Source: Gimesia fumaroli (GTDB lineage: Bacteria; Planctomycetota; Planctomycetia; Planctomycetales; Planctomycetaceae). Taken from it: a DNA stretch of 64,000 bases. The stretch covers positions 2,765,164-2,829,163 of the forward strand of contig NZ_CP037452.1 in the NCBI RefSeq assembly GCF_007754425.1, in the 5' to 3' direction. The translations under genes and the position numbers were made by a program. Below the pieces are notes generated by a model that was not told the DNA's origin, did not search any database, and saw only the letters and a program-made list of their open reading frames with translations. Below, piece by piece: positions 1-64,000 of this stretch (position 1 is its first letter; each line of letters begins with the position of its first letter).

Positions 1-966
1 CTCGGATTTATCAACACGGATACTCAATTTGACATCGGGAATGGATTTGTTAATTCGTTCCAACTGCTTTTGTACCCGGTCGCTGACACTGATCGTATTT
101 GCTCCGGATTGTTTATAGACATACAGCAGAATACCCGGTTGTCCGTTCATGCGGGTCAGCTCGGTACGCTCTTGTTCTCCATCCACGACTTCGGCAATAT
201 CCCGGACATGAACAGTGGCGCCGGAAGCTTCCCGGACGACTGTGTCTTCAATTTGTTCGAGGCTGGTGAATTCTCCCTGACTACGGATATGCAGGTTGAG
301 GTTGCCTTCCTCATAGTTTCCGGCAGGCTGGTTGATATTTTCTTTCTTTAACGCATTGATGACTTCATTCACACCCATATTCAGTGATTCGAGTTTGCTG
401 CGATCCAGCTGAATTTGAATTTCACGGATAATGCCGCCCCGCATGCGTAAGCGAGCAACGCCTTCCAACTGCTCAAATTGGGGGATAATTTGATTTTCTG
501 TCAGCCGCGTCAATGTGATCGGGTCGAGCTCGCTGTTCAGACCAAGATAGATAATCGGGCTGTCCGCCACATCGAAGTGTCGGATATAAGGATCTTCGGC
601 TCCTTCGGGAAGACTGTTTCTTAGTTTGTTCAGCGCATCACGAACTTCATTAATCGCCAGCGTCAGGTCGGTGCCCCACTGAAACTGCAGTCGTACGGTG
701 CTGCTGCCTTCCATGCTGCTGCTGAGGATATTTTCGACACCCGAGACAGAGCTGAGTGTCTGTTCGATAGGGCGGGTGATCAGCGTTTCTGCTTCGTTAG
801 GGCCGGCGCCCTTGTAGATCGTAATCACACTGACACTGGGGTTCTGGACGTCCGGCATCAGATCCACTGCCAGTTGCGACAGGGAAACACAACCCAGCAT
901 GACCAGTACCAGAGAGGCCATGAGAGTTGTAATCGGGCGTTGGACTGCCAGTCGGGTCAGGGACAT
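1..966 (-). CDS. RND efflux permease (AcrB/HAE1-like), N-terminal part, cut by window start
   Basis: This is the first 322 residues of an inner-membrane proton-driven multidrug/solute exporter of the resistance-nodulation-division superfamily. The visible part starts MSLTRLAVQRP, runs through the first transmembrane helix (about residues 12-30) and into the first porter domain, with the family phrase GAGPNEAETLITRPIEQ and the later stretch LTRMNGQPGILLYVYKQSGANT. The rest of the protein, about 700 residues, lies outside the window. The ATG start at 966 is 62 bases downstream of the stop codon of an adaptor gene on the same strand, so the two form one transcription unit and one tripartite pump. 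No TolC-type outer-membrane channel is visible next to it. Identification to superfamily is firm; the substrate cannot be told. Confidence 0.93.
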   Translation of the reverse strand, partial: MSLTRLAVQRPITTLMASLVLVMLGCVSLSQLAVDLMPDVQNPSVSVITIYKGAGPNEAETLITRPIEQTLSSVSGVENILSSSMEGSSTVRLQFQWGTDLTLAINEVRDALNKLRNSLPEGAEDPYIRHFDVADSPIIYLGLNSELDPITLTRLTENQIIPQFEQLEGVARLRMRGGIIREIQIQLDRSKLESLNMGVNEVINALKKENINQPAGNYEEGNLNLHIRSQGEFTSLEQIEDTVVREASGATVHVRDIAEVVDGEQERTELTRMNGQPGILLYVYKQSGANTISVSDRVQKQLERINKSIPDVKLSIRVDKSE

Positions 967-1028
967 AAATGATTCTTCAATGATTTAACAGCGGTCATGC
1001 TGTTATACAGAAAATGGGATCCGCCTGA

Positions 1029-2231
1029 TCACAAATTCGTTTTCTGCGGTATGGGTGATGGTGCTTGAAGAACCTCGTCCATGGGGACCTCAATCGGGGT
1101 CACCGTCTGGCCTTCATCAACCAGTCGATTTCCCAGTGTAATAACCAGATCTTCCGCGTTAATTCCGGAGAGAATCTCAACCAGTTCACCGTCATTGATG
1201 CCGACCTCAATGTTCCGTATTTCTGTGATCGGTGGATTTCCCCCGATGATAAAGACAGCTGATCCCGGACCGTCTTTTCGACGGGTCAGGGAAGCGATCG
1301 GCAGGACATTCGTTTTATGACGGTGTTCGAACACGATTTGCACACGGGCGTGCATGCCGGGTTTTAACGAGAAATCACTATTAGGAATTTCAATATGAAC
1401 AGCAGCCGTACGCGTCTGGGGATCGAGCACGGGGGCTTTGCGTTTCACATGTCCGTTAAATGTTCTGCCTGGGAAGGTGTCGACAGTGACGACAGCCTTC
1501 TGTCCGACTTTGACATCTTCATAATCTTTTTCAACGATGTGGACCACAGTCCGGACATGATCCAGATTGACAATTTTCATGAGTGCGACATCGGGCTTTG
1601 CGAGATCGCCGATATCGACCAGGCGTTCCGCCAGAAATCCGTTGGTGGGTGCCAGAATTTTATTTTCCAACAACCGCAGGCGACTTTGTTCAAGGTCTGA
1701 TTCAGCCTGCTCGACACGTGCTTCTTCGAGCTCGGTCTGGGCTTCTTCGATGGCCATGCTGGCGAGTGCCTCTTCCATCTGCTGTTTTGTGCTCACACCT
1801 GATTTTTGCAGCACTAGCAAACGTTGATATGCTTTTTGTGCCAGTTCCTGTGAAGTGACCTGGGCTTTAAGCTGTGCTTTGGCCACAGTGAGTGCCGCCT
1901 GAGACTTACTCACCAGCTCCTGGTTTTCCGAGTCATTCAATTCGAGAATGACTTCACCGGCCTTGATCTGGTCGCCGACATCGAAGGGCATCGATTTTAT
2001 ATAGCCGCTGTAGCGGGTCCGTATTTCAACCTGGGAACCTGCTTCGAGGTTACCGACCAGGGTGATGCGCTTCTCGAGATTTTTTTGGGTGGAGCGGGTT
2101 ACCTGGACCGCGATGGGTTCGGTGATGATGGTCTTGGGGGCGGTTTGGGTGTCTTTGAGCGACTGTTCGTAAACAAACCAGCCAATGACCATGGCAATTG
2201 CCGTACAGGCTGGTGCAATCAGTACTTTCAT
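1029..2231 (-). CDS. RND efflux adaptor (HlyD/MexA-type membrane fusion protein)
   Basis: This 400-residue periplasmic adaptor would bridge the permease encoded just downstream to an outer-membrane channel. It begins with a short hydrophobic anchor (residues 2-20). A half lipoyl motif GDQIKAGEVILELND follows near residue 85. Residues 95-195 form a long Ala/Gln/Glu-rich coiled-coil hairpin, and the second lipoyl half is around NKILAPTNGFLAERLVDIG. Beta-barrel and membrane-proximal domains follow. The ATG at 2231 has a GGAG about 11 bases upstream. The protein is at the usual adaptor length and intact. No local regulator gene is seen on this side, unlike the second RND system in the window. Confidence 0.92.
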   Translation of the reverse strand: MKVLIAPACTAIAMVIGWFVYEQSLKDTQTAPKTIITEPIAVQVTRSTQKNLEKRITLVGNLEAGSQVEIRTRYSGYIKSMPFDVGDQIKAGEVILELNDSENQELVSKSQAALTVAKAQLKAQVTSQELAQKAYQRLLVLQKSGVSTKQQMEEALASMAIEEAQTELEEARVEQAESDLEQSRLRLLENKILAPTNGFLAERLVDIGDLAKPDVALMKIVNLDHVRTVVHIVEKDYEDVKVGQKAVVTVDTFPGRTFNGHVKRKAPVLDPQTRTAAVHIEIPNSDFSLKPGMHARVQIVFEHRHKTNVLPIASLTRRKDGPGSAVFIIGGNPPITEIRNIEVGINDGELVEILSGINAEDLVITLGNRLVDEGQTVTPIEVPMDEVLQAPSPIPQKTNL

Positions 2232-2727
2232 CTTTTTGGAATCTCCGGTTGTGTGAACCGCAGCAGGGGCATTTGTTCAATAAAATATCCATCGGATCAA
2301 TCAAGTACACGATCAATCTCAAACTGAGGATGACTGGATAGTTATTTATAAAAGCCCCTGATCTATGACAGCAGAGAAGTCTCTGTTGTTCAATCAGGCA
2401 GGTCGACGTTATCGTAAAGATAAACTGTTCGGTTTATGAGGAAGGTTTGATTCAGGCAGGATTGAAAGCTCGTTAAAGCAATCAACTCGGCCACTCTATT
2501 AGAACTATATCGGCTAGAGAATTCAAGATGTTTGTCTATCTGAAGGCTGTTGTTTAATTATTCTTTTGTTTGTGAAATCGTTACCGTCTGATTCCTGTTT
2601 TCAGGGGCTGTCTATGCTAAAATCCACGCCAGTAGCCGAATTTTGCAACAATCGTTAGAAATTATTGATTTTTGATATTTTACACAGTTTGACAAATCTG
2701 TGAATTTGCTTTGAGAAGGGGAAAACA
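2232..2727. other. AT-rich divergent intergenic region
   Basis: These 496 bases separate the minus-strand efflux adaptor from the plus-strand NagB-like gene, so both promoters must lie here. I see no convincing -35/-10 pair in either direction. A small dyad, CACAG-N10-CTGTG, lies about 25-45 bases upstream of the plus-strand start, and a GAGAAGGGG ribosome binding site precedes that start. No small gene or RNA gene is recognisable. Confidence 0.5.
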
Positions 2728-3678
2728 ATGGATTTAATGAGTACAATTGCCGGTTCGATGATGGAAGGTTATTTTCCAGCCGGTTGGGATCTGGCCAAAA
2801 TTGATCAATGTATGAGTGCCGATCCAACATCGATTACAGACCGCCAGTCCTGGTGGCACGAAGGCTTTGAGCCGGTAATGTGCGGAAGTGTGACCGATTT
2901 CGATACGATAATGGGGCATGAAATTGCGTTGACGATTAAACAGTCACGCGATGCCGGCGAGAAGCTGGCTCTGATTTTGCCCGTAGGACCGATGGGCATG
3001 TATCGCTGGGCCGTCTTCTTTCTGAAAGAATGGGGTGTCTCCTGCGACCACGTTTATGGATTCAATATGGATGAGTGGAGCGACGCTGAAGGAAATACTC
3101 TGCCAGCAAACAATCCGGGAGCCTTCCAATACGCGATGCAGGAAGCCTTCTATGGTCCTCTCGGCGACTTGACCGTTCCGGAAAATCAAAGACACTTCGC
3201 GACAGCAGATGTTCTGCCGACCTATGCAGAAAAAATTGGTGAACTGAAGTCAGCCGGCGCCAAGCTGGGAGTGATCTTTGGAATTGGCCGCGTCTGTCAT
3301 ATTGCGTTCTGGGAACCGCACTTTGCAGGCGAATTCAATTCCGAAGAAGAATGGAAAGCACAAACGCACCGTATCGGTGCGAAACTGCATCCGCTGACGA
3401 TTGAGCAAAATGCGGTCACCAGTTTCAAGAGCCGCACGACTCTGGTTCCCGCTTACGCCAACACAATTGGTCCCGGCTGTTTTCTGAACGCCGACAAGAT
3501 CATTGGCGGCTGTGATGGAATCTTTTCGAGGGGCATGCAGTGGCAGGGCATGAGTGTCTGGATGACGTTACGACACGAACCGACCAGCTGGATTCCTTCC
3601 ACTTACATGACGACTCAGCCTGGTCGCCTGATTATTCTGGATGAACTCGCCGGTCCGCTGGTGGCGGAATGTAACTAG
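2728..3678 (+). CDS. Glucosamine-6-phosphate deaminase (NagB)-fold protein with altered active site
   Basis: This 316-residue protein has the NagB/6-phosphogluconolactonase fold. It keeps NMDEW at 113-117 (D115 matches the catalytic Asp72 of E. coli NagB). It also has [13 protein letters not shown] at 185-197, in which H191 and E196 match His143 and Glu148. The family form of that motif is GxGxDGHIAFNEP; here the Asp that matches E. coli Asp141, which helps in ring opening, is Val189. The N-terminal phosphate loop, normally GGTP, reads GPMG (88-91). It is also about 50 residues longer than canonical NagB. The fold assignment is strong, but deaminase activity is doubtful. A GAGAAGGGG precedes the ATG. 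The gene stands alone and ends at a strong hairpin shared with the converging gene. Confidence 0.8.
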
Positions 3679-3710
3679 GTAGAGCTCTCAGTTGAGTTGA
3701 AAAAAGAGAA

Positions 3711-3746
3711 GGGTCACCTCGTATCAGTTTGAGGTGACCCTTTTTT
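3711..3746. terminator. Bidirectional intrinsic terminator
   Basis: A perfect 10-bp stem, GGGTCACCTC with GAGGTGACCC, has a 10-base loop and is followed by TTTTTT on the plus strand. An A-rich stretch before the stem gives a weaker U-tract on the minus strand. It lies 33 bases after the NagB-like stop and 24 bases beyond the stop of the converging nuclease-family gene, so it can serve both. Confidence 0.9.
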
Positions 3747-3769
3747 CGTTTTCAGATTGTAATCTGAGT

Positions 3770-4174
3770 TTATTTTGCAGTCTGTTCCAGAACGGATTCA
3801 TGCACATAAATCGGCAGGGGCGGATCATAGTGGATGGAGAGAGCAATCGCATCGCTGGGGCGACTGTCGATTTCGACCAGCTCGCCGTCCTGATCAACTC
3901 GCAGCACGGCATAGTAGGTGTGGTCTTCCAGATGCGTGATGACGATATCTTTGAGAGTGCCCCCCAATGATTCGATGGTGTTTTTCAAGAGGTCATGCGT
4001 TAAAGGACGCTGTGGAGCGAACTCCTGATTCACACGTCGATCAATGGTGGTGGCTTCGAAAATTCCAATCAAAATCGGAAAGATCCGCTCGCCATTCACT
4101 TCACGCAGGTAAATGACCTGCTGATCACCAATCTCGCTGATAATAATGCGAGACAACTCCATTTCAACTAGCAA
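3770..4174 (-). CDS. Bifunctional nuclease family protein (DUF151/BFN domain)
   Basis: This 134-residue cytosolic protein is essentially one BFN domain. The family signature is visible in the phrase RIFPILIGIFEATTI (about residues 30-44) and in SRPSDAIALSIHYDPPLPIYVHESVLE near the C-terminus. Plant and bacterial members have been reported to have RNase/DNase activity; the physiological role is unclear. The likely start is the TTG at 4174, because a perfect AGGAGG (4180-4185) sits only five bases from it. The in-frame ATG at 4162 would be 17 bases away, which is too far. A transcript from here ends at the shared terminator at 3711-3746. Confidence 0.88.
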   Translation of the reverse strand: MLVEMELSRIIISEIGDQQVIYLREVNGERIFPILIGIFEATTIDRRVNQEFAPQRPLTHDLLKNTIESLGGTLKDIVITHLEDHTYYAVLRVDQDGELVEIDSRPSDAIALSIHYDPPLPIYVHESVLEQTAK

Positions 4175-4334
4175 GAGAACCTCCTGAGGTCAGTCCCTCT
4201 CAAATAGAGAGTCGCGTTAACCAGAATGAGATTGAATATCGGGTATCAAAACGTCTGGATTCATTTTAGATCATTATACACCGGGGCAAACCCGGACAAC
4301 AGAATCTCGATGAAACTGCCCCTGGAAAGCGAGA

Positions 4335-7313
4335 TTACTGCTCCCCCAGCTGATCCATCGAGTCTTGGACACTCTTTAATTGTTTCTGCAGACCAGCCAG
4401 TGTTTCCTTGACCCCTTCCACGACATCGGCGGGGGCCCGGTCGACAAAGTTTTTATTTGCCAGTTTCTTTTCACTGCCTTCAATATGTTTCTGTAATTTT
4501 TCCGCTTCTCCCTTGAGTCGGTCAAGTTCCGCATCGAGGTCAATGATCCCCTTCAAGGCGATAAAGCCATCGACATCGTTTAAGGAAAATGTTGCTGATC
4601 CGCCGGGACGTTCTACGTCGGCCCCTGCCGATTCCAGCAGTGTTTTGGCCAGGTTGTCAAACTGGCCGGCGACATTCTGCATATCATCTGCGACATTCGT
4701 TTCACAACGTAAGAACAGCTTGAGTGGTGTCGCTGGAGAAATCTTGTAAACCGCGCGAATATTGCGGACGGCAACAATCATTTCCTGTAGTCGCTCAAAA
4801 CGTTTTTCCAGTTGCGAATCCTGCCAGCTTTGTGGCGGCTCCGGCCAGGGAGCAAGCATGATGCTTTCTGCGGCCTGCTCAGGTGTGAATAACCCACGTT
4901 CCGGCGCAATCTCATTCAAACGTTGCCAGAGTTCTTCGGTGATGAACGGCACAAACGGTTGCAGCAGCCGCAGCAGCGAATCGAGTACACCAACCAGCAC
5001 ACGCTGGGCAACCGGTTTCTGCTTCTCGTCCCACAAACGGGGCTTGATCATTTCGAGATACCAGTCACAGAATTCGTTCCAGGTGAAATCGCGAATGGCA
5101 CGAGTGGCTACGTCAAACTGGTAACGACCTAAAACGGTTGTCATTTCTTCGGCAACGCTGGAAAGGCGGCTTAAGATCCAGCGATCTTCCATCGTCAGAT
5201 CATTTTCATCGAGCGGAGCAGGGGTGTAACCTTCCAGATTCAGCATGGCGAAGCGGCTGGCATTCCAGAGTTTGTTACAGAAGTTTCGGCCGTACTCGAA
5301 ACGCTCACTCACGATACGAGCGACTTTTTCACCCGGATCTGGGTCAAACCAAGGGCTCGTGTACTGATATGATTTTCCACTCTTGGGAAATTTGATACGT
5401 GGTTTTTCGCCACCGGCAGGAATCGTGGTCTGATGTTCCAGTGTCTGCGGAACGACTTCACCGGTTTCCGGATCTTCATAACCAACGGGTAGTCGAACAT
5501 CCTGCGTTTCGCCAGCAAAAGATGCGATGGTAAATCGGACCGCATCGACTCCATACTTGTCAATCAGGTCCATCGGGTCGACGCCGTTGCCTTTGGATTT
5601 GGACATAGTCTGCCCGAATCCATCCAGAATTTTCGGATGAATACAAACGTGTTTAAATGGAACGTCACCCATGTTATACAGGCCAGCCAGCACCATGCGG
5701 GCCACCCAGAGTGTGATAATATCGCGGCTGGTAACAAGGACATTGCCGGGATAAAAATAATCCAGGTCGGGGTTTTTCTCGGGCCATCCAAGAGTCGCGT
5801 GTGGCCACAAGGCACTGCTGAACCAGGTGTCGAGGACATCTTCGTCTTGGACTAATTGATGCGCGGCGCCTAGTTCATCACCCGTCAGGTCGGTTTCACT
5901 ACAGATCAGCCAGCAGGTATCTGTATCATCGCGGCGGAAGCTGACGTCATAACTGTCGCCGAAGACTTGCGTGAGGTCGGTTTCGGAACAGGTTTCGCAA
6001 TACCAGATCGGAATCCGATGTCCCCACCAGAGTTGGCGGCTGATACACCAGTCCCGTTTTTCTTTGAGCCAGTCGAGATAGGTTTTTGAATAACGGCTGG
6101 GGAAGAAACGAACGCGTCCATCTTCGACCGCATCGATGGCCGATTGCGCGAGCGTATCCATTTTCACGAACCATTGATCGGAGAGATACGGTTCGATGGG
6201 CGTTTTTGAGCGGTCGCTGTGTTTGACCGGAATCTGCCGATCTTCGACTTCGATGAAGAACCCCAGTTTGTCCATGTCTGCAACGACTTTTTTGCGCGCT
6301 TCATAACGATCGAGCCCCTCGTATTCACCGGCAGCTTCGTTCATGGTGCCGTCGGGATTCAGGATGTTGATCAGTTCCAGGTCGTTACGTAATCCACAGG
6401 CGTAGTCATTCGGATCGTGTGCAGGAGTGACTTTGACGGCACCGGTTCCCAGCTCTTTATCTGCCAGCAGTGCGTCGGCGATGATGGGGATTTCACGATT
6501 ATTTAAAGGAATTCGTACCTTTTTTCCAATCAGGTGCGTATAGCGTTCGTCCGAAGGATGTACGCAGACGGCGGTATCGCCGAGCATGGTTTCCGGGCGT
6601 GTGGTGGAAAATGAAATTCGTTCGTCACTGTCGACGACCGGATACTGAAAGGTCCAGAACTGTCCGGAGACATCTTCGGAAAAGACTTCATCGTCAGCCA
6701 CTGCAGTCTGGAGGAACGGGTCCCAGTTGACCAAGCGTTGTCCACGATAAATCAGACCGTCTGCAAAGAGTTTCAGGAAGGTGCGGCGAACTGCTTTGGA
6801 ACACATTTCATCGAGTGTGAAACGTGTTCGTTCCCAGTCGCAACTGGCGCCCAGTTTTTGCAGTTGGTTCAGAATTCGTTTTTCGTACTGATCCTTCCAG
6901 GTCCATATCCGCTCGACAAGTGCCTCTCGGCCGATGTCGTGCCGTGTGAGATTTTCTTCTTCCTTCATCCGCCGTTCGACGACTGCCTGGGTCGCGATGC
7001 CCGCATGATCCGTTCCCGGCATCCAGAGGGCTTCATATCCCTGCATGCGGCGCCAGCGGGTAATCAAGTCCTGTAGCGTGCCGTTGAGTGCATGTCCCAT
7101 ATGCAGCGCCCCGGTGACGTTGGGGAGTGGGATCATAATTGTGTGTGGCTTTTTCTCCGGGTTGGGTTCGGCGTGGAAATAGCCTTTCTCTTCCCAGTAT
7201 TGATACCACTTCTGTTGTGCACTCGCAGGGTTGTACTGTTTTTCAAGCGATTCGGTCATGAGTTCTGATTGGGTCTTCGATTCAAAAGCCTGGTTTACAG
7301 GAGAAAATTCCAT
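4335..7313 (-). CDS. valS: Valyl-tRNA synthetase
   Basis: This class I aminoacyl-tRNA synthetase charges tRNA-Val. It has the HIGH-type motif HMGH in TGALHMGHALNG, the KMSKS-type motif MSKSKGNGVDP near residue 572, CP1 editing-domain residues, an anticodon-binding domain, and the C-terminal coiled coil typical of ValRS, ending QLKSVQDSMDQLGEQ. At about 990 residues it is longer than most bacterial ValRS. One cause is an insertion of about 55-60 residues between the Rossmann core and the anticodon domain (roughly residues 607-664), rich in Pro, Gly and acidic residues. The start is uncertain: ATG 7313 is used here, but ATG 7259 gives MTESLEKQYNP, which looks like the family N-terminus, and neither has a good ribosome binding site. 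Confidence 0.96.
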   Translation of the reverse strand: MEFSPVNQAFESKTQSELMTESLEKQYNPASAQQKWYQYWEEKGYFHAEPNPEKKPHTIMIPLPNVTGALHMGHALNGTLQDLITRWRRMQGYEALWMPGTDHAGIATQAVVERRMKEEENLTRHDIGREALVERIWTWKDQYEKRILNQLQKLGASCDWERTRFTLDEMCSKAVRRTFLKLFADGLIYRGQRLVNWDPFLQTAVADDEVFSEDVSGQFWTFQYPVVDSDERISFSTTRPETMLGDTAVCVHPSDERYTHLIGKKVRIPLNNREIPIIADALLADKELGTGAVKVTPAHDPNDYACGLRNDLELINILNPDGTMNEAAGEYEGLDRYEARKKVVADMDKLGFFIEVEDRQIPVKHSDRSKTPIEPYLSDQWFVKMDTLAQSAIDAVEDGRVRFFPSRYSKTYLDWLKEKRDWCISRQLWWGHRIPIWYCETCSETDLTQVFGDSYDVSFRRDDTDTCWLICSETDLTGDELGAAHQLVQDEDVLDTWFSSALWPHATLGWPEKNPDLDYFYPGNVLVTSRDIITLWVARMVLAGLYNMGDVPFKHVCIHPKILDGFGQTMSKSKGNGVDPMDLIDKYGVDAVRFTIASFAGETQDVRLPVGYEDPETGEVVPQTLEHQTTIPAGGEKPRIKFPKSGKSYQYTSPWFDPDPGEKVARIVSERFEYGRNFCNKLWNASRFAMLNLEGYTPAPLDENDLTMEDRWILSRLSSVAEEMTTVLGRYQFDVATRAIRDFTWNEFCDWYLEMIKPRLWDEKQKPVAQRVLVGVLDSLLRLLQPFVPFITEELWQRLNEIAPERGLFTPEQAAESIMLAPWPEPPQSWQDSQLEKRFERLQEMIVAVRNIRAVYKISPATPLKLFLRCETNVADDMQNVAGQFDNLAKTLLESAGADVERPGGSATFSLNDVDGFIALKGIIDLDAELDRLKGEAEKLQKHIEGSEKKLANKNFVDRAPADVVEGVKETLAGLQKQLKSVQDSMDQLGEQ

Positions 7314-7421
7314 CGACAACGGAACAAGTGTGCTGGGTCAGCTTAAGGATGCAGCTGATCAGACTCAGATATAGCAAAATTGAGCGTTGCGGGCATTAAA
7401 GACGCTGGGGCTTTCTGCATT

Positions 7422-8996
7422 CTAGTCGAAAAAAGTCCCTTCATCCTTATAGAGCTTGTATTCGACGCTGTCAGCCAATGCCAGCCAGCTGGCTTCGATC
7501 ACATTCTCACTGACGCCGATGCTGCTCCAGACATCGTGTTCATCTTTGCTTTCGATGACCACACGCACGCTGGCGGCAGTACCTTCGGCTGAGTTGATGA
7601 CACGCACTTTGTAATCGACCAGATGCATTTTTTCGAGGGCCGGATAAGCAGGGCAGAGTGCTTTTCGCAGGGCGGTATCCAGCGCGTTCACCGGACCATC
7701 TCCTTCGCCGACGACATGTTCCTCTGCGTTGTTGACAACCAGTTTGATGGTGGCTTCGGTGAGTGGCTCGTGAGTCGCGTCTGATTCGACATTCACACGA
7801 TAGTGAATTTTTTCAAAATGCGGTTTAAAGGTTCCTGCCACCTTTTTAACGAGTAGATCAAACGAAGCTTCGGCTGCTTCAAACTGGTAGCCTTCGTTTT
7901 CCAGGTCCTGGACTTTCTCAAGGATTTTCGTGAGCAGTTCGGGATCGTGGTCGAGCTGGTATTTGGTTGTTTTGGCAACGATGTTGGAACGGCCTGAGAG
8001 CTCACTGACCAGCACTTTTCGTTGATTGCCGACGACTTCCGGTTCGATATGTTCGTAGCTGCGAGCGATACGATTGACTGCGTGGACATGCATGCCACCT
8101 TTGTGCGCAAACGCGCTGCTGCCGACAAAAGGCTGACCGGATCGGAAATTCATATTAGCCAATTCGTAAACATAACGCGAAAGCTCAGTCAGATGATGCA
8201 GATTGTTATCTAACAGAACCGAATACGCTTCTTTTTTGGTGACCAGGTTGGCGATCACGCTGATCAGGTCAGCGTTGCCGCAACGTTCGCCGATCCCGTT
8301 GATCGTTCCCTGAACCTGAACGACGCCATGTTCTACAGCTGCTAATGAATTAGCGGTTGCCAGATCACAGTCGTTATGACAATGAATGCCCAGCGGTGTG
8401 TCCACTTCGCTACGAACGAGATCGACATATTTCGTGATGACTTCAGGCAGGCTACCGCCGTTCGTATCGCAGGGGATGATGATATCTGCGCCGGCATCTG
8501 CAGCGGCCTTGATGGTTTTCAAAGCATATTCCGGGTTGGCACGAAATCCGTCAAAGAAGTGCTCGGCATCGTAGATGACTTCACGGCCGCAAGATTTGAT
8601 GAAGGAGACCGAGTCGGCGATCATCGCGAGGTTTTCTTCGAGCGAGACTCGCAGAACTTCGGTCACATGCAGATCCCAGGTTTTACCGACGATGGTGACG
8701 ACTGGGGCCTGGGAATCGCGGAGGGCCTGCATGCCGACATCGTCTTTGGCGTCGATTTCCTTGCGGCGGGTCATACCAAAGGCGGTCACTTTGGCGTGTT
8801 TCAGGTCCATTTCAGCGACACGCTGGAAATACTCGGTATCTTTCGGATTGGACAGGGGATAGCCGCCTTCAATGTAGTCAAAGCCCATTTCATCAAGCTT
8901 TACGGTAATTTGCAGCTTATCTTCCAATGAGAAGTTAACGCCTTCTCCCTGGCTGCCATCCCGTAAAGTGGTGTCATACATCTGAATTCGGGCCAT
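7422..8996 (-). CDS. cimA: Citramalate synthase (CimA-type, HMGL/isopropylmalate synthase family)
   Basis: This 524-residue enzyme condenses pyruvate with acetyl-CoA to (R)-citramalate, the threonine-independent route to 2-oxobutyrate and isoleucine. The HMGL-like TIM barrel has the N-terminal DTTLRDGSQGEGVNFS and the metal-binding phrase GIHCHNDCDLATANS near residue 200, followed by TINGIGERCGN. A LeuA-type allosteric dimerisation domain occupies roughly residues 400-520. The starting phrase MARIQMYDTTLRDG and the length fit the CimA subgroup better than LeuA. A homocitrate or isopropylmalate synthase role cannot be fully excluded from sequence alone. It precedes valS on the same strand with a gap of about 110 bases. 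Confidence 0.9.
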   Translation of the reverse strand: MARIQMYDTTLRDGSQGEGVNFSLEDKLQITVKLDEMGFDYIEGGYPLSNPKDTEYFQRVAEMDLKHAKVTAFGMTRRKEIDAKDDVGMQALRDSQAPVVTIVGKTWDLHVTEVLRVSLEENLAMIADSVSFIKSCGREVIYDAEHFFDGFRANPEYALKTIKAAADAGADIIIPCDTNGGSLPEVITKYVDLVRSEVDTPLGIHCHNDCDLATANSLAAVEHGVVQVQGTINGIGERCGNADLISVIANLVTKKEAYSVLLDNNLHHLTELSRYVYELANMNFRSGQPFVGSSAFAHKGGMHVHAVNRIARSYEHIEPEVVGNQRKVLVSELSGRSNIVAKTTKYQLDHDPELLTKILEKVQDLENEGYQFEAAEASFDLLVKKVAGTFKPHFEKIHYRVNVESDATHEPLTEATIKLVVNNAEEHVVGEGDGPVNALDTALRKALCPAYPALEKMHLVDYKVRVINSAEGTAASVRVVIESKDEHDVWSSIGVSENVIEASWLALADSVEYKLYKDEGTFFD

Positions 8997-9425
8997 CGTA
9001 GGGGCTTTCTTTTACTGTGAAAAATTGAAGAATCGTTGGTTGCGTCTGTCTGAAATTTGAAATTACTCGGAAACGATCTCCTGTTATTGTCTTCAGGCGA
9101 TCGTGGGTCAGTCCTTGATGTGTCTTAGTAAATGCAATAAAAAAACCTCAGGTTGTGACCTGAGGTTATGAAAATCTGTTAAATTGGTAATGATCCTCAA
9201 GTCATTGGGAGTCTGTAATTTCACAAATAATAATAATGCTGCTAATGCAGACAGTATTTGAAACAGACACCATGGACCAGAAGACTTTCAGATTGGGTAA
9301 TTAATCGAATTTAGTTGCGTTCGTCTGAAGAGATCATAAGCAGACCGGCTGTGGTAGTCAAACGAAATCCTGATTTCCCGATTCTTTAAAGCGAGATTCC
9401 GGGCGAGGCATGTCCGAATGAGCCG
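8997..9425. other. Intergenic region between ftsK and cimA
   Basis: These 429 bases lie downstream of ftsK and upstream of cimA, both on the minus strand. The only clear element is the ftsK terminator at 9138-9167; the cimA promoter must lie between it and 8997. I see no small coding gene and no tRNA. Confidence 0.5.
9138..9167 (-). terminator. Intrinsic terminator downstream of ftsK
   Basis: On the minus strand a perfect 10-bp stem, AACCTCAGGT with ACCTGAGGTT, has a CACA loop and is followed by seven U residues. It lies about 260 bases beyond the ftsK stop codon and separates ftsK transcription from cimA. Confidence 0.88.
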
Positions 9426-11711
9426 TTAGACGAATTCCTCTTCGTATTCTTCTTCGCCATAATCATCCTCGAATTCGTTCTGTTTGGCGGCTTCCCATTC
9501 ATCGATTGTATACAAAACTTCACGTGCTTGAGAGCCATTGTATTCGCCGACGATACCATCTTCGGCCATGTAGTCGATCAAACGGGCACCACGTCCATAA
9601 CCCACACCGAGGGCACGTTGCAGAAGAGAAACGGAGCCGCGACCTTCGCGAATCACGATTTCAACGGCGTCGTTGTACAGACTGTCTTCTTTGCGATCGG
9701 AATCGCCTTCATTGTTTTTCTTCGAGTTAGCTGCCGTGATTTGAGCCAGTTCCGGACTGTATTCCGGTTCCATATCACTGAAGAAGTCGATGACGCTTTC
9801 GATTTCTTCATCACTGACATAGGCTCCCTGAGCACGGGTCAGTTTACTGGTTCCCGGAGCGAGATAAAGCATATCCCCGTTACCGAGCAGGGCGTCTGCA
9901 CCGTTTTCATCCAGAACAACCCGGCTATCGCCACGGCTCGCAACCTGGAACGAAACGCGGGCAGGCAGGTTCGATTTGATCAGACCTGTGATGACATCAA
10001 CGGTTGGTTTCTGTGTTGCCAGAACAAGATGGATTCCGACGGCTCGCGATTTTTGTGCGAGGCGAATAATGTGCGCTTCCACGTCTTTACCTGAGGTCAT
10101 CATCATATCTGCAATTTCGTCAGCTACGATCACGATCGAAGGCATTTTTTCGGGCATCTGCAGGGCTTCGTCCGAATCCGGATCGATGCCGGCCATTTCG
10201 AGCACTTTTTCTTTGCCAAGTTTGTTGAAGCTTTCAATGTTACGGGAACCGCAGCGGGCCAGAAGGTCGTAGCGTTCTTCCATCTTATCGACGGCCCACG
10301 CTAAAACGGCTTCCGCTTTTTTCATATCGGTAATCACAGGGTGCATTAAATGGGGAATGCGTTTATAGCCACTCAATTCCACCATCTTGGGGTCGATCAT
10401 TAACATCTTGACTTCGTTGGGAGTCCGGGTCATCAACAGGGATAAAATTAATGTATTTAGACACACACTCTTACCTGTCCCCGTTCGACCGGCAATCAAT
10501 AAGTGAGGCAGCTTGGACAGGTCGGCTGTCAAAGGGCGGCCACTGACGTCTTTACCCATGAAGAGCGGAATCCGACTTTTCTCTGCGTCATCCGAGCAGG
10601 CTTCAATCAATTCCCGTAGCCGTACCATGACTTGTTTCTCGTTGGGAACTTCGACACCGACTGTGTTTTTTCCAGGGATCGAAGGAACCACACGAACGGA
10701 AGGGACACGCAGTGCAACTGCCAGATCATGTGCCAGGGCAGTGACTTTCGCGACACGTAAACCTGGTTTCAGATCGAGTTCGAACAGGGTTAAAACAGGA
10801 CCGGTGTCGATTTCAGAAACTTGAATATCCAGACCAAAGTCAGCGAAGGTGTTTTCCAGAACTTCTGCGGCTTCTTCTGCTTTTTTCGCTAACAGCTCAA
10901 AGGGGAAGTTTTCCGCTTCTTCCAGCAGATCTAATCCGGGCAGTTTATACGAGCTGTTTTTTTTTTGCTCGATAGGCTGAGGCTTCTGCGCGATCCGAAG
11001 ACCGGCGGGCGGATTGACTTTGATTGGCTTGCGTTTTTTTGCTTTTTTCGATTTAGGAGCAGCGATGACTTCTTCTTCGTACTCTTCTTCCTCGTCTTCT
11101 GCGACTAGGTCTTCTTCCTCCTCCTCCTCTTCATATTCTTCTTCTACCTCGGAAGGTTCACGACTCAAGGCTTTGAAGGGAAAAGTCAGGCAGGAGAAAA
11201 GGATGCGCACAGGCAGTGTATCGGCTGTTAAGAGCAGCCCTGCAAAAAACATGGAGGCCAGCAAAACTAACGAACCAGCGACGGAAAATTTGGATTCCAG
11301 CAAGGAGAAACCGAGTGCACCAATATAACCGCCGCTGCCAATTAATGGAGTGGCACTGTTCTTGCCCAGCATCATCTGACTGACGATACAGACTGAGATG
11401 AGAATGAGAGCTAAGCCAAAGAGTTCTATCATCATCCCCGCAGCTTGCTCACGAGAGAACATTCGCATGTCGACAACGATGAGGGCGAGTAAAATCCCCC
11501 AGGCACCAATTCCGAAGCCGGATCGAAGAAGATGAGCGATGTGAGCACCTGATGTACCACACAGGTTTTGGGCGACATCACGAATGGGGTAGACGAGTTG
11601 CGCAGGTGGATCGGCGGGATCGTAGCTGAACAGGCTCAGTCCAAGAAAGACTGTAACCGCCAGCAATCCCAGCGCGATGAGATCTGTTTTGAATCGATGA
11701 ATGTCGATCAT
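9426..11711 (-). CDS. ftsK: DNA translocase FtsK/SpoIIIE
   Basis: This membrane-anchored hexameric ATPase pumps DNA through the closing septum and helps resolve chromosome dimers. About four transmembrane helices occupy residues 10-175. A linker dense in Glu and Asp (about 180-215) leads into a Lys-rich patch. The motor has Walker A GRTGTGKS near residue 410 and Walker B IVIVADEIADMM near 535, with LLIAGRTG and ATQKPTVDVITG typical of FtsK. A winged-helix gamma domain (about 680-735, GSVSLLQRALGVGYGRGARLID) reads KOPS-type DNA sites. The tail is acidic again. ATG 11711 is preferred over the upstream TTG 11720; GCAGGTTGG lies just upstream. The linker is short compared with E. coli FtsK. Confidence 0.96.
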   Translation of the reverse strand: MIDIHRFKTDLIALGLLAVTVFLGLSLFSYDPADPPAQLVYPIRDVAQNLCGTSGAHIAHLLRSGFGIGAWGILLALIVVDMRMFSREQAAGMMIELFGLALILISVCIVSQMMLGKNSATPLIGSGGYIGALGFSLLESKFSVAGSLVLLASMFFAGLLLTADTLPVRILFSCLTFPFKALSREPSEVEEEYEEEEEEEDLVAEDEEEEYEEEVIAAPKSKKAKKRKPIKVNPPAGLRIAQKPQPIEQKKNSSYKLPGLDLLEEAENFPFELLAKKAEEAAEVLENTFADFGLDIQVSEIDTGPVLTLFELDLKPGLRVAKVTALAHDLAVALRVPSVRVVPSIPGKNTVGVEVPNEKQVMVRLRELIEACSDDAEKSRIPLFMGKDVSGRPLTADLSKLPHLLIAGRTGTGKSVCLNTLILSLLMTRTPNEVKMLMIDPKMVELSGYKRIPHLMHPVITDMKKAEAVLAWAVDKMEERYDLLARCGSRNIESFNKLGKEKVLEMAGIDPDSDEALQMPEKMPSIVIVADEIADMMMTSGKDVEAHIIRLAQKSRAVGIHLVLATQKPTVDVITGLIKSNLPARVSFQVASRGDSRVVLDENGADALLGNGDMLYLAPGTSKLTRAQGAYVSDEEIESVIDFFSDMEPEYSPELAQITAANSKKNNEGDSDRKEDSLYNDAVEIVIREGRGSVSLLQRALGVGYGRGARLIDYMAEDGIVGEYNGSQAREVLYTIDEWEAAKQNEFEDDYGEEEYEEEFV

Positions 11712-12178
11712 GATGACCAACCTGCAAATCTATCTATTAAAGTTTTCGTTTGTATTTGAAACAGGGGAATCAACGGCGCGCAAGGCGGACGCAAAAAAAG
11801 TGTTGTTTTGTGGGGAATAATCAGATTCGAGTAAAAATGATTCCCGTCTGAGACTAAACCCAAGAACGTCAACAGACGGGAACATTTTCACGACTAGTGT
11901 CTCAATGGGGGGGCATTGAGACGTACCAAACAAAAGTATGGATTCTGCTAATAGTTGATTTCCTTAACTACTCAAACCTAGCACACGAATGGGAGGCGTG
12001 TCGGAAAAAGTCAACAAACGATGTTTCGTTTTTGCCACAGGAGCAGGCGAAGGTCGGGTTAGTGAACCCAGTTGAAGCTAGCCGGGCCGGTTGAGCCGGT
12101 TGTAACGAAGATGCCGATGTAAGGCCTCTTAGCTTGCAGGCTCTTCAGGTGCAGAGACGCCTGGCTTTTTGAGACGAC
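11712..12178. other. Intergenic region with two strong hairpins between coaB and ftsK
   Basis: These 467 bases contain two perfect inverted repeats. TTCCCGTCTG (11840-11849) pairs with CAGACGGGAA (11872-11881) around a 22-base loop. GTCTCAATG (11899-11907) pairs with CATTGAGAC (11914-11922) around a loop of six G residues (C on the minus strand). On the minus strand the first stem is followed within four bases by UUUUU, so it could terminate transcription from coaB. A small GGGTT-AGTG-AACCC hairpin is at 12056-12069. The ftsK promoter must lie between 11830 and 11720. No coding sequence is convincing here. Confidence 0.6.
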
Positions 12179-12808
12179 TTATTGACCGGCAGCAATATGT
12201 TTTTGAATCCAGGCGATCAGAGAATCAGCGACCTGGGCTTTGGGCCCGGAGTATGTCGCGACAGTTTTCTGACTATGGTCAATGACTTCCACGTGGTTTT
12301 CATTCGATCCGATAGCGCTGACGCTGTTGAGGACAATCGCGTCGCATTTTTTACTGTAGAGCTTTCGCACGGCATTGAACCGCGCGTCCTGAGACTCAAG
12401 GGCGAAGCCCATGACCCAGCGGTCTCCTTTTTGTGTTCCCAGCTCCGCGAGTACATCGATCGTCTCTACGAGCTCAAGCGTTATGGCTTCACCAGTTTTA
12501 GCGATTTTGCCGGGTTTGCGGGTTTTGATGCGATAATCACAGACCGCCGCCGTACCAATCACACCATCGCAGTCAGTGAACAGTTTTGCGCATTGTTTGA
12601 ACATCTCGTCGGTTGTTTCGACGGGGTAGATCTCACAGCCTTCGGGAGGAGTGAGTGCAACCGGGCCGGATACCAGAGCAACTTCATGACCCGCCTGGAT
12701 CGCGGAACGAGCCAGGGCGTATCCCATTTGACCACTGCTGGCGTTAGATAAGTAGCGGACATCGTCCAGGTATTCTCGTGTGGGACCCGCAGTGATGAGA
12801 ATTCGCAT
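12179..12808 (-). CDS. coaB: Phosphopantothenate-cysteine ligase (stand-alone CoaB)
   Basis: This 209-residue enzyme joins cysteine to 4'-phosphopantothenate using a nucleotide triphosphate in CoA synthesis. The whole protein corresponds to the C-terminal half of the usual fused Dfp/CoaBC. It starts MRILITAGPTREYLDDVRYLSN, with the CoaB hallmark AGPTREYLD, and contains ASSGQMGYALA and the phrase GFALES. It lies 49 bases downstream of coaC on the same strand, so the two half-enzymes are co-transcribed but separately translated. The ATG start is clear. The separation is not a recent frameshift: coaC has its own stop, this gene starts with a normal ATG, and the fusion-linker residues are absent. 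Confidence 0.93.
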   Translation of the reverse strand: MRILITAGPTREYLDDVRYLSNASSGQMGYALARSAIQAGHEVALVSGPVALTPPEGCEIYPVETTDEMFKQCAKLFTDCDGVIGTAAVCDYRIKTRKPGKIAKTGEAITLELVETIDVLAELGTQKGDRWVMGFALESQDARFNAVRKLYSKKCDAIVLNSVSAIGSNENHVEVIDHSQKTVATYSGPKAQVADSLIAWIQKHIAAGQ

Positions 12809-12857
12809 GTTATTTATTCACGTTCTGGCAGTTGAAGCTGGCTGATGTTAATTCGTC

Positions 12858-13397
12858 TCAGCCCAGGATTGCTTCAATTCGGGTTAAGATATCTGCGGGT
12901 TCCGCCATGCGGCCTTTACCGACCACACCGCAACTGAGCCAGCCTTCTCCCGGTTCGACAATCTGAATACCATCTGCTTTGATCTGTTCCAGGTTTCGTT
13001 GTACGGCTGGTTTAGCCCACATTTCTGCATTCATGGCAGGGGCCAGCAGAATAGGGGTGGGGCAGGTCAGAGTCAGTGTTGAGAGCAGGTCATCGGCAAA
13101 ACCGTGGGCCATCTGTGCGATGACGTTTGCTGTTGCCGGGGCGATCACAAACAACTCGGCCCGTTTCACCAGGCCGATGTGTTCTCCCTGAAAATGTTCT
13201 TGAGGTGAAAACACACCCTGGTAGACCGGGCGCCCCGTCAATGCTTCAAAAGTAGTGGCACCAATAAATTTTTGAGCCGCCTGCGTCATAACGACACTGA
13301 CGGCGGCTCCTTTCTGGACCAGTTTACTGGTGAGGTCAGCCGTTTTGTAGGCGGCAATTCCTCCCGAAACCCCTAATAGAATTTCACGCCCCTGCAT
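12858..13397 (-). CDS. coaC: Phosphopantothenoylcysteine decarboxylase (stand-alone CoaC flavoprotein)
   Basis: This FMN-dependent HFCD-family enzyme decarboxylates 4'-phosphopantothenoylcysteine to 4'-phosphopantetheine. The N-terminal phrase is [26 protein letters not shown] near residue 75 carries the catalytic His, followed by the PAMNAEMW motif and the redox-active Cys in [12 protein letters not shown]. At about 179 residues it matches the decarboxylase half of CoaBC. ATG 13397 is preferred to the upstream TTG 13415 because family members begin just before the G-S-G-G motif; neither start has a strong ribosome binding site. It follows rpoZ closely. Confidence 0.92.
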
Positions 13398-13430
13398 GAG
13401 TTCATTTCCGAGCAAGCGAAATAGATTTGA

Positions 13431-13715
13431 CTAGGGAGCCAAATCTTCCAGTGAGGGACCGGCGTCATCATATTCGACGCCTTCCAGCGGGCTGACTGCT
13501 TCTTCCACGATGGCGACTTCACCAGATTGATCGAGATAGATTTTGTCTTCCATGATTTCCTGGACGACGACTTCCATATGGTTTTTGGTCTGCAGCTCTA
13601 CCAGCGGACGTGCACCCCGATTAAGGGCGACAATGCGTTTTTGGATCAGTGCTGACAATTTGAATCGACCGCCGACTTTGTTGACGATTTCTTCTTCTTT
13701 AAATTCTTCCAACAT
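13431..13715 (-). CDS. rpoZ: RNA polymerase omega subunit
   Basis: This 94-residue protein is the small subunit that assists folding and assembly of beta-prime in RNA polymerase. The omega signature is in [23 protein letters not shown] (shown in two parts here: [12 protein letters not shown] and [11 protein letters not shown]). The C-terminal half is an acidic extension. The ATG start lies inside the end of gmk (17-base overlap), and a GGGAG ten bases upstream in gmk serves as its ribosome binding site. The order gmk-rpoZ-CoaBC genes is widely conserved in bacteria, which supports this call for a short sequence. Confidence 0.9.
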
Positions 13716-14313
13716 TAATTTCTTGCTCCCGTTGTTTCAGGATGGTGCCAATTTCAGTGACAGCCCGATCCAGTTCGTCATTGATAATGACATGGCTATA
13801 ATGTTTGGCCTGTTCCAATTCTTTCCGAATCGTTTCCAGCCGTTTTTCGATAACTTCTTCTGACTCTGTTCCTCGACTCCGAATGCGTTTTTCATATTCC
13901 TCATCGGAGGAGGTTCTGACAAAGAGTGTGATGGCCTGGGGGAACTGTTCTTTGAGTTTCAATGTTCCCTGAACGTCAATTTCCAGAAATGGCCAGCCTC
14001 CCTCTTTCGCAGCCCGATCCACTTCTGATTTTAACGTACCATACCAGTATCCCAACCCATGCACCTGTTCGCATTCCAGGAATTCGTTATTTTTTCGTCG
14101 TTCTTCAAATTCTTCCTGTGTCAGGAAGTAATAGTCTTCTCCGTCCACTTCGCCTTTGCGTCGGGGCCGGGTTGTTGCTGAGATTGCTTTAACGAGCTTG
14201 ACCGGAGATTCCTGCATTAACCGGTTGACAATCGTCGTTTTTCCACTGGCCGTTGGTCCAGAGAGAACAATGATCGGGACTTCTGGTTGTGTGTTTGCTT
14301 GAGGTTCGGGCAC
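13699..14313 (-). CDS. gmk: Guanylate kinase
   Basis: This 204-residue enzyme phosphorylates GMP to GDP with ATP. The P-loop reads GPTASGKTT (about residues 19-27), where most homologues have GPSGVGKST; the key Gly-Lys-Thr is kept. The GMP-binding motif [18 protein letters not shown] is typical, followed by [15 protein letters not shown] and EIDVQG. A GTG start at 14313 is indicated, with GGAG about ten bases upstream. It lies between yicC and rpoZ in the pheA-to-coaB run. Confidence 0.95.
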
Positions 14314-14380
14314 GTTACAAAACTCCAGAGTGATCGTTGTATCGTCTCAGTCTTCAGTTCTTGGGGACAGTTAAAAAATT

Positions 14381-15265
14381 TTATTCAACGTTCTGGACGT
14401 TTTCTCTGATTTTTTCTACAGCCAGCTTCATTTCAATTACGGAGTGAGAAATTTCCACATCGTTGGCTTTGGAGCCGATTGTATTGATCTCACGAAACAT
14501 TTCCTGTACCAGGAATTCCAGTTTTTTGCCTTGTGATGTATTGCCTTTGATAATCGTATCAAATTGTTCCAAGTGGCACTGCAGCCGGGTAATTTCTTCG
14601 TTGATGTCACAGCGGTCCGCAAACAGGCTGACTTCCCGAATCAGGCTGTCCGGGTCGAGTTCGACCTCCTGGTCTTGCAGCAGGTCGCTCAGCCTCTGAT
14701 GCAGGCGATCGCGGTAGCTGGAGACAACAAGCGGCGCTTTCTGTTTGACGATTTCCAGTTGATCACAGATGATCTGGTTGCTGGCCAGCAGGTCTGCCTC
14801 GGCTGACTCGCCTTCGGTTTTACGGAATTCGGAGAGCTCAGTAAGGGCTCCCTGAATCGCCTGTTGAATCAGAGGCCAGTCGGCTTCCGGATTGTGTGAT
14901 CGCGAGTAATTATCAATGGCAGCACCGGGCAGGGAAAGCAGACTATCGATGTTGTCAGGCAGCGGCAGGTGACAGACTTCTGTCAAGTGCTTCAGCTGTG
15001 ACCAGTATTGCTGAATGACCTCTTCATCCAGGAGATAGTCGCTCGTACGGTCCAGGCTGTCGATCTTCAGTGTCAGATTCACCGTTCCGCGCGTAATCGA
15101 ACCTCGCAATAACTTTTCAATCTGGCTGCCAAGTTTTGCGTAAAAATCGGGGTATCGGGTCGATATTTTCAGGTAACGATTGTTGACAGTTCGTATTTCT
15201 GCCTGGACCGAAAGCCGGTCGTCTTCAGCAGTCGAACTTCCAAAACCAGTCATGCCTAGCAGCAC
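14381..15265 (-). CDS. yicC: YicC/YloC family endoribonuclease
   Basis: This 294-residue protein belongs to the YicC family, whose members cleave single-stranded RNA in E. coli and Bacillus. The N-terminal signature is MTGFGSS followed by AEIRTVNNRYLKISTRYPDF. The DUF1732 C-terminal domain holds EITRLQCHLEQF, GKKLEFLVQEMFREINTIGSKA (here cited as GKKLEFLVQEM and REINTIGSKA) and a final Glu-Lys-Ile-Arg-Glu helix. The GTG at 15265 gives MLLGMTGFG, which matches the usual M-x-x-S-M-T-G-F-G start; ATG 15253 is the alternative. It is the gene before gmk, a common arrangement. Confidence 0.94.
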   Translation of the reverse strand: MLLGMTGFGSSTAEDDRLSVQAEIRTVNNRYLKISTRYPDFYAKLGSQIEKLLRGSITRGTVNLTLKIDSLDRTSDYLLDEEVIQQYWSQLKHLTEVCHLPLPDNIDSLLSLPGAAIDNYSRSHNPEADWPLIQQAIQGALTELSEFRKTEGESAEADLLASNQIICDQLEIVKQKAPLVVSSYRDRLHQRLSDLLQDQEVELDPDSLIREVSLFADRCDINEEITRLQCHLEQFDTIIKGNTSQGKKLEFLVQEMFREINTIGSKANDVEISHSVIEMKLAVEKIRENVQNVE

Positions 15266-15352
15266 AACACACTCTTTTCTGTTTCACAGGAACGTTTGGA
15301 GGTTAAGAGAACAGTCTCTTGTTTGAGTTTATTTCGGTATTTGCCAGAAAGT

Positions 15353-15865
15353 CTAGTTTGATTTTGTTTCTGACTTGGTTGCTTCTGGCTTAGCAGGCGT
15401 TTCCTGTTTCTTCTCAGCAGAAGCCGGTGTCTCCTTTGTTTTGGGAGTTTCGGTCTTTTCTTCTTTCGCTGGTGTTTCTGGTAACTCTGCTGGAGATTTA
15501 AAATCTGGAGTTGCCGATTTGTCGTCTTCGAGAATAGCCGGGTCTTCTTTATCAGTACCCGTTGCGCTGGCACCTTCAATGACTGCGTCAGAACCGCCTG
15601 CGTACTTTCCAGAGCTGGCTCGCGTCGTAATTCCAGAAATTCCTGCCAGGATCACCCAGAGGATTGCCATGACAACCGTAATTTTGGTGAAGACGTCACC
15701 GGCTTTGGTGCCCAGGGCACTCTGTCCGCCAGCACCACCAAATGCACCCGCCAATCCACCGCCACGTCCTTTTTGCAGAAGGATGATGATGATCAGGAGT
15801 ACGCCGAAGATGAGTAAGAAAGTCATCAAAACGGTGGCCAGGTCAAAAATAGCTGCAAACAACAT
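15353..15865 (-). CDS. secG: Preprotein translocase subunit SecG with long charged tail
   Basis: SecG is the small accessory membrane subunit of the SecYEG channel. Two transmembrane helices are visible (about residues 8-30 and 60-78), joined by the conserved cytoplasmic loop [21 protein letters not shown]. That loop is diagnostic. The remaining residues, about 85 to 170, form a hydrophilic tail rich in Lys, Glu, Pro and Thr with loose repeats of the type TPKTKET and TPAKPEA. Ordinary SecG is 75-110 residues, so the tail nearly doubles it. It follows tpiA, an order frequent in other bacteria. Confidence 0.94.
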
Positions 15866-16037
15866 TATGTCATCCTAATGGGCAGTAGAACATTCAGCGA
15901 ACGAGTGGCCTGGTAAGAAGCTCAACTCGTTTCGAATTAGAGTAAGAATAGCAGTATCATACAGTAGTGTCATACGATCTGTAAATCGATCCTGCAATGC
16001 GAGTACAGGTGAATCGAGATAAATTGACCGCTTTCCG

Positions 16038-16811
16038 TTAATCGGCTGATAATTCAACGGCAGCCTGAATAATGGGAATAAACAGTTCTGCCTTGAGGCT
16101 GGCCCCGCCAACCAGTGCGCCATCGACATTCTCCTGGGAGAGGAGTTCTTTGGCATTATCCGGTTTAACACTTCCGCCATACAGGATACGGGTGGAATCA
16201 GCAATTTCAGCAGAATAGTGCTCTTTAAGCCAGTTTCGCAGGTATTGATGAGCTGACTCGGCCTGTTCGGGAGACGCCGTTAAACCTGTGCCGATGGCCC
16301 AAACTGGTTCATAAGCAATGACGATCTGGCTGAATGCAGCCGCGTCAACTCCTTCGAGGCCCCCTGTCATCTGGGTGTTCAGGACTGCTTCTGTCTGTTC
16401 CGATTCCCGTTCGCTTTGAAGCTCACCTACACAGAGAATGACTTGCAATCCTGCATCGAGGGCTTTTTTGACCTTCAAGTTGATGTCAGCGTCGGTTTCT
16501 TTGAGAATATGACGTCGCTCACTGTGTCCCAAGATTACAGATCGGCAGCCAATATCGGTGAGCATTTCAGTTGCTGTTTCGCCGGTAAAGGCTCCCGGTG
16601 CTTCGTGGTAGCAGTTTTGAGCACCAAATCCAACACCGGAACCATTCACAATATCGCCGATGGTAGACAGGTAGGGAAAAGGGGGACAGACCAGAACTTC
16701 GACGGCCTGATTCTCGTTTGGAACTTCGCCAACCAATGCCTTTGCCAATTGTGCACCGGATTCTTTGGTTGTATTCATTTTCCAGTTACCAGCTACAAGA
16801 AAGCGACGCAT
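16038..16811 (-). CDS. tpiA: Triosephosphate isomerase
   Basis: This 257-residue TIM barrel interconverts dihydroxyacetone phosphate and glyceraldehyde 3-phosphate. All catalytic residues are visible: Lys in GNWKMN (about residue 11), His in LGHSERR (about 96), and Glu in [11 protein letters not shown] (about 168). The phosphate loop [11 protein letters not shown] follows near 210. ATG 16811 is the natural start. It leads into secG. Confidence 0.97.
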
Positions 16812-17094
16812 AATTCATCCTGTAATTAAAGAATGTGAAAGTATTTATGTTTCTCGCGAATATTAAGGTCTCTCAGAATTCTGAAGAGAACAAGAGCGAG
16901 AAACAGACCGTATTCCATGAGCATCATAATACGGAAGATTGTTATTATTGAGGCGTATCGTGGTGGATAAGTTATTGAGTCACGTGCTGTGATTCAAGGA
17001 AACCACTGGTAAATCCTGAAATGCTGCCTTTTTTCACTCGATTTCTCATATTATGAGGCGAAAACGAGGGGGAACTGTCAAAATAGAGGAGCAA

Positions 17095-18258
17095 TTACTC
17101 TAAAATACCACTACGGGGATAGGAGCCCATCGCTTCCAGGCGAACCACGCGTTTTTCGAGATCGCTGATGGTCCGTTTAATGTGGGGCTCCTGAATATGG
17201 CCTTCGAAGTCAATAAAGAACAGGTATCCCGGTTCTTCGCCCCGTAGCGGGAACGATTCGATCCAGGTCAAGTTTACTTTATTTTTCTTGAAGATCTGCA
17301 GTGTGTCGGCCAGTGAGCCGGCTTTGTGTGCAATTTGTACCAGAATGGCAGTACGGTCTTTGCCGGTCGGGTCACAGACTTCTTCTCCGATCACGGCAAA
17401 GCGTGTCACATTGTTGGCGTTGTCTTCAATGCCTTCGACGATAATCTGCAGGTCGTATTCAACAGAGGCCTGGTGACTGGCAACGGCCGCGGCGCCCGGT
17501 TTGGTCGCTGCCAATTGTGCTGCTGTCGAAGTGCTGGTGACTTCATGCAGGTGGGCTTGTGGCATATTTCTGGAAAGCCACTCGCGACATTGGGAAAGTG
17601 CCTGTGGTTTGCTGTAGATTTCCGTGATTTCACTTCGTTCACAACGCGCCAGCAGGTTGTGATGTACGGCAATCAGGACTTCTCCGCAAATTCTCAACGG
17701 GAGACGCGTAAACATATCCAGTGTGTCCACAACTCGTCCATCGGTACTGTTTTCAATGGGGACAACACCAAATTCGGTGTTTCCGCGGTTTACTTCTTCG
17801 AAGACCGCTCCGATGGTGTTTACTGGCACCATGTCAGCACCTTCGCCGAACCGTTCCAGAGCAGCAAGATGCGTGTAGCTGTAAGCGGGGCCGAGGTAAG
17901 CGACTCGTTGTGGGTGAATCTTTCGGCGGGCTGAACTCAAAATTTGACGGAAAACACCGCGAATGGCGTTGTTGGTCATCGGGCCGGAGGCATTGAGTTT
18001 TTCGATGGTCTCGCGCAACTCTTCGTCTGATTTGGGGTCAAACATGGCCTTGCGCGGATTCGGATCAGATTTGATCTGTTTGATGGTCATCGAGCAGCGT
18101 TTGTTGACCAGTTTGACAATTTCCCGATCCATTTTCTTTAACTCGGATTGGAGCGAGGCAGGGCTGCGTTTGCTGCTTTGTCGGGCAACTTTTTTCTTGG
18201 CTGGCGTCTTCGGTTTGCTAGCTGAAGTTCGTTTGTTAACCGCTTTTTTCTTGGCCAT
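17095..18258 (-). CDS. pheA: Bifunctional chorismate mutase/prephenate dehydratase (P-protein) with basic N-terminal tail
   Basis: This 387-residue protein makes phenylpyruvate from chorismate through prephenate. Residues 1-33 are an Ala/Lys/Ser-rich tail resembling histone H1 tails ([16 protein letters not shown] and on). An AroQ-type mutase helix bundle follows (about 34-112), though its usual catalytic Arg after the second helix appears to be Lys in FDPKSDEE. The prephenate dehydratase domain (about 117-297) starts with [12 protein letters not shown] and contains [12 protein letters not shown] and the catalytic NVTRFAVIG. The ACT domain (about 303-380) has IESFP where the Phe-sensing motif is normally ESRP. 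Feedback control may therefore be altered. Confidence 0.92.
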
Positions 18259-18601
18259 CGGAATCTTTCAGGATGTGAGTCTCGTTTCTGTCTCTCAGAA
18301 AATTAACCGCAGCCAGTTTACACGCCCTCCCTGGTTGTGCTTCATTTCTTACTGACAGTTTCACAATTGGATTACAATCCCTTAAGAATTTTAGCTTCAG
18401 GTTTCATAAGATACTACAGAGAATATAGTTATGAGTATCAAATGGAATGGAATCAAGGCACTGGTTCACTCAGTTCTTCATTCAGAACCAGCTTGGTCTT
18501 CAATTGTTCTAGTTTGTACCGCCGCGATTGGGGACTGTCAAGCGGTTGGGCGTTGCCTGTGAACTGTTTAGGCTTTATTTCAAGGGGTCGGTTATCTAAA
18601 C

Positions 18602-18657
18602 TGCCAATATGTCATTTTGTCGTGCAGGCAGGTTTGATATTTGACTGTGCCAATATG
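18602..18657 (+). promoter_or_regulatory. Direct repeat TGCCAATATG, possible enhancer sites
   Basis: The 10-base sequence TGCCAATATG occurs exactly at 18602-18611 and again at 18648-18657, 46 bases apart. The pair sits about 100-160 bases upstream of the sigma-54 promoter match at 18760, the normal place for binding sites of a sigma-54 activator. Function is inferred from position only. Confidence 0.4.
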
Positions 18658-18759
18658 GCAGCTTTTGTTTGTGGCTTTTTGGAGCTTATAAAGTTGTCTG
18701 TTCTGTAAGTCTTATAATAGTAATGGATTAAGTTAATTTATCTGCAGTGGGGATTAACT

Positions 18760-18775
18760 TGGCACACTCATTGCT
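18760..18775 (+). promoter_or_regulatory. Sigma-54 (RpoN) promoter of dnaK
   Basis: TGGCACACTCATTGCT matches the -24/-12 consensus TGGCAC-R-N4-TTGCW at every fixed position with correct 16-base length. It is preceded by T, giving the favoured TTGGCAC. Transcription would start near 18787, leaving a leader of about 130 bases before the dnaK ATG. A second, sigma-70-like -10 TATAAT is at 18713-18718 but has no good -35 at 17 bases. Confidence 0.65.
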
Positions 18776-18918
18776 ATCTAGACAAACAGCCTGTATAAAA
18801 TGGCTGCTTTGGTAAAAACGATGAGAAACGCATGATTGATGTACGGAATGAGATGGTTCAGCTCGAATCTGCATTTTGTACAGATCTGAATTAAGAATAT
18901 GGAAAGAGGGGAACTTAA

Positions 18919-20829
18919 ATGTCTTCAGGTGAAAAGATCATTGGAATTGATTTAGGAACCACAAACTCAGTGGTATCCATTATGGAAGGTGGGGAAGCGA
19001 AAGTAATCCCTAACTTGGAAGGGAATCGGATTACCCCCAGTGTGGTCGCTTTCACCGATAAAGGGGAGACACTGGTTGGGGAGCCTGCAAAGCGTCAGGC
19101 GGTGACGAATCCAGAGAATACGGTTTACTCAGTAAAACGTTTTATGGGGCGTCGGCACAACGAAGTGCAGAGCGAAGAAAAGATTGTTCCCTATAAAATT
19201 ATTGGTGGGCCGGAAGAATATGTCAAAATTGAAGCGGGTAGTAAAACCTATACGCCGCCCGAAATTTCCGCCTCGATCTTGCGGAAATTGAAGGAAGCTG
19301 CTGAAAGCTATCTGGGGCATAAAGTCAATAAAGCTGTGGTCACTGTGCCAGCTTACTTCAATGATGCGCAGCGACAGGCGACGAAAGATGCCGGTCAGAT
19401 TGCCGGTCTGGATGTATCCCGGATTATCAACGAGCCGACAGCCGCCGCACTGGCCTATGGCCTGGAGAAAAAGAACGATGAAAAGATTGTCGTGTTCGAC
19501 TTTGGTGGCGGTACGTTTGACGTATCCGTTCTTGAAGTCGGCGACGAAATCATTGAAACATTGAGCACGAACGGGGACGGTCACCTCGGTGGTGATGATT
19601 TCGATGAAGAGTTAATCAATCACATTGCAGATGAGTTCAAGAAAGAGCAGGGAATCGATCTGCGGGATGATGCGATGGCGTTACAGCGTCTGCGTGAAGC
19701 TGCTGAAAAAGCGAAAAAGGAACTCTCATCATCGCAAACGACCGATATCAATCTACCGTTTATTACAGCCGACAGTTCTGGTGCAAAGCACTTACAGATG
19801 GCGATCACCCGTTCTGAGTTTGAGAAATTGATCGATCCTCTGGTAGAGCGTTGCCGCAAGCCAGTCGAACAGGCAATGAAAGATGCCGGTTTGAGTCCCG
19901 GCGATATTGACGAAGTCGTTTTGGTTGGTGGTTCAACGCGGGTTCCTAAAGTTCAGGAATTCGTGAAGAAAATCTTTGGAAAAGAGCCGCACAAGGGAGT
20001 CAATCCTGACGAAGTGGTTTCCATTGGTGCTGCGATTCAAGGGGGAATCATCTCTGGTGATGTTCAAGATGTCGTTCTGCTTGACGTTACGCCGCTGTCT
20101 CTGGGGATTGAAACCGAAGGGGGCGTGATGACGAAGCTGGTTGAGCGAAATACCACGATTCCTGTGACCAAAGACCAGACATTCTCAACTGCAGCCGACA
20201 ATCAGACGGCAGTAACGGTGCGAGTGTTCCAGGGTGAGCGTCAGATGGCGAATGACAACCGTTTGCTGGGTCAGTTCAATCTGGAAGAACTGCCGCCGGC
20301 ACCACGTGGGGTTCCACAGATTAAAGTGGTCTTCGATATTGATGTGAACGGAATCTTAAATGTTTCGGCGAAGGATGTTGCCACAGGAAAAGAAACGTCT
20401 GTTCGCATTGAGCAGTCCAGTGGTCTGTCCGAAGCGGAAATCGAAGACATGCAGCGTCAGGCAGAAGCCCATGCTGATGAAGATAAAAAGAAGAAAGAAC
20501 TGGCAGAAGCCAAGAACAATGGTTCTCGAATTGTTTACGATGTAGAAAAGCTGTTGAAAGAGCACGCCGAAAAAATCGATGCTGCTTCGAAATCGGCTAT
20601 TGAAGCATCGGTGAAAAAAGTAAACGATGCTTTGGAAACAGAGGATGCGGCAGCCATCAATACAGCCTGTGAAGAATTGCAGCAGGCAACACATGCCTTT
20701 ACCGAGCAGATGTATAAAGAAAGTCAGGCTGCCGGTGGTGAAGGAGCGCCTGCGGGCGGAGAAGAGGCTTCCGCTGCTAGTGGCGATGAAGAGGAAGTCA
20801 TTGATGCAGAATTTGAGAAAAAGGACTAG
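18919..20829 (+). CDS. dnaK: Chaperone DnaK (Hsp70)
   Basis: This 636-residue Hsp70 binds exposed hydrophobic segments of client proteins in an ATP-driven cycle with DnaJ and GrpE. The ATPase domain shows [12 protein letters not shown] at residues 8-19, [14 protein letters not shown], and the second phosphate motif [30 protein letters not shown] marks the linker to the substrate-binding domain. The C-terminus ends [13 protein letters not shown], the usual bacterial EEVIDAE tail. GAGGGGAA lies six bases before the ATG. The gene is monocistronic: no dnaJ or grpE is adjacent, and clpB follows about 270 bases later on the same strand. Confidence 0.98.
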
Positions 20830-20865
20830 TTCCTTCGATTCTGCAGAGAAACTTTAATGGGAAGC

Positions 20866-20891
20866 GGGGCTCAGCATCACAGCTGAGCCCC
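20866..20891 (+). terminator. Hairpin after dnaK without U-tract
   Basis: A perfect 10-bp stem, GGGGCTCAGC with GCTGAGCCCC, and a 6-base loop lie 37 bases after the dnaK stop. No run of T follows, so it may be an mRNA 3-prime stabiliser or a weak terminator rather than a standard intrinsic terminator. Confidence 0.55.
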
Positions 20892-21100
20892 GGTCTCCCG
20901 AACTGAGAGAACATTTCAGACACAATACGGTTACCACTTTCAAACTGATTTGCAGGCTCAATTTTATTCCCACCTCTCCGGGCCTGTTTCATAAAAAATA
21001 GATAAAAATATCGAGGCACTGCTTGTCGGCGGATTATTTCGTATGATAATCCAAGCTGTTGAGTTGCTGCGCAGATGATAAACAGGATTGGAGGAGCATG

Positions 21101-23716
21101 ATGGCGTTTCGATTTGAAAAATTAACTGTGAAAGCTCAGGAAGCAGTACAGCGTGCCCAGCAGGCGGCGGAAGATTTCGGTCAACAGGAAATCAAGCCTC
21201 TGCATTTACTGAAAGCGTTGCTGGATGAAGAGCAGGGGGTCGTGAAGCCTCTGGTGCAAAAAATTGGCGCGAATTTGCCTCAGCTTCAAAAGATGGTGGA
21301 TGATGAAATCAAGCGTCTGCCAAAAGTTTCAGGGGCTGCGATGCAAGTTGGCATTGGTCAGGATCTGCTTAAGGTATTGCAGGCGGCACAGGATCGCGCT
21401 GACCAGATGCAGGACAATTTTGTCTCAACCGAACATCTGCTGTTGGCGTTTACGACGGTCGATGATCAAGCTACGCGACTGTTGGAACTGAATGGGATTG
21501 AAGAGGGAGACGTCCTGTCTGCGTTGCAGGCAGTGCGTGGCGGACAGCGTGTGACCGATCAGAGTCCGGAAGAGAAATATCAATCATTGGAGCAGTACGG
21601 TAAAGATCTGGTCGAGTTAGCGCGCCAGGGAAAGATTGACCCGGTAATTGGCCGCGACCAGGAAATCCGTCGTGTTGTTCAGATTCTATCTCGTCGTCGC
21701 AAGAATAACCCGGTTTTGATCGGGGAAGCCGGTGTCGGAAAAACGGCGATCGTAGAAGGGCTTGCCCATCGGATTGTGATGGGCGATGTGCCACAGAACC
21801 TGAAGAATAAACGGGTCATTGCATTAGACATGGGGGCACTGATTGCGGGGACGAAATACCGTGGCGAGTTCGAAGATCGTCTGAAAGCCGTGCTGAAAGA
21901 AATTGAGCAGGCTAAAGGTGAGATCATTCTGTTTATAGACGAATTGCATACGGTCGTCGGTGCGGGGGCAGCAGAAGGGGGCGCCGATGCGTCCAACCTG
22001 TTGAAGCCGGCATTAGCGCGAGGCGAGTTGCACTGTGTGGGGGCAACCACACTCGATGAATATCGTAAGTACATCGAAAAGGATCCCGCGCTGGAACGAC
22101 GTTTTCAGCCAGTGATGGTTCAGGAACCCACAGTAGAAGATACCATTTCCATTTTGCGTGGGTTGAAAGAGCGGTATGAAACACATCATGGCGTGCGAAT
22201 TATGGACGATGCGTTGATCAATGCGGCGACATTGTCGGATCGTTATATTAATGATCGTTTTCTGCCGGATAAAGCAATCGACCTGGTGGATGAGGCGGCC
22301 AGCCAGTTGCGGATGGAAATGGATTCGATGCCGTCGGAAATTGATGAGGCGACCCGGCAGTTAACGCGGATGCAGATCGAAGCGACTGCTTTGGCAACGG
22401 AGACCACACCGGAAAGCCAGGAGCGACTGGAAGAACTGCGCAAGCAGATCGCCGATCGTGAGGAGAGTGTGAATGCTCTCAAGACTCGCTGGGAAACCGA
22501 AAAAGAAGCCTTGGCTGGGTTGCAGCCATTGAAGGAAGAAATCGATCGATTGAATACTGCTTATGAGCAGGCGTTCCATCGAGCACAGCAGACAAATTCC
22601 AACGAAGATTATGCGACTGCCTATAACGCAGAGCAGGAGTTGAACGCGGCCCGTCAGCGATTATCAGAAATGGAAGAGCGAGTGTCGGAGTTGGGGGATG
22701 TCGGCGGGGAGCGATTGTTGCGAGAAGAAGTGACTCCGGAAGATATTGCCAAGGTCATCAGCATGTGGACCGGAATTCCGATTTCCAAAATGTTGCAGGG
22801 AGAACGGGAAAAACTGCTGCGAATGGAAGACGAAATTCATCAGCGGATGATCAATCAAAACGAAGCAGTCGAAGCGGTGTCTAACGCGGTCCGGCGGTCT
22901 CGTTCCGGTTTGCAGGACCAGAATCGGCCCATTGGTTCTTTCATGTTCCTGGGACCCACGGGTGTGGGAAAAACGGAGCTGTGTAAGGCACTCGCCGGTT
23001 TTCTGTTTGATGATGAACGCAATATGATTCGCATCGACATGAGTGAATTCATGGAGAAACATTCTGTCGCACGGTTGATTGGTGCCCCTCCGGGATATGT
23101 GGGATATGAAGAAGGGGGCCGATTGACTGAGGCGGTAAGGCGTCAGCCTTATTCGGTAGTTCTGTTGGATGAGGTTGAGAAGGCACACCGCGATGTGTTT
23201 AATATCTTATTGCAGCTTCTGGATGACGGGCGATTGACCGACAGTCATGGGCGCACTGTCGATTTCTCAAATACGATTGTGGTGATGACCTCTAATATTG
23301 GCAGTCAGACGATAATGGATCTGTCTGGTAAAGAAGATGAGCAAATCATTCATAATCGTGTGATGGACGCGTTGCAGCACGAGTTTCTGCCTGAGTTCCT
23401 CAACCGGATTGATGAAGTGATTGTCTTCCATCCGTTAGGTCGCGAAGAGATTCGTCAGATTGTCGATTTGCAGTTGCATAATCTGTCTGCGCTGGTCGAA
23501 GACAATGGGTTTTCGCTGGAAGTTTCGACAGCCGCCAAAGATTTATTAGCGGAAGAAGGTTATGACCCGGTGTATGGGGCACGGCCTTTGAAGCGAACGA
23601 TTCAGCAGAATATTCAGAACGAACTAGCGAACAAGTTGCTTTCCGGGGCATTCTCGGAAGGGGCCACGATCTATGTCGATGCGAGTGAAGGCTCGTATCT
23701 GTTTTCCGAAAAGTAA
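21101..23716 (+). CDS. clpB: ATP-dependent disaggregase ClpB
   Basis: This hexameric AAA+ chaperone pulls polypeptides out of aggregates together with DnaK. The N-terminal Clp repeat domain (about 1-145) is followed by AAA-1 with Walker A GEAGVGKT near residue 205. A coiled-coil middle domain (about 400-520, Glu/Arg/Gln-rich) marks ClpB rather than ClpA or ClpC. AAA-2 has Walker [10 protein letters not shown] near 613 and sensor residues GARPLKR at the end. The start chosen is ATG 21101, four bases after GGAGGAG; ATG 21098 is too close to that site and the upstream TTG 21059 adds residues unlike the family. Length is then 871 residues, normal for ClpB. Confidence 0.97.
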
Positions 23717-23747
23717 TGACGGCTCTTTTAAAGAGTAACGGGTTTTT

Positions 23748-23782
23748 GCAGCCTCGGGGGATCTCCGGGGCTGCATTTGTTT
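23748..23782 (+). terminator. Intrinsic terminator of clpB
   Basis: A GC-rich stem of about 11-12 bp (GCAGCC... pairing with ...GGGCTGC, including two G-U pairs) is followed by ATTTGTTT. It lies 32 bases beyond the clpB stop. Confidence 0.75.
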
Positions 23783-23869
23783 AAGGGGTGGGACCGCGCA
23801 TGAAAAAACGACGCTCACTCTGAATCAAGTCAGCGTCATCATTTTATGTGGTCAAAGGCTGGAAGGGCC

Positions 23870-24040
23870 TCAGGCAGATTCTTCCAAGACAGCGAAAGGG
23901 CTGATCTTACGAACTTTTTCTTTAATCTGCTCTTTTTCGGATGCGTCTTTCGCTTTGGCAAACTTTTCCCGGAGTTTCTTCAGCTTGTGCTTCCGTACTC
24001 GACGTTGGGCAAGTTCACGCCCTTTTTCAACACGTCCCAT
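23870..24040 (-). CDS. Small basic coiled-coil-like protein (56 aa)
   Basis: Reading the minus strand from ATG 24040 gives a 56-residue open frame starting MGRVEKGRELAQRRVRKHKL and ending KISPFAVLEESA, then TGA. It is extremely rich in Lys, Arg and Glu, has no hydrophobic segment, and predicts as almost entirely helical. AGGAA lies about ten bases before the ATG. Composition is coding-like, and the ORF fills an otherwise unexplained gap between clpB and a plus-strand gene. I recall similar short basic proteins of unknown function in planctomycetes (possibly DUF6800), but cannot confirm it. Nucleic-acid or ribosome binding is a guess from charge. Confidence 0.75.
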   Translation of the reverse strand: MGRVEKGRELAQRRVRKHKLKKLREKFAKAKDASEKEQIKEKVRKISPFAVLEESA

Positions 24041-24357
24041 TTCTTGTCAGTTCCTGGTAAAATAAAATTCGTGTGTTCTGATGTATATATCCCGCTTAGA
24101 GTACCTGATTCTAACATCTCTCGTAGTAAGGGGCAACGATTAGAGTAGGGCATTTTCTCAGAGATTTAGAGAGAAGCAGGGGTTGGGATTCGGGTTGACC
24201 TGTGCGCAATTCCTTGATATTTCTCTCTTTCCCTCTCTCAACTCCCCTCAGATTATGTCTGCCTTCCCTGTTTGTCAGGTCATGCTTTCCAGACGACGAA
24301 GGTCAGTCAGGTATATTTCCCGTCTCTCCTCTGCATCAATCCAGGAATCAATCAGGT
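24041..24357. other. Divergent intergenic region
   Basis: These 317 bases lie between the small basic protein gene (minus) and the barrel-protein gene (plus) and must hold both promoters. A plus-strand frame opens at 24202, upstream of the chosen start of the next gene, but that extension lacks a signal peptide and has no ribosome binding site. I see no RNA gene here. Confidence 0.45.
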
Positions 24358-25452
24358 ATGTTTTTTCAGTCTCAACAGGCTGTTTTTCGTGGAATTGCCC
24401 TGTGCGTACTCATTTTGACCAGCATTACCGGCTCGGTTTATGCGCAAAAAGGGGCCTCAAGTCTGAAAGACTCTGGCTCTACCGGCGGGCGTTCTTTGCG
24501 TCATCGTACCATTTTCATGCCCCGCGATCATGATCCTGATATTAAGCAGATTAGCCAATCCCCTCAGGTGCCCAATGTTTTAGACGCTGAATCGCGGGAA
24601 GCTTTGGGAATTCCGCCTCAATTACTGGATGATGCTCAGGACTGGGCAGAGCCTGAGGATGACTGCATCGATTGTGAAACATTTGTGCCTTTGATTTCTC
24701 ACAAAAAAGCCACGGGAAGTATTACCTGGTTGCCGGGATCAGGGGATGAACTGGGAATCTTCAGTCTGGCACTGTCCGAAACGGCTGAGTTTCCGCGATT
24801 TGAAGGGTTGACTGCAACACCTCGGTTTGGGGTGCATTACCTGGATGGTCCGCAAAGAACTGATTTGCCGGCACGCGTGTATGATACGTCCGTTGCTTTT
24901 CGATGGTTTAATAAAGTCAATGAAAAGTGGTCTTACGAGTTAGAAGTGGCGCCGGGCGTTTACAGTGATTTCAAGAATGTGACGTCTGATTCTTTGCGGA
25001 TCACCGGAAAAGGGCTGGCGTATTATGTGCATTCACGATCCAAGCAGTTCGTGATGGGAGTTGTGTATCTGGACCGGGAAGACATTATGTTACTTCCGGC
25101 GGCTGGTATGATCATGTGGTTCAGTGAAGGCTCACGGCTGGAGCTGATTTTCCCCAAGCCCAAGTTCACGTATCGAGTTGAAAAGGATGAGTCAAAAGAA
25201 CGCTGGCTATACGTCGCTGGCGAATTTGGCGGTGGTTCCTGGGGAATTCGTCGTGGGCCAACCGGCTTTGATGATATTGTAACCTACAGTGACTTGCGAT
25301 TGATGGGTGGTGTGGAGACCAAGCATACTAACGGCATGATCAGCCAGTTCGAAATCGGCTATGTCTTCAATCGTAAGCTGGAATACAAGTCGGATATCGG
25401 CAATTACGATATTTCTCCAACCGGTATGATTCGCTATCAGCTGACTTTCTGA
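24358..25452 (+). CDS. Secreted protein, probable outer-membrane beta-barrel (DUF6268-like)
   Basis: This 364-residue protein begins with a clear signal peptide: a short start MFFQSQQAVFRG, a hydrophobic core IALCVLILTSIT, and cleavage after VYA. ATG 24358 is chosen because it places this signal at the N-terminus and has AGGAA ten bases upstream. A low-complexity segment (about 30-110) with two Cys in DDCIDCE is followed by alternating polar/hydrophobic strands to the end. The last residues MIRYQLTF end in Phe, as outer-membrane barrels do. The strand pattern resembles planctomycete barrels of the DUF6268 type; no enzyme motif is present and the function is unknown. Confidence 0.75.
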   Translation: MFFQSQQAVFRGIALCVLILTSITGSVYAQKGASSLKDSGSTGGRSLRHRTIFMPRDHDPDIKQISQSPQVPNVLDAESREALGIPPQLLDDAQDWAEPEDDCIDCETFVPLISHKKATGSITWLPGSGDELGIFSLALSETAEFPRFEGLTATPRFGVHYLDGPQRTDLPARVYDTSVAFRWFNKVNEKWSYELEVAPGVYSDFKNVTSDSLRITGKGLAYYVHSRSKQFVMGVVYLDREDIMLLPAAGMIMWFSEGSRLELIFPKPKFTYRVEKDESKERWLYVAGEFGGGSWGIRRGPTGFDDIVTYSDLRLMGGVETKHTNGMISQFEIGYVFNRKLEYKSDIGNYDISPTGMIRYQLTF

Positions 25453-25455
25453 GTC

Positions 25456-26559
25456 TTATAAATCGCAGTTGATGTCGATCCAGGTCCGTTTGTCAAACGA
25501 TTCGAGTACCGAGTCGGCAATCAATTGGGCAGAGGCACCGTGGTCAAAACCGGGGACCGCGTCCCGTTCTTCTACGATAGCGGAGACAAATTCATAGACC
25601 AGATCATAGCGGAAGACGGTACTGGGAACGCCTTCGTTTGGCTTTCGGAGGCTGCCTTCAATCACCAGAAACTCTTCCGGGACGGGCAGTTTTTCCATGG
25701 TCTGGCCCGGTTTTCCGATCAGGATGTTGTTGGGATCAGTTAACTGATAAGCAGCTGAGCCTTCGGAACCGTTGACTTCAGCCCACTCGTAGCCAAAGCC
25801 GTCGTTGTGATAACCTTTCATCAGGGTGCTACCTTCCCAGACGCCGACAGCTCCGTTTTCAAATTGTCCGATGAGCGAAGACCAGTCGTCGACTTCCGAT
25901 GGTTCACATGGCTCTCCGTCTGCTGTTTTATCCCGGGGTACAAACTGCGCCACCGCCCCACAAATGCTTTTGATCGGACCGAGCAGGTCTTGTGCAAAGT
26001 CGATGCGGTGAATGGTCATGTCAAACAGATCGCCGGCACCAGCCAGTTTTTTACTTTGACGCCAGCCCCAACTAGACTCGGGCCAATCGAGAAACCGCTG
26101 GCTGCGGAAGTGCCGGGGAACGCCGAGTGCGCCGGATTCTACCAGATGCTTCACGTACCGCATCGAGGGGGCAAAGCGATAAGTAAACGCCGTCATGTGT
26201 CGCAAGTTGGCGTCGCGGGCAGCGCGGAACATTTCAGCTGATTCAGTATAGTTTAAGCCCAACGGCTTTTCACACATGACATGCTTGCCGCCTTTGATGC
26301 AGGCCAACGCGATTTCGTGGTGTGTGAAATTCGGAGTCGCAATGATCACGGCATCGACTTCGGGGTCGCTGGCAATCTCTTCGTACTTCGTCGTGACTTT
26401 GGTTTTTCCCCAGTCTGTCTGGCGTTGTGCCAGTAGTTCAGAATTAGGGTCACAAATCGAGACCAGTTCGGCGCGCGGATCGAGATTGATGCCTGGAACA
26501 TGGTGGTAATCGGAGACTGCGCCGGCACCGATAATTCCGATACGTACTAAATCTGTCAT
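25456..26559 (-). CDS. Gfo/Idh/MocA family NAD(P)-dependent oxidoreductase
   Basis: This 367-residue cytosolic oxidoreductase has the N-terminal dinucleotide fold GIIGAGAVS (residues 8-16), the family motif EKPLG (about 96-100), and a C-terminal alpha/beta domain with HRIDFAQDL containing the likely catalytic His. No Tat signal is present, unlike many planctomycete relatives. Such enzymes oxidise or epimerise sugars and inositols; the substrate cannot be told here. Its stop lies only three bases from the stop of the converging barrel gene, with no room for a terminator between them. About 60 bases separate its ATG from the stop of the CCA-enzyme gene upstream on the same strand, so they may be co-transcribed. 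Confidence 0.92.
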   Translation of the reverse strand: MTDLVRIGIIGAGAVSDYHHVPGINLDPRAELVSICDPNSELLAQRQTDWGKTKVTTKYEEIASDPEVDAVIIATPNFTHHEIALACIKGGKHVMCEKPLGLNYTESAEMFRAARDANLRHMTAFTYRFAPSMRYVKHLVESGALGVPRHFRSQRFLDWPESSWGWRQSKKLAGAGDLFDMTIHRIDFAQDLLGPIKSICGAVAQFVPRDKTADGEPCEPSEVDDWSSLIGQFENGAVGVWEGSTLMKGYHNDGFGYEWAEVNGSEGSAAYQLTDPNNILIGKPGQTMEKLPVPEEFLVIEGSLRKPNEGVPSTVFRYDLVYEFVSAIVEERDAVPGFDHGASAQLIADSVLESFDKRTWIDINCDL

Positions 26560-26619
26560 GAATAAACCTTAGCGTTTTTCTCTTTAATCAAATCGGGAAT
26601 CAAATCGGGCGGTGGTGAC

Positions 26620-27888
26620 TTATTTTTGGTGCAGTTGCGCAAGCAGTGCGAGTGCTTCCTCGTGTGTATGGATCGATTCTTCCAACTGAGCGTCCTGAAT
26701 CCGCGTTAGCAGTTCTTTAAACTCGGGTCCTGTTTGAATGCCGTAGTCAATCAAATCATTTCCCGTGATAAGTGGGGGAGGATTCAATACCTCGATGGGA
26801 GTATGATCCCGATACTGGCGACAAAATTCAAGGTCTTCCAAAGATTGTTTTTGAGAAGTCAAATCTGCATGTGCCAGTTCAAACAGGTAAGGACAATTCT
26901 CATGAGCCAGGAGTCGTTTGAGTTGTGAGAGTTTAAATCCGGGCGCACCATGCAGGCTGGTTCGATGTTCAATCAGCCAGAGGACCAGGTGAAGACCATG
27001 GTTGGAAAACCGAAGTTGTTTGCAGATCTGATGGGCTGCATCAAGCTGATCAGCGGGGGTTGGTGCCGGCAAATCCAGCAGTAACGCAGCAAAAGCGGTC
27101 TCAAAGTTAGCAGTGGTTAACTGCTCAAGTCGATCCAGCGTTCGGTTCCAGAGGGGGCGATTTTCCTCGTTTTCCCATAGTGGTGCGAGTTCGGGGATGA
27201 CCGGTTTCATTAAACCGGCGCTTTGAACGAGGTCGATGGCATCTTTGCGGTGGGGGTGGACCAGCATTTTCCGCAATTCTTCGGATATCCGCTCCGGACT
27301 GACCACCGTGATTTCATTGGCCATGGTCTGAACGGCGTGGAATGTGGATTCAGCCAGATGAAACCCGAGGGTGGCAGCGAAGCGAATGGCGCGGAGCAAA
27401 CGGAGTTTGTCTTCCTGCATTCTTTCCAGCGGATTCCCAATGGCGCGAATCAAATGCTGCTGGAGGTCTGCTTTTCCCCCGACATAATCGTAGATCGATT
27501 CATTGATCGGGTCGTAGAACATGCCGTTGATCGTGAAATCGCGACGCTGAGCGTCTTCTTCCGCTGTGGTGAATTTGACATGTTCGGGACGACGTCCATC
27601 AAGGTAGGGGCCTTCACTGCGAAACGTGGCAATTTCGACATCGCAGTCCGGCTGATGGCCACGAACGATGATCACCCCAAAGCTGGCTCCGACCGCCAGG
27701 GTACGACGTTTACCAAACAGGTGTCGCACCTCTTCGGGAAGGGCGTTGGTCGCCACGTCATAGTCTTTGGGTTCTTTTACCAGTAGCAGGTCCCGCACGC
27801 AACCGCCAGCCCAGAGAGCCTGGAATCCCGCGTCTCGCAATTTGCGGACAATGTCTACGGCAGCGATATAGGGTTCAGAATGTTTCAT
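26620..27888 (-). CDS. cca: CCA tRNA nucleotidyltransferase / poly(A) polymerase family (class II)
   Basis: This 422-residue enzyme belongs to the class II nucleotidyltransferases that add or repair the 3-prime CCA of tRNA. The head domain shows GGCVRDLLL (about 28-36), the catalytic carboxylates in DYDVAT (about 42-47) and DCDVEIATFR, and the flexible-loop motif RRDFTINGMFYDP near 115. The neck contains RLLRAIRFAATLGF and ERISEELRKML. The C-terminal half lacks a visible HD phosphohydrolase motif. Whether it adds CCA, A only or CC only cannot be settled by eye. ATG 27888 starts MKHSEPYIAAVDIV. Confidence 0.92.
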   Translation of the reverse strand: MKHSEPYIAAVDIVRKLRDAGFQALWAGGCVRDLLLVKEPKDYDVATNALPEEVRHLFGKRRTLAVGASFGVIIVRGHQPDCDVEIATFRSEGPYLDGRRPEHVKFTTAEEDAQRRDFTINGMFYDPINESIYDYVGGKADLQQHLIRAIGNPLERMQEDKLRLLRAIRFAATLGFHLAESTFHAVQTMANEITVVSPERISEELRKMLVHPHRKDAIDLVQSAGLMKPVIPELAPLWENEENRPLWNRTLDRLEQLTTANFETAFAALLLDLPAPTPADQLDAAHQICKQLRFSNHGLHLVLWLIEHRTSLHGAPGFKLSQLKRLLAHENCPYLFELAHADLTSQKQSLEDLEFCRQYRDHTPIEVLNPPPLITGNDLIDYGIQTGPEFKELLTRIQDAQLEESIHTHEEALALLAQLHQK

Positions 27889-28150
27889 TAGGGATCGGTG
27901 GAATCAAAATTATATAACGTGAGTTAATGAGGTTTTAATCATAGCAAGTTCTGATTATTTATCGACTTATGTACGCTTTTTTTTGAGGGTTTCGCTGAAG
28001 TCCATATGGGAACTTTTTCGCGTCCTGGTTTTCAAAGACAGGTAAAGCGGGAGCGAGGTTCATAAAACAGGCTTCGCAAAAAAAGGGGAATGCCGTATGA
28101 TTTATTGTTCAATTTATTTCTTTTCCCTGGCATGACGGGTTCATTACTCA

Positions 28151-28555
28151 ATGGCACTCAGGATTTCCAGATACAAGACAGGATCAGACGTTTTGCGAGG
28201 TACACACGGTATACGTTTTGATGGAACCCGTTTCTGGGTCCTCCATCGCAGAAGAGAGTTCGGTCCCTTCGATTACGAGTGGAGCAAGGACTTTTCTGGC
28301 GTGGAATTTATGTACCGTGATCAGAAGTTTGGCGAATATTGCAGTGCAGAAGAAATCTTCGCTGATCTGAAGCAGTTTTCATTGCCAATGCGCGTGGTCG
28401 AGGTGGCCTGTCTGACCATCGGCATGGTCTTGTACGGCGTGCTGAATGGCCTTCCGGAAACGCTATGGAAAGAGCTGCTGCGCCAACGGCTGGATGAAAG
28501 CGGTTTTGAGCGTTTCGATTTTGGGGAAGAGGGGCCGGAGCGACTTACCGGTTAA
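28151..28555 (+). CDS. Hypothetical protein, 134 aa
   Basis: I do not recognise this protein. It has no signal peptide. The N-terminal two thirds contain a Trp/Phe/Tyr-rich stretch (FWVLHRRREFGPFDYEW and FSGVEFMYRDQKFGEY) that loosely recalls GYF-like or small beta-sheet domains. Residues 87-100 form a hydrophobic helix (ACLTIGMVLYGVLN), and the tail is acidic. No strong ribosome binding site precedes the ATG, but codon usage and the absence of a competing frame support coding. It is isolated between the CCA-enzyme gene (opposite strand) and the TetR gene about 295 bases downstream. Confidence 0.65.
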   Translation: MALRISRYKTGSDVLRGTHGIRFDGTRFWVLHRRREFGPFDYEWSKDFSGVEFMYRDQKFGEYCSAEEIFADLKQFSLPMRVVEVACLTIGMVLYGVLNGLPETLWKELLRQRLDESGFERFDFGEEGPERLTG

Positions 28556-28725
28556 ATTTGGCAAAATCGTCATAAACGGTTTATTTCTCACAAGATCGGT
28601 GGTCGCGAGGCGAACTCATGGTGGGCAGCATCCACCAACGATTGAGCCGTTATTATGCTTGTAAGTGGCTTCTTTCAAATGGCTTGTGTGTATTTATGTT
28701 GTTTTGTCTCAAATTGATATTGATT

Positions 28726-28759
28726 TTAAACACGTGTTTAATACAATTGTTTGAAACAA
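28726..28759. promoter_or_regulatory. Two palindromes, probable TetR-type operators
   Basis: TTAAACACGTGTTTAA (28726-28741) is a perfect 16-base palindrome, and TTGTTTGAAACAA (28747-28759) is a perfect odd palindrome five bases later. Both lie 40-75 bases upstream of the best promoter for the TetR-family gene, consistent with autoregulation. Which protein binds is inferred. Confidence 0.5.
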
Positions 28760-28801
28760 CATTTTGACATTAGTGTTTCTTGAAGATCTTCGAGAGGGTT
28801 G

Positions 28802-28830
28802 TTGTCAAGTTAGCACTCATGCGCTAGAAA
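28802..28830 (+). promoter_or_regulatory. Sigma-70 promoter of the TetR-family gene
   Basis: TTGTCA (28802-28807) and TAGAAA (28825-28830) are separated by exactly 17 bases. The predicted start lies just before the GAGGG ribosome binding site and the ATG at 28850. The spacer contains TTAGCACTC. Confidence 0.5.
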
Positions 28831-28849
28831 GAGTGAGGGCAAGTTCTAT

Positions 28850-29518
28850 ATGGCGTCTTGCAATGTCCGTGATCGATTGCTGGAAGTGGCCGGTCCTGTT
28901 TTTTCGGAAAAGGGGTTTGAGAAGGCGACCGTACGCGAAATCTGTCAGAAAGCGGACGTGAATCTCGCCAGTGTGAATTATTATTTTGGCGATAAGGAAC
29001 AGCTCTATCTGGAGGTCGTCTGTCTGGCCAAAGAGATGGGGGTTTCGCGGGCACCACTTCCGGAATGGACTTCTGAGACGACACCCGAACAAAAGCTGCG
29101 GGACTGGGTCTCTACACTGGTGAGGCGAATGTTGGGAACGGGGGAGCTATCCTGGAGCAATCATTTGATGATGCGTGAAGTGTTGAGGCCGACTAAAGCG
29201 TGTGAGCATCTGATTCAGGAGTTGTTTCGGCCTTTTGTGAATATAGCCGACTCGATCCTGCAGGAAATTCTGGGAGATGACGTTCCTGAGTATCGGCGAA
29301 TGCAGTGTGTTTTCAGTATTGCCGCCCAATGCCAGTTCTATCGAGTTTCCAATGGTCTGGTGACTTTGATGTTAGGTCAAGAAGAAAAAGAGACTCACTA
29401 CGATACCGAGCATTTGATGGAGCATATTCTACAATTTTCGCTGGCGGCGGTTAAGAATTTGAAGCAGGAATTCACCGCATCAGAAATGGAATCTTCTTCA
29501 TCACTTAATGGAATCTGA
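28850..29518 (+). CDS. TetR family transcriptional regulator (CecR-like)
   Basis: This 222-residue repressor has an N-terminal helix-turn-helix (about residues 8-55) with RDRLLEVAGPVFSEKGFE and VREICQKADVNLASVNYYFGDKEQLY. It is followed by an all-helical ligand domain that resembles the CecR/YbiH type (QELFRPFVNIADSILQEIL, VFSIAAQCQFYRVSNGL). GAGGG lies ten bases before the ATG. It is followed after about 205 bases by an RND adaptor and permease on the same strand, so it most likely controls that pump and itself through the palindromes upstream. The inducer is unknown. Confidence 0.92.
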   Translation: MASCNVRDRLLEVAGPVFSEKGFEKATVREICQKADVNLASVNYYFGDKEQLYLEVVCLAKEMGVSRAPLPEWTSETTPEQKLRDWVSTLVRRMLGTGELSWSNHLMMREVLRPTKACEHLIQELFRPFVNIADSILQEILGDDVPEYRRMQCVFSIAAQCQFYRVSNGLVTLMLGQEEKETHYDTEHLMEHILQFSLAAVKNLKQEFTASEMESSSSLNGI

Positions 29519-29724
29519 ACCTCCAGAGTTAAGAATAGGTGTCCTGATTTAATGGAACGTTTTCCTAAATAAAAGAATTTCGTCAGAACAAATAAAAAGG
29601 CTTTCCTGCGGGAGAGCGCTTTCGCTACTGTTTGAACAATCCATTTCATTTTGATTTTCGCAAATTGGCTTTTCGCGTCCATGGTCAATTCTTGTTGTGA
29701 AGCATTTCGTGATAGAAAATACTC

Positions 29725-31173
29725 ATGTCAGATTTGAAAACTCAAAAATCAAGCAGTTTTTCCAAAAAGCTCAAGCATTTTTTGCTTCCGATTTTTATCA
29801 TTGTGCTTGGCGGCGGTGGTCTGGTCGTACTGATGGCGATGAAACAGGAACCGGAGAAAAGTGAAAAACTACTGGCAGATCTGGCTCCACTGGTCTCGAC
29901 CGAAACAATCGATCTTTCCGATGCCGGGGTCACGATTACCGTTGACGGGATCGTTGTTCCATCAAGGGAAGTGAAACTGGCTGCCGAAGTTTCCGGAAAA
30001 GTGCTTTTTACGCGTGACGGATGCAAGGTTGGAAATCTGGTTCGCAAAGCAACGGCGCAGGAGCTTAACGCAGCGGGGACTGAGAATCTCTTGATTCAGA
30101 TCGATCCGGAGAATTATGAGTTGGAAGTTAAGCGTCTGACTCAGGAGTATGCCCAGGCACAGGATGTGATCGATGAATTAGAAGTGGAGATCGATAATGC
30201 CAAGGCGATGATTGATCTGGCGCATGAAGAGGTACGTCTGCAGAAAACGCATTTAAATCGTATCGAAAAATTACGAGCGAGAAATGTTGTTTCTGATACA
30301 GATTATGAAGAGGCAAAACGGAGCGAACTTGCTGCCCGCAATGCACTGCAGAAGTTGACGAATGAAGCCGATTTGCTCAAATCACGTCGACAGCGTATGA
30401 TGCATGCCCGTGATCTGGTTGGGGTTCAGCTTTCACGTGCGAAATTAGATTTAAGTCGCACACGGATTTACTCTCCCATCAATGGAGTCATCGTCGAAGA
30501 TACTGTTGAAAAAGATGGTTATGTCAAAGTGGGGGATCCGCTGGTAACGATCGAAGATACCTCGGCTGTGGAAGTTCGTTCGAATTTACGAATGGAAGAA
30601 TTGTATCAACTCTGGCAGCACGCTGCCCAGACAGCGAAAACGGGAGAGCCTCTGGTCAAGTCAGATCAATCGAATCGACATGATCTGGGGTATCAGCTCC
30701 CGCAACTGCCGGTGAAGGTGTCTTACGAGTTGGGGGGGAGAAAATTCGTCTGGAATGGAAAACTGTCCCGCTATGATGGGATTGGCCTGGACGAGAAAAC
30801 GAGAACGGTTCCCTGTCGGATTGTGGTACCCGACCCCCGACCTGCAGAGATCTTAGTGAATGGGAAGCCAACGGATCAGGTTGTGGGCGCGCCTCCTTTG
30901 ACGCGCGGGATGTATGTTTCGATCGACATTCCACTTACTGGAAACAATTCATTATTGACGATTCCCGAAACGGCGATTCGTCCCGGAAACCTGGTCTGGG
31001 TCGTACGAGAAGGTTCGTTGCAGTCCGAGAAGATTCGTGTCGTTGACACGAGTGGCGATGTATTACTGGTTGAGCTGGGGGCCTCCGGGTTAAAACCGGG
31101 GGATCATGTTGTGACCTCTCCATTGAGTACTGCCAATGATGGCATGCTGGTCCGTGAAGGAGAGGCAAAATGA
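29725..31173 (+). CDS. RND efflux adaptor (membrane fusion protein)
   Basis: This 482-residue adaptor would link the RND permease encoded immediately downstream to an outer-membrane channel. It has an N-terminal transmembrane anchor (about residues 20-39, FLLPIFIIVLGGGGLVVLM). A first lipoyl half contains PSREVKLAAEVSGKVL, followed by a long coiled-coil hairpin (about 125-235, Glu/Leu/Arg-rich) and the second lipoyl half SPINGVIVEDTVEKDGYVKVGDPLVTIED. Beta-barrel and membrane-proximal domains complete it. It is about 80 residues longer than the other adaptor in the window. Its stop codon overlaps the permease ATG in an ATGA junction, so the two are translationally coupled. Confidence 0.92.
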   Translation: MSDLKTQKSSSFSKKLKHFLLPIFIIVLGGGGLVVLMAMKQEPEKSEKLLADLAPLVSTETIDLSDAGVTITVDGIVVPSREVKLAAEVSGKVLFTRDGCKVGNLVRKATAQELNAAGTENLLIQIDPENYELEVKRLTQEYAQAQDVIDELEVEIDNAKAMIDLAHEEVRLQKTHLNRIEKLRARNVVSDTDYEEAKRSELAARNALQKLTNEADLLKSRRQRMMHARDLVGVQLSRAKLDLSRTRIYSPINGVIVEDTVEKDGYVKVGDPLVTIEDTSAVEVRSNLRMEELYQLWQHAAQTAKTGEPLVKSDQSNRHDLGYQLPQLPVKVSYELGGRKFVWNGKLSRYDGIGLDEKTRTVPCRIVVPDPRPAEILVNGKPTDQVVGAPPLTRGMYVSIDIPLTGNNSLLTIPETAIRPGNLVWVVREGSLQSEKIRVVDTSGDVLLVELGASGLKPGDHVVTSPLSTANDGMLVREGEAK

Positions 31174-34100
31174 GGTCGATCATCAAATGGGCGATCAATA
31201 ACTCGCCCGCGATGAACACATTGATGATTACCGTTCTGGGGGTCGGACTGGTTTCGCTGACGCTCATGAGGCGCGAGGTCTTCCCGGAATTTGAGTTGGA
31301 AATTATTCTGGTCTCGGTGCCTTATCCCGGTGCCAGCCCTGATGAAGTCGAGGAAGGCATCTGCCAGAAAATGGAAGAAGCCGTCCGCTCGATAGATGGG
31401 ATCAAAAAGATGACTTCGATTGCCAATGAAGGCTCGGGGTCATTGGTGCTGGAACTCAGAGCCGATGTGCCTGATGTGCAGAAGATTTTGAATGAGGTCC
31501 GCTCCGAAATTGATCGAATTCCCAGTTTTCCGGAACTGGCAGAAGATCCGGAAGTGCAGCAGATTACGTTCAGGCAGGTCGCGATTGAAGTGGCGGTGAT
31601 TGGTCCTGATGAGGAGGGGGCTAACAGTGAGTGGGAGCTACGGTCGGTTTCCGAGCGGATTCGAGACGAATTGTTACAACTTAAGTCGGTCTCTCAGGCG
31701 AATATTGCGGGTGCCCGCGATTACCAGATTGATATTGAAATTCCTGAAGCGACGCTCCGAAAATATGGTTTGACATTACAGGACGTGGCGAGGACGGTAC
31801 GCCGGGAAAATCTCGAGCTGCCAGGCGGAAAGCTGATTACCGATTCGCAGGTCCTGCTGCTGCGAGGTAAGAATAAACATCTGATCGGCAGCGAAATCGA
31901 GAAGATTCCCCTGGTGACAGAACCGGGGGGCGTGGTGCTCACCGTGGGTGATATCGGGCGGGTGCAGGACGATTTTTCTGATACGACGATGATCAGTGAA
32001 ATTGACGGGAAACCGGCGCTGTCGATCGCCGTCGAACGTACCGCACAGGAAGACCTGTTGGCGATTGTGGAGCAGGTCCGTGAATATGTGAAAACCGCCA
32101 ACTTGCCGCCGGGTTATTCGTTGAAACTATGGAAAGATCAGTCGATCGATGTACGCGATCGAATGAGTTTGCTCAGCCGGAACGGATTGCAGGGGTTGAT
32201 TCTGGTTTTTATCACACTGACAATTTTTCTGGAGTTTCGACTGGCGTTCTGGGTTGCTTTGGGGATTCCAATTTCGATGTTTGGCGCATGTATTGTGCTG
32301 TACTACACCGGCCAGACATTGAATATGCTTTCGATGTTCGCGTTTCTGATGGCGCTGGGGATCGTCGTTGATGACGCGATTGTGGTAGGCGAAAATATCT
32401 ATGAGCATCGGCAGATGGGGAAGTCATTTCATGTCGCCGCCATTGATGGTGCGACGGAAGTATTGCCTTCTGTGTGTGCTTCCGTGACCACCACCGTTAT
32501 CGCATTTATGCCGTTGTTGTTTGTATCAGGGATCATGGGGAAATTTATCGCCGTGATGCCGATCGCCGTGATTGCGATGCTGGTGATTTCCCTGTTGGAA
32601 AGTACGTTTATTCTTCCCTGTCATTTAGCACACGGAAAACAAGCTTCAGCACAGGGAGTAGATCAGAGTCCAGATTCGTCAGAGGGCTTTGTCGGCCGGA
32701 AACTGAATAAATTTATCGAACGAATTTATCTGCCCGTCTTGAAAGCAGCGTTAAACTATCCGAGCTCTGCACTCGCGGTGGCGGGGGCGCTCATGTTGTT
32801 GTCAGCAGGATTAATTTTGGGTGGGTTTGCGCCGTTCAATATTTTTCCGAAGACCGATTATCGAATGATTGAAGCAACGGTTGAGTTTCCTGATGGAACG
32901 CCTCAATCGATTACTGGTGAAGCGACTCGAAAAATTCAGGAGATCTTTGAAGAGCTGGATCAGGACTATCAGAAAAAACATGGCAATTCCCTGATCAAAC
33001 TGGTTCGCAGAAACGTGGGATTTGGAACCCGAGATGAGTCGGGCGGGGGGCTCGGCGGCTCAGTCGAAGGGAGTCATATCGGAAAAGTCAGTGTCGAAAT
33101 TGTTGAGGCAGAGGAACGAACGCTGGGCAGTGAAGAAATTCTCGATCTCTGGCGAGAGCGCGTCGGGGAAGTGCCCGGTGTTGATCGATTGACTTTTAAT
33201 TCTCCCTCAATGGGGCCCGGTGGCAAGCCGATTGAGTTTAAGCTGCTGGCTGATGCGGAACATCTGAATGAACTGGAAGCGGCTGTCGAGGCCTGTAAGC
33301 AGGAACTGGCAACCTATCCGGGAGTCAAGGATATCAATGATGATTCCAGTCCCGGAAAGTGGGAGTTCCAGATCAAGATCAAAGATAAAGCCCGTGCGAT
33401 GGGGGTCCCTTTAGCCGATGTCGCAGAGACGGTTCGTGCGACCTATTATGGAGAAGAAGTCATGCGACTCCAGCGGGGGCGGCATGAAGTCAAGCTGATG
33501 GTTCGTTACCCGGAAGAAGAGCGCCGTTCGCTGATGGGATTTGATGATATTCGAATTCGCACAGGAGACGGTTCAGAACGACCGATAACCGAACTGGCTG
33601 AGATTGACGTGAAGCGAGGTTATTCTGAGATCAACCGGATCGATCAACAACGGTCGATCACTGTGTATTCCGATCTGAACGAGAAAGAAGGCAATGCTCG
33701 GGAGATTGTGCAGGCACTGAAAAAGCCAGGCGGCTTCATGGATCAGTTATTGGTCCAATATCCTGATGTGCGTGTTCGTTGGGAAGGGCAACAGGAGCAG
33801 ACGGACGAATCAGTTAATAGTTTGATTGTAGGGCTGTTGATCGCGATGGCATCAATGTTCGCTTTACTGACTGTAGAATTTCGATCTTATGTCCAACCTT
33901 TGATCATTTTAGGTATCATTCCTTTTGGGATTATTGGAGCTGTGTTTGGTCATGCGATTCTGGGGATGGAATTGACACTGTTCTCCTTATTTGGTCTGGT
34001 GGCATTAACAGGTGTCGTGGTGAATGATTCGATTGTATTAATCGATTTTATTAATCATCGCATCGCGGATGGCCTGCCTTTAAAAGCGGCTCTGCTTGAT

Positions 34101-34412
34101 GCCGGGCAACGTCGTTTTCGACCGGTCTTGCTGACGTCGATGACGACGATTGTCGGTTTAGCGCCGATATTGAAAGAGACTTCCTTTCAGGCGCAAATTA
34201 TTATCCCGATGGCTGCCAGTCTGATTTTCGGTTTGATGCTGGCGACGGTTCTGGTGTTATTTCTGATTCCCACGTATTATTACCTGTATGCTCGTGCCAT
34301 GGGGGCAAAGCCAGACGAACCCTGGGTTCGCAAATCAGATGGAAATGAAGACGAAGCAGGCTATAATGTGGGTGAAAGGCAGTCGTCAGGAATTATGCCC
34401 ATACAGACCTAA
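31170..34412 (+). CDS. RND efflux permease (AcrB/HAE1-like)
   Basis: This 1080-residue inner-membrane transporter has the twelve-helix RND topology with two large periplasmic loops. Visible marks are VSVPYPGASPDEVEEGICQ near residue 50, the helix-4 proton-relay pair in ALGIVVDDAIVVGENIY (about residue 405), and the matching helix-10/11 segment ALTGVVVNDSIVLIDFI near 955. The last residues are hydrophilic. Together with the adaptor it forms a TetR-controlled tripartite pump lacking its own outer-membrane channel gene. It is intact; the substrate is unknown. Confidence 0.95.
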   Translation: MRSIIKWAINNSPAMNTLMITVLGVGLVSLTLMRREVFPEFELEIILVSVPYPGASPDEVEEGICQKMEEAVRSIDGIKKMTSIANEGSGSLVLELRADVPDVQKILNEVRSEIDRIPSFPELAEDPEVQQITFRQVAIEVAVIGPDEEGANSEWELRSVSERIRDELLQLKSVSQANIAGARDYQIDIEIPEATLRKYGLTLQDVARTVRRENLELPGGKLITDSQVLLLRGKNKHLIGSEIEKIPLVTEPGGVVLTVGDIGRVQDDFSDTTMISEIDGKPALSIAVERTAQEDLLAIVEQVREYVKTANLPPGYSLKLWKDQSIDVRDRMSLLSRNGLQGLILVFITLTIFLEFRLAFWVALGIPISMFGACIVLYYTGQTLNMLSMFAFLMALGIVVDDAIVVGENIYEHRQMGKSFHVAAIDGATEVLPSVCASVTTTVIAFMPLLFVSGIMGKFIAVMPIAVIAMLVISLLESTFILPCHLAHGKQASAQGVDQSPDSSEGFVGRKLNKFIERIYLPVLKAALNYPSSALAVAGALMLLSAGLILGGFAPFNIFPKTDYRMIEATVEFPDGTPQSITGEATRKIQEIFEELDQDYQKKHGNSLIKLVRRNVGFGTRDESGGGLGGSVEGSHIGKVSVEIVEAEERTLGSEEILDLWRERVGEVPGVDRLTFNSPSMGPGGKPIEFKLLADAEHLNELEAAVEACKQELATYPGVKDINDDSSPGKWEFQIKIKDKARAMGVPLADVAETVRATYYGEEVMRLQRGRHEVKLMVRYPEEERRSLMGFDDIRIRTGDGSERPITELAEIDVKRGYSEINRIDQQRSITVYSDLNEKEGNAREIVQALKKPGGFMDQLLVQYPDVRVRWEGQQEQTDESVNSLIVGLLIAMASMFALLTVEFRSYVQPLIILGIIPFGIIGAVFGHAILGMELTLFSLFGLVALTGVVVNDSIVLIDFINHRIADGLPLKAALLDAGQRRFRPVLLTSMTTIVGLAPILKETSFQAQIIIPMAASLIFGLMLATVLVLFLIPTYYYLYARAMGAKPDEPWVRKSDGNEDEAGYNVGERQSSGIMPIQT

Positions 34413-34545
34413 ATGACAAGGGGTGTGATCGTTTGGATATGTTCTTGCTTGTCGATGTGGCCTCTGGTTAGGATACGCCGACAGTTTTGGTCTGAAAGTC
34501 TGGTTTACAGTCGGAAGAAGCCGATCTTCTTTTAGGTTTAGAATG

Positions 34546-34932
34546 ATGAAACGCGTTTTGCTCAAATCGAAAATTCACCGCGCTACCGTGACGGAAGCGA
34601 ATCTGGAGTACAATGGCAGTGTGACCATTGATCAGGAGTTAATGGAAGCTGCGGATATCGTTGAGTACGAGCAAGTACAAATCTACAACATTACCTCCGG
34701 TACCCGACTGACCACGTATGCGATTACAGGCGCGCCAGGCTCTGGTGTGATTTGTATCAATGGGGCTGCCGCGCATCTGGTAAAACCAAACGATCTGGTG
34801 ATTATCGCCAGCTATGCAGAGTACAAAGAAAAGGAATCGCGCCGTCATCGGCCGAAAGTGGTCCTGGTCGATGAGCAAAACTGTCCTGTCCCTGAGCCAG
34901 CCGAACTGCCTGTCGCCTCTGCAGCAGAATAG
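34546..34932 (+). CDS. panD: Aspartate 1-decarboxylase (PanD)
   Basis: PanD makes beta-alanine from aspartate for pantothenate and CoA. It is synthesised as a proenzyme that cleaves itself at Gly24-Ser25 to form a pyruvoyl group. The motif YNGSVTID is present, and starting from ATG 34546 places the scissile bond at exactly 24/25. The ATG one codon earlier (34543) would shift it by one. [11 protein letters not shown] keeps the Arg54 and Tyr58 equivalents, and NGAAAHL is typical. An AGG lies about nine bases upstream. coaB and coaC of the same pathway are about 20 kb away on the other strand. Confidence 0.95.
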
Positions 34933-35252
34933 GTGCATTGAATTTAAGCGGTGTGCCTGTTGTGTGTGCAGTTCGGGCTGCTTGTAACGAATGCTTTGAG
35001 CAAAAATCATTGTTTCTCAAAAAAAAACACTCTGCCTCTTCCGTGCCCCTATGGGAAAGCCTATGATAGAGATGCGTTCGCCATCTTTTTGTGCATGTAG
35101 GTGCAATTATTTCATGCTGGTTTAGCAGGGACTCCATAATCTTTCGAAGAATGATCATATCTGAAAGATTGAATGGCTCAGGTGTCTTGTTCAATGAATG
35201 ACTTCTGTTGCCGGTTTTCACTGCGATTAAATAGGATTTTCCCATAGATAGA
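34933..35252. other. Intergenic region between panD and the sigma-54 activator gene
   Basis: In these 320 bases I see an inverted repeat TTTGAG...CTCAAA (near 34995-35021) followed by nine A residues. It would make a U-tract only for minus-strand transcription, where no gene needs it. No clear promoter, sigma-54 site, RNA gene or small protein is visible. Confidence 0.4.
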
Positions 35253-36293
35253 ATGGAAGACGATCGCCCTATCTTAGAAGACATGGTTGGCTATAGCCCG
35301 GCCATGCGAAATATCTATCGCCTGACTCGTCGTGCCGCCAGTACATCTTCAACCGTATTGCTGACAGGCGAAACTGGTACCGGGAAGGAATTGATAGCCA
35401 GAGGTATCCATGAATTGAGCCCCCGCGCCTCAGGTCCGTTTATTCGTGTGAACTGTGGGGCGCTCAGTGAGAGTCTGTTGGAGAGCGAACTGTTTGGGCA
35501 TATTAAAGGTGCTTTTACCAGTGCCGTCGAAAATCGAACCGGTCGATTCGAAGCTGCACACGGCGGAACGATCTTTCTGGATGAGATCAATTCCGTCAGT
35601 TTTACCCTGCAGGTCAAATTGTTACGCGTGTTGCAGGAGCATGAATTCGAGCGTGTTGGAGATACCCGTTCCATTCAGGTTGACTGTCGTATTGTTGCGG
35701 CAACGAATCGTAATTTACTGGATGAAATTGAAGCAGGCCGCTTTCGTGAGGATCTATATTATCGCTTGAATGTGATTCCCATCGATCTGCCCCCGTTGCG
35801 CGATCGTGCTGAAGATATTCCTGATTTAATCCATTTTTTTGCCAAGCAATTCTCTGCGGAAGAACAGATTCCATTACCTCATTTTTCGGAGGAAGTGTTA
35901 TCAACGTTCAAGAATTATGCCTGGCCCGGAAATGTGCGTGAGCTGCAGAATTACGTTGAACGACTGATTGTACTGTCAGGTGAGGATGGTCCCTCCCTGG
36001 ATTTATTACCGGGGCATGTCACAGGGAAATCTGTTCCTCGATCACTGCCTTCCCGGGAACAGGACCCAGAGGCACTCTGTCGGGAACTGGTGGCGCTGGA
36101 ATTACATCGCGTGGGCGACGACTCGACCAATGTGCACACACAGATTGTGTCGCAAGTGGAGAAAGAACTGATTTTGCAGGTTTTACGGTCTTGTCAGGGG
36201 GTCCAGACGAAGACGGCCACACGTCTGGGAATCAACCGGAATACGCTACATAAAAAAATATCAGAGTACGAATTAGAATCTGAAGCAAGATGA
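35253..36293 (+). CDS. Stand-alone sigma-54 dependent AAA+ transcriptional activator
   Basis: This 346-residue bacterial enhancer-binding protein opens sigma-54 promoter complexes using ATP. The central AAA+ domain starts almost at residue 10, with no receiver, GAF or PAS domain, like PspF. Walker A is GETGTGKE (39-46). The sigma-54 contact loop reads GAFTSA (86-91) where most have GAFTGA. Walker B is [10 protein letters not shown] (104-113). The C-terminal Fis-type helix-turn-helix is [22 protein letters not shown]. Without a sensor domain, control must come from a partner protein or from its abundance. It is not next to a histidine kinase; panD precedes it and a hemX-like gene follows. Confidence 0.93.
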
Positions 36294-36319
36294 CTTGCCC
36301 TTAACCTGCTGTACGGCCC

Positions 36320-36325
36320 TATAAT
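36320..36325 (+). promoter_or_regulatory. Consensus -10 TATAAT upstream of hemX-hemA
   Basis: A perfect TATAAT lies about 80 bases before the hemX-like ATG. TTGCCC (36295-36300) is a possible -35 but at 19 bases, longer than ideal. Start of the hemX-hemA transcript near 36332 is inferred. Confidence 0.4.
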
Positions 36326-36404
36326 AGGGAGTCGTTCTGATTCCCGTCAGTCGCATAGAGAGCCCTCCACTTTTGTTCCTCTCTTCTGAAACAAAGTAAC
36401 CAGC

Positions 36405-37313
36405 ATGTTATCGAATGTCACTGTTTTCTGTTTTATGGCCAGTTATCTGGTGGCTCTGGGATTAGAGCTGGCCCGATTTCTGCGGAAAAAAAGCGGATAC
36501 CTGCGGCCTCTGATCTTTCTGTTTTCACTGGCGGGCCTGGTAGCACAGACGGCTTACCTTTTTAATCGTGCCCGGGAAACTCAGCTTCCTCCTCTATTGA
36601 GTTCTACCCATGACTGGCTGGTCGTCTTTGCCTGGCTGCTGGTGGCGATTTTTCTGTTTATCAATTTGATTGATGAAGAACTTTCGATCGGTCTGTTTCT
36701 GTTTCCCCTGGTCTTGTCGTTGGTCGTTTCGTCTTACTTTGTGGATGATGTGACCAATACCCTGGTGCAGCCGGCGATTCGTTCGTGGGCGCTGTTGCAT
36801 GCCTCGCTACTGGTACTGGGAGGAGTGGGGATCGCACTCTGTTTTGTGATCAGCGCGATGTATCTGATTCAGCATCGACGACTGAAGCAGAAGCAGAATT
36901 TTTCCGAAGGATTCAATCTCCCCAGTCTGGCAAAATTAGCGCGTCTGAATCGCTGGGCGCTGATGATTTCGACCCCCTTGCTGACAATCGGGATGGGGAT
37001 CGGGATTGGTCTGGGAGTCTATGTTCGCAAAGGCGCGCAAGCCATTTCGTTTCTTGATCCGGTGATTATCGTGTACGAAATTGTGTGGGCCGCCATGATG
37101 ATCAGTGTCATCTTTATTCTTCGCAAGAAACAACCCAATCAGAAACATATCGCTCAATTAACCATCTGGACGGGGGGACTGTTGCTGTTAACGGTGATCG
37201 GCATTCAAATTTTGACGAATGTGCGCATCCTGAATTTTGATTCCTGGCACTCTTATTATTCTTCGCCGAGCGGAGATGTTCCGGGATCGACTGCAGAAAG
37301 GATCGTTTCGTGA
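36405..37313 (+). CDS. HemX/CcsA-like cytochrome c assembly family membrane protein
   Basis: This 302-residue integral membrane protein has about eight predicted helices and belongs to the CcsA/HemX cytochrome-assembly family. The diagnostic region is WALLHASLLVLGGVGIALCF (about 127-146), with the conserved His that may contact haem. The last helices contain TPLLTIGMGIGIGLGVYVRKG. In Bacillus, HemX sits beside HemA and limits its level. Here its stop overlaps the hemA GTG start in a GTGA junction, so they are coupled. A role in haem transport or cytochrome c maturation is the alternative. Confidence 0.85.
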   Translation: MLSNVTVFCFMASYLVALGLELARFLRKKSGYLRPLIFLFSLAGLVAQTAYLFNRARETQLPPLLSSTHDWLVVFAWLLVAIFLFINLIDEELSIGLFLFPLVLSLVVSSYFVDDVTNTLVQPAIRSWALLHASLLVLGGVGIALCFVISAMYLIQHRRLKQKQNFSEGFNLPSLAKLARLNRWALMISTPLLTIGMGIGIGLGVYVRKGAQAISFLDPVIIVYEIVWAAMMISVIFILRKKQPNQKHIAQLTIWTGGLLLLTVIGIQILTNVRILNFDSWHSYYSSPSGDVPGSTAERIVS

Positions 37314-38590
37314 ATCTGCAGGTCGTTTACTGTAATCATCAGACAGCAGGTTTGGACATTCGCGAGAAGCTGGCTTTCTCGTCGAAAGAACAGTTGGATA
37401 ACGCCTATTCTGTGCTGAAGCGATCGTATCCCGAAACAGAGATGGTGGTGATTTCAACCTGTAATCGGGTGGAATTGTATACGGCGACGCAGGAATCAGA
37501 GACGGGTCCGTCGCATCAGGATCTGGCGAAATTCTTTTCCGAGTTCCATCAGGTCCCCGTCAGCGATTTTTTTGAAGACTTTCTGGAGCGCACGGGGCCA
37601 GATGCAGTTCGACATCTGTTTCAGGTTGCCTCCAGTCTTGACAGTATGGTGTTAGGCGAACCGCAGATTGTGAATCAGGTGAAGGAAGCCTATCAACGTG
37701 CAACCGAGAACGAACTGTGCGGCCCCTTAACCCACGCACTGTTTCAACAGGCGATTCGGGTTTCGGCGCGGGTGCGAACGGAAACGCAACTTGCAGAAGG
37801 GCGAGTTTCGATTGCCAGTGTGGCAGTGGGCACGTTCGGCAAAGGGATTTTCGAACGCTTTGATGACAAAACCGTGTTGATCATCGGTGCCGGCGAAATG
37901 GCGGAAGAGACGCTGACCTACCTGAAAGATGAGGGAGTGAAGCAGATTAACGTCGTGAATCGCAGCCTGGAAAATGCAGAGAAGCTGGCGATGAAAGTTG
38001 GTGGTCAAGCCAGGCCTTATCAGGATCTGGAAGACTGTCTTGCAGACGCCGATGTGATTGTCAGTACGACGGGGGCTTCTCAACCGATCGTCGATGTGGC
38101 CTGCTTCCAACGCGTTTTAAAAAAGGCGGGGAATAAAACATTTTTCATTCTCGATTTAGGGGCACCTCGCGATTTTGACCCTGCTGTCGGCAAGATCAGT
38201 GATAACATCTTTCTCTACGATATCGACGATCTCGAAGCGACCTGCGAGAAAAATCGCAAGGCACGTCAAAAAGAAGTAGAAAAAGCTCTTGCGATTATCG
38301 ATGAAGAAACCGAGCGGTTCATGCACGGGGTCTATCATCGGGCAACCGGTCCGATCATCAAGCAACTGCGGGAACAATGGCACGATGTGCGAGAGCAGGA
38401 AGTTGATAAACTGTTCGGCAAACTTTCCCACCTGGATGAAAAAGATCAGGAATTGATCAAACGTTCTATCGAACAAATTGTGAATAAACTGCTGCATCCC
38501 CCTCTGGAAGTATTGAGGCAAGAGGCGCGGGAAGGAACGCCACACGGACTCCTGGATGCGCTCAAGCAGTTATTTCATATTCGAGATTAA
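37310..38590 (+). CDS. hemA: Glutamyl-tRNA reductase
   Basis: This 426-residue NADPH enzyme reduces glutamyl-tRNA to glutamate-1-semialdehyde, the first step of haem synthesis by the C5 route. The catalytic Cys51 lies in VISTCNRVELY. SSLDSMVLGEPQIVNQVKEAY and IIGAGEMAEETLTYL (the NADPH fold) follow, and a C-terminal dimerisation helix closes the protein. The start is GTG 37310, overlapping the hemX-like stop. Its use shows that this organism makes haem from glutamate, which fits with the cytochrome-bearing protein encoded at 39435. Confidence 0.97.
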   Translation: MNLQVVYCNHQTAGLDIREKLAFSSKEQLDNAYSVLKRSYPETEMVVISTCNRVELYTATQESETGPSHQDLAKFFSEFHQVPVSDFFEDFLERTGPDAVRHLFQVASSLDSMVLGEPQIVNQVKEAYQRATENELCGPLTHALFQQAIRVSARVRTETQLAEGRVSIASVAVGTFGKGIFERFDDKTVLIIGAGEMAEETLTYLKDEGVKQINVVNRSLENAEKLAMKVGGQARPYQDLEDCLADADVIVSTTGASQPIVDVACFQRVLKKAGNKTFFILDLGAPRDFDPAVGKISDNIFLYDIDDLEATCEKNRKARQKEVEKALAIIDEETERFMHGVYHRATGPIIKQLREQWHDVREQEVDKLFGKLSHLDEKDQELIKRSIEQIVNKLLHPPLEVLRQEAREGTPHGLLDALKQLFHIRD

Positions 38591-38593
38591 CGC

Positions 38594-39076
38594 TTACGCT
38601 TCTGCTTTATTTTTTTCATGAGATAGCACAGGCAGGTTTGCCAGAATCGCGGCTGTCAGACTCAATAGAATATTGACGCTGTTGATGTATTTGGACGCCT
38701 GGTGATAAGTTCGAAACTCGGCAGGCCGCGGGCTTCCCGGAGGCGTGATCATGGCTTCAAGCGGCGTATAGATCCAGAAGTAATCGATCAGGCTGATTGT
38801 CAGCGCGAGCACAACCAGCCCCAGAATCAGATTGGCTCTGCGGCGAGAGATCAATTCTTTGGCACGGATTCCCAGACTGCCCAGAAATGCTCCCACCAAT
38901 AAGATCCAGGCGATCGTATAATAAACGGGAAAGTGCAGCGTGATCAGTTGGTCTCTGACGAGAGAGTCGAAGGGCTGGAAGGTGACATCCTGAACGCCAG
39001 TGATAACAAAGATGACGGCCGCTCCGACCCAGGCCGACAAACAGAAGCGAATTAAAACCAGGCAGGTAGACGACAT
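38594..39076 (-). CDS. Four-helix membrane protein, DUF4149-like
   Basis: This 160-residue protein shows four hydrophobic segments (about residues 7-27, 52-70, 82-103 and 130-150). The final helix is preceded by RTYHQASKYINSVNILLSL. That layout, an N-terminal helix with a Gly-rich patch and a C-terminal His-x5-Asn-x2-Asn type motif, resembles DUF4149/TMEM205-like proteins, whose function is not established. It converges on hemA with only three bases between stop codons. ATG 39076 is the natural start. The family call is tentative. Confidence 0.7.
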   Translation of the reverse strand: MSSTCLVLIRFCLSAWVGAAVIFVITGVQDVTFQPFDSLVRDQLITLHFPVYYTIAWILLVGAFLGSLGIRAKELISRRRANLILGLVVLALTISLIDYFWIYTPLEAMITPPGSPRPAEFRTYHQASKYINSVNILLSLTAAILANLPVLSHEKNKAEA

Positions 39077-39434
39077 AGTTCACTTTGAAGTTAAAGAGTA
39101 ATTTCGATCGTCATTCCGTAATGCGGAACGACCTGATTAAGCTGATATCAGGGTAAACAATTTGGCAGAGGACATGAAACCAATTTGAACCGTTGAAAAC
39201 GGGTTTTCGCAAAATAGCTGGCGGTTGCCCGTCATTTCAATAATAGTTTGACATCGCTCGTGACTTTGGTTCCTGTTAAACGTTAGGATTGTTAATAAAT
39301 TCGGCGGATTTCCCAAAACCGGCTTTAGGGAAGATAGAGAAACGTCTGAGTGTCAGTTACGATGGATTGACGCTGACATATCAAAAGTTGTCATTCCAAC
39401 CAGAATTCAGTCTGTATTGATACGGTGATCGAAC
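39077..39434. other. Divergent intergenic region
   Basis: These 358 bases lie between the DUF4149-like gene (minus) and the PVC dehydrogenase-cytochrome gene (plus). A TTGACA at 39248-39253 has no matching -10 at the right distance. No small gene, RNA gene or clear operator is visible. Confidence 0.4.
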
Positions 39435-42400
39435 ATGAAACGAGCGAAACGTCTTACGTTTAAACAACGTCTTTTGAGAAACAATGATTCGATTTCGGGA
39501 ATTGCTGCCTCCGGAATTCGATGGGGGTTTGTCGTACTGGCTTTGGGAGTTTGCCTGCAGTTGACGCTGGCTGCCGAAAAGCAGACGGCGGTGCCCAAGT
39601 CGCCTTTATCTCCTGAAGCATCATTGAAGCAGACAGTGGTTCACCCCGACTTTGAAATGCAGGTGGTAGCGTCCGAGCCGAATGTGATTAACCCGGTGGC
39701 GGTGGCCTTTGATGAAACCGGAGTCCTCTGGGTTGTGGAAATGACGGATTACCCGCATGGACCTAAACCAGGCGAAAATCCGAAAAGCCGCATCAAATTA
39801 TTACGCGATAAAGACCAGGATGGGTATTATGAGACCGCGACGGTCTTTGCCGACAAACTCTTATTTGCGACCGGAGTTCAACCTTGGAAAGGGGGGCTGA
39901 TTGTCACCCTGGCCGGCAAAGTGCAGTTTATGAAAGATACCAACGGCGATGACAAAGCCGATGTCGTGGAAACGTGGTTCACGGGGTTCAAAGAAGAAAA
40001 CTCACAATTGCGGGCCAACCATCCGACGCTGGGGCTTGATAATCACATTTATATTTCCAATGGACTACGTGGCGGTTCTGTGATTGCCACGCATCCGGAA
40101 TGGCAGAAAAAAGCGAAGCAGGTTCCGATCAACGGTCTTGATTTTCGCTTTCATCCTTTGTCAGGTAAATATGAATCGATATCGGGAATCGGTCAGTTTG
40201 GTCTGACGTTTGATGATTATGGAAACCGGTTTGTCTGTACGAACCGGAATCCGAATAAACATATCGTATTGGAAAATCGCTATCTGAAACGAAATCCGTA
40301 TCTGGCGGTGAAGTCGGTCTATCATGATGTATCTCCTGATGGAGAAGATTCCCGCGTGTACGCCATCAGCCGAACCTGGACGACTTCCACACTGCATGCG
40401 GGGCAGTTTACTGCCGCTTGTGGTGTGACCATTTACCGGGGAGACTTGTTTCCCAAAGGGTTTTATGGGAACAGTTTCACCTGTGAGCCGACCGCGAATC
40501 TGGTGCACCGCGATGTCATGACGCCGATGGGAGCGACCTATGATTCAAAATATGGTCGTGACAAAGTGGAATTCATCGCCAGCCGTGATGAATGGTTCCG
40601 ACCAGTGAATATGGCCAATGGTCCTGATGGGGCCTTGTACTTGTGTGACATGTATCGCGCGGTGATTGAGCATCCGCAGTTCATGCCGGCCGAATTGAAA
40701 GAACGCTCGGACTTGAACGATGGCATTGATCGAGGGCGGATTTATCGCATTGTTCCCAAGAATGCCAAGATCGATAAAAGCGTTTATACGTCTTTGAACA
40801 ATGCGACTCCGGAACAGTTGGTGACAGCCCTCGGTTCGAAGAGCGCCTGGCAGCGGGAAACCGCCGCACGTTTGATCTTCGAACATCAGGATACTTCGAT
40901 TCAACCGCAGTTAGAACAACTGGTTTCCAATGGGAAATCAGCACAGGCACGAATCCAGGCCTTATGGGCATTAGAAGGATTAGGGAAATTGAGTGATGCG
41001 GTTCTGGAAACGGCCTTGAAGGATGCCTCACAGCGCGTCAAAGAGCAGGCCGTACGTCTCAGTGAGCCGCGTTTGTCGAAAAATTCCAAGCTGAAAGAAC
41101 AGGTACTGTCGCTGGTCGATTCGGCAGATGGGCGATTGCGATTTCAGTTGGCCATCAGCCTGGGCGAGGCGGGTGATGTCTCTTCGATGGTAGATCAGCT
41201 GGCTCGCTTGATGCTGAAGGGGGCCGATGATTCCTGGACACGTGCTGCCGTGTTTTCTTCTGCTCCCGATCAGACCGTGGCGATTTTCAAATCGTTTCTC
41301 AAACAACTGAATGCAGCCGATGCCAGGGTATCAACTCACGCAGGTGTGACTGATGCCGTCCGCGAAATGACAGCGGTCATCGGTCCTCGACTAAAAGCAG
41401 ACGAAATCGAAGAAACACTCTCGTTGATTGCCAGGATGGACTCCGATCAGCAACTCGTATTGCAGATCGCCGGTTTTGAAGGACTGGGGAACAGTCTCAG
41501 ACGACGTGGAAAATCAATTAGTCAGTATCAGACCAAGTTATCTGAAGCCGATCAGCAACAGTTGAAGACCTTCTATCAGAAACTGGTCGATGCCGCTGCG
41601 AATCCAAAAACTCCGCTGGCTCAAAAACTGAATGCGATTGGTATCTTGCAGTTCGTTGGTTTTGACATGAGTGGCAAAACGCTGCTTTCACTGATCCAGG
41701 GTGCTGTCTCTCAAGAGGTGAAAATTGCCGCCATTGGTGCCATCAGCCCTTATTCTGATCAAGAGATCGGGGTGGTGTTAATGGATGGGTTTGCCACGCA
41801 GACACCGGGAATGAGACGGGCGATTCTGGATGCGATGTTGTCGAATCAGGATCGGACCAATCTGTTGCTGGATGCCATTGAAAAGGATCAGATTAAAATT
41901 TCAGAACTGGGACCTTCCCGTTCATCCCGTTTGCAACGGCACCGCAATCCGGAAATTAAGAAACGGGCCGCAAAGCTCTTTGCTGCTGCCATTCCGGCCG
42001 ACCGTAAAAAAGTGCTGGCCGCATATCAGGCTTCTTTAAAGCTCAAAGCCAATCCCCTGGACGGGAAGCAGGTATTTGTCAAGAACTGTGTGACCTGTCA
42101 TAAGATTGGGGATGTCGGTGTCAATGTGGCTCCAGATATTGGTGATTCTCGTACGAAAACACCCGAGTATCTGCTGACGAATATTCTGGATCCGAACCGG
42201 GCCATTGATGCGAATTTCTTCAGCTATACAATCGTCACAATTGATGGCGTGGTCCATACCGGGATCATTTCTTCAGACAGTGGTGCATCGATTACGTTAA
42301 CCCAACCGGAAGGAAAAACGATTACAGTTCTGAAAGAGGAAATTGACGAAATGAAATCCAACGGGGTGTCATTGATGCCGGTCGGACTGGAGAAGACGAT

Positions 42401-42494
42401 CAATCCACAACAGATGGCCGACTTGATTTCGTTTATCAAGAACTGGCGTTATCTGAGTGGTCAGGTTCCCAAGGACATCGCCAAGCCACAGTAG
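39435..42494 (+). CDS. PVC-type secreted dehydrogenase-like propeller with HEAT repeats and C-terminal cytochrome c
   Basis: This 1019-residue protein has an architecture largely confined to Planctomycetes and Verrucomicrobia. An N-terminal signal or anchor (about residues 28-47) precedes a beta-propeller (about 65-440) with phrases like VAFDETGVLWVVEMTDYPHG and NMANGPDGALYLCDMYRAVIEHPQ. HEAT-like alpha repeats (about 450-860) follow. A c-type cytochrome domain at the C-terminus carries CVTCH near residue 885 with APDIGDS after it. It is probably periplasmic and haem-loaded, oxidising an unknown sugar or alcohol and passing electrons to a chain. It is monocistronic and converges on queA. Confidence 0.92.
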   Translation: MKRAKRLTFKQRLLRNNDSISGIAASGIRWGFVVLALGVCLQLTLAAEKQTAVPKSPLSPEASLKQTVVHPDFEMQVVASEPNVINPVAVAFDETGVLWVVEMTDYPHGPKPGENPKSRIKLLRDKDQDGYYETATVFADKLLFATGVQPWKGGLIVTLAGKVQFMKDTNGDDKADVVETWFTGFKEENSQLRANHPTLGLDNHIYISNGLRGGSVIATHPEWQKKAKQVPINGLDFRFHPLSGKYESISGIGQFGLTFDDYGNRFVCTNRNPNKHIVLENRYLKRNPYLAVKSVYHDVSPDGEDSRVYAISRTWTTSTLHAGQFTAACGVTIYRGDLFPKGFYGNSFTCEPTANLVHRDVMTPMGATYDSKYGRDKVEFIASRDEWFRPVNMANGPDGALYLCDMYRAVIEHPQFMPAELKERSDLNDGIDRGRIYRIVPKNAKIDKSVYTSLNNATPEQLVTALGSKSAWQRETAARLIFEHQDTSIQPQLEQLVSNGKSAQARIQALWALEGLGKLSDAVLETALKDASQRVKEQAVRLSEPRLSKNSKLKEQVLSLVDSADGRLRFQLAISLGEAGDVSSMVDQLARLMLKGADDSWTRAAVFSSAPDQTVAIFKSFLKQLNAADARVSTHAGVTDAVREMTAVIGPRLKADEIEETLSLIARMDSDQQLVLQIAGFEGLGNSLRRRGKSISQYQTKLSEADQQQLKTFYQKLVDAAANPKTPLAQKLNAIGILQFVGFDMSGKTLLSLIQGAVSQEVKIAAIGAISPYSDQEIGVVLMDGFATQTPGMRRAILDAMLSNQDRTNLLLDAIEKDQIKISELGPSRSSRLQRHRNPEIKKRAAKLFAAAIPADRKKVLAAYQASLKLKANPLDGKQVFVKNCVTCHKIGDVGVNVAPDIGDSRTKTPEYLLTNILDPNRAIDANFFSYTIVTIDGVVHTGIISSDSGASITLTQPEGKTITVLKEEIDEMKSNGVSLMPVGLEKTINPQQMADLISFIKNWRYLSGQVPKDIAKPQ

Positions 42495-42507
42495 TTTTAC
42501 TGACCGG

Positions 42508-43563
42508 CTATAAAATTAACATGGCGTCACCATAGCTGTAGAAGCGATAGTTTGCTTCTACAGCTTTTTCGTAGGCTTCGCGGATGAACTCCGAGCCGGC
42601 AAGCGCGCTGACCAGAACCAGCAACGTTGATTTGGGCAAATGAAAATTAGTTAATAAGCAATCGACGGCCTGAAATTGATAGGGGGGATAGATGAAGATA
42701 TCAGTCTCTCCCTGCCAGCCTGTGAGCGGGCCTTGTTTCGCGACCGATTCCAGAGTTCGAACGCTGGTGGTTCCTACGGATACAATTCTGCCGCCCTGCG
42801 CACGTGTGGCATTGAGCAAGTCGGCGGAGACTTGTGGTAATTCACACCACTCAGAATGCATTTTGTGTTCTTCAAGTGTCTCGGCAGAGATCGGTTTGAA
42901 TGTACCAATGCCGACGTGCAGAGTGACGTGAGCGATGCCCACTCCTTTTTGTGTGCAGCGTTCCAGGAGTTTCGGAGTGAAGTGTAGGCCGGCGGTCGGC
43001 GCTGCGACAGCGCCCGGCTGATTGGCATACACGGTTTGATAACGTTCCCAGTCTTCGTCGGTCGCCAGTTCCCGTCTCATATAAGGAGGCAGAGGCATGG
43101 TGCCGAAGTGTTCGAGCAGACGGTGATGGTCTTCTTCGGATTGAACGGTCACCGTCCAGTAACCTTCCTCGTCTTTCGATTCCATTATTAAGAAGAGCTG
43201 TTTCTGTTCGCTGCGTTGGTGCGCGGGCTGCAGTTCAATGATCTCGCCTGGCAACAGCTTGCCTCTGGTCTTGCTCATTAGTTTCCATTGTCCCGCTGCG
43301 TTTGAGCCGAGGTAGAGGCCTTCCCACTTGCCGCCCGTTGATTTACGGACGCCGAACAGGCGGGCGGAGAGTACCCGCGTGTCATTTAAGACGAGGCAGT
43401 CGCCGGGATTCAGATACTGGGGGAGATCGGAAATAGAACTATGACTGATGGTCTGAGACTTTCGATCCAGCACCAGCAGGCGTGACTGATCCCGCTGTTG
43501 GGTGGGTTCAGTCGCGATCAATTCGGGGGGGAGATGGTAGTCAAATGCGTTTAAGTCAGTCAT
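42508..43563 (-). CDS. queA: S-adenosylmethionine:tRNA ribosyltransferase-isomerase (QueA)
   Basis: QueA transfers the ribosyl part of S-adenosylmethionine to preQ1 in tRNA, giving epoxyqueuosine. The 351-residue protein starts MTDLNAFDYHLPPELIAT. It contains DCLVLNDTRVLSARLFG, the region AAPTAGLHFTPKLLE near residue 190, and ends with NFHLPKSTLLVLVSALAG and YSYGDAMLIL, all family hallmarks. It is full length with an ATG start. The stop lies 13 bases from the converging cytochrome gene, with no terminator between them. Confidence 0.97.
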   Translation of the reverse strand: MTDLNAFDYHLPPELIATEPTQQRDQSRLLVLDRKSQTISHSSISDLPQYLNPGDCLVLNDTRVLSARLFGVRKSTGGKWEGLYLGSNAAGQWKLMSKTRGKLLPGEIIELQPAHQRSEQKQLFLIMESKDEEGYWTVTVQSEEDHHRLLEHFGTMPLPPYMRRELATDEDWERYQTVYANQPGAVAAPTAGLHFTPKLLERCTQKGVGIAHVTLHVGIGTFKPISAETLEEHKMHSEWCELPQVSADLLNATRAQGGRIVSVGTTSVRTLESVAKQGPLTGWQGETDIFIYPPYQFQAVDCLLTNFHLPKSTLLVLVSALAGSEFIREAYEKAVEANYRFYSYGDAMLIL

Positions 43564-43802
43564 CGAACCGGTTTCTAAATCATTTCATTTTGCGAGAGTC
43601 TGGTTCGACCTGATCGAATCTTCTCTGGAAACAGCGGGAATTATCGGATTTTAACGGAGATTTTTATTTTCTCTTAGTATATTGCGCACAATTTCGAAAT
43701 CTAAGCTTGTCGACCATTTCCGCCTTCGAACAATAGAATTCAGGTATGATGAACAATCCTGTTTTGTTTCTTGATTTCTCATAACTCTCAGAGGCCAGGC
43801 GC

Positions 43803-44924
43803 TTGTCTGACATTGAATCGCCCATTCCGATTGCGTTTTGTATAACCGGCTTGCAGCCTGGTGGGGCGGAACGTGCGCTGGTACAGATCGTGAAGCGGTT
43901 GAATCGCGAAAAATGGGCGCCCGTTGTCTACTCTCTGACAGGCACGGGGCCTCTTGCCGCTGATCTGCAGGCTGCGGGAGTTCCCACCGAAATCTTGCAC
44001 ACGCGTTCCGCCTGGGATGTGAGTATTATCTGGAAGTTGGCACGAAAGTTCAAAGAACAAAAACCGGTTTTACTGCAAACATTTTTATTTCATGCGAATT
44101 TTGCAGGGCGGATCGCCGCTCGTCGGTCAGGTGTGCCACATATCGTCTCTGGGATTCGTGTTTCCGAAAAACGAAAAAATGGACACTTGTTGCTGGACCG
44201 ATTGACAAATCGACTGGTGGATTTCAATATCTGCGTCAGTCAATCGGTGGCGGAGTTTTCGATTCGGGCGGGAAAACTTCCTGAGTCGAAAGTGACCGTG
44301 ATCCCCAATGGTGTCGACTTCGAACTGTTTGCGTCGGCTGAACCGCTGGATTTGAGTCTCTGGGGCATTCCCGCTGATGCCAAAGTGGTGTTGTTTGTGG
44401 GGCGGCTGGATCCACAGAAAGCCCCCGGTGATTTATTGACGGCGTTTGGCCGCTTTGCAGAACAGGCTCCTGACTTTCATTTGCTGTTTGTCGGCGAGGG
44501 GCCGTTGAAAACGGAATTGCAACAGAGTGCCAACCAGTTGTCCTGTGCAGAGCGTGTTCATTTTGCCGGTTGGCAGTCTCAGATTCCCCAATTGATGCGA
44601 GCCGCTGACTGTCTGGTGTTACCTTCGTTATGGGAAGGGATGCCGAACGTGGTTCTGGAAGCGATGGCTTCCGGTTTGCCTGTGATTTCGACGGAAGTGG
44701 ATGGGGTTTCCGAATTGATCCAGCAGGGAGAGCAGGGGACTTTGGTGGCCCAGAGAAGCCCCGCTGAGATTCAGCAAGCATTACAGGCTCTGGCTACCCA
44801 GCCCGCCTCGTTTCGCAAGATGGCGGGGAATGCGCAAGATACTGTGAAGAAAGAGTTTACATGGGACTCGATCGCACACAAATATGAACAGGTTTATGAG
44901 AAAATCCTGTCTTCACACGCCTGA
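43803..44924 (+). CDS. Family 4 glycosyltransferase
   Basis: This 373-residue retaining GT-B glycosyltransferase has the N-terminal glycine-rich loop [19 protein letters not shown] and the C-terminal donor-binding E-x7-E region [18 protein letters not shown] (about 279-296). It probably adds a sugar from a nucleotide or lipid carrier to a surface polysaccharide or lipid. The start appears to be TTG 43803, with AGAGG about ten bases upstream; no in-frame ATG lies close by. It stands alone, about 170 bases upstream of the mraZ operator region. The sugar and acceptor are unknown. Confidence 0.9.
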
Positions 44925-44986
44925 TTTTTAAGAAAATTTTGACCCTAAATCAGGTCGATCGCAACAAAATGTAAAAATCCTCAAAG

Positions 44987-45004
44987 TCACAATTCCAATT
45001 GTGA
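44987..45004. promoter_or_regulatory. 18-bp dyad upstream of mraZ
   Basis: TCACAATT-CC-AATTGTGA is a perfect inverted repeat with 8-base arms and a 2-base spacer. It lies about 120 bases before the mraZ start. Short spacing and symmetry suggest a protein operator rather than an RNA hairpin. The binding protein is unknown. Confidence 0.4.
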
Positions 45005-45096
45005 TAAGTATCTAGGTCAATTCGAGTTTGCCGATTTCAACTCCACCTTTCAATCATGCTTGACGATTTGATTCTGGCTGGTAAATTCATCACTCT

Positions 45097-45126
45097 GTGG
45101 TGAATAGTGGTGATGAGTGGGGATCA
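45097..45126 (+). promoter_or_regulatory. MraZ operator: three 10-bp direct repeats abutting the mraZ start
   Basis: GTGGTGAATA, GTGGTGATGA and GTGGGGATCA follow each other without gap at 45097, 45107 and 45117, and the mraZ ATG starts at 45127. MraZ proteins are known to bind short G-rich repeats spaced 10 bp apart in front of their own gene. Here the last repeat also supplies the GTGGGGA ribosome binding site, so bound protein would block both transcription and translation initiation. Confidence 0.7.
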
Positions 45127-45582
45127 ATGGCACTAACGGGGACGTTCAACAAGATTCTGGATGGTAAACGGCGATTGGCGATTCCCAAACGGCTCAAGGA
45201 AGAGCTTGTGAACAAGGAGTTTACCCAGATTTACATTGCCCCAGGAACGGAATCCTCTTTATTGCTTTTTTCTGAGAAAGGATTTGAACAGCAGGCACAA
45301 CGATTGAAAGAGTATTCCAGGAACGGCCCGGAGGCAGCTCAGTATCTGCGTCTGTATTATTCGCGGGCAGAAAAAGTGGAAGTCGATTCTCAAGGACGGA
45401 TTTGTATTCCCGAACGTCTGGCCGAACTAGCCAGCCTGGAAGCAAAAGAAGAAGTGGTGTTGATTGGAGTTCAAGACCATGCGGAGATCTGGAGTAGCAC
45501 GCGTTGGAATTCCTATCTTAACAATCATGGCCCTCATTTTGATGAGATGGCTGCACAAGCCTTTGGCCAGATGCCCTGGTAA
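45127..45582 (+). CDS. mraZ: Transcriptional regulator MraZ
   Basis: MraZ is a ring-forming AbrB-like DNA-binding protein that heads the division and cell-wall cluster and represses it. The 151-residue protein has two SpoVT/AbrB repeats. The first is GTFNKILDGKRRLAIPKRLKE; the second is KVEVDSQGRICIPERLAELA, with the DxxGR and IPxxL marks. ATG 45127 is preferred over the upstream GTG 45097: it gives the standard M-A-L-T-G-T start and directly follows the ribosome binding site. The 620-base gap before rsmH is unusual, as mraZ and rsmH are normally adjacent. Confidence 0.95.
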   Translation: MALTGTFNKILDGKRRLAIPKRLKEELVNKEFTQIYIAPGTESSLLLFSEKGFEQQAQRLKEYSRNGPEAAQYLRLYYSRAEKVEVDSQGRICIPERLAELASLEAKEEVVLIGVQDHAEIWSSTRWNSYLNNHGPHFDEMAAQAFGQMPW

Positions 45583-45661
45583 TCGTTTGATGTGATGTGG
45601 AACATTTCATTGATGAAAACCAATTTGAAGACTGATTAACGTAACGAAATCAAACAAAGTA

Positions 45662-45877
45662 TTGTTCAAGGAGGACATAAAGGAACTCTTCCGCTGGCTA
45701 CCGGGCTTCGCGGATTGAAGGTGAAATGGATGTCACCTGTGTGTGCTCAGGATATTAGGTTGGGCCACCGGTCGTTCGTCTCCTGATACAAGCAGAATGG
45801 AAGCTGCTTGAGACGGATGGCTTCAGGGTTCCCTCCTTGGACAGGAGTTGGGCCTGTTTAAGACAGGTTTTCTTTTT
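45662..45877 (+). ncRNA. Predicted structured RNA between mraZ and rsmH, ending in an intrinsic terminator
   Basis: Bases 45662-45674 pair with 45832-45844 in a 13-bp helix with two G-U pairs. A second helix, 45683-45689 with 45825-45831, continues inward after an 8-base bulge. Enclosed are three hairpins: TCCGC/GCGGA (45690-45714), AGGTGA/TCACCT (45719-45738), and CGTCT/AGACG with inner CAAGCAG/CTGCTTG (45777-45815). A terminator follows directly. No open frame crosses it. It does not match what I know of RNase P RNA, tmRNA, SRP RNA or riboswitches. The 6S RNA is similar in length (about 183 bases closed) but not in layout. It may be an independent small RNA or an rsmH leader. Confidence 0.55.
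45851..45877 (+). terminator. Intrinsic terminator at the end of the mraZ-rsmH intergenic RNA
   Basis: CCTGT pairs with ACAGG around a 5-base loop, extended by two G-U pairs, and is followed by TTTTCTTTTT. It would end the structured transcript and also block read-through from mraZ into rsmH unless antitermination occurs. Confidence 0.65.
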
Positions 45878-46202
45878 CGCCGGCTTCCTGCGGCGAGCGG
45901 GCTGTTGTTTCAATTGGTTTCTGAGAGGGAACTTAGGTCACGCTGTTTTTGCTTCTCAAAAATCTTTAACTGATCTTGCTAAAAAAACAGGAATTTCCTA
46001 AACTCCCCATGCTTGAGAATCAGGCCGGTTCTTGTGTTTGCTTCTCAGGCAAGCAATCTCTCTGAGTAACACTTCAAAGTCTCTACCCCTCCCAATAAAT
46101 AATCAATTCATATTTCTCCTGTTGGTGAAATGGAAATGGCCTCAATGACGGTTCTCCAATTCACTGAGGGATCATTTTATATTTAGAATCGTTACCAATT
46201 GA
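45878..46202 (+). other. rsmH upstream region
   Basis: Just after the terminator is a TCGCCG/CGGCGA hairpin (45877-45896). TTTGCTTCTCA occurs twice (45948-45958 and 46037-46047). GCTTGAGAA pairs with TTCTCAGGC (about 46011-46049), so the leader is itself foldable. The rsmH promoter must lie here if the terminator works, but no clear -35/-10 pair is visible and no ribosome binding site precedes the ATG. Confidence 0.4.
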
Positions 46203-47123
46203 ATGTCAGGTATGTCCGGTGATCAGAAAAGGCCGATTCACTTACCGGTTTTATTACGAGAAGTGATTCAACAGCTGGATTTATCTCCGGGCCTGGTTGT
46301 CGTAGACGGCACCGTAGGCGCTGGAGGTCACAGCGAACATATCCTGCGGAAAATTGGTACAGAAGGAACTTTAATCGGTCTGGATCGTGATACGATGATG
46401 CTGGAGTTTGCCCGAGAAAAATTAGGAGTCGAGAGATTGCCAGAGGGGCAATGTCATCTCAGGCAGGCGAGTTACGCGGAACTTCCCACCGTTTTGGGTG
46501 AAATAGGATTAACGTCCATTGATCGCGTTTTGCTGGACCTGGGTTTGTCTTCTGATCAACTGGGAGACGACGAACGCGGTTTTGGTTTTGAATCATCGGG
46601 CGAACTAGATTTGCGGTTTGATACCAGCACGGGAATGCCCGCCTGGGAACTGTTGCAAACACGCTCGGAATCAGAGTTGTGTGAAATCTTCGAAGTATAT
46701 GGAGAGGAACGATTCAGCCAGCGGATTGCCAGTCAACTGGTTAAGCAGCGAAAAACGGCGCCCATCAAAACGGCGGCAGAGTTAATTAAAGTGGTTCAGC
46801 AGGCAATTCCAGCCAAGGCACTGGCGGCGGCACGGAAAAACCCGGCCACACGTGTATTTCAGGCACTGCGGATTGCAGCGAATCAGGAACTGGAACAACT
46901 GGAAACGATGTTGGGATCGGTTCTCCCTGAGGTTCTGAAACCGGGAGGCAGAGCTGCGATTATCAGCTTTCACTCTCTGGAAGATCGAATGGTCAAACAG
47001 GCTTTTAAAGATCGAACCATCTGGAAAAACTTAACTCCAAAGCCCATTGTGGCAACGCAGGCCGAGCAACGGGTGAATCCACGTTGCCGAACCGCGAAGC
47101 TGCGGGTGGCGATGAAAACATAA
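46203..47123 (+). CDS. rsmH: 16S rRNA (cytosine-1402 N4) methyltransferase RsmH (MraW)
   Basis: RsmH methylates N4 of C1402 in the 16S rRNA decoding centre using S-adenosylmethionine. The 306-residue protein has the motif DGTVGAGGHSEHIL (about 34-47), LLDLGLSSDQL, the insertion domain with ERFSQRIASQLV, and near the end AAIISFHSLEDRMVKQAF and VNPRCRTAKLRV. These are diagnostic. ATG 46203 is used; ATG 46212 is possible, and neither has a ribosome binding site. It normally follows mraZ directly, but here a structured region lies between. Confidence 0.96.
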   Translation: MSGMSGDQKRPIHLPVLLREVIQQLDLSPGLVVVDGTVGAGGHSEHILRKIGTEGTLIGLDRDTMMLEFAREKLGVERLPEGQCHLRQASYAELPTVLGEIGLTSIDRVLLDLGLSSDQLGDDERGFGFESSGELDLRFDTSTGMPAWELLQTRSESELCEIFEVYGEERFSQRIASQLVKQRKTAPIKTAAELIKVVQQAIPAKALAAARKNPATRVFQALRIAANQELEQLETMLGSVLPEVLKPGGRAAIISFHSLEDRMVKQAFKDRTIWKNLTPKPIVATQAEQRVNPRCRTAKLRVAMKT

Positions 47124-47214
47124 TTATTACGACTGAATGAAACAGGTAGGCAAGCAGATTTCTGTTTGTCTGGAAAATCAGAAATTACGTTTAAATTGGA
47201 AATGGTTCAGAGCC

Positions 47215-49119
47215 ATGACTGAAGAAAAAAAAGCAGAACAGGCGTCAGAAGAAGACTGGGGCGTTGAAAAACCCAAGTCAGGGATTGCCATCGAAACCAA
47301 AGTCGGGCTGTGCCTGATTTGTATCCTGCTCAGTGCCTTTGGGTTGGTGGTCTATCAGAAGATCAACCGACCACAGGAAGATCTGGCAGTAAATAGTCCC
47401 GCGGAAGAGACGCCTGAGAGTGATCAGTCGAAAACGGAATCAGATCCCTTTGCCGAAGGGAATCCGGAAGCGGGTACCACAGGTCAGCTGGCAAGTCAGT
47501 CAAACGGCTTCGATACTTTTGGGAATGAGCCTGATGGAGAGAACTCCGGCTTTTCTACACCTCAGGAAGAGCAGGGGAATCCGTTCGCAGAGCCACAGCC
47601 AGAAGCACAGGGGGCAGGTCAATTTGCGCAGAATGCGTTTGATAATCAGAGTGAACCAGCGCAGCCAACTGAAATGGCTGCGAATCAGTCAGACACCGGG
47701 TTTCAGCAGTTTGATCAGCCTGCTGGGGCCAGTAATGAATTTGCGAATCCCGCTCAGAATGAGTTTCAGAATGAAATGCCACAGCAGCCCGATCCGGCCG
47801 CCTTTGATAATGGGCAGCAGGACCCTTTTGCCGGTGGTGATCAATTTGCACAACAGCCTGCGGGGGCAGCTGCATCACAGACTGCGCCACAACAGAACGA
47901 ATTCAACGTCGGTACAGAATCTGAGTTTGCCCCTCCTGCCGCTGGCGCTGATTCTGGTTTGATGGAACAGCCTGCAGGACAGGAGTTTGCCCAGACACCA
48001 GCGGCAAACACCTTTCAAGATGAACCAGATCCGTTTGGCGGTGCCGCAGCACAGCAGGGACAGGTGATGCAGCAACCACAGCAGCCAGCGGAAAATGCAT
48101 TTGATGAATTCGGTTCGTCAGAGAGTCTGAACACGAACCAGATGCAAAATACAGAAGAGTTTTCTGAAAAACCGGCGAAAGTGAATATTACAGAGATCTC
48201 CAGTCCCAGCGATGCCAACGCATTTGGAGATGCCGGTTTCTCGCAAAGCGAACCTCAAGAATCCGCGGCACAACTCGAGAATGCCTTTGGTCAGGGGCAG
48301 GATGCGGTAGCAATGGATAATCAGCAGTTTGAACAGCCTCAGGCTTCTGAATTCAGTGAACCCAATCCCGGCCAAAGTGAAGAACGATTCGGAAATTTTC
48401 GACCAGAGGAATTTTCGGCGCAACAGGCTGAAAGTGTGACAACAGTCAAGCGTCCTGCTGCAGCCATCGATTCTGGAACTTTTCGTGATTCCGCCATGCC
48501 GGCGGAACAGGTTCCTCAGGCGCAAGGGCTCTTTGATAGTCCTGCCCCTGTCAGAGAGGTTTCCACACAGGAGTTTGGTTCGCAGCAGCAAGACGTCTTT
48601 AATCAGCAGCCCACCGTACCGACAGGAGGAGAGTACGTCGTCCAGAATGGAGAGAATTTCTGGACGATTTCCAAGAAGCTTTATGGTAGCGGGCGTTATT
48701 TTCAGCTGTTGGCTGAAATGAACCGAAGCCGTGTCAGCGATCCACGTAAGATGAGACCTGGTTTGAAACTGATTGCTCCCGATCAGGGGACCATTGATGC
48801 AGAGTATCGGGCCCGGCATAAAGCGACGCAGACCATGGTCAGTGAATTTTCCGGTCAGGGAGGAAGTCGCAAGTCGAGTAAGCCTGCCGGTTTTTTTATC
48901 AGCCAGGATGGTCGTCCGATGTATCGTGTGGGAAGCAGTGATACTCTGACTGACATTTCACAGAAGCATCTGGGACGTTCTTCCCGCTGGTATCAGATTT
49001 ATCAGATCAATCGTCAGAGACTGCAAAATCCGAACAAGCTACAAATTGGAGCTGAATTACAGCTGCCTTATGATGCCAGCCGAGTCAGCCTTGTTCCCGG
49101 AAAGTCATCCAGCCGATAG
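47215..49119 (+). CDS. Membrane-anchored LysM protein with long Gln/Asn/Ala/Pro-rich linker
   Basis: This protein of about 634 residues begins with a short charged cytoplasmic part (MTEEKKAEQASEEDW), then one transmembrane helix (about 31-48, LCLICILLSAFGLVVY). A very long low-complexity linker (about 55-465), rich in Gln, Asn, Phe, Pro and Ala with repeats of the type PFAxGN and NAFDEF, follows. At the C-terminus are two LysM domains: YVVQNGENFWTISKKLYG (from about 472) and YRVGSSDTLTDISQKHLG (from about 570). LysM binds N-acetylglucosamine chains of peptidoglycan. An alternative start at 47137 adds 26 residues. It lies inside the division cluster, so a septal or wall-anchoring role is inferred. 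Confidence 0.85.
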   Translation: MTEEKKAEQASEEDWGVEKPKSGIAIETKVGLCLICILLSAFGLVVYQKINRPQEDLAVNSPAEETPESDQSKTESDPFAEGNPEAGTTGQLASQSNGFDTFGNEPDGENSGFSTPQEEQGNPFAEPQPEAQGAGQFAQNAFDNQSEPAQPTEMAANQSDTGFQQFDQPAGASNEFANPAQNEFQNEMPQQPDPAAFDNGQQDPFAGGDQFAQQPAGAAASQTAPQQNEFNVGTESEFAPPAAGADSGLMEQPAGQEFAQTPAANTFQDEPDPFGGAAAQQGQVMQQPQQPAENAFDEFGSSESLNTNQMQNTEEFSEKPAKVNITEISSPSDANAFGDAGFSQSEPQESAAQLENAFGQGQDAVAMDNQQFEQPQASEFSEPNPGQSEERFGNFRPEEFSAQQAESVTTVKRPAAAIDSGTFRDSAMPAEQVPQAQGLFDSPAPVREVSTQEFGSQQQDVFNQQPTVPTGGEYVVQNGENFWTISKKLYGSGRYFQLLAEMNRSRVSDPRKMRPGLKLIAPDQGTIDAEYRARHKATQTMVSEFSGQGGSRKSSKPAGFFISQDGRPMYRVGSSDTLTDISQKHLGRSSRWYQIYQINRQRLQNPNKLQIGAELQLPYDASRVSLVPGKSSSR

Positions 49120-49216
49120 TGAAAAACAGACGTTATATTCGTCTTTTTTCATAAGGAACTAATCCGGCAGCGAATTTGAAGATCACCCACCCGCTGCCTG
49201 TGGAAGGCTGGGCTTG

Positions 49217-49537
49217 ATGTTATTCCGATTTGGTAGTGCAATCATGCTGGCGGTTGCTGTCTCATTGATCGGGATTGCGCTTGAGAAAGAAAGCCTGAAG
49301 CTGAAACGCCAAGTGAGTCGGCAGCATTATCAACTGGATGTGTTGATCGACGCGCATGCCAAGATGAAATTGGCCACACAACGCGCTGGTTCTCCCAGGC
49401 AGGTGTTGAACTCGATGGAACGGGGTGAGTTGGACGTCGAAACAAATCAGCAGCCAGTCTCGACGAATCGCCGTGAAATGCCTTTGTTGCAGTGGCATTT
49501 GAACCATTCGTCGAAACAGGCGGCAGGCGAGAAGTAA
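49217..49537 (+). CDS. ftsL: FtsL-like division protein
   Basis: This 106-residue bitopic protein has one N-terminal transmembrane helix (about residues 5-20, FGSAIMLAVAVSLIGIAL) followed by a charged heptad-like segment (about 22-55, EKESLKLKRQVSRQHYQLDVL). That is the size and layout of FtsL, and its position between rsmH and the class B PBP gene is the FtsL position. FtsL sequences diverge widely, so context carries most of the call. ATG 49217 is chosen over the TTG one codon earlier. In other bacteria FtsL joins FtsB and FtsQ to activate the FtsW-FtsI synthase; ftsB and ftsQ are not visible here. Confidence 0.7.
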   Translation: MLFRFGSAIMLAVAVSLIGIALEKESLKLKRQVSRQHYQLDVLIDAHAKMKLATQRAGSPRQVLNSMERGELDVETNQQPVSTNRREMPLLQWHLNHSSKQAAGEK

Positions 49538-49553
49538 CCGTATCTCAGGACCT

Positions 49554-51359
49554 ATGACGAAGGCAGGCCGTTTCTTGAACACTGAAAAGTCGCAGCTTCG
49601 AATCAGTTGGCGTACCTGGTTTCTGGTGTGCATGGTGGTTCTGGCGTGGGCTGTAATTTCAGGACGGCTGATTTATCTGCAATATATCGGACACCGTCAG
49701 TTTGCGAAAGTTGTCGCGCGGCAGCAGGTCTACAAAGAAAAAATTCCCGCCCGGCCTGGAGACATTTTGGATCGGAATGGGCGCCTACTGGCAACGACAA
49801 TCATCAGTAACAGCTTGTATGTTGTTCCACAACGACTGGAAAAACAGGAGCATGTCGAAGCTGTTTGTGAGGCATTGCACCTTGATCTCTCACATTTTCA
49901 GAAACGATTAAAACAGAACCGCGATAAGCTGTTTCTCTGGGTGAAACGCCGTCTTTCAGAGCAGGAGTTGCAGGCGATTCGTAATCTGAATTTGTCAGAT
50001 GATGCCTGGGGCTTTCGCCAGGAGTATCGTCGACAGTATCCCCAAGGTGCGTTAGCGGCCCATGCATTGGGACTACGGGATATTGACGGCAAAGGGCAGG
50101 GCGGCCTTGAAGAGGCCTTTGATCATCTGATTTGTGGGCAGGATGGGCATCGTTTTCTGATTCGCGATGCGCATGGTCGTGTGATTGAGGTCCGCAATGA
50201 TTCGCGTGTCGCGGCACGGAATGGGGAAACGCTTGTTGTGACATTGGATTCGATCATTCAGTTGTACACAGAGCGTCAGTTGCAGGGGATCGTGCAGGAG
50301 TGGCAACCGAAAAGTGCGTGTGCGATTGTGATGGATGTCAAAACATGTGAAGTGCTGGCGATGGCATCGGTGCCGACGTTTGATTTAAACCACCCCGAAG
50401 CGATTTCCGAGTCTGCGTGGAAGAATACGGCGATTGCTTCAATCTATGAGCCAGGGTCCACCTTGAAGCCCTTCATTGTGGCTGCGGCTCTGGAAAAGGG
50501 CCTGCTGGACAAGGATGAAGAGTTCGATTGCGAACAAGGCGAGTACCGGATGGGAAAGCGTTTGCTGCATGATCATCATAGCTATGGAACGTTAAGCGTC
50601 ACGGATATCCTGGTGAAGTCGAGTAATATCGGAATGGCAAAAATCGGAGAACGATTGACCAATCCCGGCTTGTATGAATCGGTGCTGGCGTTTGGGTTCG
50701 GGCAGAAAACGGGGATTCAACTGCCGGGAGAACTGACGGGAATCGTCAGGCCGCTCTCGTCGTGGAATATCTATTCGACCGGGTCGATCCCGATGGGACA
50801 GGAGATTGCTGTGACCCCGATTCAGCTGATCACGGCCCATGTAGCACTGGCAAATCAAGGGAAGTTACTCAATCCCCGTTTGATTCGGGATCAGATTGAC
50901 CATAATTATTTTCCACGTTCGGAAGAAGAGCCTGTTCAGGTTCGCCCGATGGTTTCGACTCCCATCGTTTCACCCGACGTGGCAGATTGGTTAGTCAGGG
51001 TTCCGATGACAGAAACCGTTGAGCGGGGGACCGGGAGGAAAGCGAAGCTTGAGGGGTATGCGGTTTTTGGGAAGACAGGGACTGCCCAAAAGCCTGATCC
51101 AAAGACGGGGAAGTATTCATCACAATTGCATGTGAGTTCGTTTATTTGTGGGGCACCAGCGCATGATCCCCAAGTACTCGTACTGGTTGTGGTGAATGAA
51201 CCTTCGGTCGGAGAAAACCACTATGGTGGAACGATTGCAGGGCCTCCTGCTGCCGAGATTCTGAATAAGACTTTGATGTATCAGAGAGTTCCCTTTGATA
51301 AGTCTGGTCTGAAGCCAATGGATCGAACTGCCCGCAGGCAGCGCAACGCCTTACGTTGA
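49554..51359 (+). CDS. ftsI: Class B penicillin-binding protein, septal transpeptidase FtsI (PBP3)
   Basis: This 601-residue enzyme cross-links peptidoglycan. It has a transmembrane anchor (about residues 20-40, TWFLVCMVVLAWAVISGRL) and a PBP dimerisation domain containing RPGDILDRNGRLLATT. The transpeptidase domain has the active Ser in EPGSTLKPF (about 303), SSN (about 354) and FGKTGTAQ (about 505). No PASTA domain is present. It lies 17 bases after the ftsL-like gene. Its presence shows peptidoglycan cross-linking in an organism of a phylum that was long thought to lack a wall. murE, mraY and murF do not follow it. Confidence 0.95.
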   Translation: MTKAGRFLNTEKSQLRISWRTWFLVCMVVLAWAVISGRLIYLQYIGHRQFAKVVARQQVYKEKIPARPGDILDRNGRLLATTIISNSLYVVPQRLEKQEHVEAVCEALHLDLSHFQKRLKQNRDKLFLWVKRRLSEQELQAIRNLNLSDDAWGFRQEYRRQYPQGALAAHALGLRDIDGKGQGGLEEAFDHLICGQDGHRFLIRDAHGRVIEVRNDSRVAARNGETLVVTLDSIIQLYTERQLQGIVQEWQPKSACAIVMDVKTCEVLAMASVPTFDLNHPEAISESAWKNTAIASIYEPGSTLKPFIVAAALEKGLLDKDEEFDCEQGEYRMGKRLLHDHHSYGTLSVTDILVKSSNIGMAKIGERLTNPGLYESVLAFGFGQKTGIQLPGELTGIVRPLSSWNIYSTGSIPMGQEIAVTPIQLITAHVALANQGKLLNPRLIRDQIDHNYFPRSEEEPVQVRPMVSTPIVSPDVADWLVRVPMTETVERGTGRKAKLEGYAVFGKTGTAQKPDPKTGKYSSQLHVSSFICGAPAHDPQVLVLVVVNEPSVGENHYGGTIAGPPAAEILNKTLMYQRVPFDKSGLKPMDRTARRQRNALR

Positions 51360-51687
51360 TCTTTTGTAGTTGACCCCGGTTTCCCATTTTGTGGTCAGGG
51401 AATGTCTATTTCCGTGCTGCATTGCCGGAAATGCGCGATCAACTTGAATCAATATTGACAAAAAAACGCTTTTTTTTGTATTAAGACTCAAGTTTCATTT
51501 CTCTCACTTCCACTTCCTTTTGGTTCACACAATAGACGTTCCGTCTCATTCCGTGTGGTATTCATTTCACCACATGGGAACCCTGTTTCCCTTTCACTAT
51601 TTTCCATTCCAAATCAGCCTGACTGTGTTCATTCAGGTACGAATTCAATGTAGAGGATCTCCTGTCACTTTGATGGGCTGTTAAGTC
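51360..51687. other. Intergenic region between ftsI and the TPR protein gene
   Basis: In these 328 bases the one clear element is the promoter at 51455-51484. Downstream of it is a C/T-rich leader of about 200 bases without an evident hairpin or open frame. No terminator is visible after ftsI. Confidence 0.45.
51455..51484 (+). promoter_or_regulatory. Sigma-70 promoter of the TPR protein gene
   Basis: A perfect TTGACA (51455-51460) is followed after 18 bases by TATTAA (51479-51484), or after 17 by GTATTA. The spacer is an A-tract then a T-tract, which would curve the DNA. It implies a leader of about 195 bases. Confidence 0.55.
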
Positions 51688-54273
51688 ATGGCAGAAGAAA
51701 ACGAAGATCAACCCGAATCAGATGAGGCTGCGAACGTAGCGGTGCAAGAGCCGCCTGCAGACGAGGCTGAAGAAACTGCGGTCGAGGAGACCGAAGCGGT
51801 TACGCTCTCGTTACGTGACAAGGTTACGAAGTTTGTCAAAGCACGCTGGAAGATTCTGGGAGGGGTTGTTTCAGTATTGACGTTGCTGTCAATTTACCTG
51901 TTGTCGGGAACGGGGGAACCTGAAAAGACACCCAAGGAAAAGCTGGCGGAAGCATTAGAGTTGATCGAGACTTCTCAGGATACGAAATCCTGGGCGCAAG
52001 CTAAGAGAATGGCATATGACCTGAAAAAGGAAGAGTATCAGGACCCTGATTTTCCAGGTGCCTTGTATTATATCTTTGGTGTAGTTGCCTTTCGTAATGC
52101 AGAGGAATTATCGGGAGAAGCCCAGGACAAGCAATATTTGATTGCCAGCCGATATCTCAAAGAGGCGGAGAGAAGAGCCGTCGATCAGGCGCATCGCCCT
52201 GAGTGGTGTTTTGCTTTGGGAACCTGTCTCAATTTGCTGGGGTCTGCGAAGCAATCGCGTTCCTTACTGGAAGAGGCTGTTGAGACCTACCCTGCCGGGA
52301 AATTAAAGGCCTCCATGTTACTGACGGATATTTATCTTGATCACAAAGCTGATGCGGAACTGAAAAAAGCGTTTGATTTAAATACGAATGCCATTCAGAT
52401 GGAAGATCTGAATGATGAGACGCTGGATCGGTTGTATCTGCAGCGCGCACAGCTTTTTCTGGCACAAGGTAAGAACGAGCAGGCACAGAAGGTGTTGGCT
52501 CAGGTGAAACAGAAGGATTCTGTGGATCAGGTAACGCTGGTATTCAAAGCACAGACATTGATGGCAGATGGGAAGTACAAAGAGGCATTAGCGATTCTGG
52601 CTCCGGTAAAAGACAATCTGGGACTGGAACGAAAATTTTCCAGGCAAGCCTCCTATTTGATGGGGTTGTGTGCGGAATCTCTCAATGATGATGAAGCCGC
52701 CATTGGTTTTTATGAGCAGACGACATATCGCTATGCGGGGACCCATGAAGGGCTGGCTGCCTATTTGCACCTGGCCGAGTTGTTACGGGAAAACGGACGA
52801 ACTGAAGAGGCTTTGATCGCATATCGCAAGTCGTTGAGAGCGATTGAAAGTCCCTCTGAATTTCGGAATCGCTGGATCAGTCTGGAGAGGATTCAGAAAT
52901 ATGTCCTGGATGCCTGGAATGATTGGGTCGACGAAAAGAAGATTAAAAACGGTGTAACCTATTTCAATGCCGCGATTCAGCTGTCTGATTACTTACCACC
53001 TGTCTTGCCTGATGTTCAGGCGAAAGAGCTGGCGGCAAATGCCAATCGGCGCTGGGCAGAGTATTTAGAGCGTCTCTACGAAGACTCTACGATCACAGAG
53101 CAGGAGGCAATGCGGCCTAAGTTAAATGAGCGCTGGAAGCAGAGTGGGATCGCTCATTTCGAACTTGCCAGGAAATTAAGTACGTCTGACCGCTATGGGG
53201 AGATCTTATCGATTTCTGCAGAGCACTTCCAAAAAGGGCATGATTTTGAAACGGCCTTGAATGTGTTGACGCGCTTTATCAATACAAACCCTGATAAGCA
53301 GATGCCTCAGGCATTGGTCCGTCGCGGCGAAATACTGCTTGAGTTGGATCAACTTGATCAAGCCATTGATCATTTTCAACGTGTGGTCACAAACTATCCC
53401 ACAGACGTGGCTTCATTTCAGGCAAAATATCTGATGGGAGTTGCGTATCTGGAAAAAAATGAGCTGGAGCGTGCCCAGGGCATCTGGAAAGACATTCTGG
53501 AAATCAGCAATTTAACTCCAAAGGCAAAGCAGTGGGGCGATTCACTATTTTCACTGGGAAAGCTGAATTTTCATCTGGGCAAAATCGCTGATTCAAAAAA
53601 AGACGAAGCTGAGCAGAGTGATTCTGAAGAGCAGCAATCACCGGCAAAGGCAAAGAATCAGTATTACGATCAAGCAACAAAGCGGTTACGCGAATATGTG
53701 GACCGATATCCGGATTCAGAAAAGGTTCACGAGGCGCGGTATCTGTTGGCGCGCTCGCTCCAGAATCTCGCCGATCAACCGTTTCGAGAAATGAAACATG
53801 CAAAAACAGACAATGCGCGAGAGGAACTGAAACGCAAACAATTTGCCTATTTAAATATGGCCAACGAGCAGCTACAAATTTTAAACCGTGAACTACGACG
53901 GCTGGAAAGCCTGGATCGGCTTGACGTGCTGGGGAAACGGCTGTTGAAGTCAACCTGTTTCGGGATGGCACATTTACTGTATCTGACTGAAGAGTATGAA
54001 GAAGCAATCAAATACTATCATGATGCCGTCAATCGTTATCCTCAGTGCACGGAAGTTTTGATTGCCTACATGAAAATGTCAGGCTGTTACGAAAGTCTGG
54101 GTAAAAAAAATGAAGCCAAAAGCATGCTCGAGCAGGCAAAAATTATTTTGAGACAGATGCCCGACAGTGTATTTGATTCCAAAGCAACTAACTTGGGACG
54201 CGAAGAGTGGAATCGCTGGTTGGACTGGTCTCGTGAATTACGTGATTCTGATAACCGGACCAATCAGTTATAG
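51688..54273 (+). CDS. Large TPR-repeat membrane protein
   Basis: This 861-residue protein has an acidic cytoplasmic N-terminus (residues 1-45, many Glu and Asp), one transmembrane helix (about 57-74), and a long periplasmic helical part made of TPR-like repeats. Recognisable repeats include ALVRRGEILLELDQLDQAIDHF near residue 545 and LLYLTEEYEEAIKYYHDAVNRYP near 765. TPR arrays hold protein complexes together. It lies between ftsI and the flagellar operon with its own promoter. Its role in either system is not shown by sequence. No enzymatic domain is seen. Confidence 0.85.
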   Translation: MAEENEDQPESDEAANVAVQEPPADEAEETAVEETEAVTLSLRDKVTKFVKARWKILGGVVSVLTLLSIYLLSGTGEPEKTPKEKLAEALELIETSQDTKSWAQAKRMAYDLKKEEYQDPDFPGALYYIFGVVAFRNAEELSGEAQDKQYLIASRYLKEAERRAVDQAHRPEWCFALGTCLNLLGSAKQSRSLLEEAVETYPAGKLKASMLLTDIYLDHKADAELKKAFDLNTNAIQMEDLNDETLDRLYLQRAQLFLAQGKNEQAQKVLAQVKQKDSVDQVTLVFKAQTLMADGKYKEALAILAPVKDNLGLERKFSRQASYLMGLCAESLNDDEAAIGFYEQTTYRYAGTHEGLAAYLHLAELLRENGRTEEALIAYRKSLRAIESPSEFRNRWISLERIQKYVLDAWNDWVDEKKIKNGVTYFNAAIQLSDYLPPVLPDVQAKELAANANRRWAEYLERLYEDSTITEQEAMRPKLNERWKQSGIAHFELARKLSTSDRYGEILSISAEHFQKGHDFETALNVLTRFINTNPDKQMPQALVRRGEILLELDQLDQAIDHFQRVVTNYPTDVASFQAKYLMGVAYLEKNELERAQGIWKDILEISNLTPKAKQWGDSLFSLGKLNFHLGKIADSKKDEAEQSDSEEQQSPAKAKNQYYDQATKRLREYVDRYPDSEKVHEARYLLARSLQNLADQPFREMKHAKTDNAREELKRKQFAYLNMANEQLQILNRELRRLESLDRLDVLGKRLLKSTCFGMAHLLYLTEEYEEAIKYYHDAVNRYPQCTEVLIAYMKMSGCYESLGKKNEAKSMLEQAKIILRQMPDSVFDSKATNLGREEWNRWLDWSRELRDSDNRTNQL

Positions 54274-54384
54274 AATAGGAATGGTGTTAAAGATTTACTT
54301 CACAGAAATGGAATAAACCTGAGATCAACGCCGCATTGCGGTCTGATCCAGATGAGATTTAACTCGAAATATGATGTCGTTTTT

Positions 54385-54837
54385 ATGAATTCCACACAGA
54401 TGATTGATTATCACAAATTGTTTTCGGTTCGCCTGGACTATTCTAAAGCGTTGTTGAACCTTTCGTATCAACAACAGGATTTGATTGACCAGGATGACTA
54501 TTCCGGATTACTGGATGTGCTGGGAAAAAAACAGCGACTGCTGGGGCAGCTGGATCAGTATAAAAAACAACTGCCCGCACTCTGGGAAAAGTGGAAGACA
54601 GACAGAGATCAGTTGCCCGCCGAAACACGAGAATCATGTGAGCAGGTCCTTTATGAGTCTGAAACTGTGCTGGCGAAACTGCTCGAAAATGAAGATACCA
54701 GCACACGGTGTATGGTTGATCGTCGCGATCGCACGAAGCAGCAGATTCAATCATTGAATCAGGGAGAAAAAGTCGGAGAAGCGTATCGTGACAGTCTGGC
54801 GCCGGTGACACATCGGCATTTAAATATAGATCAGTAG
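54385..54837 (+). CDS. FlgN/FliT-like flagellar export chaperone candidate
   Basis: This small all-helical protein of about 150 residues is rich in Gln, Leu and Asp, with a pattern of long amphipathic helices (SKALLNLSYQQQDLIDQDDY, then LLDVLGKKQRLLGQLDQYKK). It recalls the FlgN and FliT chaperones that hold hook-filament junction proteins before export. It heads the flagellar operon. Sequence similarity is too weak for a firm name. ATG 54385 is used; an upstream ATG at 54352 would add 11 residues, and neither has a convincing ribosome binding site. Confidence 0.6.
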   Translation: MNSTQMIDYHKLFSVRLDYSKALLNLSYQQQDLIDQDDYSGLLDVLGKKQRLLGQLDQYKKQLPALWEKWKTDRDQLPAETRESCEQVLYESETVLAKLLENEDTSTRCMVDRRDRTKQQIQSLNQGEKVGEAYRDSLAPVTHRHLNIDQ

Positions 54838-54895
54838 AGACAAAATTGATTGAAATAAGAAACGTTTACCTTTCAGTAAGACAGGTTTTGGATAA

Positions 54896-56344
54896 ATGAA
54901 TAAAAGTGTAATGAAGCATTCTGCAGGACGTGGGATTGTTCAGGTTGTGTCAGCGGACCGGATTCGTCGGTTGGAAGTTTGTACTCAATTTTCGAATCTG
55001 GGATACACGGTCGTTCCTCTGTCGGAAATCGTATTTTCGCAAGGGGCACGACGTCCTGAGGCAGATGTTTGCGTTTTGCTGGATCAAAAAGCCATTTCCG
55101 ACTTTATGATTACAGTGGAGTCGGTTCCTGGGGAGAGTTTAATTCCGGTTTTGAGTTATCCGGCATTCAGTAATGATGCTTCGCAGTCATTTTTGAATCC
55201 TTCTCGCACTGCTTCTCATGAAACTATGGCACCGTTTGCTGAGTTGCGGTCGCAGGATTCACTGGACAGTATCAGCCGCCTGATTGATTCTGCGATTAAA
55301 TATGCCCGGTTATCGCGCGAATGCAATGATTTGATTTCTGAACTCAATGCACGCTCCAGTCGTCGTCTGATTGGTTATAGTCAGGCCATTCAGACACTAC
55401 GAGATCGTATTGCCGATGTGGTTCATTTACAGACTCCAGTCCTCGTACAGGGGATTGCAGGTTCAGACTTGTCGCTGGTGACGGAAATTATTCATGATTC
55501 CAGTTTTTTGAATTATCAGCCATTCATCAAAGTGAACTGCAGTAGCTTGACTACAGAAAATATTGAGCGAGAACTGTCAGGTTATTTTACCCATGAGGAA
55601 ACTGAGTATTCAAATGAGCCAGTCTGGAATCCCGGCCGGATCGAGCAGGCAGAGGGGGGGACGCTGGTTCTTGATCAGGTGCATCTGGCTTCATTGCCTG
55701 TCCAGGCGGTATTGTTGAAACTATTGGAACGGGGGGAGTATTTCTCTCCGGAAGACGGCCAGTTCAAAGGTTTAAACTGCCGCATCATTTCGACGAGCCA
55801 TGCCTCACTCAAGGATTTGAGCGTGCAAAATCAGTACAAGAGAAAACTGGCTGGAATTCTCTCACGGTCAACAATTTCGGTCCCTCGCTTGAATGATCGA
55901 AAAGAAGATCTGGCTCTACTGACAGAACATCTTTTAAACGAAGTATCTCAGACTGAAGGCACGGTTCCCAAGCTGTTAACGTTAGATGGACTGGAAATTC
56001 TCAAGAAGCATGACTGGGTCGGTGATGTTCAAGAGCTGCGAAATCTGATTCGTCATGTGAACCGGGTTGATAATGGTCTTCGCCTGGATGCTGCCAGTTT
56101 ATTGCCTTGGATTGGATCAGAATCAATCGCGAACGCGGATGCTTTAGTGGGCATGACGTTGCGGGAGATGGAGCAGAAGCTGATTGAAAGTACGTTTGCC
56201 CGCTGTGGTGGTAACCGGGAAAATACGGCACAAATGCTGGATATTGGATTACGGACGCTGTCGGGTAAGTTGAGATCATACGGATATCCTCCGCGTGGAG
56301 GCCCAGGTTCCAAGCGGAGTTTTACGGTCAAGCGGGCTGCTTGA
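54896..56344 (+). CDS. Degenerate sigma-54-activator homologue (FlrC/FleR-like, pseudo-AAA+)
   Basis: This 482-residue protein has the layout of a flagellar sigma-54 activator: a receiver-like N-domain (about 15-140), an AAA+-like core (about 155-400), and a Fis-type helix-turn-helix (about 420-463, MTLREMEQKLIESTFARCGG, then NRENTAQMLDIGLRTL). The catalytic marks are gone. The Walker A position reads GIAGSDLSL without the Lys, the GAFTGA loop is replaced by SGYFTHEETEY, and Walker B is GTLVLDQVH with Gln for Glu. The receiver lacks a clear phospho-Asp pocket. It therefore should not hydrolyse ATP or open sigma-54 promoters, yet the frame is fully intact. It may be a DNA-binding repressor or a scaffold. 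Confidence 0.85.
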   Translation: MNKSVMKHSAGRGIVQVVSADRIRRLEVCTQFSNLGYTVVPLSEIVFSQGARRPEADVCVLLDQKAISDFMITVESVPGESLIPVLSYPAFSNDASQSFLNPSRTASHETMAPFAELRSQDSLDSISRLIDSAIKYARLSRECNDLISELNARSSRRLIGYSQAIQTLRDRIADVVHLQTPVLVQGIAGSDLSLVTEIIHDSSFLNYQPFIKVNCSSLTTENIERELSGYFTHEETEYSNEPVWNPGRIEQAEGGTLVLDQVHLASLPVQAVLLKLLERGEYFSPEDGQFKGLNCRIISTSHASLKDLSVQNQYKRKLAGILSRSTISVPRLNDRKEDLALLTEHLLNEVSQTEGTVPKLLTLDGLEILKKHDWVGDVQELRNLIRHVNRVDNGLRLDAASLLPWIGSESIANADALVGMTLREMEQKLIESTFARCGGNRENTAQMLDIGLRTLSGKLRSYGYPPRGGPGSKRSFTVKRAA

Positions 56345-56383
56345 CCCTCGATCAGTGGTATTTCATTTTGTCAGGTGGTTTTC

Positions 56384-56845
56384 ATGTTAGAGCAAATGCT
56401 GAATTCGAAATCATTGCCATTGCTGGAAAAAATGGCTGCATTCACCGAGCGCAGGCAGGAAGTTCTGGCGGGGAATATCGCGAATATTGATACTCCATCT
56501 TATAAAATGCGCGATTTACCCGTTGCCGAATTTCAAAAGGCATTACGCGAAGCGGTGGAGTTGAAAGGAAAGCTGAATGAGCCCGCAGCGCAACAGTCTT
56601 TAGCGATGCCGGTGACGCTTGCCAATCAGCCGGTCGAAACAGAACTCGAAAAACTGTTCCCTCGCAGCCTGTTTCAGGCACAGGAAGCAGCGCCCCAGAA
56701 TATCACGTTTCAGGATGAAAATAACCGGAGTATCGAATCTCAGGTTATGAACATGACGAAAAACTCAATGATGCAGCAGTTTGCCGTTGAGGTCATGATG
56801 GCACAGTTGAACCAGTTATTTACTGTGATTTCAGAGCGGGCCTAG
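56384..56845 (+). CDS. flgB: Flagellar rod protein FlgB
   Basis: FlgB forms part of the proximal rod of the basal body and is exported by the flagellar type III system. The protein has 153 residues; typical FlgB is about 130-140. The rod signature is ERRQEVLAGNIANIDTPSYKMRDL (here cited as ERRQEVLAGNIANIDTPSY), and the C-terminal helix contains NMTKNSMMQQFAVEVMMAQL. ATG 56384 is preferred: AGGTGG lies five bases before it, while the upstream GTG 56375 overlaps that site. flgC, fliE and fliF follow. Confidence 0.95.
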   Translation: MLEQMLNSKSLPLLEKMAAFTERRQEVLAGNIANIDTPSYKMRDLPVAEFQKALREAVELKGKLNEPAAQQSLAMPVTLANQPVETELEKLFPRSLFQAQEAAPQNITFQDENNRSIESQVMNMTKNSMMQQFAVEVMMAQLNQLFTVISERA

Positions 56846-56896
56846 TTCAGACCCTGAATCGGGAACCATAAACGGAAATTTAGAGAGGAGCAGGAC

Positions 56897-57310
56897 ATGT
56901 TAAAGGGAATTGACATCAGTACCAGTGCCTTGGTGGCACAGCGTCAGCGGATGAATACCATCGCTGGCAATATTGCTGCAGTAAACGTCGCTTACGATCC
57001 CAATAGTGGGGAAGAGCCCTTTTATCGTCGCATGGTGACGTTTCAGGCAGATACCGAGAGCTTAGACCTGGAAACGTCGGGGGCCGGGGTGAAGTATAAG
57101 GTCGAAATTGATACAGACACACCTTTAAGAAAAACATATGATCCCGGACACCGTTATGCGGATCAGGACGGGAACGTCACGTATCCCAATATTGATGTCG
57201 TGACCGAGTTCGTAAATGCCATGGAAGCCGGCCGTGCTTACGAGGCAAATATTTCCGCGTTGGATATCACGAAAGACATGTTCAATACTTCATTAAGAAT
57301 CCTGGGCTGA
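56897..57310 (+). CDS. flgC: Flagellar rod protein FlgC
   Basis: FlgC is a proximal rod subunit. The 137-residue protein starts MLKGIDISTSALVAQRQRMN, contains the rod motif NTIAGNIAAVNVAYDP where most have N-x-x-N-x-x-T, and ends with NAMEAGRAYEANISALDIT and SLRILG, the canonical FlgC C-terminus. GAGAGGAGCAGGAC gives a strong ribosome binding site before ATG 56897. Confidence 0.95.
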   Translation: MLKGIDISTSALVAQRQRMNTIAGNIAAVNVAYDPNSGEEPFYRRMVTFQADTESLDLETSGAGVKYKVEIDTDTPLRKTYDPGHRYADQDGNVTYPNIDVVTEFVNAMEAGRAYEANISALDITKDMFNTSLRILG

Positions 57311-57371
57311 TTGGTCAGGGTTCGAACCATAAATCAGTATCAATTCATCTGATCTCAGGGAAGGGAACAGG

Positions 57372-57686
57372 ATGACAAGCTCTATCAGTCAAATTGGAAA
57401 TACATTTTTACCGGGAATTCCGCCGGTCGGCTTGAATGAGAATCCCGCTGGTGGCGTAAGCGGTGGCCTTTCATTCAAGGACATGATGCTGCAGTCCCTC
57501 GACAATGTCAATCAGTTGCAGGTTCAATCGGACCAGGCAATTGAAGCAGGTCTGTTAGGTGAAGATATCACACAGGCAGAAGTGTTTTCTTCGATCAAAA
57601 AGGCTGATCTGGCGCTAAGGATGATGGTTCAGATGCGAAACAAACTACTGGAAGCCTATAACGAAGTCCAGAATATGCAATTATAA
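57372..57686 (+). CDS. fliE: Flagellar hook-basal body protein FliE
   Basis: FliE (104 residues) is the adaptor between the MS-ring and the rod. The conserved part is SFKDMMLQSLDNVNQLQVQSDQ, cited as FKDMMLQSLDNVNQLQ, then AEVFSSIKKADLALRMMVQM and the end RNKLLEAYNEVQNMQL, all typical. AGGGAAGGGAACAGG precedes the ATG. Confidence 0.95.
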   Translation: MTSSISQIGNTFLPGIPPVGLNENPAGGVSGGLSFKDMMLQSLDNVNQLQVQSDQAIEAGLLGEDITQAEVFSSIKKADLALRMMVQMRNKLLEAYNEVQNMQL

Positions 57687-57755
57687 GATACAGCGATTAT
57701 ATGTGAGAGCGTTACTTCACCATTTTGACACGGATTCGTCGATTGGTCACCCGGT

Positions 57756-59372
57756 ATGGATACTATCAAAAAAGTCTATCATCAGTTTACAAACTTGTTT
57801 CAGTCAATGTCAGGCAGCCAGCGCGCAATTCTGCTGACGGTTCCTGCATTGATGATGCTGGCATTTGCCTTTCTCTTTTTCCGGGAAAGCAACTCCAGTT
57901 ATGTCTCGCTCTCGCTGGGTAAAGACTTTACCACCGAAGAAGTGATTCACGCTGAGGAAGTGTTACTCCGGGCAGGTCTGACCGATTTTACACGCAAAGG
58001 TCAGCGTATTATGGTGCCGCAGACGGAAGTCCCCCGTTATAACGCCGCGCTGATTGAAGGGGGCGGCTTGCCGACCGACTGGGCTTCGGAATGGCAGGAG
58101 CAGTTTGAAAAATCGAGCATGTTCGTCAGCAAGGACCAACTGCAGGTCATGCGGGATATTTCCCTGGGTAAACAGCTACGTCGGATGATTCGAGCGATTC
58201 CTTCGATTGAAGATGCCAATGTGATGTGGGCGCGTTCGAAGAAGCGTTTGCGCTGGAATAATACGACTCCGGAGGTTACAGCGACGGTGATGGTCCAGCC
58301 GCGTCCGGGGAGAGACATGTCCCCGACTTTGATCACCAGCTTGAGGGCGGCTGTCGCCACAATGGTACCCGATTTATCGGCGGAGTCAGTGACCGTGTTT
58401 GATCAGTCAACTGGCACCTCTTATACGGCTGATGATAAAAATGATGCCTTTGACGGGAAATTCATCAGCTGGGTGAATAAGCACACGAAAAATTATCAGG
58501 ATAAGATTCATGATTCGTTGTCCTATATTCCTGATGTTATTGTGAACGTGAATGTCGATGTAGAAAACCTGAAACGCTACGTGGAGCGAAAACAGGAGAT
58601 CAACAAGGATGGGACCGTGACGTTACACTCAAAAGAGCAATCGAGTGAACGGAAAGTGGTAGAGAAGCCTGTTCGGGCAGAACCGGGAGCACGGTCGAAT
58701 CAACCGAATTCTCTTTCCGTTGCGCGTGGTAATGAAAAAGATGAAAAGGTGACAGAGACCAAAAATTCAACGACATCAGCGCCCTCCTTCACCTGGACAG
58801 AAAAAGAGTTTGTGGCTGCCATGCCCAGCACGGTCCAGGTTTCGATTTCGATTCCGGAAGACTATTATGCTGCCGTTGCTGAAAAACGGGGGATTCAGAG
58901 AGGCGAAGCTGAAGCGGACATTGCAGCTTTTAAACAAGCGACAGATGCCGTCAAGCTGGAAGTGGAAACAAGCATTCAGAAGCAGATTCAGAAGTTGATT
59001 CCTTCGCAATCCGCCAACGATGCGGTGAGTGTGGCCTCTTATGTGCGGGTTGATCACAATGTGCCCGAAGTGGCGCTACCTTTGACAGAGAGTGTGGGTG
59101 AATTTATCAGTCAGTGGGGAAGTACCCTTGGTCTCGGGCTGTTTGCTGTCTGGGCATTATGGATGCTCAATAAGAGCATGCCACAAATGGAGGAAGTGGA
59201 CTCTGATATCGTTCCTCCGACTGTTGATCGATCAGCGTCTGCGGCATCCGAAGAGGAAGAAGCAAAGCCGAAGAGTGAACCGACACAGCGCGATGAAGTT
59301 CAACTTCTTGTCCGCGACAACCCCGAGGTCGCTGCAATGGTATTGAGTAAGTGGATTCACTCAAAACCGTAA
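57756..59372 (+). CDS. fliF: Flagellar MS-ring protein FliF
   Basis: FliF (538 residues) forms the MS-ring in the inner membrane, the platform of the motor and export gate. There are two transmembrane helices (about 24-42, LLTVPALMMLAFAFLFF; and about 450-468, LGLGLFAVWALWML). YscJ/FliF ring-building motifs lie between them: EEVLLRAGLTDFT, LQVMRDISLGKQLRRMIRAIPSIEDA and ATVMVQPRPGR. The C-terminal cytoplasmic tail ends DNPEVAAMVLSKWIHS, the FliG-binding peptide. Length is near the lower limit of the family. Confidence 0.96.
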   Translation: MDTIKKVYHQFTNLFQSMSGSQRAILLTVPALMMLAFAFLFFRESNSSYVSLSLGKDFTTEEVIHAEEVLLRAGLTDFTRKGQRIMVPQTEVPRYNAALIEGGGLPTDWASEWQEQFEKSSMFVSKDQLQVMRDISLGKQLRRMIRAIPSIEDANVMWARSKKRLRWNNTTPEVTATVMVQPRPGRDMSPTLITSLRAAVATMVPDLSAESVTVFDQSTGTSYTADDKNDAFDGKFISWVNKHTKNYQDKIHDSLSYIPDVIVNVNVDVENLKRYVERKQEINKDGTVTLHSKEQSSERKVVEKPVRAEPGARSNQPNSLSVARGNEKDEKVTETKNSTTSAPSFTWTEKEFVAAMPSTVQVSISIPEDYYAAVAEKRGIQRGEAEADIAAFKQATDAVKLEVETSIQKQIQKLIPSQSANDAVSVASYVRVDHNVPEVALPLTESVGEFISQWGSTLGLGLFAVWALWMLNKSMPQMEEVDSDIVPPTVDRSASAASEEEEAKPKSEPTQRDEVQLLVRDNPEVAAMVLSKWIHSKP

Positions 59373-59428
59373 GTCCGGACGTGTCTTCAAAATGGATCAT
59401 ATCAATCATTTGAACTGTAGGCAGAAAA

Positions 59429-60424
59429 ATGGATGAACTGCAAAAAGCGGCAATTTTATTATTGAGTCTGGATAAAGCACTGGCTGCGGAAGTGTTGAGT
59501 CTGATGTCAAAAGAAGATGTCGAAAAAGTGACCATGATGATTGCCCGCATGCAAGATGTTTCCAAAGAGCAGCAGGCCGCCGTGTTAAATGAGTTTTCTG
59601 CATTGCGAGGCGAACAAACTACGATGGAGCGGGGCGGGTTGGATGCCGTCAATGAGCTGCTGGAACAGTCATTGGGGAAAGAAGGCGCCGGATCGATTCT
59701 GGATAGCATCAACCAGACCATGAATTCCGTGCCTTTTGGATTTTTGCAGAAATCGGGTGCGAATAACCTGCTGACGTTTATTATCGAAGAACATCCGCAG
59801 ACGATCGCCATGATCATGTCGCATTTACCGAGTAACATGGCGGCGGAAGTGTTGGCGGGTCTGCCCTCAAATAAGCAGATGGATGTGATTAAACGTATTG
59901 CCAATATGGAGCAAACCAGCCCGGAAGTCATCCGGGATGTGGAAAAAAGCCTGGAACATCGGATGAAGAATACATTCAGCCAGGGGATGGAAAAAGCCGG
60001 GGGTGTTGAACTGGTTGCAGAAATTCTAAACGTGACGGACCGGATGACGAATAAAGGGATCCTGGAAAGCATGGATCAGGAAACACCTGATCTGGCGGAT
60101 GAGATTCGGCGTCTGATGTTTGTCTTTGATGATCTGGTCAAACTGGATGGTAAAGCGATTCAGGCTCTGCTGAAGGAAGTTGATAATAATCAGTGGGCAG
60201 TCGCACTCAAAGGTGCTTCCGAAGAGATCAAATCAAAAGTTCTCGGCAACCTGTCGCAACGGGCGGCAGATATGCTGCGTGAAGAAATGGAATATCTGGG
60301 ACCGATCAAAGTCAGTGACGTGGAAGCGGTTCAGCAACAGATTGTAGATAGCGTCAGGCGACTGGAAGACGCCGGCGAAATTGAAGTTGCCGCCGGTAAT
60401 GAAAGCGAACAGTACATTACCTGA
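59429..60424 (+). CDS. fliG: Flagellar motor switch protein FliG
   Basis: FliG (331 residues) couples the stator to the rotor. The N-terminal domain binds FliF (KAAILLLSLDKALAAEVL), the middle domain carries EEHPQTIAMIMSHL (the EHPQ motif, about residue 122), and the C-terminal torque domain contains RRLMFVFDDLVKLDGKAIQALL and RAADMLREEMEYLGPIKVSDV with the conserved charged residues. It directly follows fliF. Confidence 0.97.
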   Translation: MDELQKAAILLLSLDKALAAEVLSLMSKEDVEKVTMMIARMQDVSKEQQAAVLNEFSALRGEQTTMERGGLDAVNELLEQSLGKEGAGSILDSINQTMNSVPFGFLQKSGANNLLTFIIEEHPQTIAMIMSHLPSNMAAEVLAGLPSNKQMDVIKRIANMEQTSPEVIRDVEKSLEHRMKNTFSQGMEKAGGVELVAEILNVTDRMTNKGILESMDQETPDLADEIRRLMFVFDDLVKLDGKAIQALLKEVDNNQWAVALKGASEEIKSKVLGNLSQRAADMLREEMEYLGPIKVSDVEAVQQQIVDSVRRLEDAGEIEVAAGNESEQYIT

Positions 60425-60504
60425 CAGATAGCGCTCAGAGTTTGATCAGTCGAAGTATCCCATTCTCAATCTTTGAATTACAAAACAGAAATAAAGTCAG
60501 CAGT

Positions 60505-61224
60505 ATGGCGGAACTGGAACCGGTAAAGTTGTTGAAAGCAGAAGCATTTCGGGCTCTTGGTTCGAAAATCGCCTATAATTTCAATGACATGGAAAAGCGT
60601 TGCGAAGATTATTTACAGAATGTACGTAATCAGACACGGCAGATGATTCTGGATGCACAGCAGGAAGCCGAGAAGATTAAACAGGATGCATTCGAAGCGG
60701 GTAAACAGCAGGGGCATGCCGAAGCCCAGCACGAATTAGAGACCATTATTCAAACACGCTCTCAAGAACAAGCCAATCGCATTGTAGAGGAAAAACTGGG
60801 GGCAATTTATCCGGCGATGCAGGCAGCGGTCGAGGGACTACAGCGTGAACAGATTCACTGGCGGCAAACCTGGGATGCGACGGCTGTAGAGATCTGCCTG
60901 AGTATTGCGGAAAAAATGATCCGCCATGAACTCAAGGCTCATCCTGAATCTGTGCGGGCAATGATGGGCGAAGCACTCAAGCTGGCATCAGGCACACAGC
61001 ATATCCGGTTCCATCTGAATCCAGCAGATGTCACGCATCTTGGTGAAAGTACAAAGCAGTTTGTCACGAATCTGACGGGATGCCAGACCTGTGAAATTTT
61101 TGAAGACGAATCAATTTCTTCCGGAGGCTGTTTTATTGAAACGCAGCATGGAACGATTGACGCCACACTGGAAGCACAATTAGATCGCATTTCTCAGGAA
61201 CTAGTGATCCAGACTCAGGATTAA
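60505..61224 (+). CDS. fliH: Flagellar assembly protein FliH
   Basis: FliH (240 residues) binds the FliI ATPase as a stator-like dimer and takes it to the export gate. A charged N-terminus is followed by a coiled coil (about 25-95) rich in Gln, Glu and Ala (QQEAEKIKQDAFEAGKQQGH) and a C-terminal V-type-ATPase E-like domain with FHLNPADV and EDESISSGGCFIET. ATG 60505 is chosen; the upstream TTG 60442 would add 21 residues without similarity. It is followed after nine bases by fliI. Confidence 0.92.
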   Translation: MAELEPVKLLKAEAFRALGSKIAYNFNDMEKRCEDYLQNVRNQTRQMILDAQQEAEKIKQDAFEAGKQQGHAEAQHELETIIQTRSQEQANRIVEEKLGAIYPAMQAAVEGLQREQIHWRQTWDATAVEICLSIAEKMIRHELKAHPESVRAMMGEALKLASGTQHIRFHLNPADVTHLGESTKQFVTNLTGCQTCEIFEDESISSGGCFIETQHGTIDATLEAQLDRISQELVIQTQD

Positions 61225-61233
61225 ATTCGTTCG

Positions 61234-62619
61234 ATGTTCGACGTTTCTCAACAGATAAAACAGGTTTTACCATTTCGTCTGACAGGGCGGGTGACACGGG
61301 TGGTTGGTTTGACTGCATCCGTATCCGGTTTTCCCGCGCCGCTGGGGGCGGTCTGTGCGATTGATCGCGAAAACGGACAGCCGATTGAAGCAGAGGTGGT
61401 GGGGTTTCAGGATGAAGAAACCTTATTACTGCCATATGAAGAATTAACCGGCATCCGTCGCGGGGATCGAGTTTCGCTAGTTCAATCAGTGCCCGCAGTC
61501 GCCGTCGGTGAAGGAATTCTGGGGCGTGTTCTGGATGGGCGTGGACGTTGCATTGATGGTAAAAACCAGGCGATGTTGTCACATCGTGCCAATCTGAAAG
61601 CCAAGCCGATCTCCCCTTTGAACCGGCCTCGGATCGATGCGCCGTTAAGTACCGGTATCCGAACCATTGATGGGTTGTTAACGTGTGGCAAAGGGCAGCG
61701 CCTCGGTATCTTCGCCGGAAGTGGTGTCGGAAAAAGTACTTTAATGGGCCAGATGGCACGGCAGAGTTCTGCTGATGTGAACGTGGTTTGTCTGGTTGGC
61801 GAGCGAGGCCGCGAAGTTCGTGAATTTCTTGATCGGGATTTAGGGCCCGAAGGCCTGGCACGTAGTGTGGTGATTGTGGCGACCAGCGATGAACCAGCTT
61901 TGATTCGTCTTCGCGCGGCGCATCTGGCAACAGCCGTCTCCGAATTCTTTCGTGATAGTGGTAAAGACGTGTTGTTGATGATGGACAGTGTCACCCGTTA
62001 TGCGTTAGCGCAGCGTGAGATCGGGCTCGCAGCAGGTGAACCCCCGGCAACCAGAGGATATCCGCCTAGCGTCTTTTCCCTCCTTCCGAAGTTACTGGAA
62101 CGCAGTGGTCGCACTGATTCAGGCAGTATTACCGGCTTCTATACCGTTCTCGTTGAAGCTGATGATGCGAACGAACCGATTTCAGATACAGTGCGGGGAA
62201 TTTTGGACGGTCATATCATGCTGTCCCGTAAGCTCGCGCATGAATCGCACTGGCCTGCGATTGATGTTTTGCAGAGTATCAGTCGCTCGATGAATGATAT
62301 TACCACCCCGGAACATCAACAATCTGCGGCAGAGTTGAAGAAGCTGATGGCCGCCTATCAGCAGTCGGAAGATTTGATTTCGATTGGCGCATATCAGGGC
62401 GGGTCGAATTTTGAAGTTGATCTCGCGATAAAGTTGAGACCTTTATGGAATGAATATCTGAAACAGGGGAATACGGAAGACTCCAATTTTGAGCTGGCGG
62501 CAAACGGACTTCAAAATTTAATGACACGGATGCAGCAACTCAAACCAATGAAAACGGAGAACGCGCAGCAGGGGGCGTCACCCGGGCAGGAGACTGAAGC
62601 GGCTGGCAGCGCATCTTGA
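61234..62619 (+). CDS. fliI: Flagellum-specific ATPase FliI
   Basis: FliI (461 residues) is the F1-beta-like hexameric ATPase of the flagellar type III export apparatus. Walker A is GSGVGKST (about 161-168), Walker B is VLLMMDSVTRYA (about 247), and the type III family phrase CLVGERGREVREFLDRDL lies near residue 190. EIGLAAGEPPATRGYPPSVF follows. The tail after about residue 440 is a hydrophilic extension. Confidence 0.97.
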   Translation: MFDVSQQIKQVLPFRLTGRVTRVVGLTASVSGFPAPLGAVCAIDRENGQPIEAEVVGFQDEETLLLPYEELTGIRRGDRVSLVQSVPAVAVGEGILGRVLDGRGRCIDGKNQAMLSHRANLKAKPISPLNRPRIDAPLSTGIRTIDGLLTCGKGQRLGIFAGSGVGKSTLMGQMARQSSADVNVVCLVGERGREVREFLDRDLGPEGLARSVVIVATSDEPALIRLRAAHLATAVSEFFRDSGKDVLLMMDSVTRYALAQREIGLAAGEPPATRGYPPSVFSLLPKLLERSGRTDSGSITGFYTVLVEADDANEPISDTVRGILDGHIMLSRKLAHESHWPAIDVLQSISRSMNDITTPEHQQSAAELKKLMAAYQQSEDLISIGAYQGGSNFEVDLAIKLRPLWNEYLKQGNTEDSNFELAANGLQNLMTRMQQLKPMKTENAQQGASPGQETEAAGSAS

Positions 62620-62672
62620 GTTGTGGATTCCCCGCTGCCTTTGACAGATTGATTCATGGAAACTGATCGCAA

Positions 62673-63125
62673 ATGAAAAAGTTCGAGTTTCAATTCGAGT
62701 CTGTACTCAAAATGCGACGTCATAAGCGAAGTTTATGCCGTCAGTTATTGGGGGAAATTCTGCAGACGGATCAGCGATTGATCGATCAGCGGTCGCAGTT
62801 GGAGCAACTTCGGCAGGAGCAATTCCAGGAGATTCGTGAACGGCAGGCAGTGGGCGTCGTGGATATTGATGGCGCAACCAGTTTGCGGTTTTACGCGGGG
62901 CAGTTGCAGGCGCAGATTCAGAATGTGATTGCGAATCGTAAAATAATCGAGAAGCAGATCATTGCCTGCAGGCAGGCGCTGGCGCGATCAGAGCAGGAAG
63001 TGAAAGCAATGGAAAAACTGTCTGACAAACACCGCAGTGAGTTTCTCTATGTGCAAAACAGGAAAGAAGACATGGCGCTTGAAGAAACCTGGGCTGCGAC
63101 TCAACAAACGGGAGTTGTAAGATGA
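62673..63125 (+). CDS. fliJ: Flagellar export protein FliJ
   Basis: FliJ (150 residues) is a coiled-coil stalk that sits in the FliI ring, comparable to the F1 gamma subunit. It starts MKKFEFQFESVLKMRRHKR, the typical FliJ N-terminus, and consists of two long helices rich in Gln, Arg and Glu. Its position after fliI supports the name. Its TGA stop overlaps the next ATG (ATGA), so the downstream gene is translationally coupled. Confidence 0.9.
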   Translation: MKKFEFQFESVLKMRRHKRSLCRQLLGEILQTDQRLIDQRSQLEQLRQEQFQEIRERQAVGVVDIDGATSLRFYAGQLQAQIQNVIANRKIIEKQIIACRQALARSEQEVKAMEKLSDKHRSEFLYVQNRKEDMALEETWAATQQTGVVR

Positions 63126-63772
63126 TTCGTTCCTTAGCCATTATTATCAGCGTGTTTTGTGTTGCGACGATTATATCTGAAATACTGGGGATTGGTTTCT
63201 TATGGCTTCAGGGAAACTTGAATGCCGATTCGGTCAAAGACATTCGCATGATCGTGACCGGACAGTCTCTGGATGATGTGGAACTGGTTGAAGAAGAACC
63301 GGCAGGTCCTTCGCGCGGTGAAGTAGAGCTAAGTCGTGCCACACGCATTTTGGAGTTGGCTGCACGCGAAGATGAAATCGATATGCTAAAAAGCTCGATT
63401 ACACAGTCATCTGATTTACTGAAAAAAGACCGCCTGGCTTTTAAGCAGGCGAAGCAAGAGTTTGAGGAAGAACTGAAAGTTCTGAAAGAACAGAGCCAGA
63501 ATGACGCCACTAAAAAGACCCAGAGCGTACTCGTTGCGCTACCTCCTACAGATGCCGTGCAATATTTGATGCAGCTTTCGATTGAAGAAAATATTGACAT
63601 TCTCAAAGGCATGGAGGGGAAGTTTATCGCCAAGCTGTTAAAGGAGTTCCTGGTAGCTGGCGACCCCCTGGTCATCAAGCGGGGGAAAGAGATCTTCAAG
63701 AAGATGTCGCAAGACGAGCCTTTTCGCAGCTTTTCTGATGAAACGATCGACCAGCTCTCGGAAAACAATTGA
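63122..63772 (+). CDS. MotE-like flagellar membrane protein (MgtE N-domain type)
   Basis: This 216-residue protein has one N-terminal transmembrane helix (about 3-32), a coiled coil (about 70-135), and a C-terminal helical domain (about 140-210) with DAVQYLMQLSIEENIDIL and KGMEGKFIAKLLKEFL, recalling the MgtE N-domain of MotE. MotE in alphaproteobacteria chaperones the motor protein MotC; related proteins follow fliJ in many operons. The ATG overlaps fliJ. The name is tentative and the function is inferred from context. Confidence 0.7.
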   Translation: MIRSLAIIISVFCVATIISEILGIGFLWLQGNLNADSVKDIRMIVTGQSLDDVELVEEEPAGPSRGEVELSRATRILELAAREDEIDMLKSSITQSSDLLKKDRLAFKQAKQEFEEELKVLKEQSQNDATKKTQSVLVALPPTDAVQYLMQLSIEENIDILKGMEGKFIAKLLKEFLVAGDPLVIKRGKEIFKKMSQDEPFRSFSDETIDQLSENN

Positions 63773-63888
63773 GGCTTTCCACGCACGCCTAATATGATTT
63801 TTCGATAAAATTCGTCTATTTTACGCATTCTTACGTCATGTCTCAGTGACGATTTTGACGAATATGATACTGGTAAGACAGTTGAAAC

Positions 63889-63914
63889 CGCAGTGTACTC
63901 GACTGCGCTGTTTT
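63889..63914 (+). terminator. Weak terminator-like hairpin
   Basis: CGCAGT pairs with ACTGCG around a 7-base loop and is followed by CTGTTTT. It lies between the MotE-like gene and the next start, so it may end the upstream flagellar transcript or attenuate it. The short U-tract makes it uncertain. Confidence 0.4.
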
Positions 63915-63972
63915 ATCTGAGAGCGCAAGGCGATTGTGTTCGAGTTCATATTTTCAACTGAGGTAATGAGAA

Positions 63973-64000
63973 ATGGCTGACTCTCACAAAATTTCGCTGC
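63973..64000 (+). CDS. Start of a gene cut by the window end
   Basis: ATG 63973 opens a frame reading MADSHKISL to the window end. A GAGGTAATGAG about 10 bases upstream is a good ribosome binding site. By position after fliJ and the MotE-like gene it may be a further flagellar gene such as a hook-length or hook-capping protein, but nine residues do not allow a call. Confidence 0.4.

Follow-up and report, generated by a model that had tools for sequence, protein, structure and literature searches.

What fills the 620 bases between mraZ, which stops at 45582, and the listed start of rsmH at 46203 in this planctomycete, and on what does it act? The gap lies within the window, the whole 64,000-nucleotide stretch of DNA analysed here, which belongs to a 7.7 Mb genome on a single contig (G000). 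A sequence-only reading had given the gap the same length and had placed in it, at 45662-45877, an uncharacterised structured RNA. Our analysis confirms the structured-RNA observation and partly supports the interpretation attached to it. The features on which the argument rests are the following.

43803..44924, + strand: glycosyltransferase gene, upstream neighbour, also where mraZ is missing (PF13692, E = 6.6e-40)
45127..45582, + strand: mraZ, upstream neighbour (PF02381, E = 1.2e-23)
45662..45844, + strand: structured RNA as delimited in the genus, closing helix included (fold z = -3.98; about 90% DNA identity in 15/16 same-genus relatives)
45662..45674, + strand: P1 closing helix, 5' strand, pairs with 45832-45844
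45682..45688, + strand: P2 second helix, 5' strand, pairs with 45826-45832
45690..45714, + strand: hairpin A, with the conserved loop ACCGGGC at 45700-45706
45719..45738, + strand: hairpin B, apical-loop ANGGA (AUGGA) at 45726-45730, candidate CsrA site 1
45739..45768, + strand: hairpin C, variable, loop not conserved between genera
45770..45822, + strand: hairpin D, apical-loop ANGGA (AUGGA) at 45797-45801, candidate CsrA site 2, followed by a T-run in some relatives
45832..45844, + strand: P1 closing helix, 3' strand, pairs with 45662-45674
45850..45877, + strand: terminator-like hairpin with a T-rich tail in the window sequence (such a site in 4/16 genus members)
46203..47123, + strand: rsmH (mraW), downstream neighbour, not constant (PF01795, E = 3e-88)

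The 13-bp long-range helix lies exactly where it had been described; it comprises 13 pairs, 2 of them G-U, and the second helix likewise stacks upon it, with base 45832 contested by both. Within these helices four hairpins were found, A to D, where three had been counted. The minimum free energy of the window RNA is -89.6 kcal/mol, compared with a mean of -70.9 (sd 4.7) for shuffled sequences (z = -3.98), and 0/200 shuffles reach it. As claimed, no protein frame crosses the RNA: no ORF of at least 40 aa spans it, and three ORFs of 41-54 aa overlap part of it. The view that none of the common RNA classes fits is also borne out, since an Rfam search of the 64-kb window yields 0 matches at gathering score; at E up to 5 only five window matches appear, all well under their cut-offs, and the loci of 7 relatives yield no match. 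The stretch from mraZ to the window RNA showed no sigma-70-like promoter.

Of 17 genomes of the genus, the window's own included, 16 have the RNA in the mraZ-rsmH gap, and a DNA search recovers it at about 90% identity in 15 of the 16 others, the exception (G006) being a 76% complete genome. Conserved and outside Rfam, the RNA is thus uncharacterised as had been stated. Compared with the window sequence, hairpins A-D average 0.93 identity and the closing helices 0.89-0.91. Among the 16 genus members 95.2% of P1 cells are paired, 6/13 P1 pairs are broken in one to three species, and no pair is changed on both sides. The compensatory changes in the closing helix that had been set as a check are therefore missing among these 16 species, and P1 as the conserved core is unsupported; the genus-only alignment (A2) is itself too similar for covariation, with double changes in 2/58 of its pairs. 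Hairpin B carries AUGGA in 16/16 genus members, and hairpin D carries AUGGA in 14/16 and AAGGA in 2/16. Where an intrinsic terminator was said to follow directly, the window has a terminator-like hairpin; this does not hold genus-wide, a terminator-like site being found within about 130 nt 3' of the RNA in 4/16 members.

To follow the RNA beyond the genus, a covariance model (R1) was built from hairpins A and B. With the cut-off at E <= 0.1, loose enough to admit chance matches, R1 finds 111/170 family genomes, and at E <= 1e-4 it finds 64/170 by row tally. In 59 of these 64 confident genomes mraZ stands upstream of the match on the same strand; the five exceptions are G029, G059, G119, G065, and G182. 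At 58 of these 59 mraZ-linked loci the distance from the mraZ stop to the start of hairpin A is 16-292 nt; the remaining one, L019, has the loop CCGGGT and escaped the pattern. The downstream side is less constant: at 23 of the 43 confident mraZ-linked loci outside the genus, rsmH was not found in the fetched flank, which covered 1.6-2.2 kb behind mraZ (0.3 kb in one locus). A class sample of 297 genomes yields four weak R1 hits outside the family at E <= 0.001, and a phylum sample of 294 genomes yields 8 matches at E <= 1e-4, all within the family; because stricter filters were applied to both samples, and because R1 misses many divergent family members, absence elsewhere is not established. 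Among the matches listed from a pattern scan of other genomes (80 of at least 119 stretches) most are due to chance. Fifteen scan matches were folded, and 5 from Planctomycetota were judged true (L024, L040, L050, L074, and L079); L029, L036, L094, and seven scan matches from other phyla were judged not true by their folds. The RNA of L074 is identical in sequence to that of G176, a family genome. Eleven weak R1 hits (L208, L211, L213, L214, L215, L217, L222, L227, L228, L232, and L233) were left out of the statistics as chance-like, with no mraZ, odd folds or no further examination, and L229 was left out as the other contig end of the genome that holds L230, a duplicate.

Loops were then surveyed in the 450 nt past the mraZ stop at 122 family mraZ loci from 46 genera, 72 of them chosen by R1 and 50 chosen by mraZ without a strong R1 hit; 10 further loci from other families complete a 132-locus set. 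L017, L183, L198, L199, L200, and L221 fall outside this set because the region is defined from mraZ and these loci lack it. No other 7-mer downstream of mraZ is as widely shared as ACCGGGC, which occurs in 41/46 genera and 108/122 loci. The stem of hairpin A forms around it in 82/85 distinct contexts where 31.8 are expected, and the stems themselves are very diverse (CCGC/GCGG, GCGC/GCGC, CACC/GGTG, TCCC/GGGA). Loop variants are GCCGGGC (L006, L009; genus), CCGGGT (L019), and ACTGGGC (g5). A pseudoknot of ACCGGGC within the RNA was considered and rejected, a 6-nt downstream complement being present in 13/108 loci compared with 15.4 expected.

A similar constancy is seen in the loops of hairpins B and D. 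Scored strictly, with at least 6 contiguous pairs, an ANGGA hairpin is present at 59/72 R1-chosen, 40/50 mraZ-chosen, and 3/10 other-family loci, compared with 5/72, 1/50, and 1/10 on the antisense strand and 38/720, 32/500, and 2/100 in shuffles. Per family locus (n = 122), 42 have at least two strict hairpins, 57 have one and 23 have none; under a relaxed test (5 of 6 register pairs), 9/122 family loci are left without any. When no motif is preset, ANGGA tops all gapped loop patterns, in 43/46 genera. Of 481 ANGGAs, 80 sit in an in-register hexaloop hairpin with 6 pairs, compared with 302 of 52,711 positions overall (0.6%), and the next best of 256 patterns forms 12 in-register hairpins, all in one genus. 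Elsewhere in the same loci ANGGA falls in register in 18/984 cases on the same strand and 3/593 on the other. The N position is free (T 41, C 29, A 19, G 18; n = 107), and the flanks that close the loop are C before in 65/107 and G after in 70/107.

A pairing-blind test that used a single locus from each genus (the first to have one) gives the same picture. At site B, defined as the first ANGGA 15-45 nt past the ACCGGGC loop (34 genera), 155/238 cells are paired compared with a shuffle mean of 106 and maximum of 130, and at site D, the last ANGGA 60-150 nt past that loop (40 genera), 219/280 cells are paired compared with a mean of 139 and maximum of 167 (500 shuffles each). Hairpins B and D of the window present AUGGA in eight-base loops with one A-G mismatch under the hexaloop and therefore pass the relaxed test and fail the strictest. 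The first two ANGGA hairpins are spaced by a median of 72 nt (range 34-261, n = 49), and a T-rich octamer lies 3' of the last ANGGA hairpin in 25/113 loci compared with 5' in 5/113. Constant loops on changing stems are the conserved core of this RNA across the family. The stress laid by the sequence-only reading on the 13-bp helix was accordingly misplaced; the core consists of three fixed-loop hairpins (ACCGGGC, ANGGA, ANGGA) with freely changing stems.

Does the RNA depend upon the gene in front of it? The surroundings of the glycosyltransferase gene were examined in 20 genomes (INDEPENDENCE) that have either no MraZ-domain match or none stronger than E = 1.2e-8, where canonical MraZ copies mostly score 1e-10 to 1e-19. 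Of the 19 such genomes having a match to the glycosyltransferase, 10 keep the RNA beside it. These span six genera (G059, G029, G119, G065, G033, G027, together with G183, G020, G097, and G186, the last four with an ACTGGGC loop). G087 has a degenerate form of the RNA with an ANGGA hairpin. The RNA was not seen beside the glycosyltransferase in G085, G025, G099, G023, G092, G150, and G082, the last of these matched only by a weaker relative of the glycosyltransferase gene; in G130 the contig ends behind that gene, and some of the mraZ-less genomes are drafts. The RNA is independent of rsmH and mraZ. In the mraZ-less loci of g12 and g46 (L198, L199, L200) the RNA stays and both loops lack GGA (AAGAC, ACGA, and similar), so CsrA binding may have gone with hairpin A retained; it is as if mraZ and CsrA binding were lost together. 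Separately, a further protein with an MraZ domain (PF02381, E ~1e-6; about 160-190 aa) is encoded outside the division cluster (G000:C1:928297-928434), and it recurs at similar places in several relatives that also have canonical mraZ.

The ANGGA pattern has a published counterpart. In the available part of PMC7652899, the CsrA SELEX site is given as RUACARGGAUGU, RsmE complexes contain an ANGGAN hexaloop, CsrB carries CAGGA(U/A/C)G repeats, and one CsrA dimer bridges two sites 10-63 nt apart. Read as sequence, loops B and D match this CsrA/RsmA target in the free N, the C-G closing pair, and the hexaloop register. The hosts are well supplied with the putative binder: csrA (PF02599) is found in 61/61 family genomes sampled, at 5-17 copies (13 in the window's own genome, one of them at G000:C1:919553), and in 79/79 class genomes sampled, at 2-17 copies, with 17 reached by a genus member. 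FliW (PF02623) was found in 0/61 family genomes by a search that detected the control in Bacillus and Thermotoga; FliW is the other known CsrA antagonist. Of the window genome's own CsrA copies one was read in detail and two more as translations. The first, of 52 aa (PF02599, E = 4.1e-27), has R44 by eye, a residue whose change alters RNA binding by CsrA according to the same portion of PMC7652899.

We consider it probable that the RNA is a free CsrA-binding small RNA, similar to CsrB and RsmZ, with two sites and one further conserved loop; discrete transcription, CsrA binding, and the titration outcome are all things that we infer. As proposed, a free small RNA of about 150-210 nt would be made from the region downstream of mraZ, either from the mraZ transcript or from its own promoter. 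CsrA-family proteins would bind hairpins B and D at their ANGGA loops; a single RNA could be occupied by one CsrA dimer that spans the two sites, or by two dimers. The RNA would thereby compete with mRNA targets for CsrA, as do CsrB, RsmZ, and RsmU, and would lower free CsrA. The near-invariant ACCGGGC loop suggests at least one other partner besides the ANGGA-loop binder, and this second partner, protein or RNA, may meet the RNA at hairpin A. In some relatives hairpin D might double as a terminator.

Several observations run against such a sponge. Two conserved ANGGA hairpins are far below the number in CsrB, so strong titration would need high abundance; since two sites amount to one or two dimers, the RNA would need either to be made in large amounts or to target a single one of the many paralogues. 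The 72-nt median spacing exceeds the 10-63 nt bridging range, a distance that folding may shorten. Strict ANGGA hairpins are missing from 23/122 loci, and the loss of GGA from both loops in g12 and g46 is unexplained by a pure CsrA sponge. In addition, the available text of PMC7694677 on RsmU reports that with all four GGAs changed, RsmA binding and the phenotype remained; GGA motifs alone are therefore no proof of function.

The close linkage to mraZ would fit a role in cis too, and the leading alternative is such a role exerted on the mraZ transcript. As a CsrA-responsive 3' element, the RNA would govern mraZ mRNA stability or read-through into the genes behind, which would agree with its same-strand position behind mraZ in 59/64 confident genomes, with hairpin A 16-292 nt past the stop in 58/59, and with the T-rich stretch after hairpin D in 25/113 loci. 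The argument is weakened by the 23/43 confident loci outside the genus where rsmH was not found behind the RNA, by the six genera that keep the RNA without canonical mraZ, and by the presence of two separate hairpins, which exceed the needs of a terminator; we judge this role unlikely. The sequence-only reading had left the choice between a free small RNA and a leader controlling rsmH and the division genes, and of these the free small RNA is favoured. A 5' leader acting in cis would suit the 16/16 genus loci at which the RNA precedes rsmH, but in the window about 360 nt and a terminator-like site separate the two, and the same 23/43 loci speak against it, which leaves this reading very improbable. 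As a general function, an rsmH leader was rejected, the position upstream of rsmH not being constant.

Could the ANGGA loops instead serve another protein? CsrA binding here is predicted, and the near-invariant ACCGGGC loop already suggests at least one further partner; yet each base of the pattern agrees with the CsrA site, in csrA-rich genomes, and a binder other than CsrA is in our view improbable. A diverged housekeeping RNA has next to no probability. 6S RNA is similar in size and also has a long closing helix, but the genome has a 6S match elsewhere (G000:C1:6105727-6105908; 39.6 bits, below the gathering score of 46.4), such a match is found in 19/21 genomes at E <= 0.001, and no Rfam match occurs in the window or at the loci of 7 relatives, the comparison with SRP, RNase P, and tmRNA having been made through Rfam only. 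With the genome's 6S match elsewhere and none at the site of the RNA, 6S RNA (RF00013) was rejected.

Loci from other families show related arrangements behind mraZ. In L274 and L275 (f9) and L282 (f12), the 450 nt behind mraZ also hold an ANGGA hairpin (GGCACATGGATGTGCC; GGGCGTCATGGATGACGCCC; GGGGCACACGGAAGTGCCC), followed in the case of GGGGCACACGGAAGTGCCC by a T-run, and hairpin A is replaced by a shared element containing CGGCCACC, which is also present in L283 (f7). In L280 (f3, G228), several hairpin-like repeats with AGGA or ANGGA tips stand in a row 0-250 nt behind mraZ and, judged from sequence and three local folds, are closer to a classical multi-site Csr RNA. Behind mraZ, L277, L278, and L281 (f3) have a CTCCCAGC element in common, together with a strong T-run terminator-like site; they lack ANGGA hairpins of the window-family kind and possibly represent another RNA.

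The sequence-only reading had overlooked the CsrA signature, along with the tie to mraZ and to the glycosyltransferase side of the locus. Because its hairpin tips carry that signature, the RNA may be the missing brake on CsrA in bacteria with many csrA genes, and it offers a concrete candidate for CsrA control where csrA is present in 5-17 copies and FliW was not found. Planctomycetes mostly divide without FtsZ, and the RNA would link CsrA control to the mraZ division locus in such bacteria. More tentatively, and with doubt outweighing confidence, we suggest that it is the first Csr-type riboregulator outside the proteobacteria, to our knowledge and among the literature matches listed, one that buffers the CsrA pool at the head of the division cluster with ACCGGGC recruiting another partner. 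If this is true, division and wall protein synthesis would be tied to global translation control via the ACCGGGC partner, and related mraZ-linked ANGGA RNAs with other 5' hairpins in further families would form a class-wide device. The conserved RNA, moreover, forms a family from which a new RNA model could readily be built. Among the literature matches listed for planctomycete CsrA, small RNA, mraZ, and structured RNA, this RNA is undescribed and no planctomycete Csr small RNA appears; the portions of PMC9029176 and PMC2864571 available to us hold no description of it.

How, then, does the RNA compare with known systems? The mraW RNA motif of Actinomycetales (RF01746; PMC2864571) takes its name from rsmH (mraW). 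As far as the accessible part of that paper describes it, the motif differs in belonging to another phylum, and the planctomycete RNA has no Rfam match and goes with mraZ and the glycosyltransferase, not with rsmH. The same excerpt lists a Rhodopirellula-1 motif (Proteobacteria, Planctomycetes), known here by its listing alone. With CsrB/CsrC and RsmX/Y/Z of the gammaproteobacteria the RNA shares a noncoding character and GGA (ANGGA) motifs in apical hairpin loops, and its host encodes CsrA. Unlike them, it resides in another phylum with 5-17 csrA copies, has no Rfam match (none to CsrB/RsmZ-type models at gathering score or at E <= 5), and in place of their many repeated sites has two conserved ANGGA hairpins and an ACCGGGC hairpin; it would therefore work like the CsrB/RsmZ type and is not classed as a member. 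McaS and GadY of E. coli, small RNAs proposed in the available part of PMC7652899 to antagonise CsrA besides a base-pairing role, offer a dual role that parallels the second conserved loop, the planctomycete RNA having no known base-pairing target.

RsmU of Xanthomonas, an RsmA-sequestering RNA processed from an mRNA 3' UTR, may be a close functional parallel, as judged from the accessible text of PMC7694677. Like the planctomycete RNA, it follows a coding gene on the same strand (mraZ at 59/64 confident loci here) and stands outside the classical families, and its three to four GGA motifs are a trait that the two share. RsmU is reported in that text to be limited to Xanthomonas, behind a ComEA-like gene, whereas the planctomycete RNA persists without its upstream gene.
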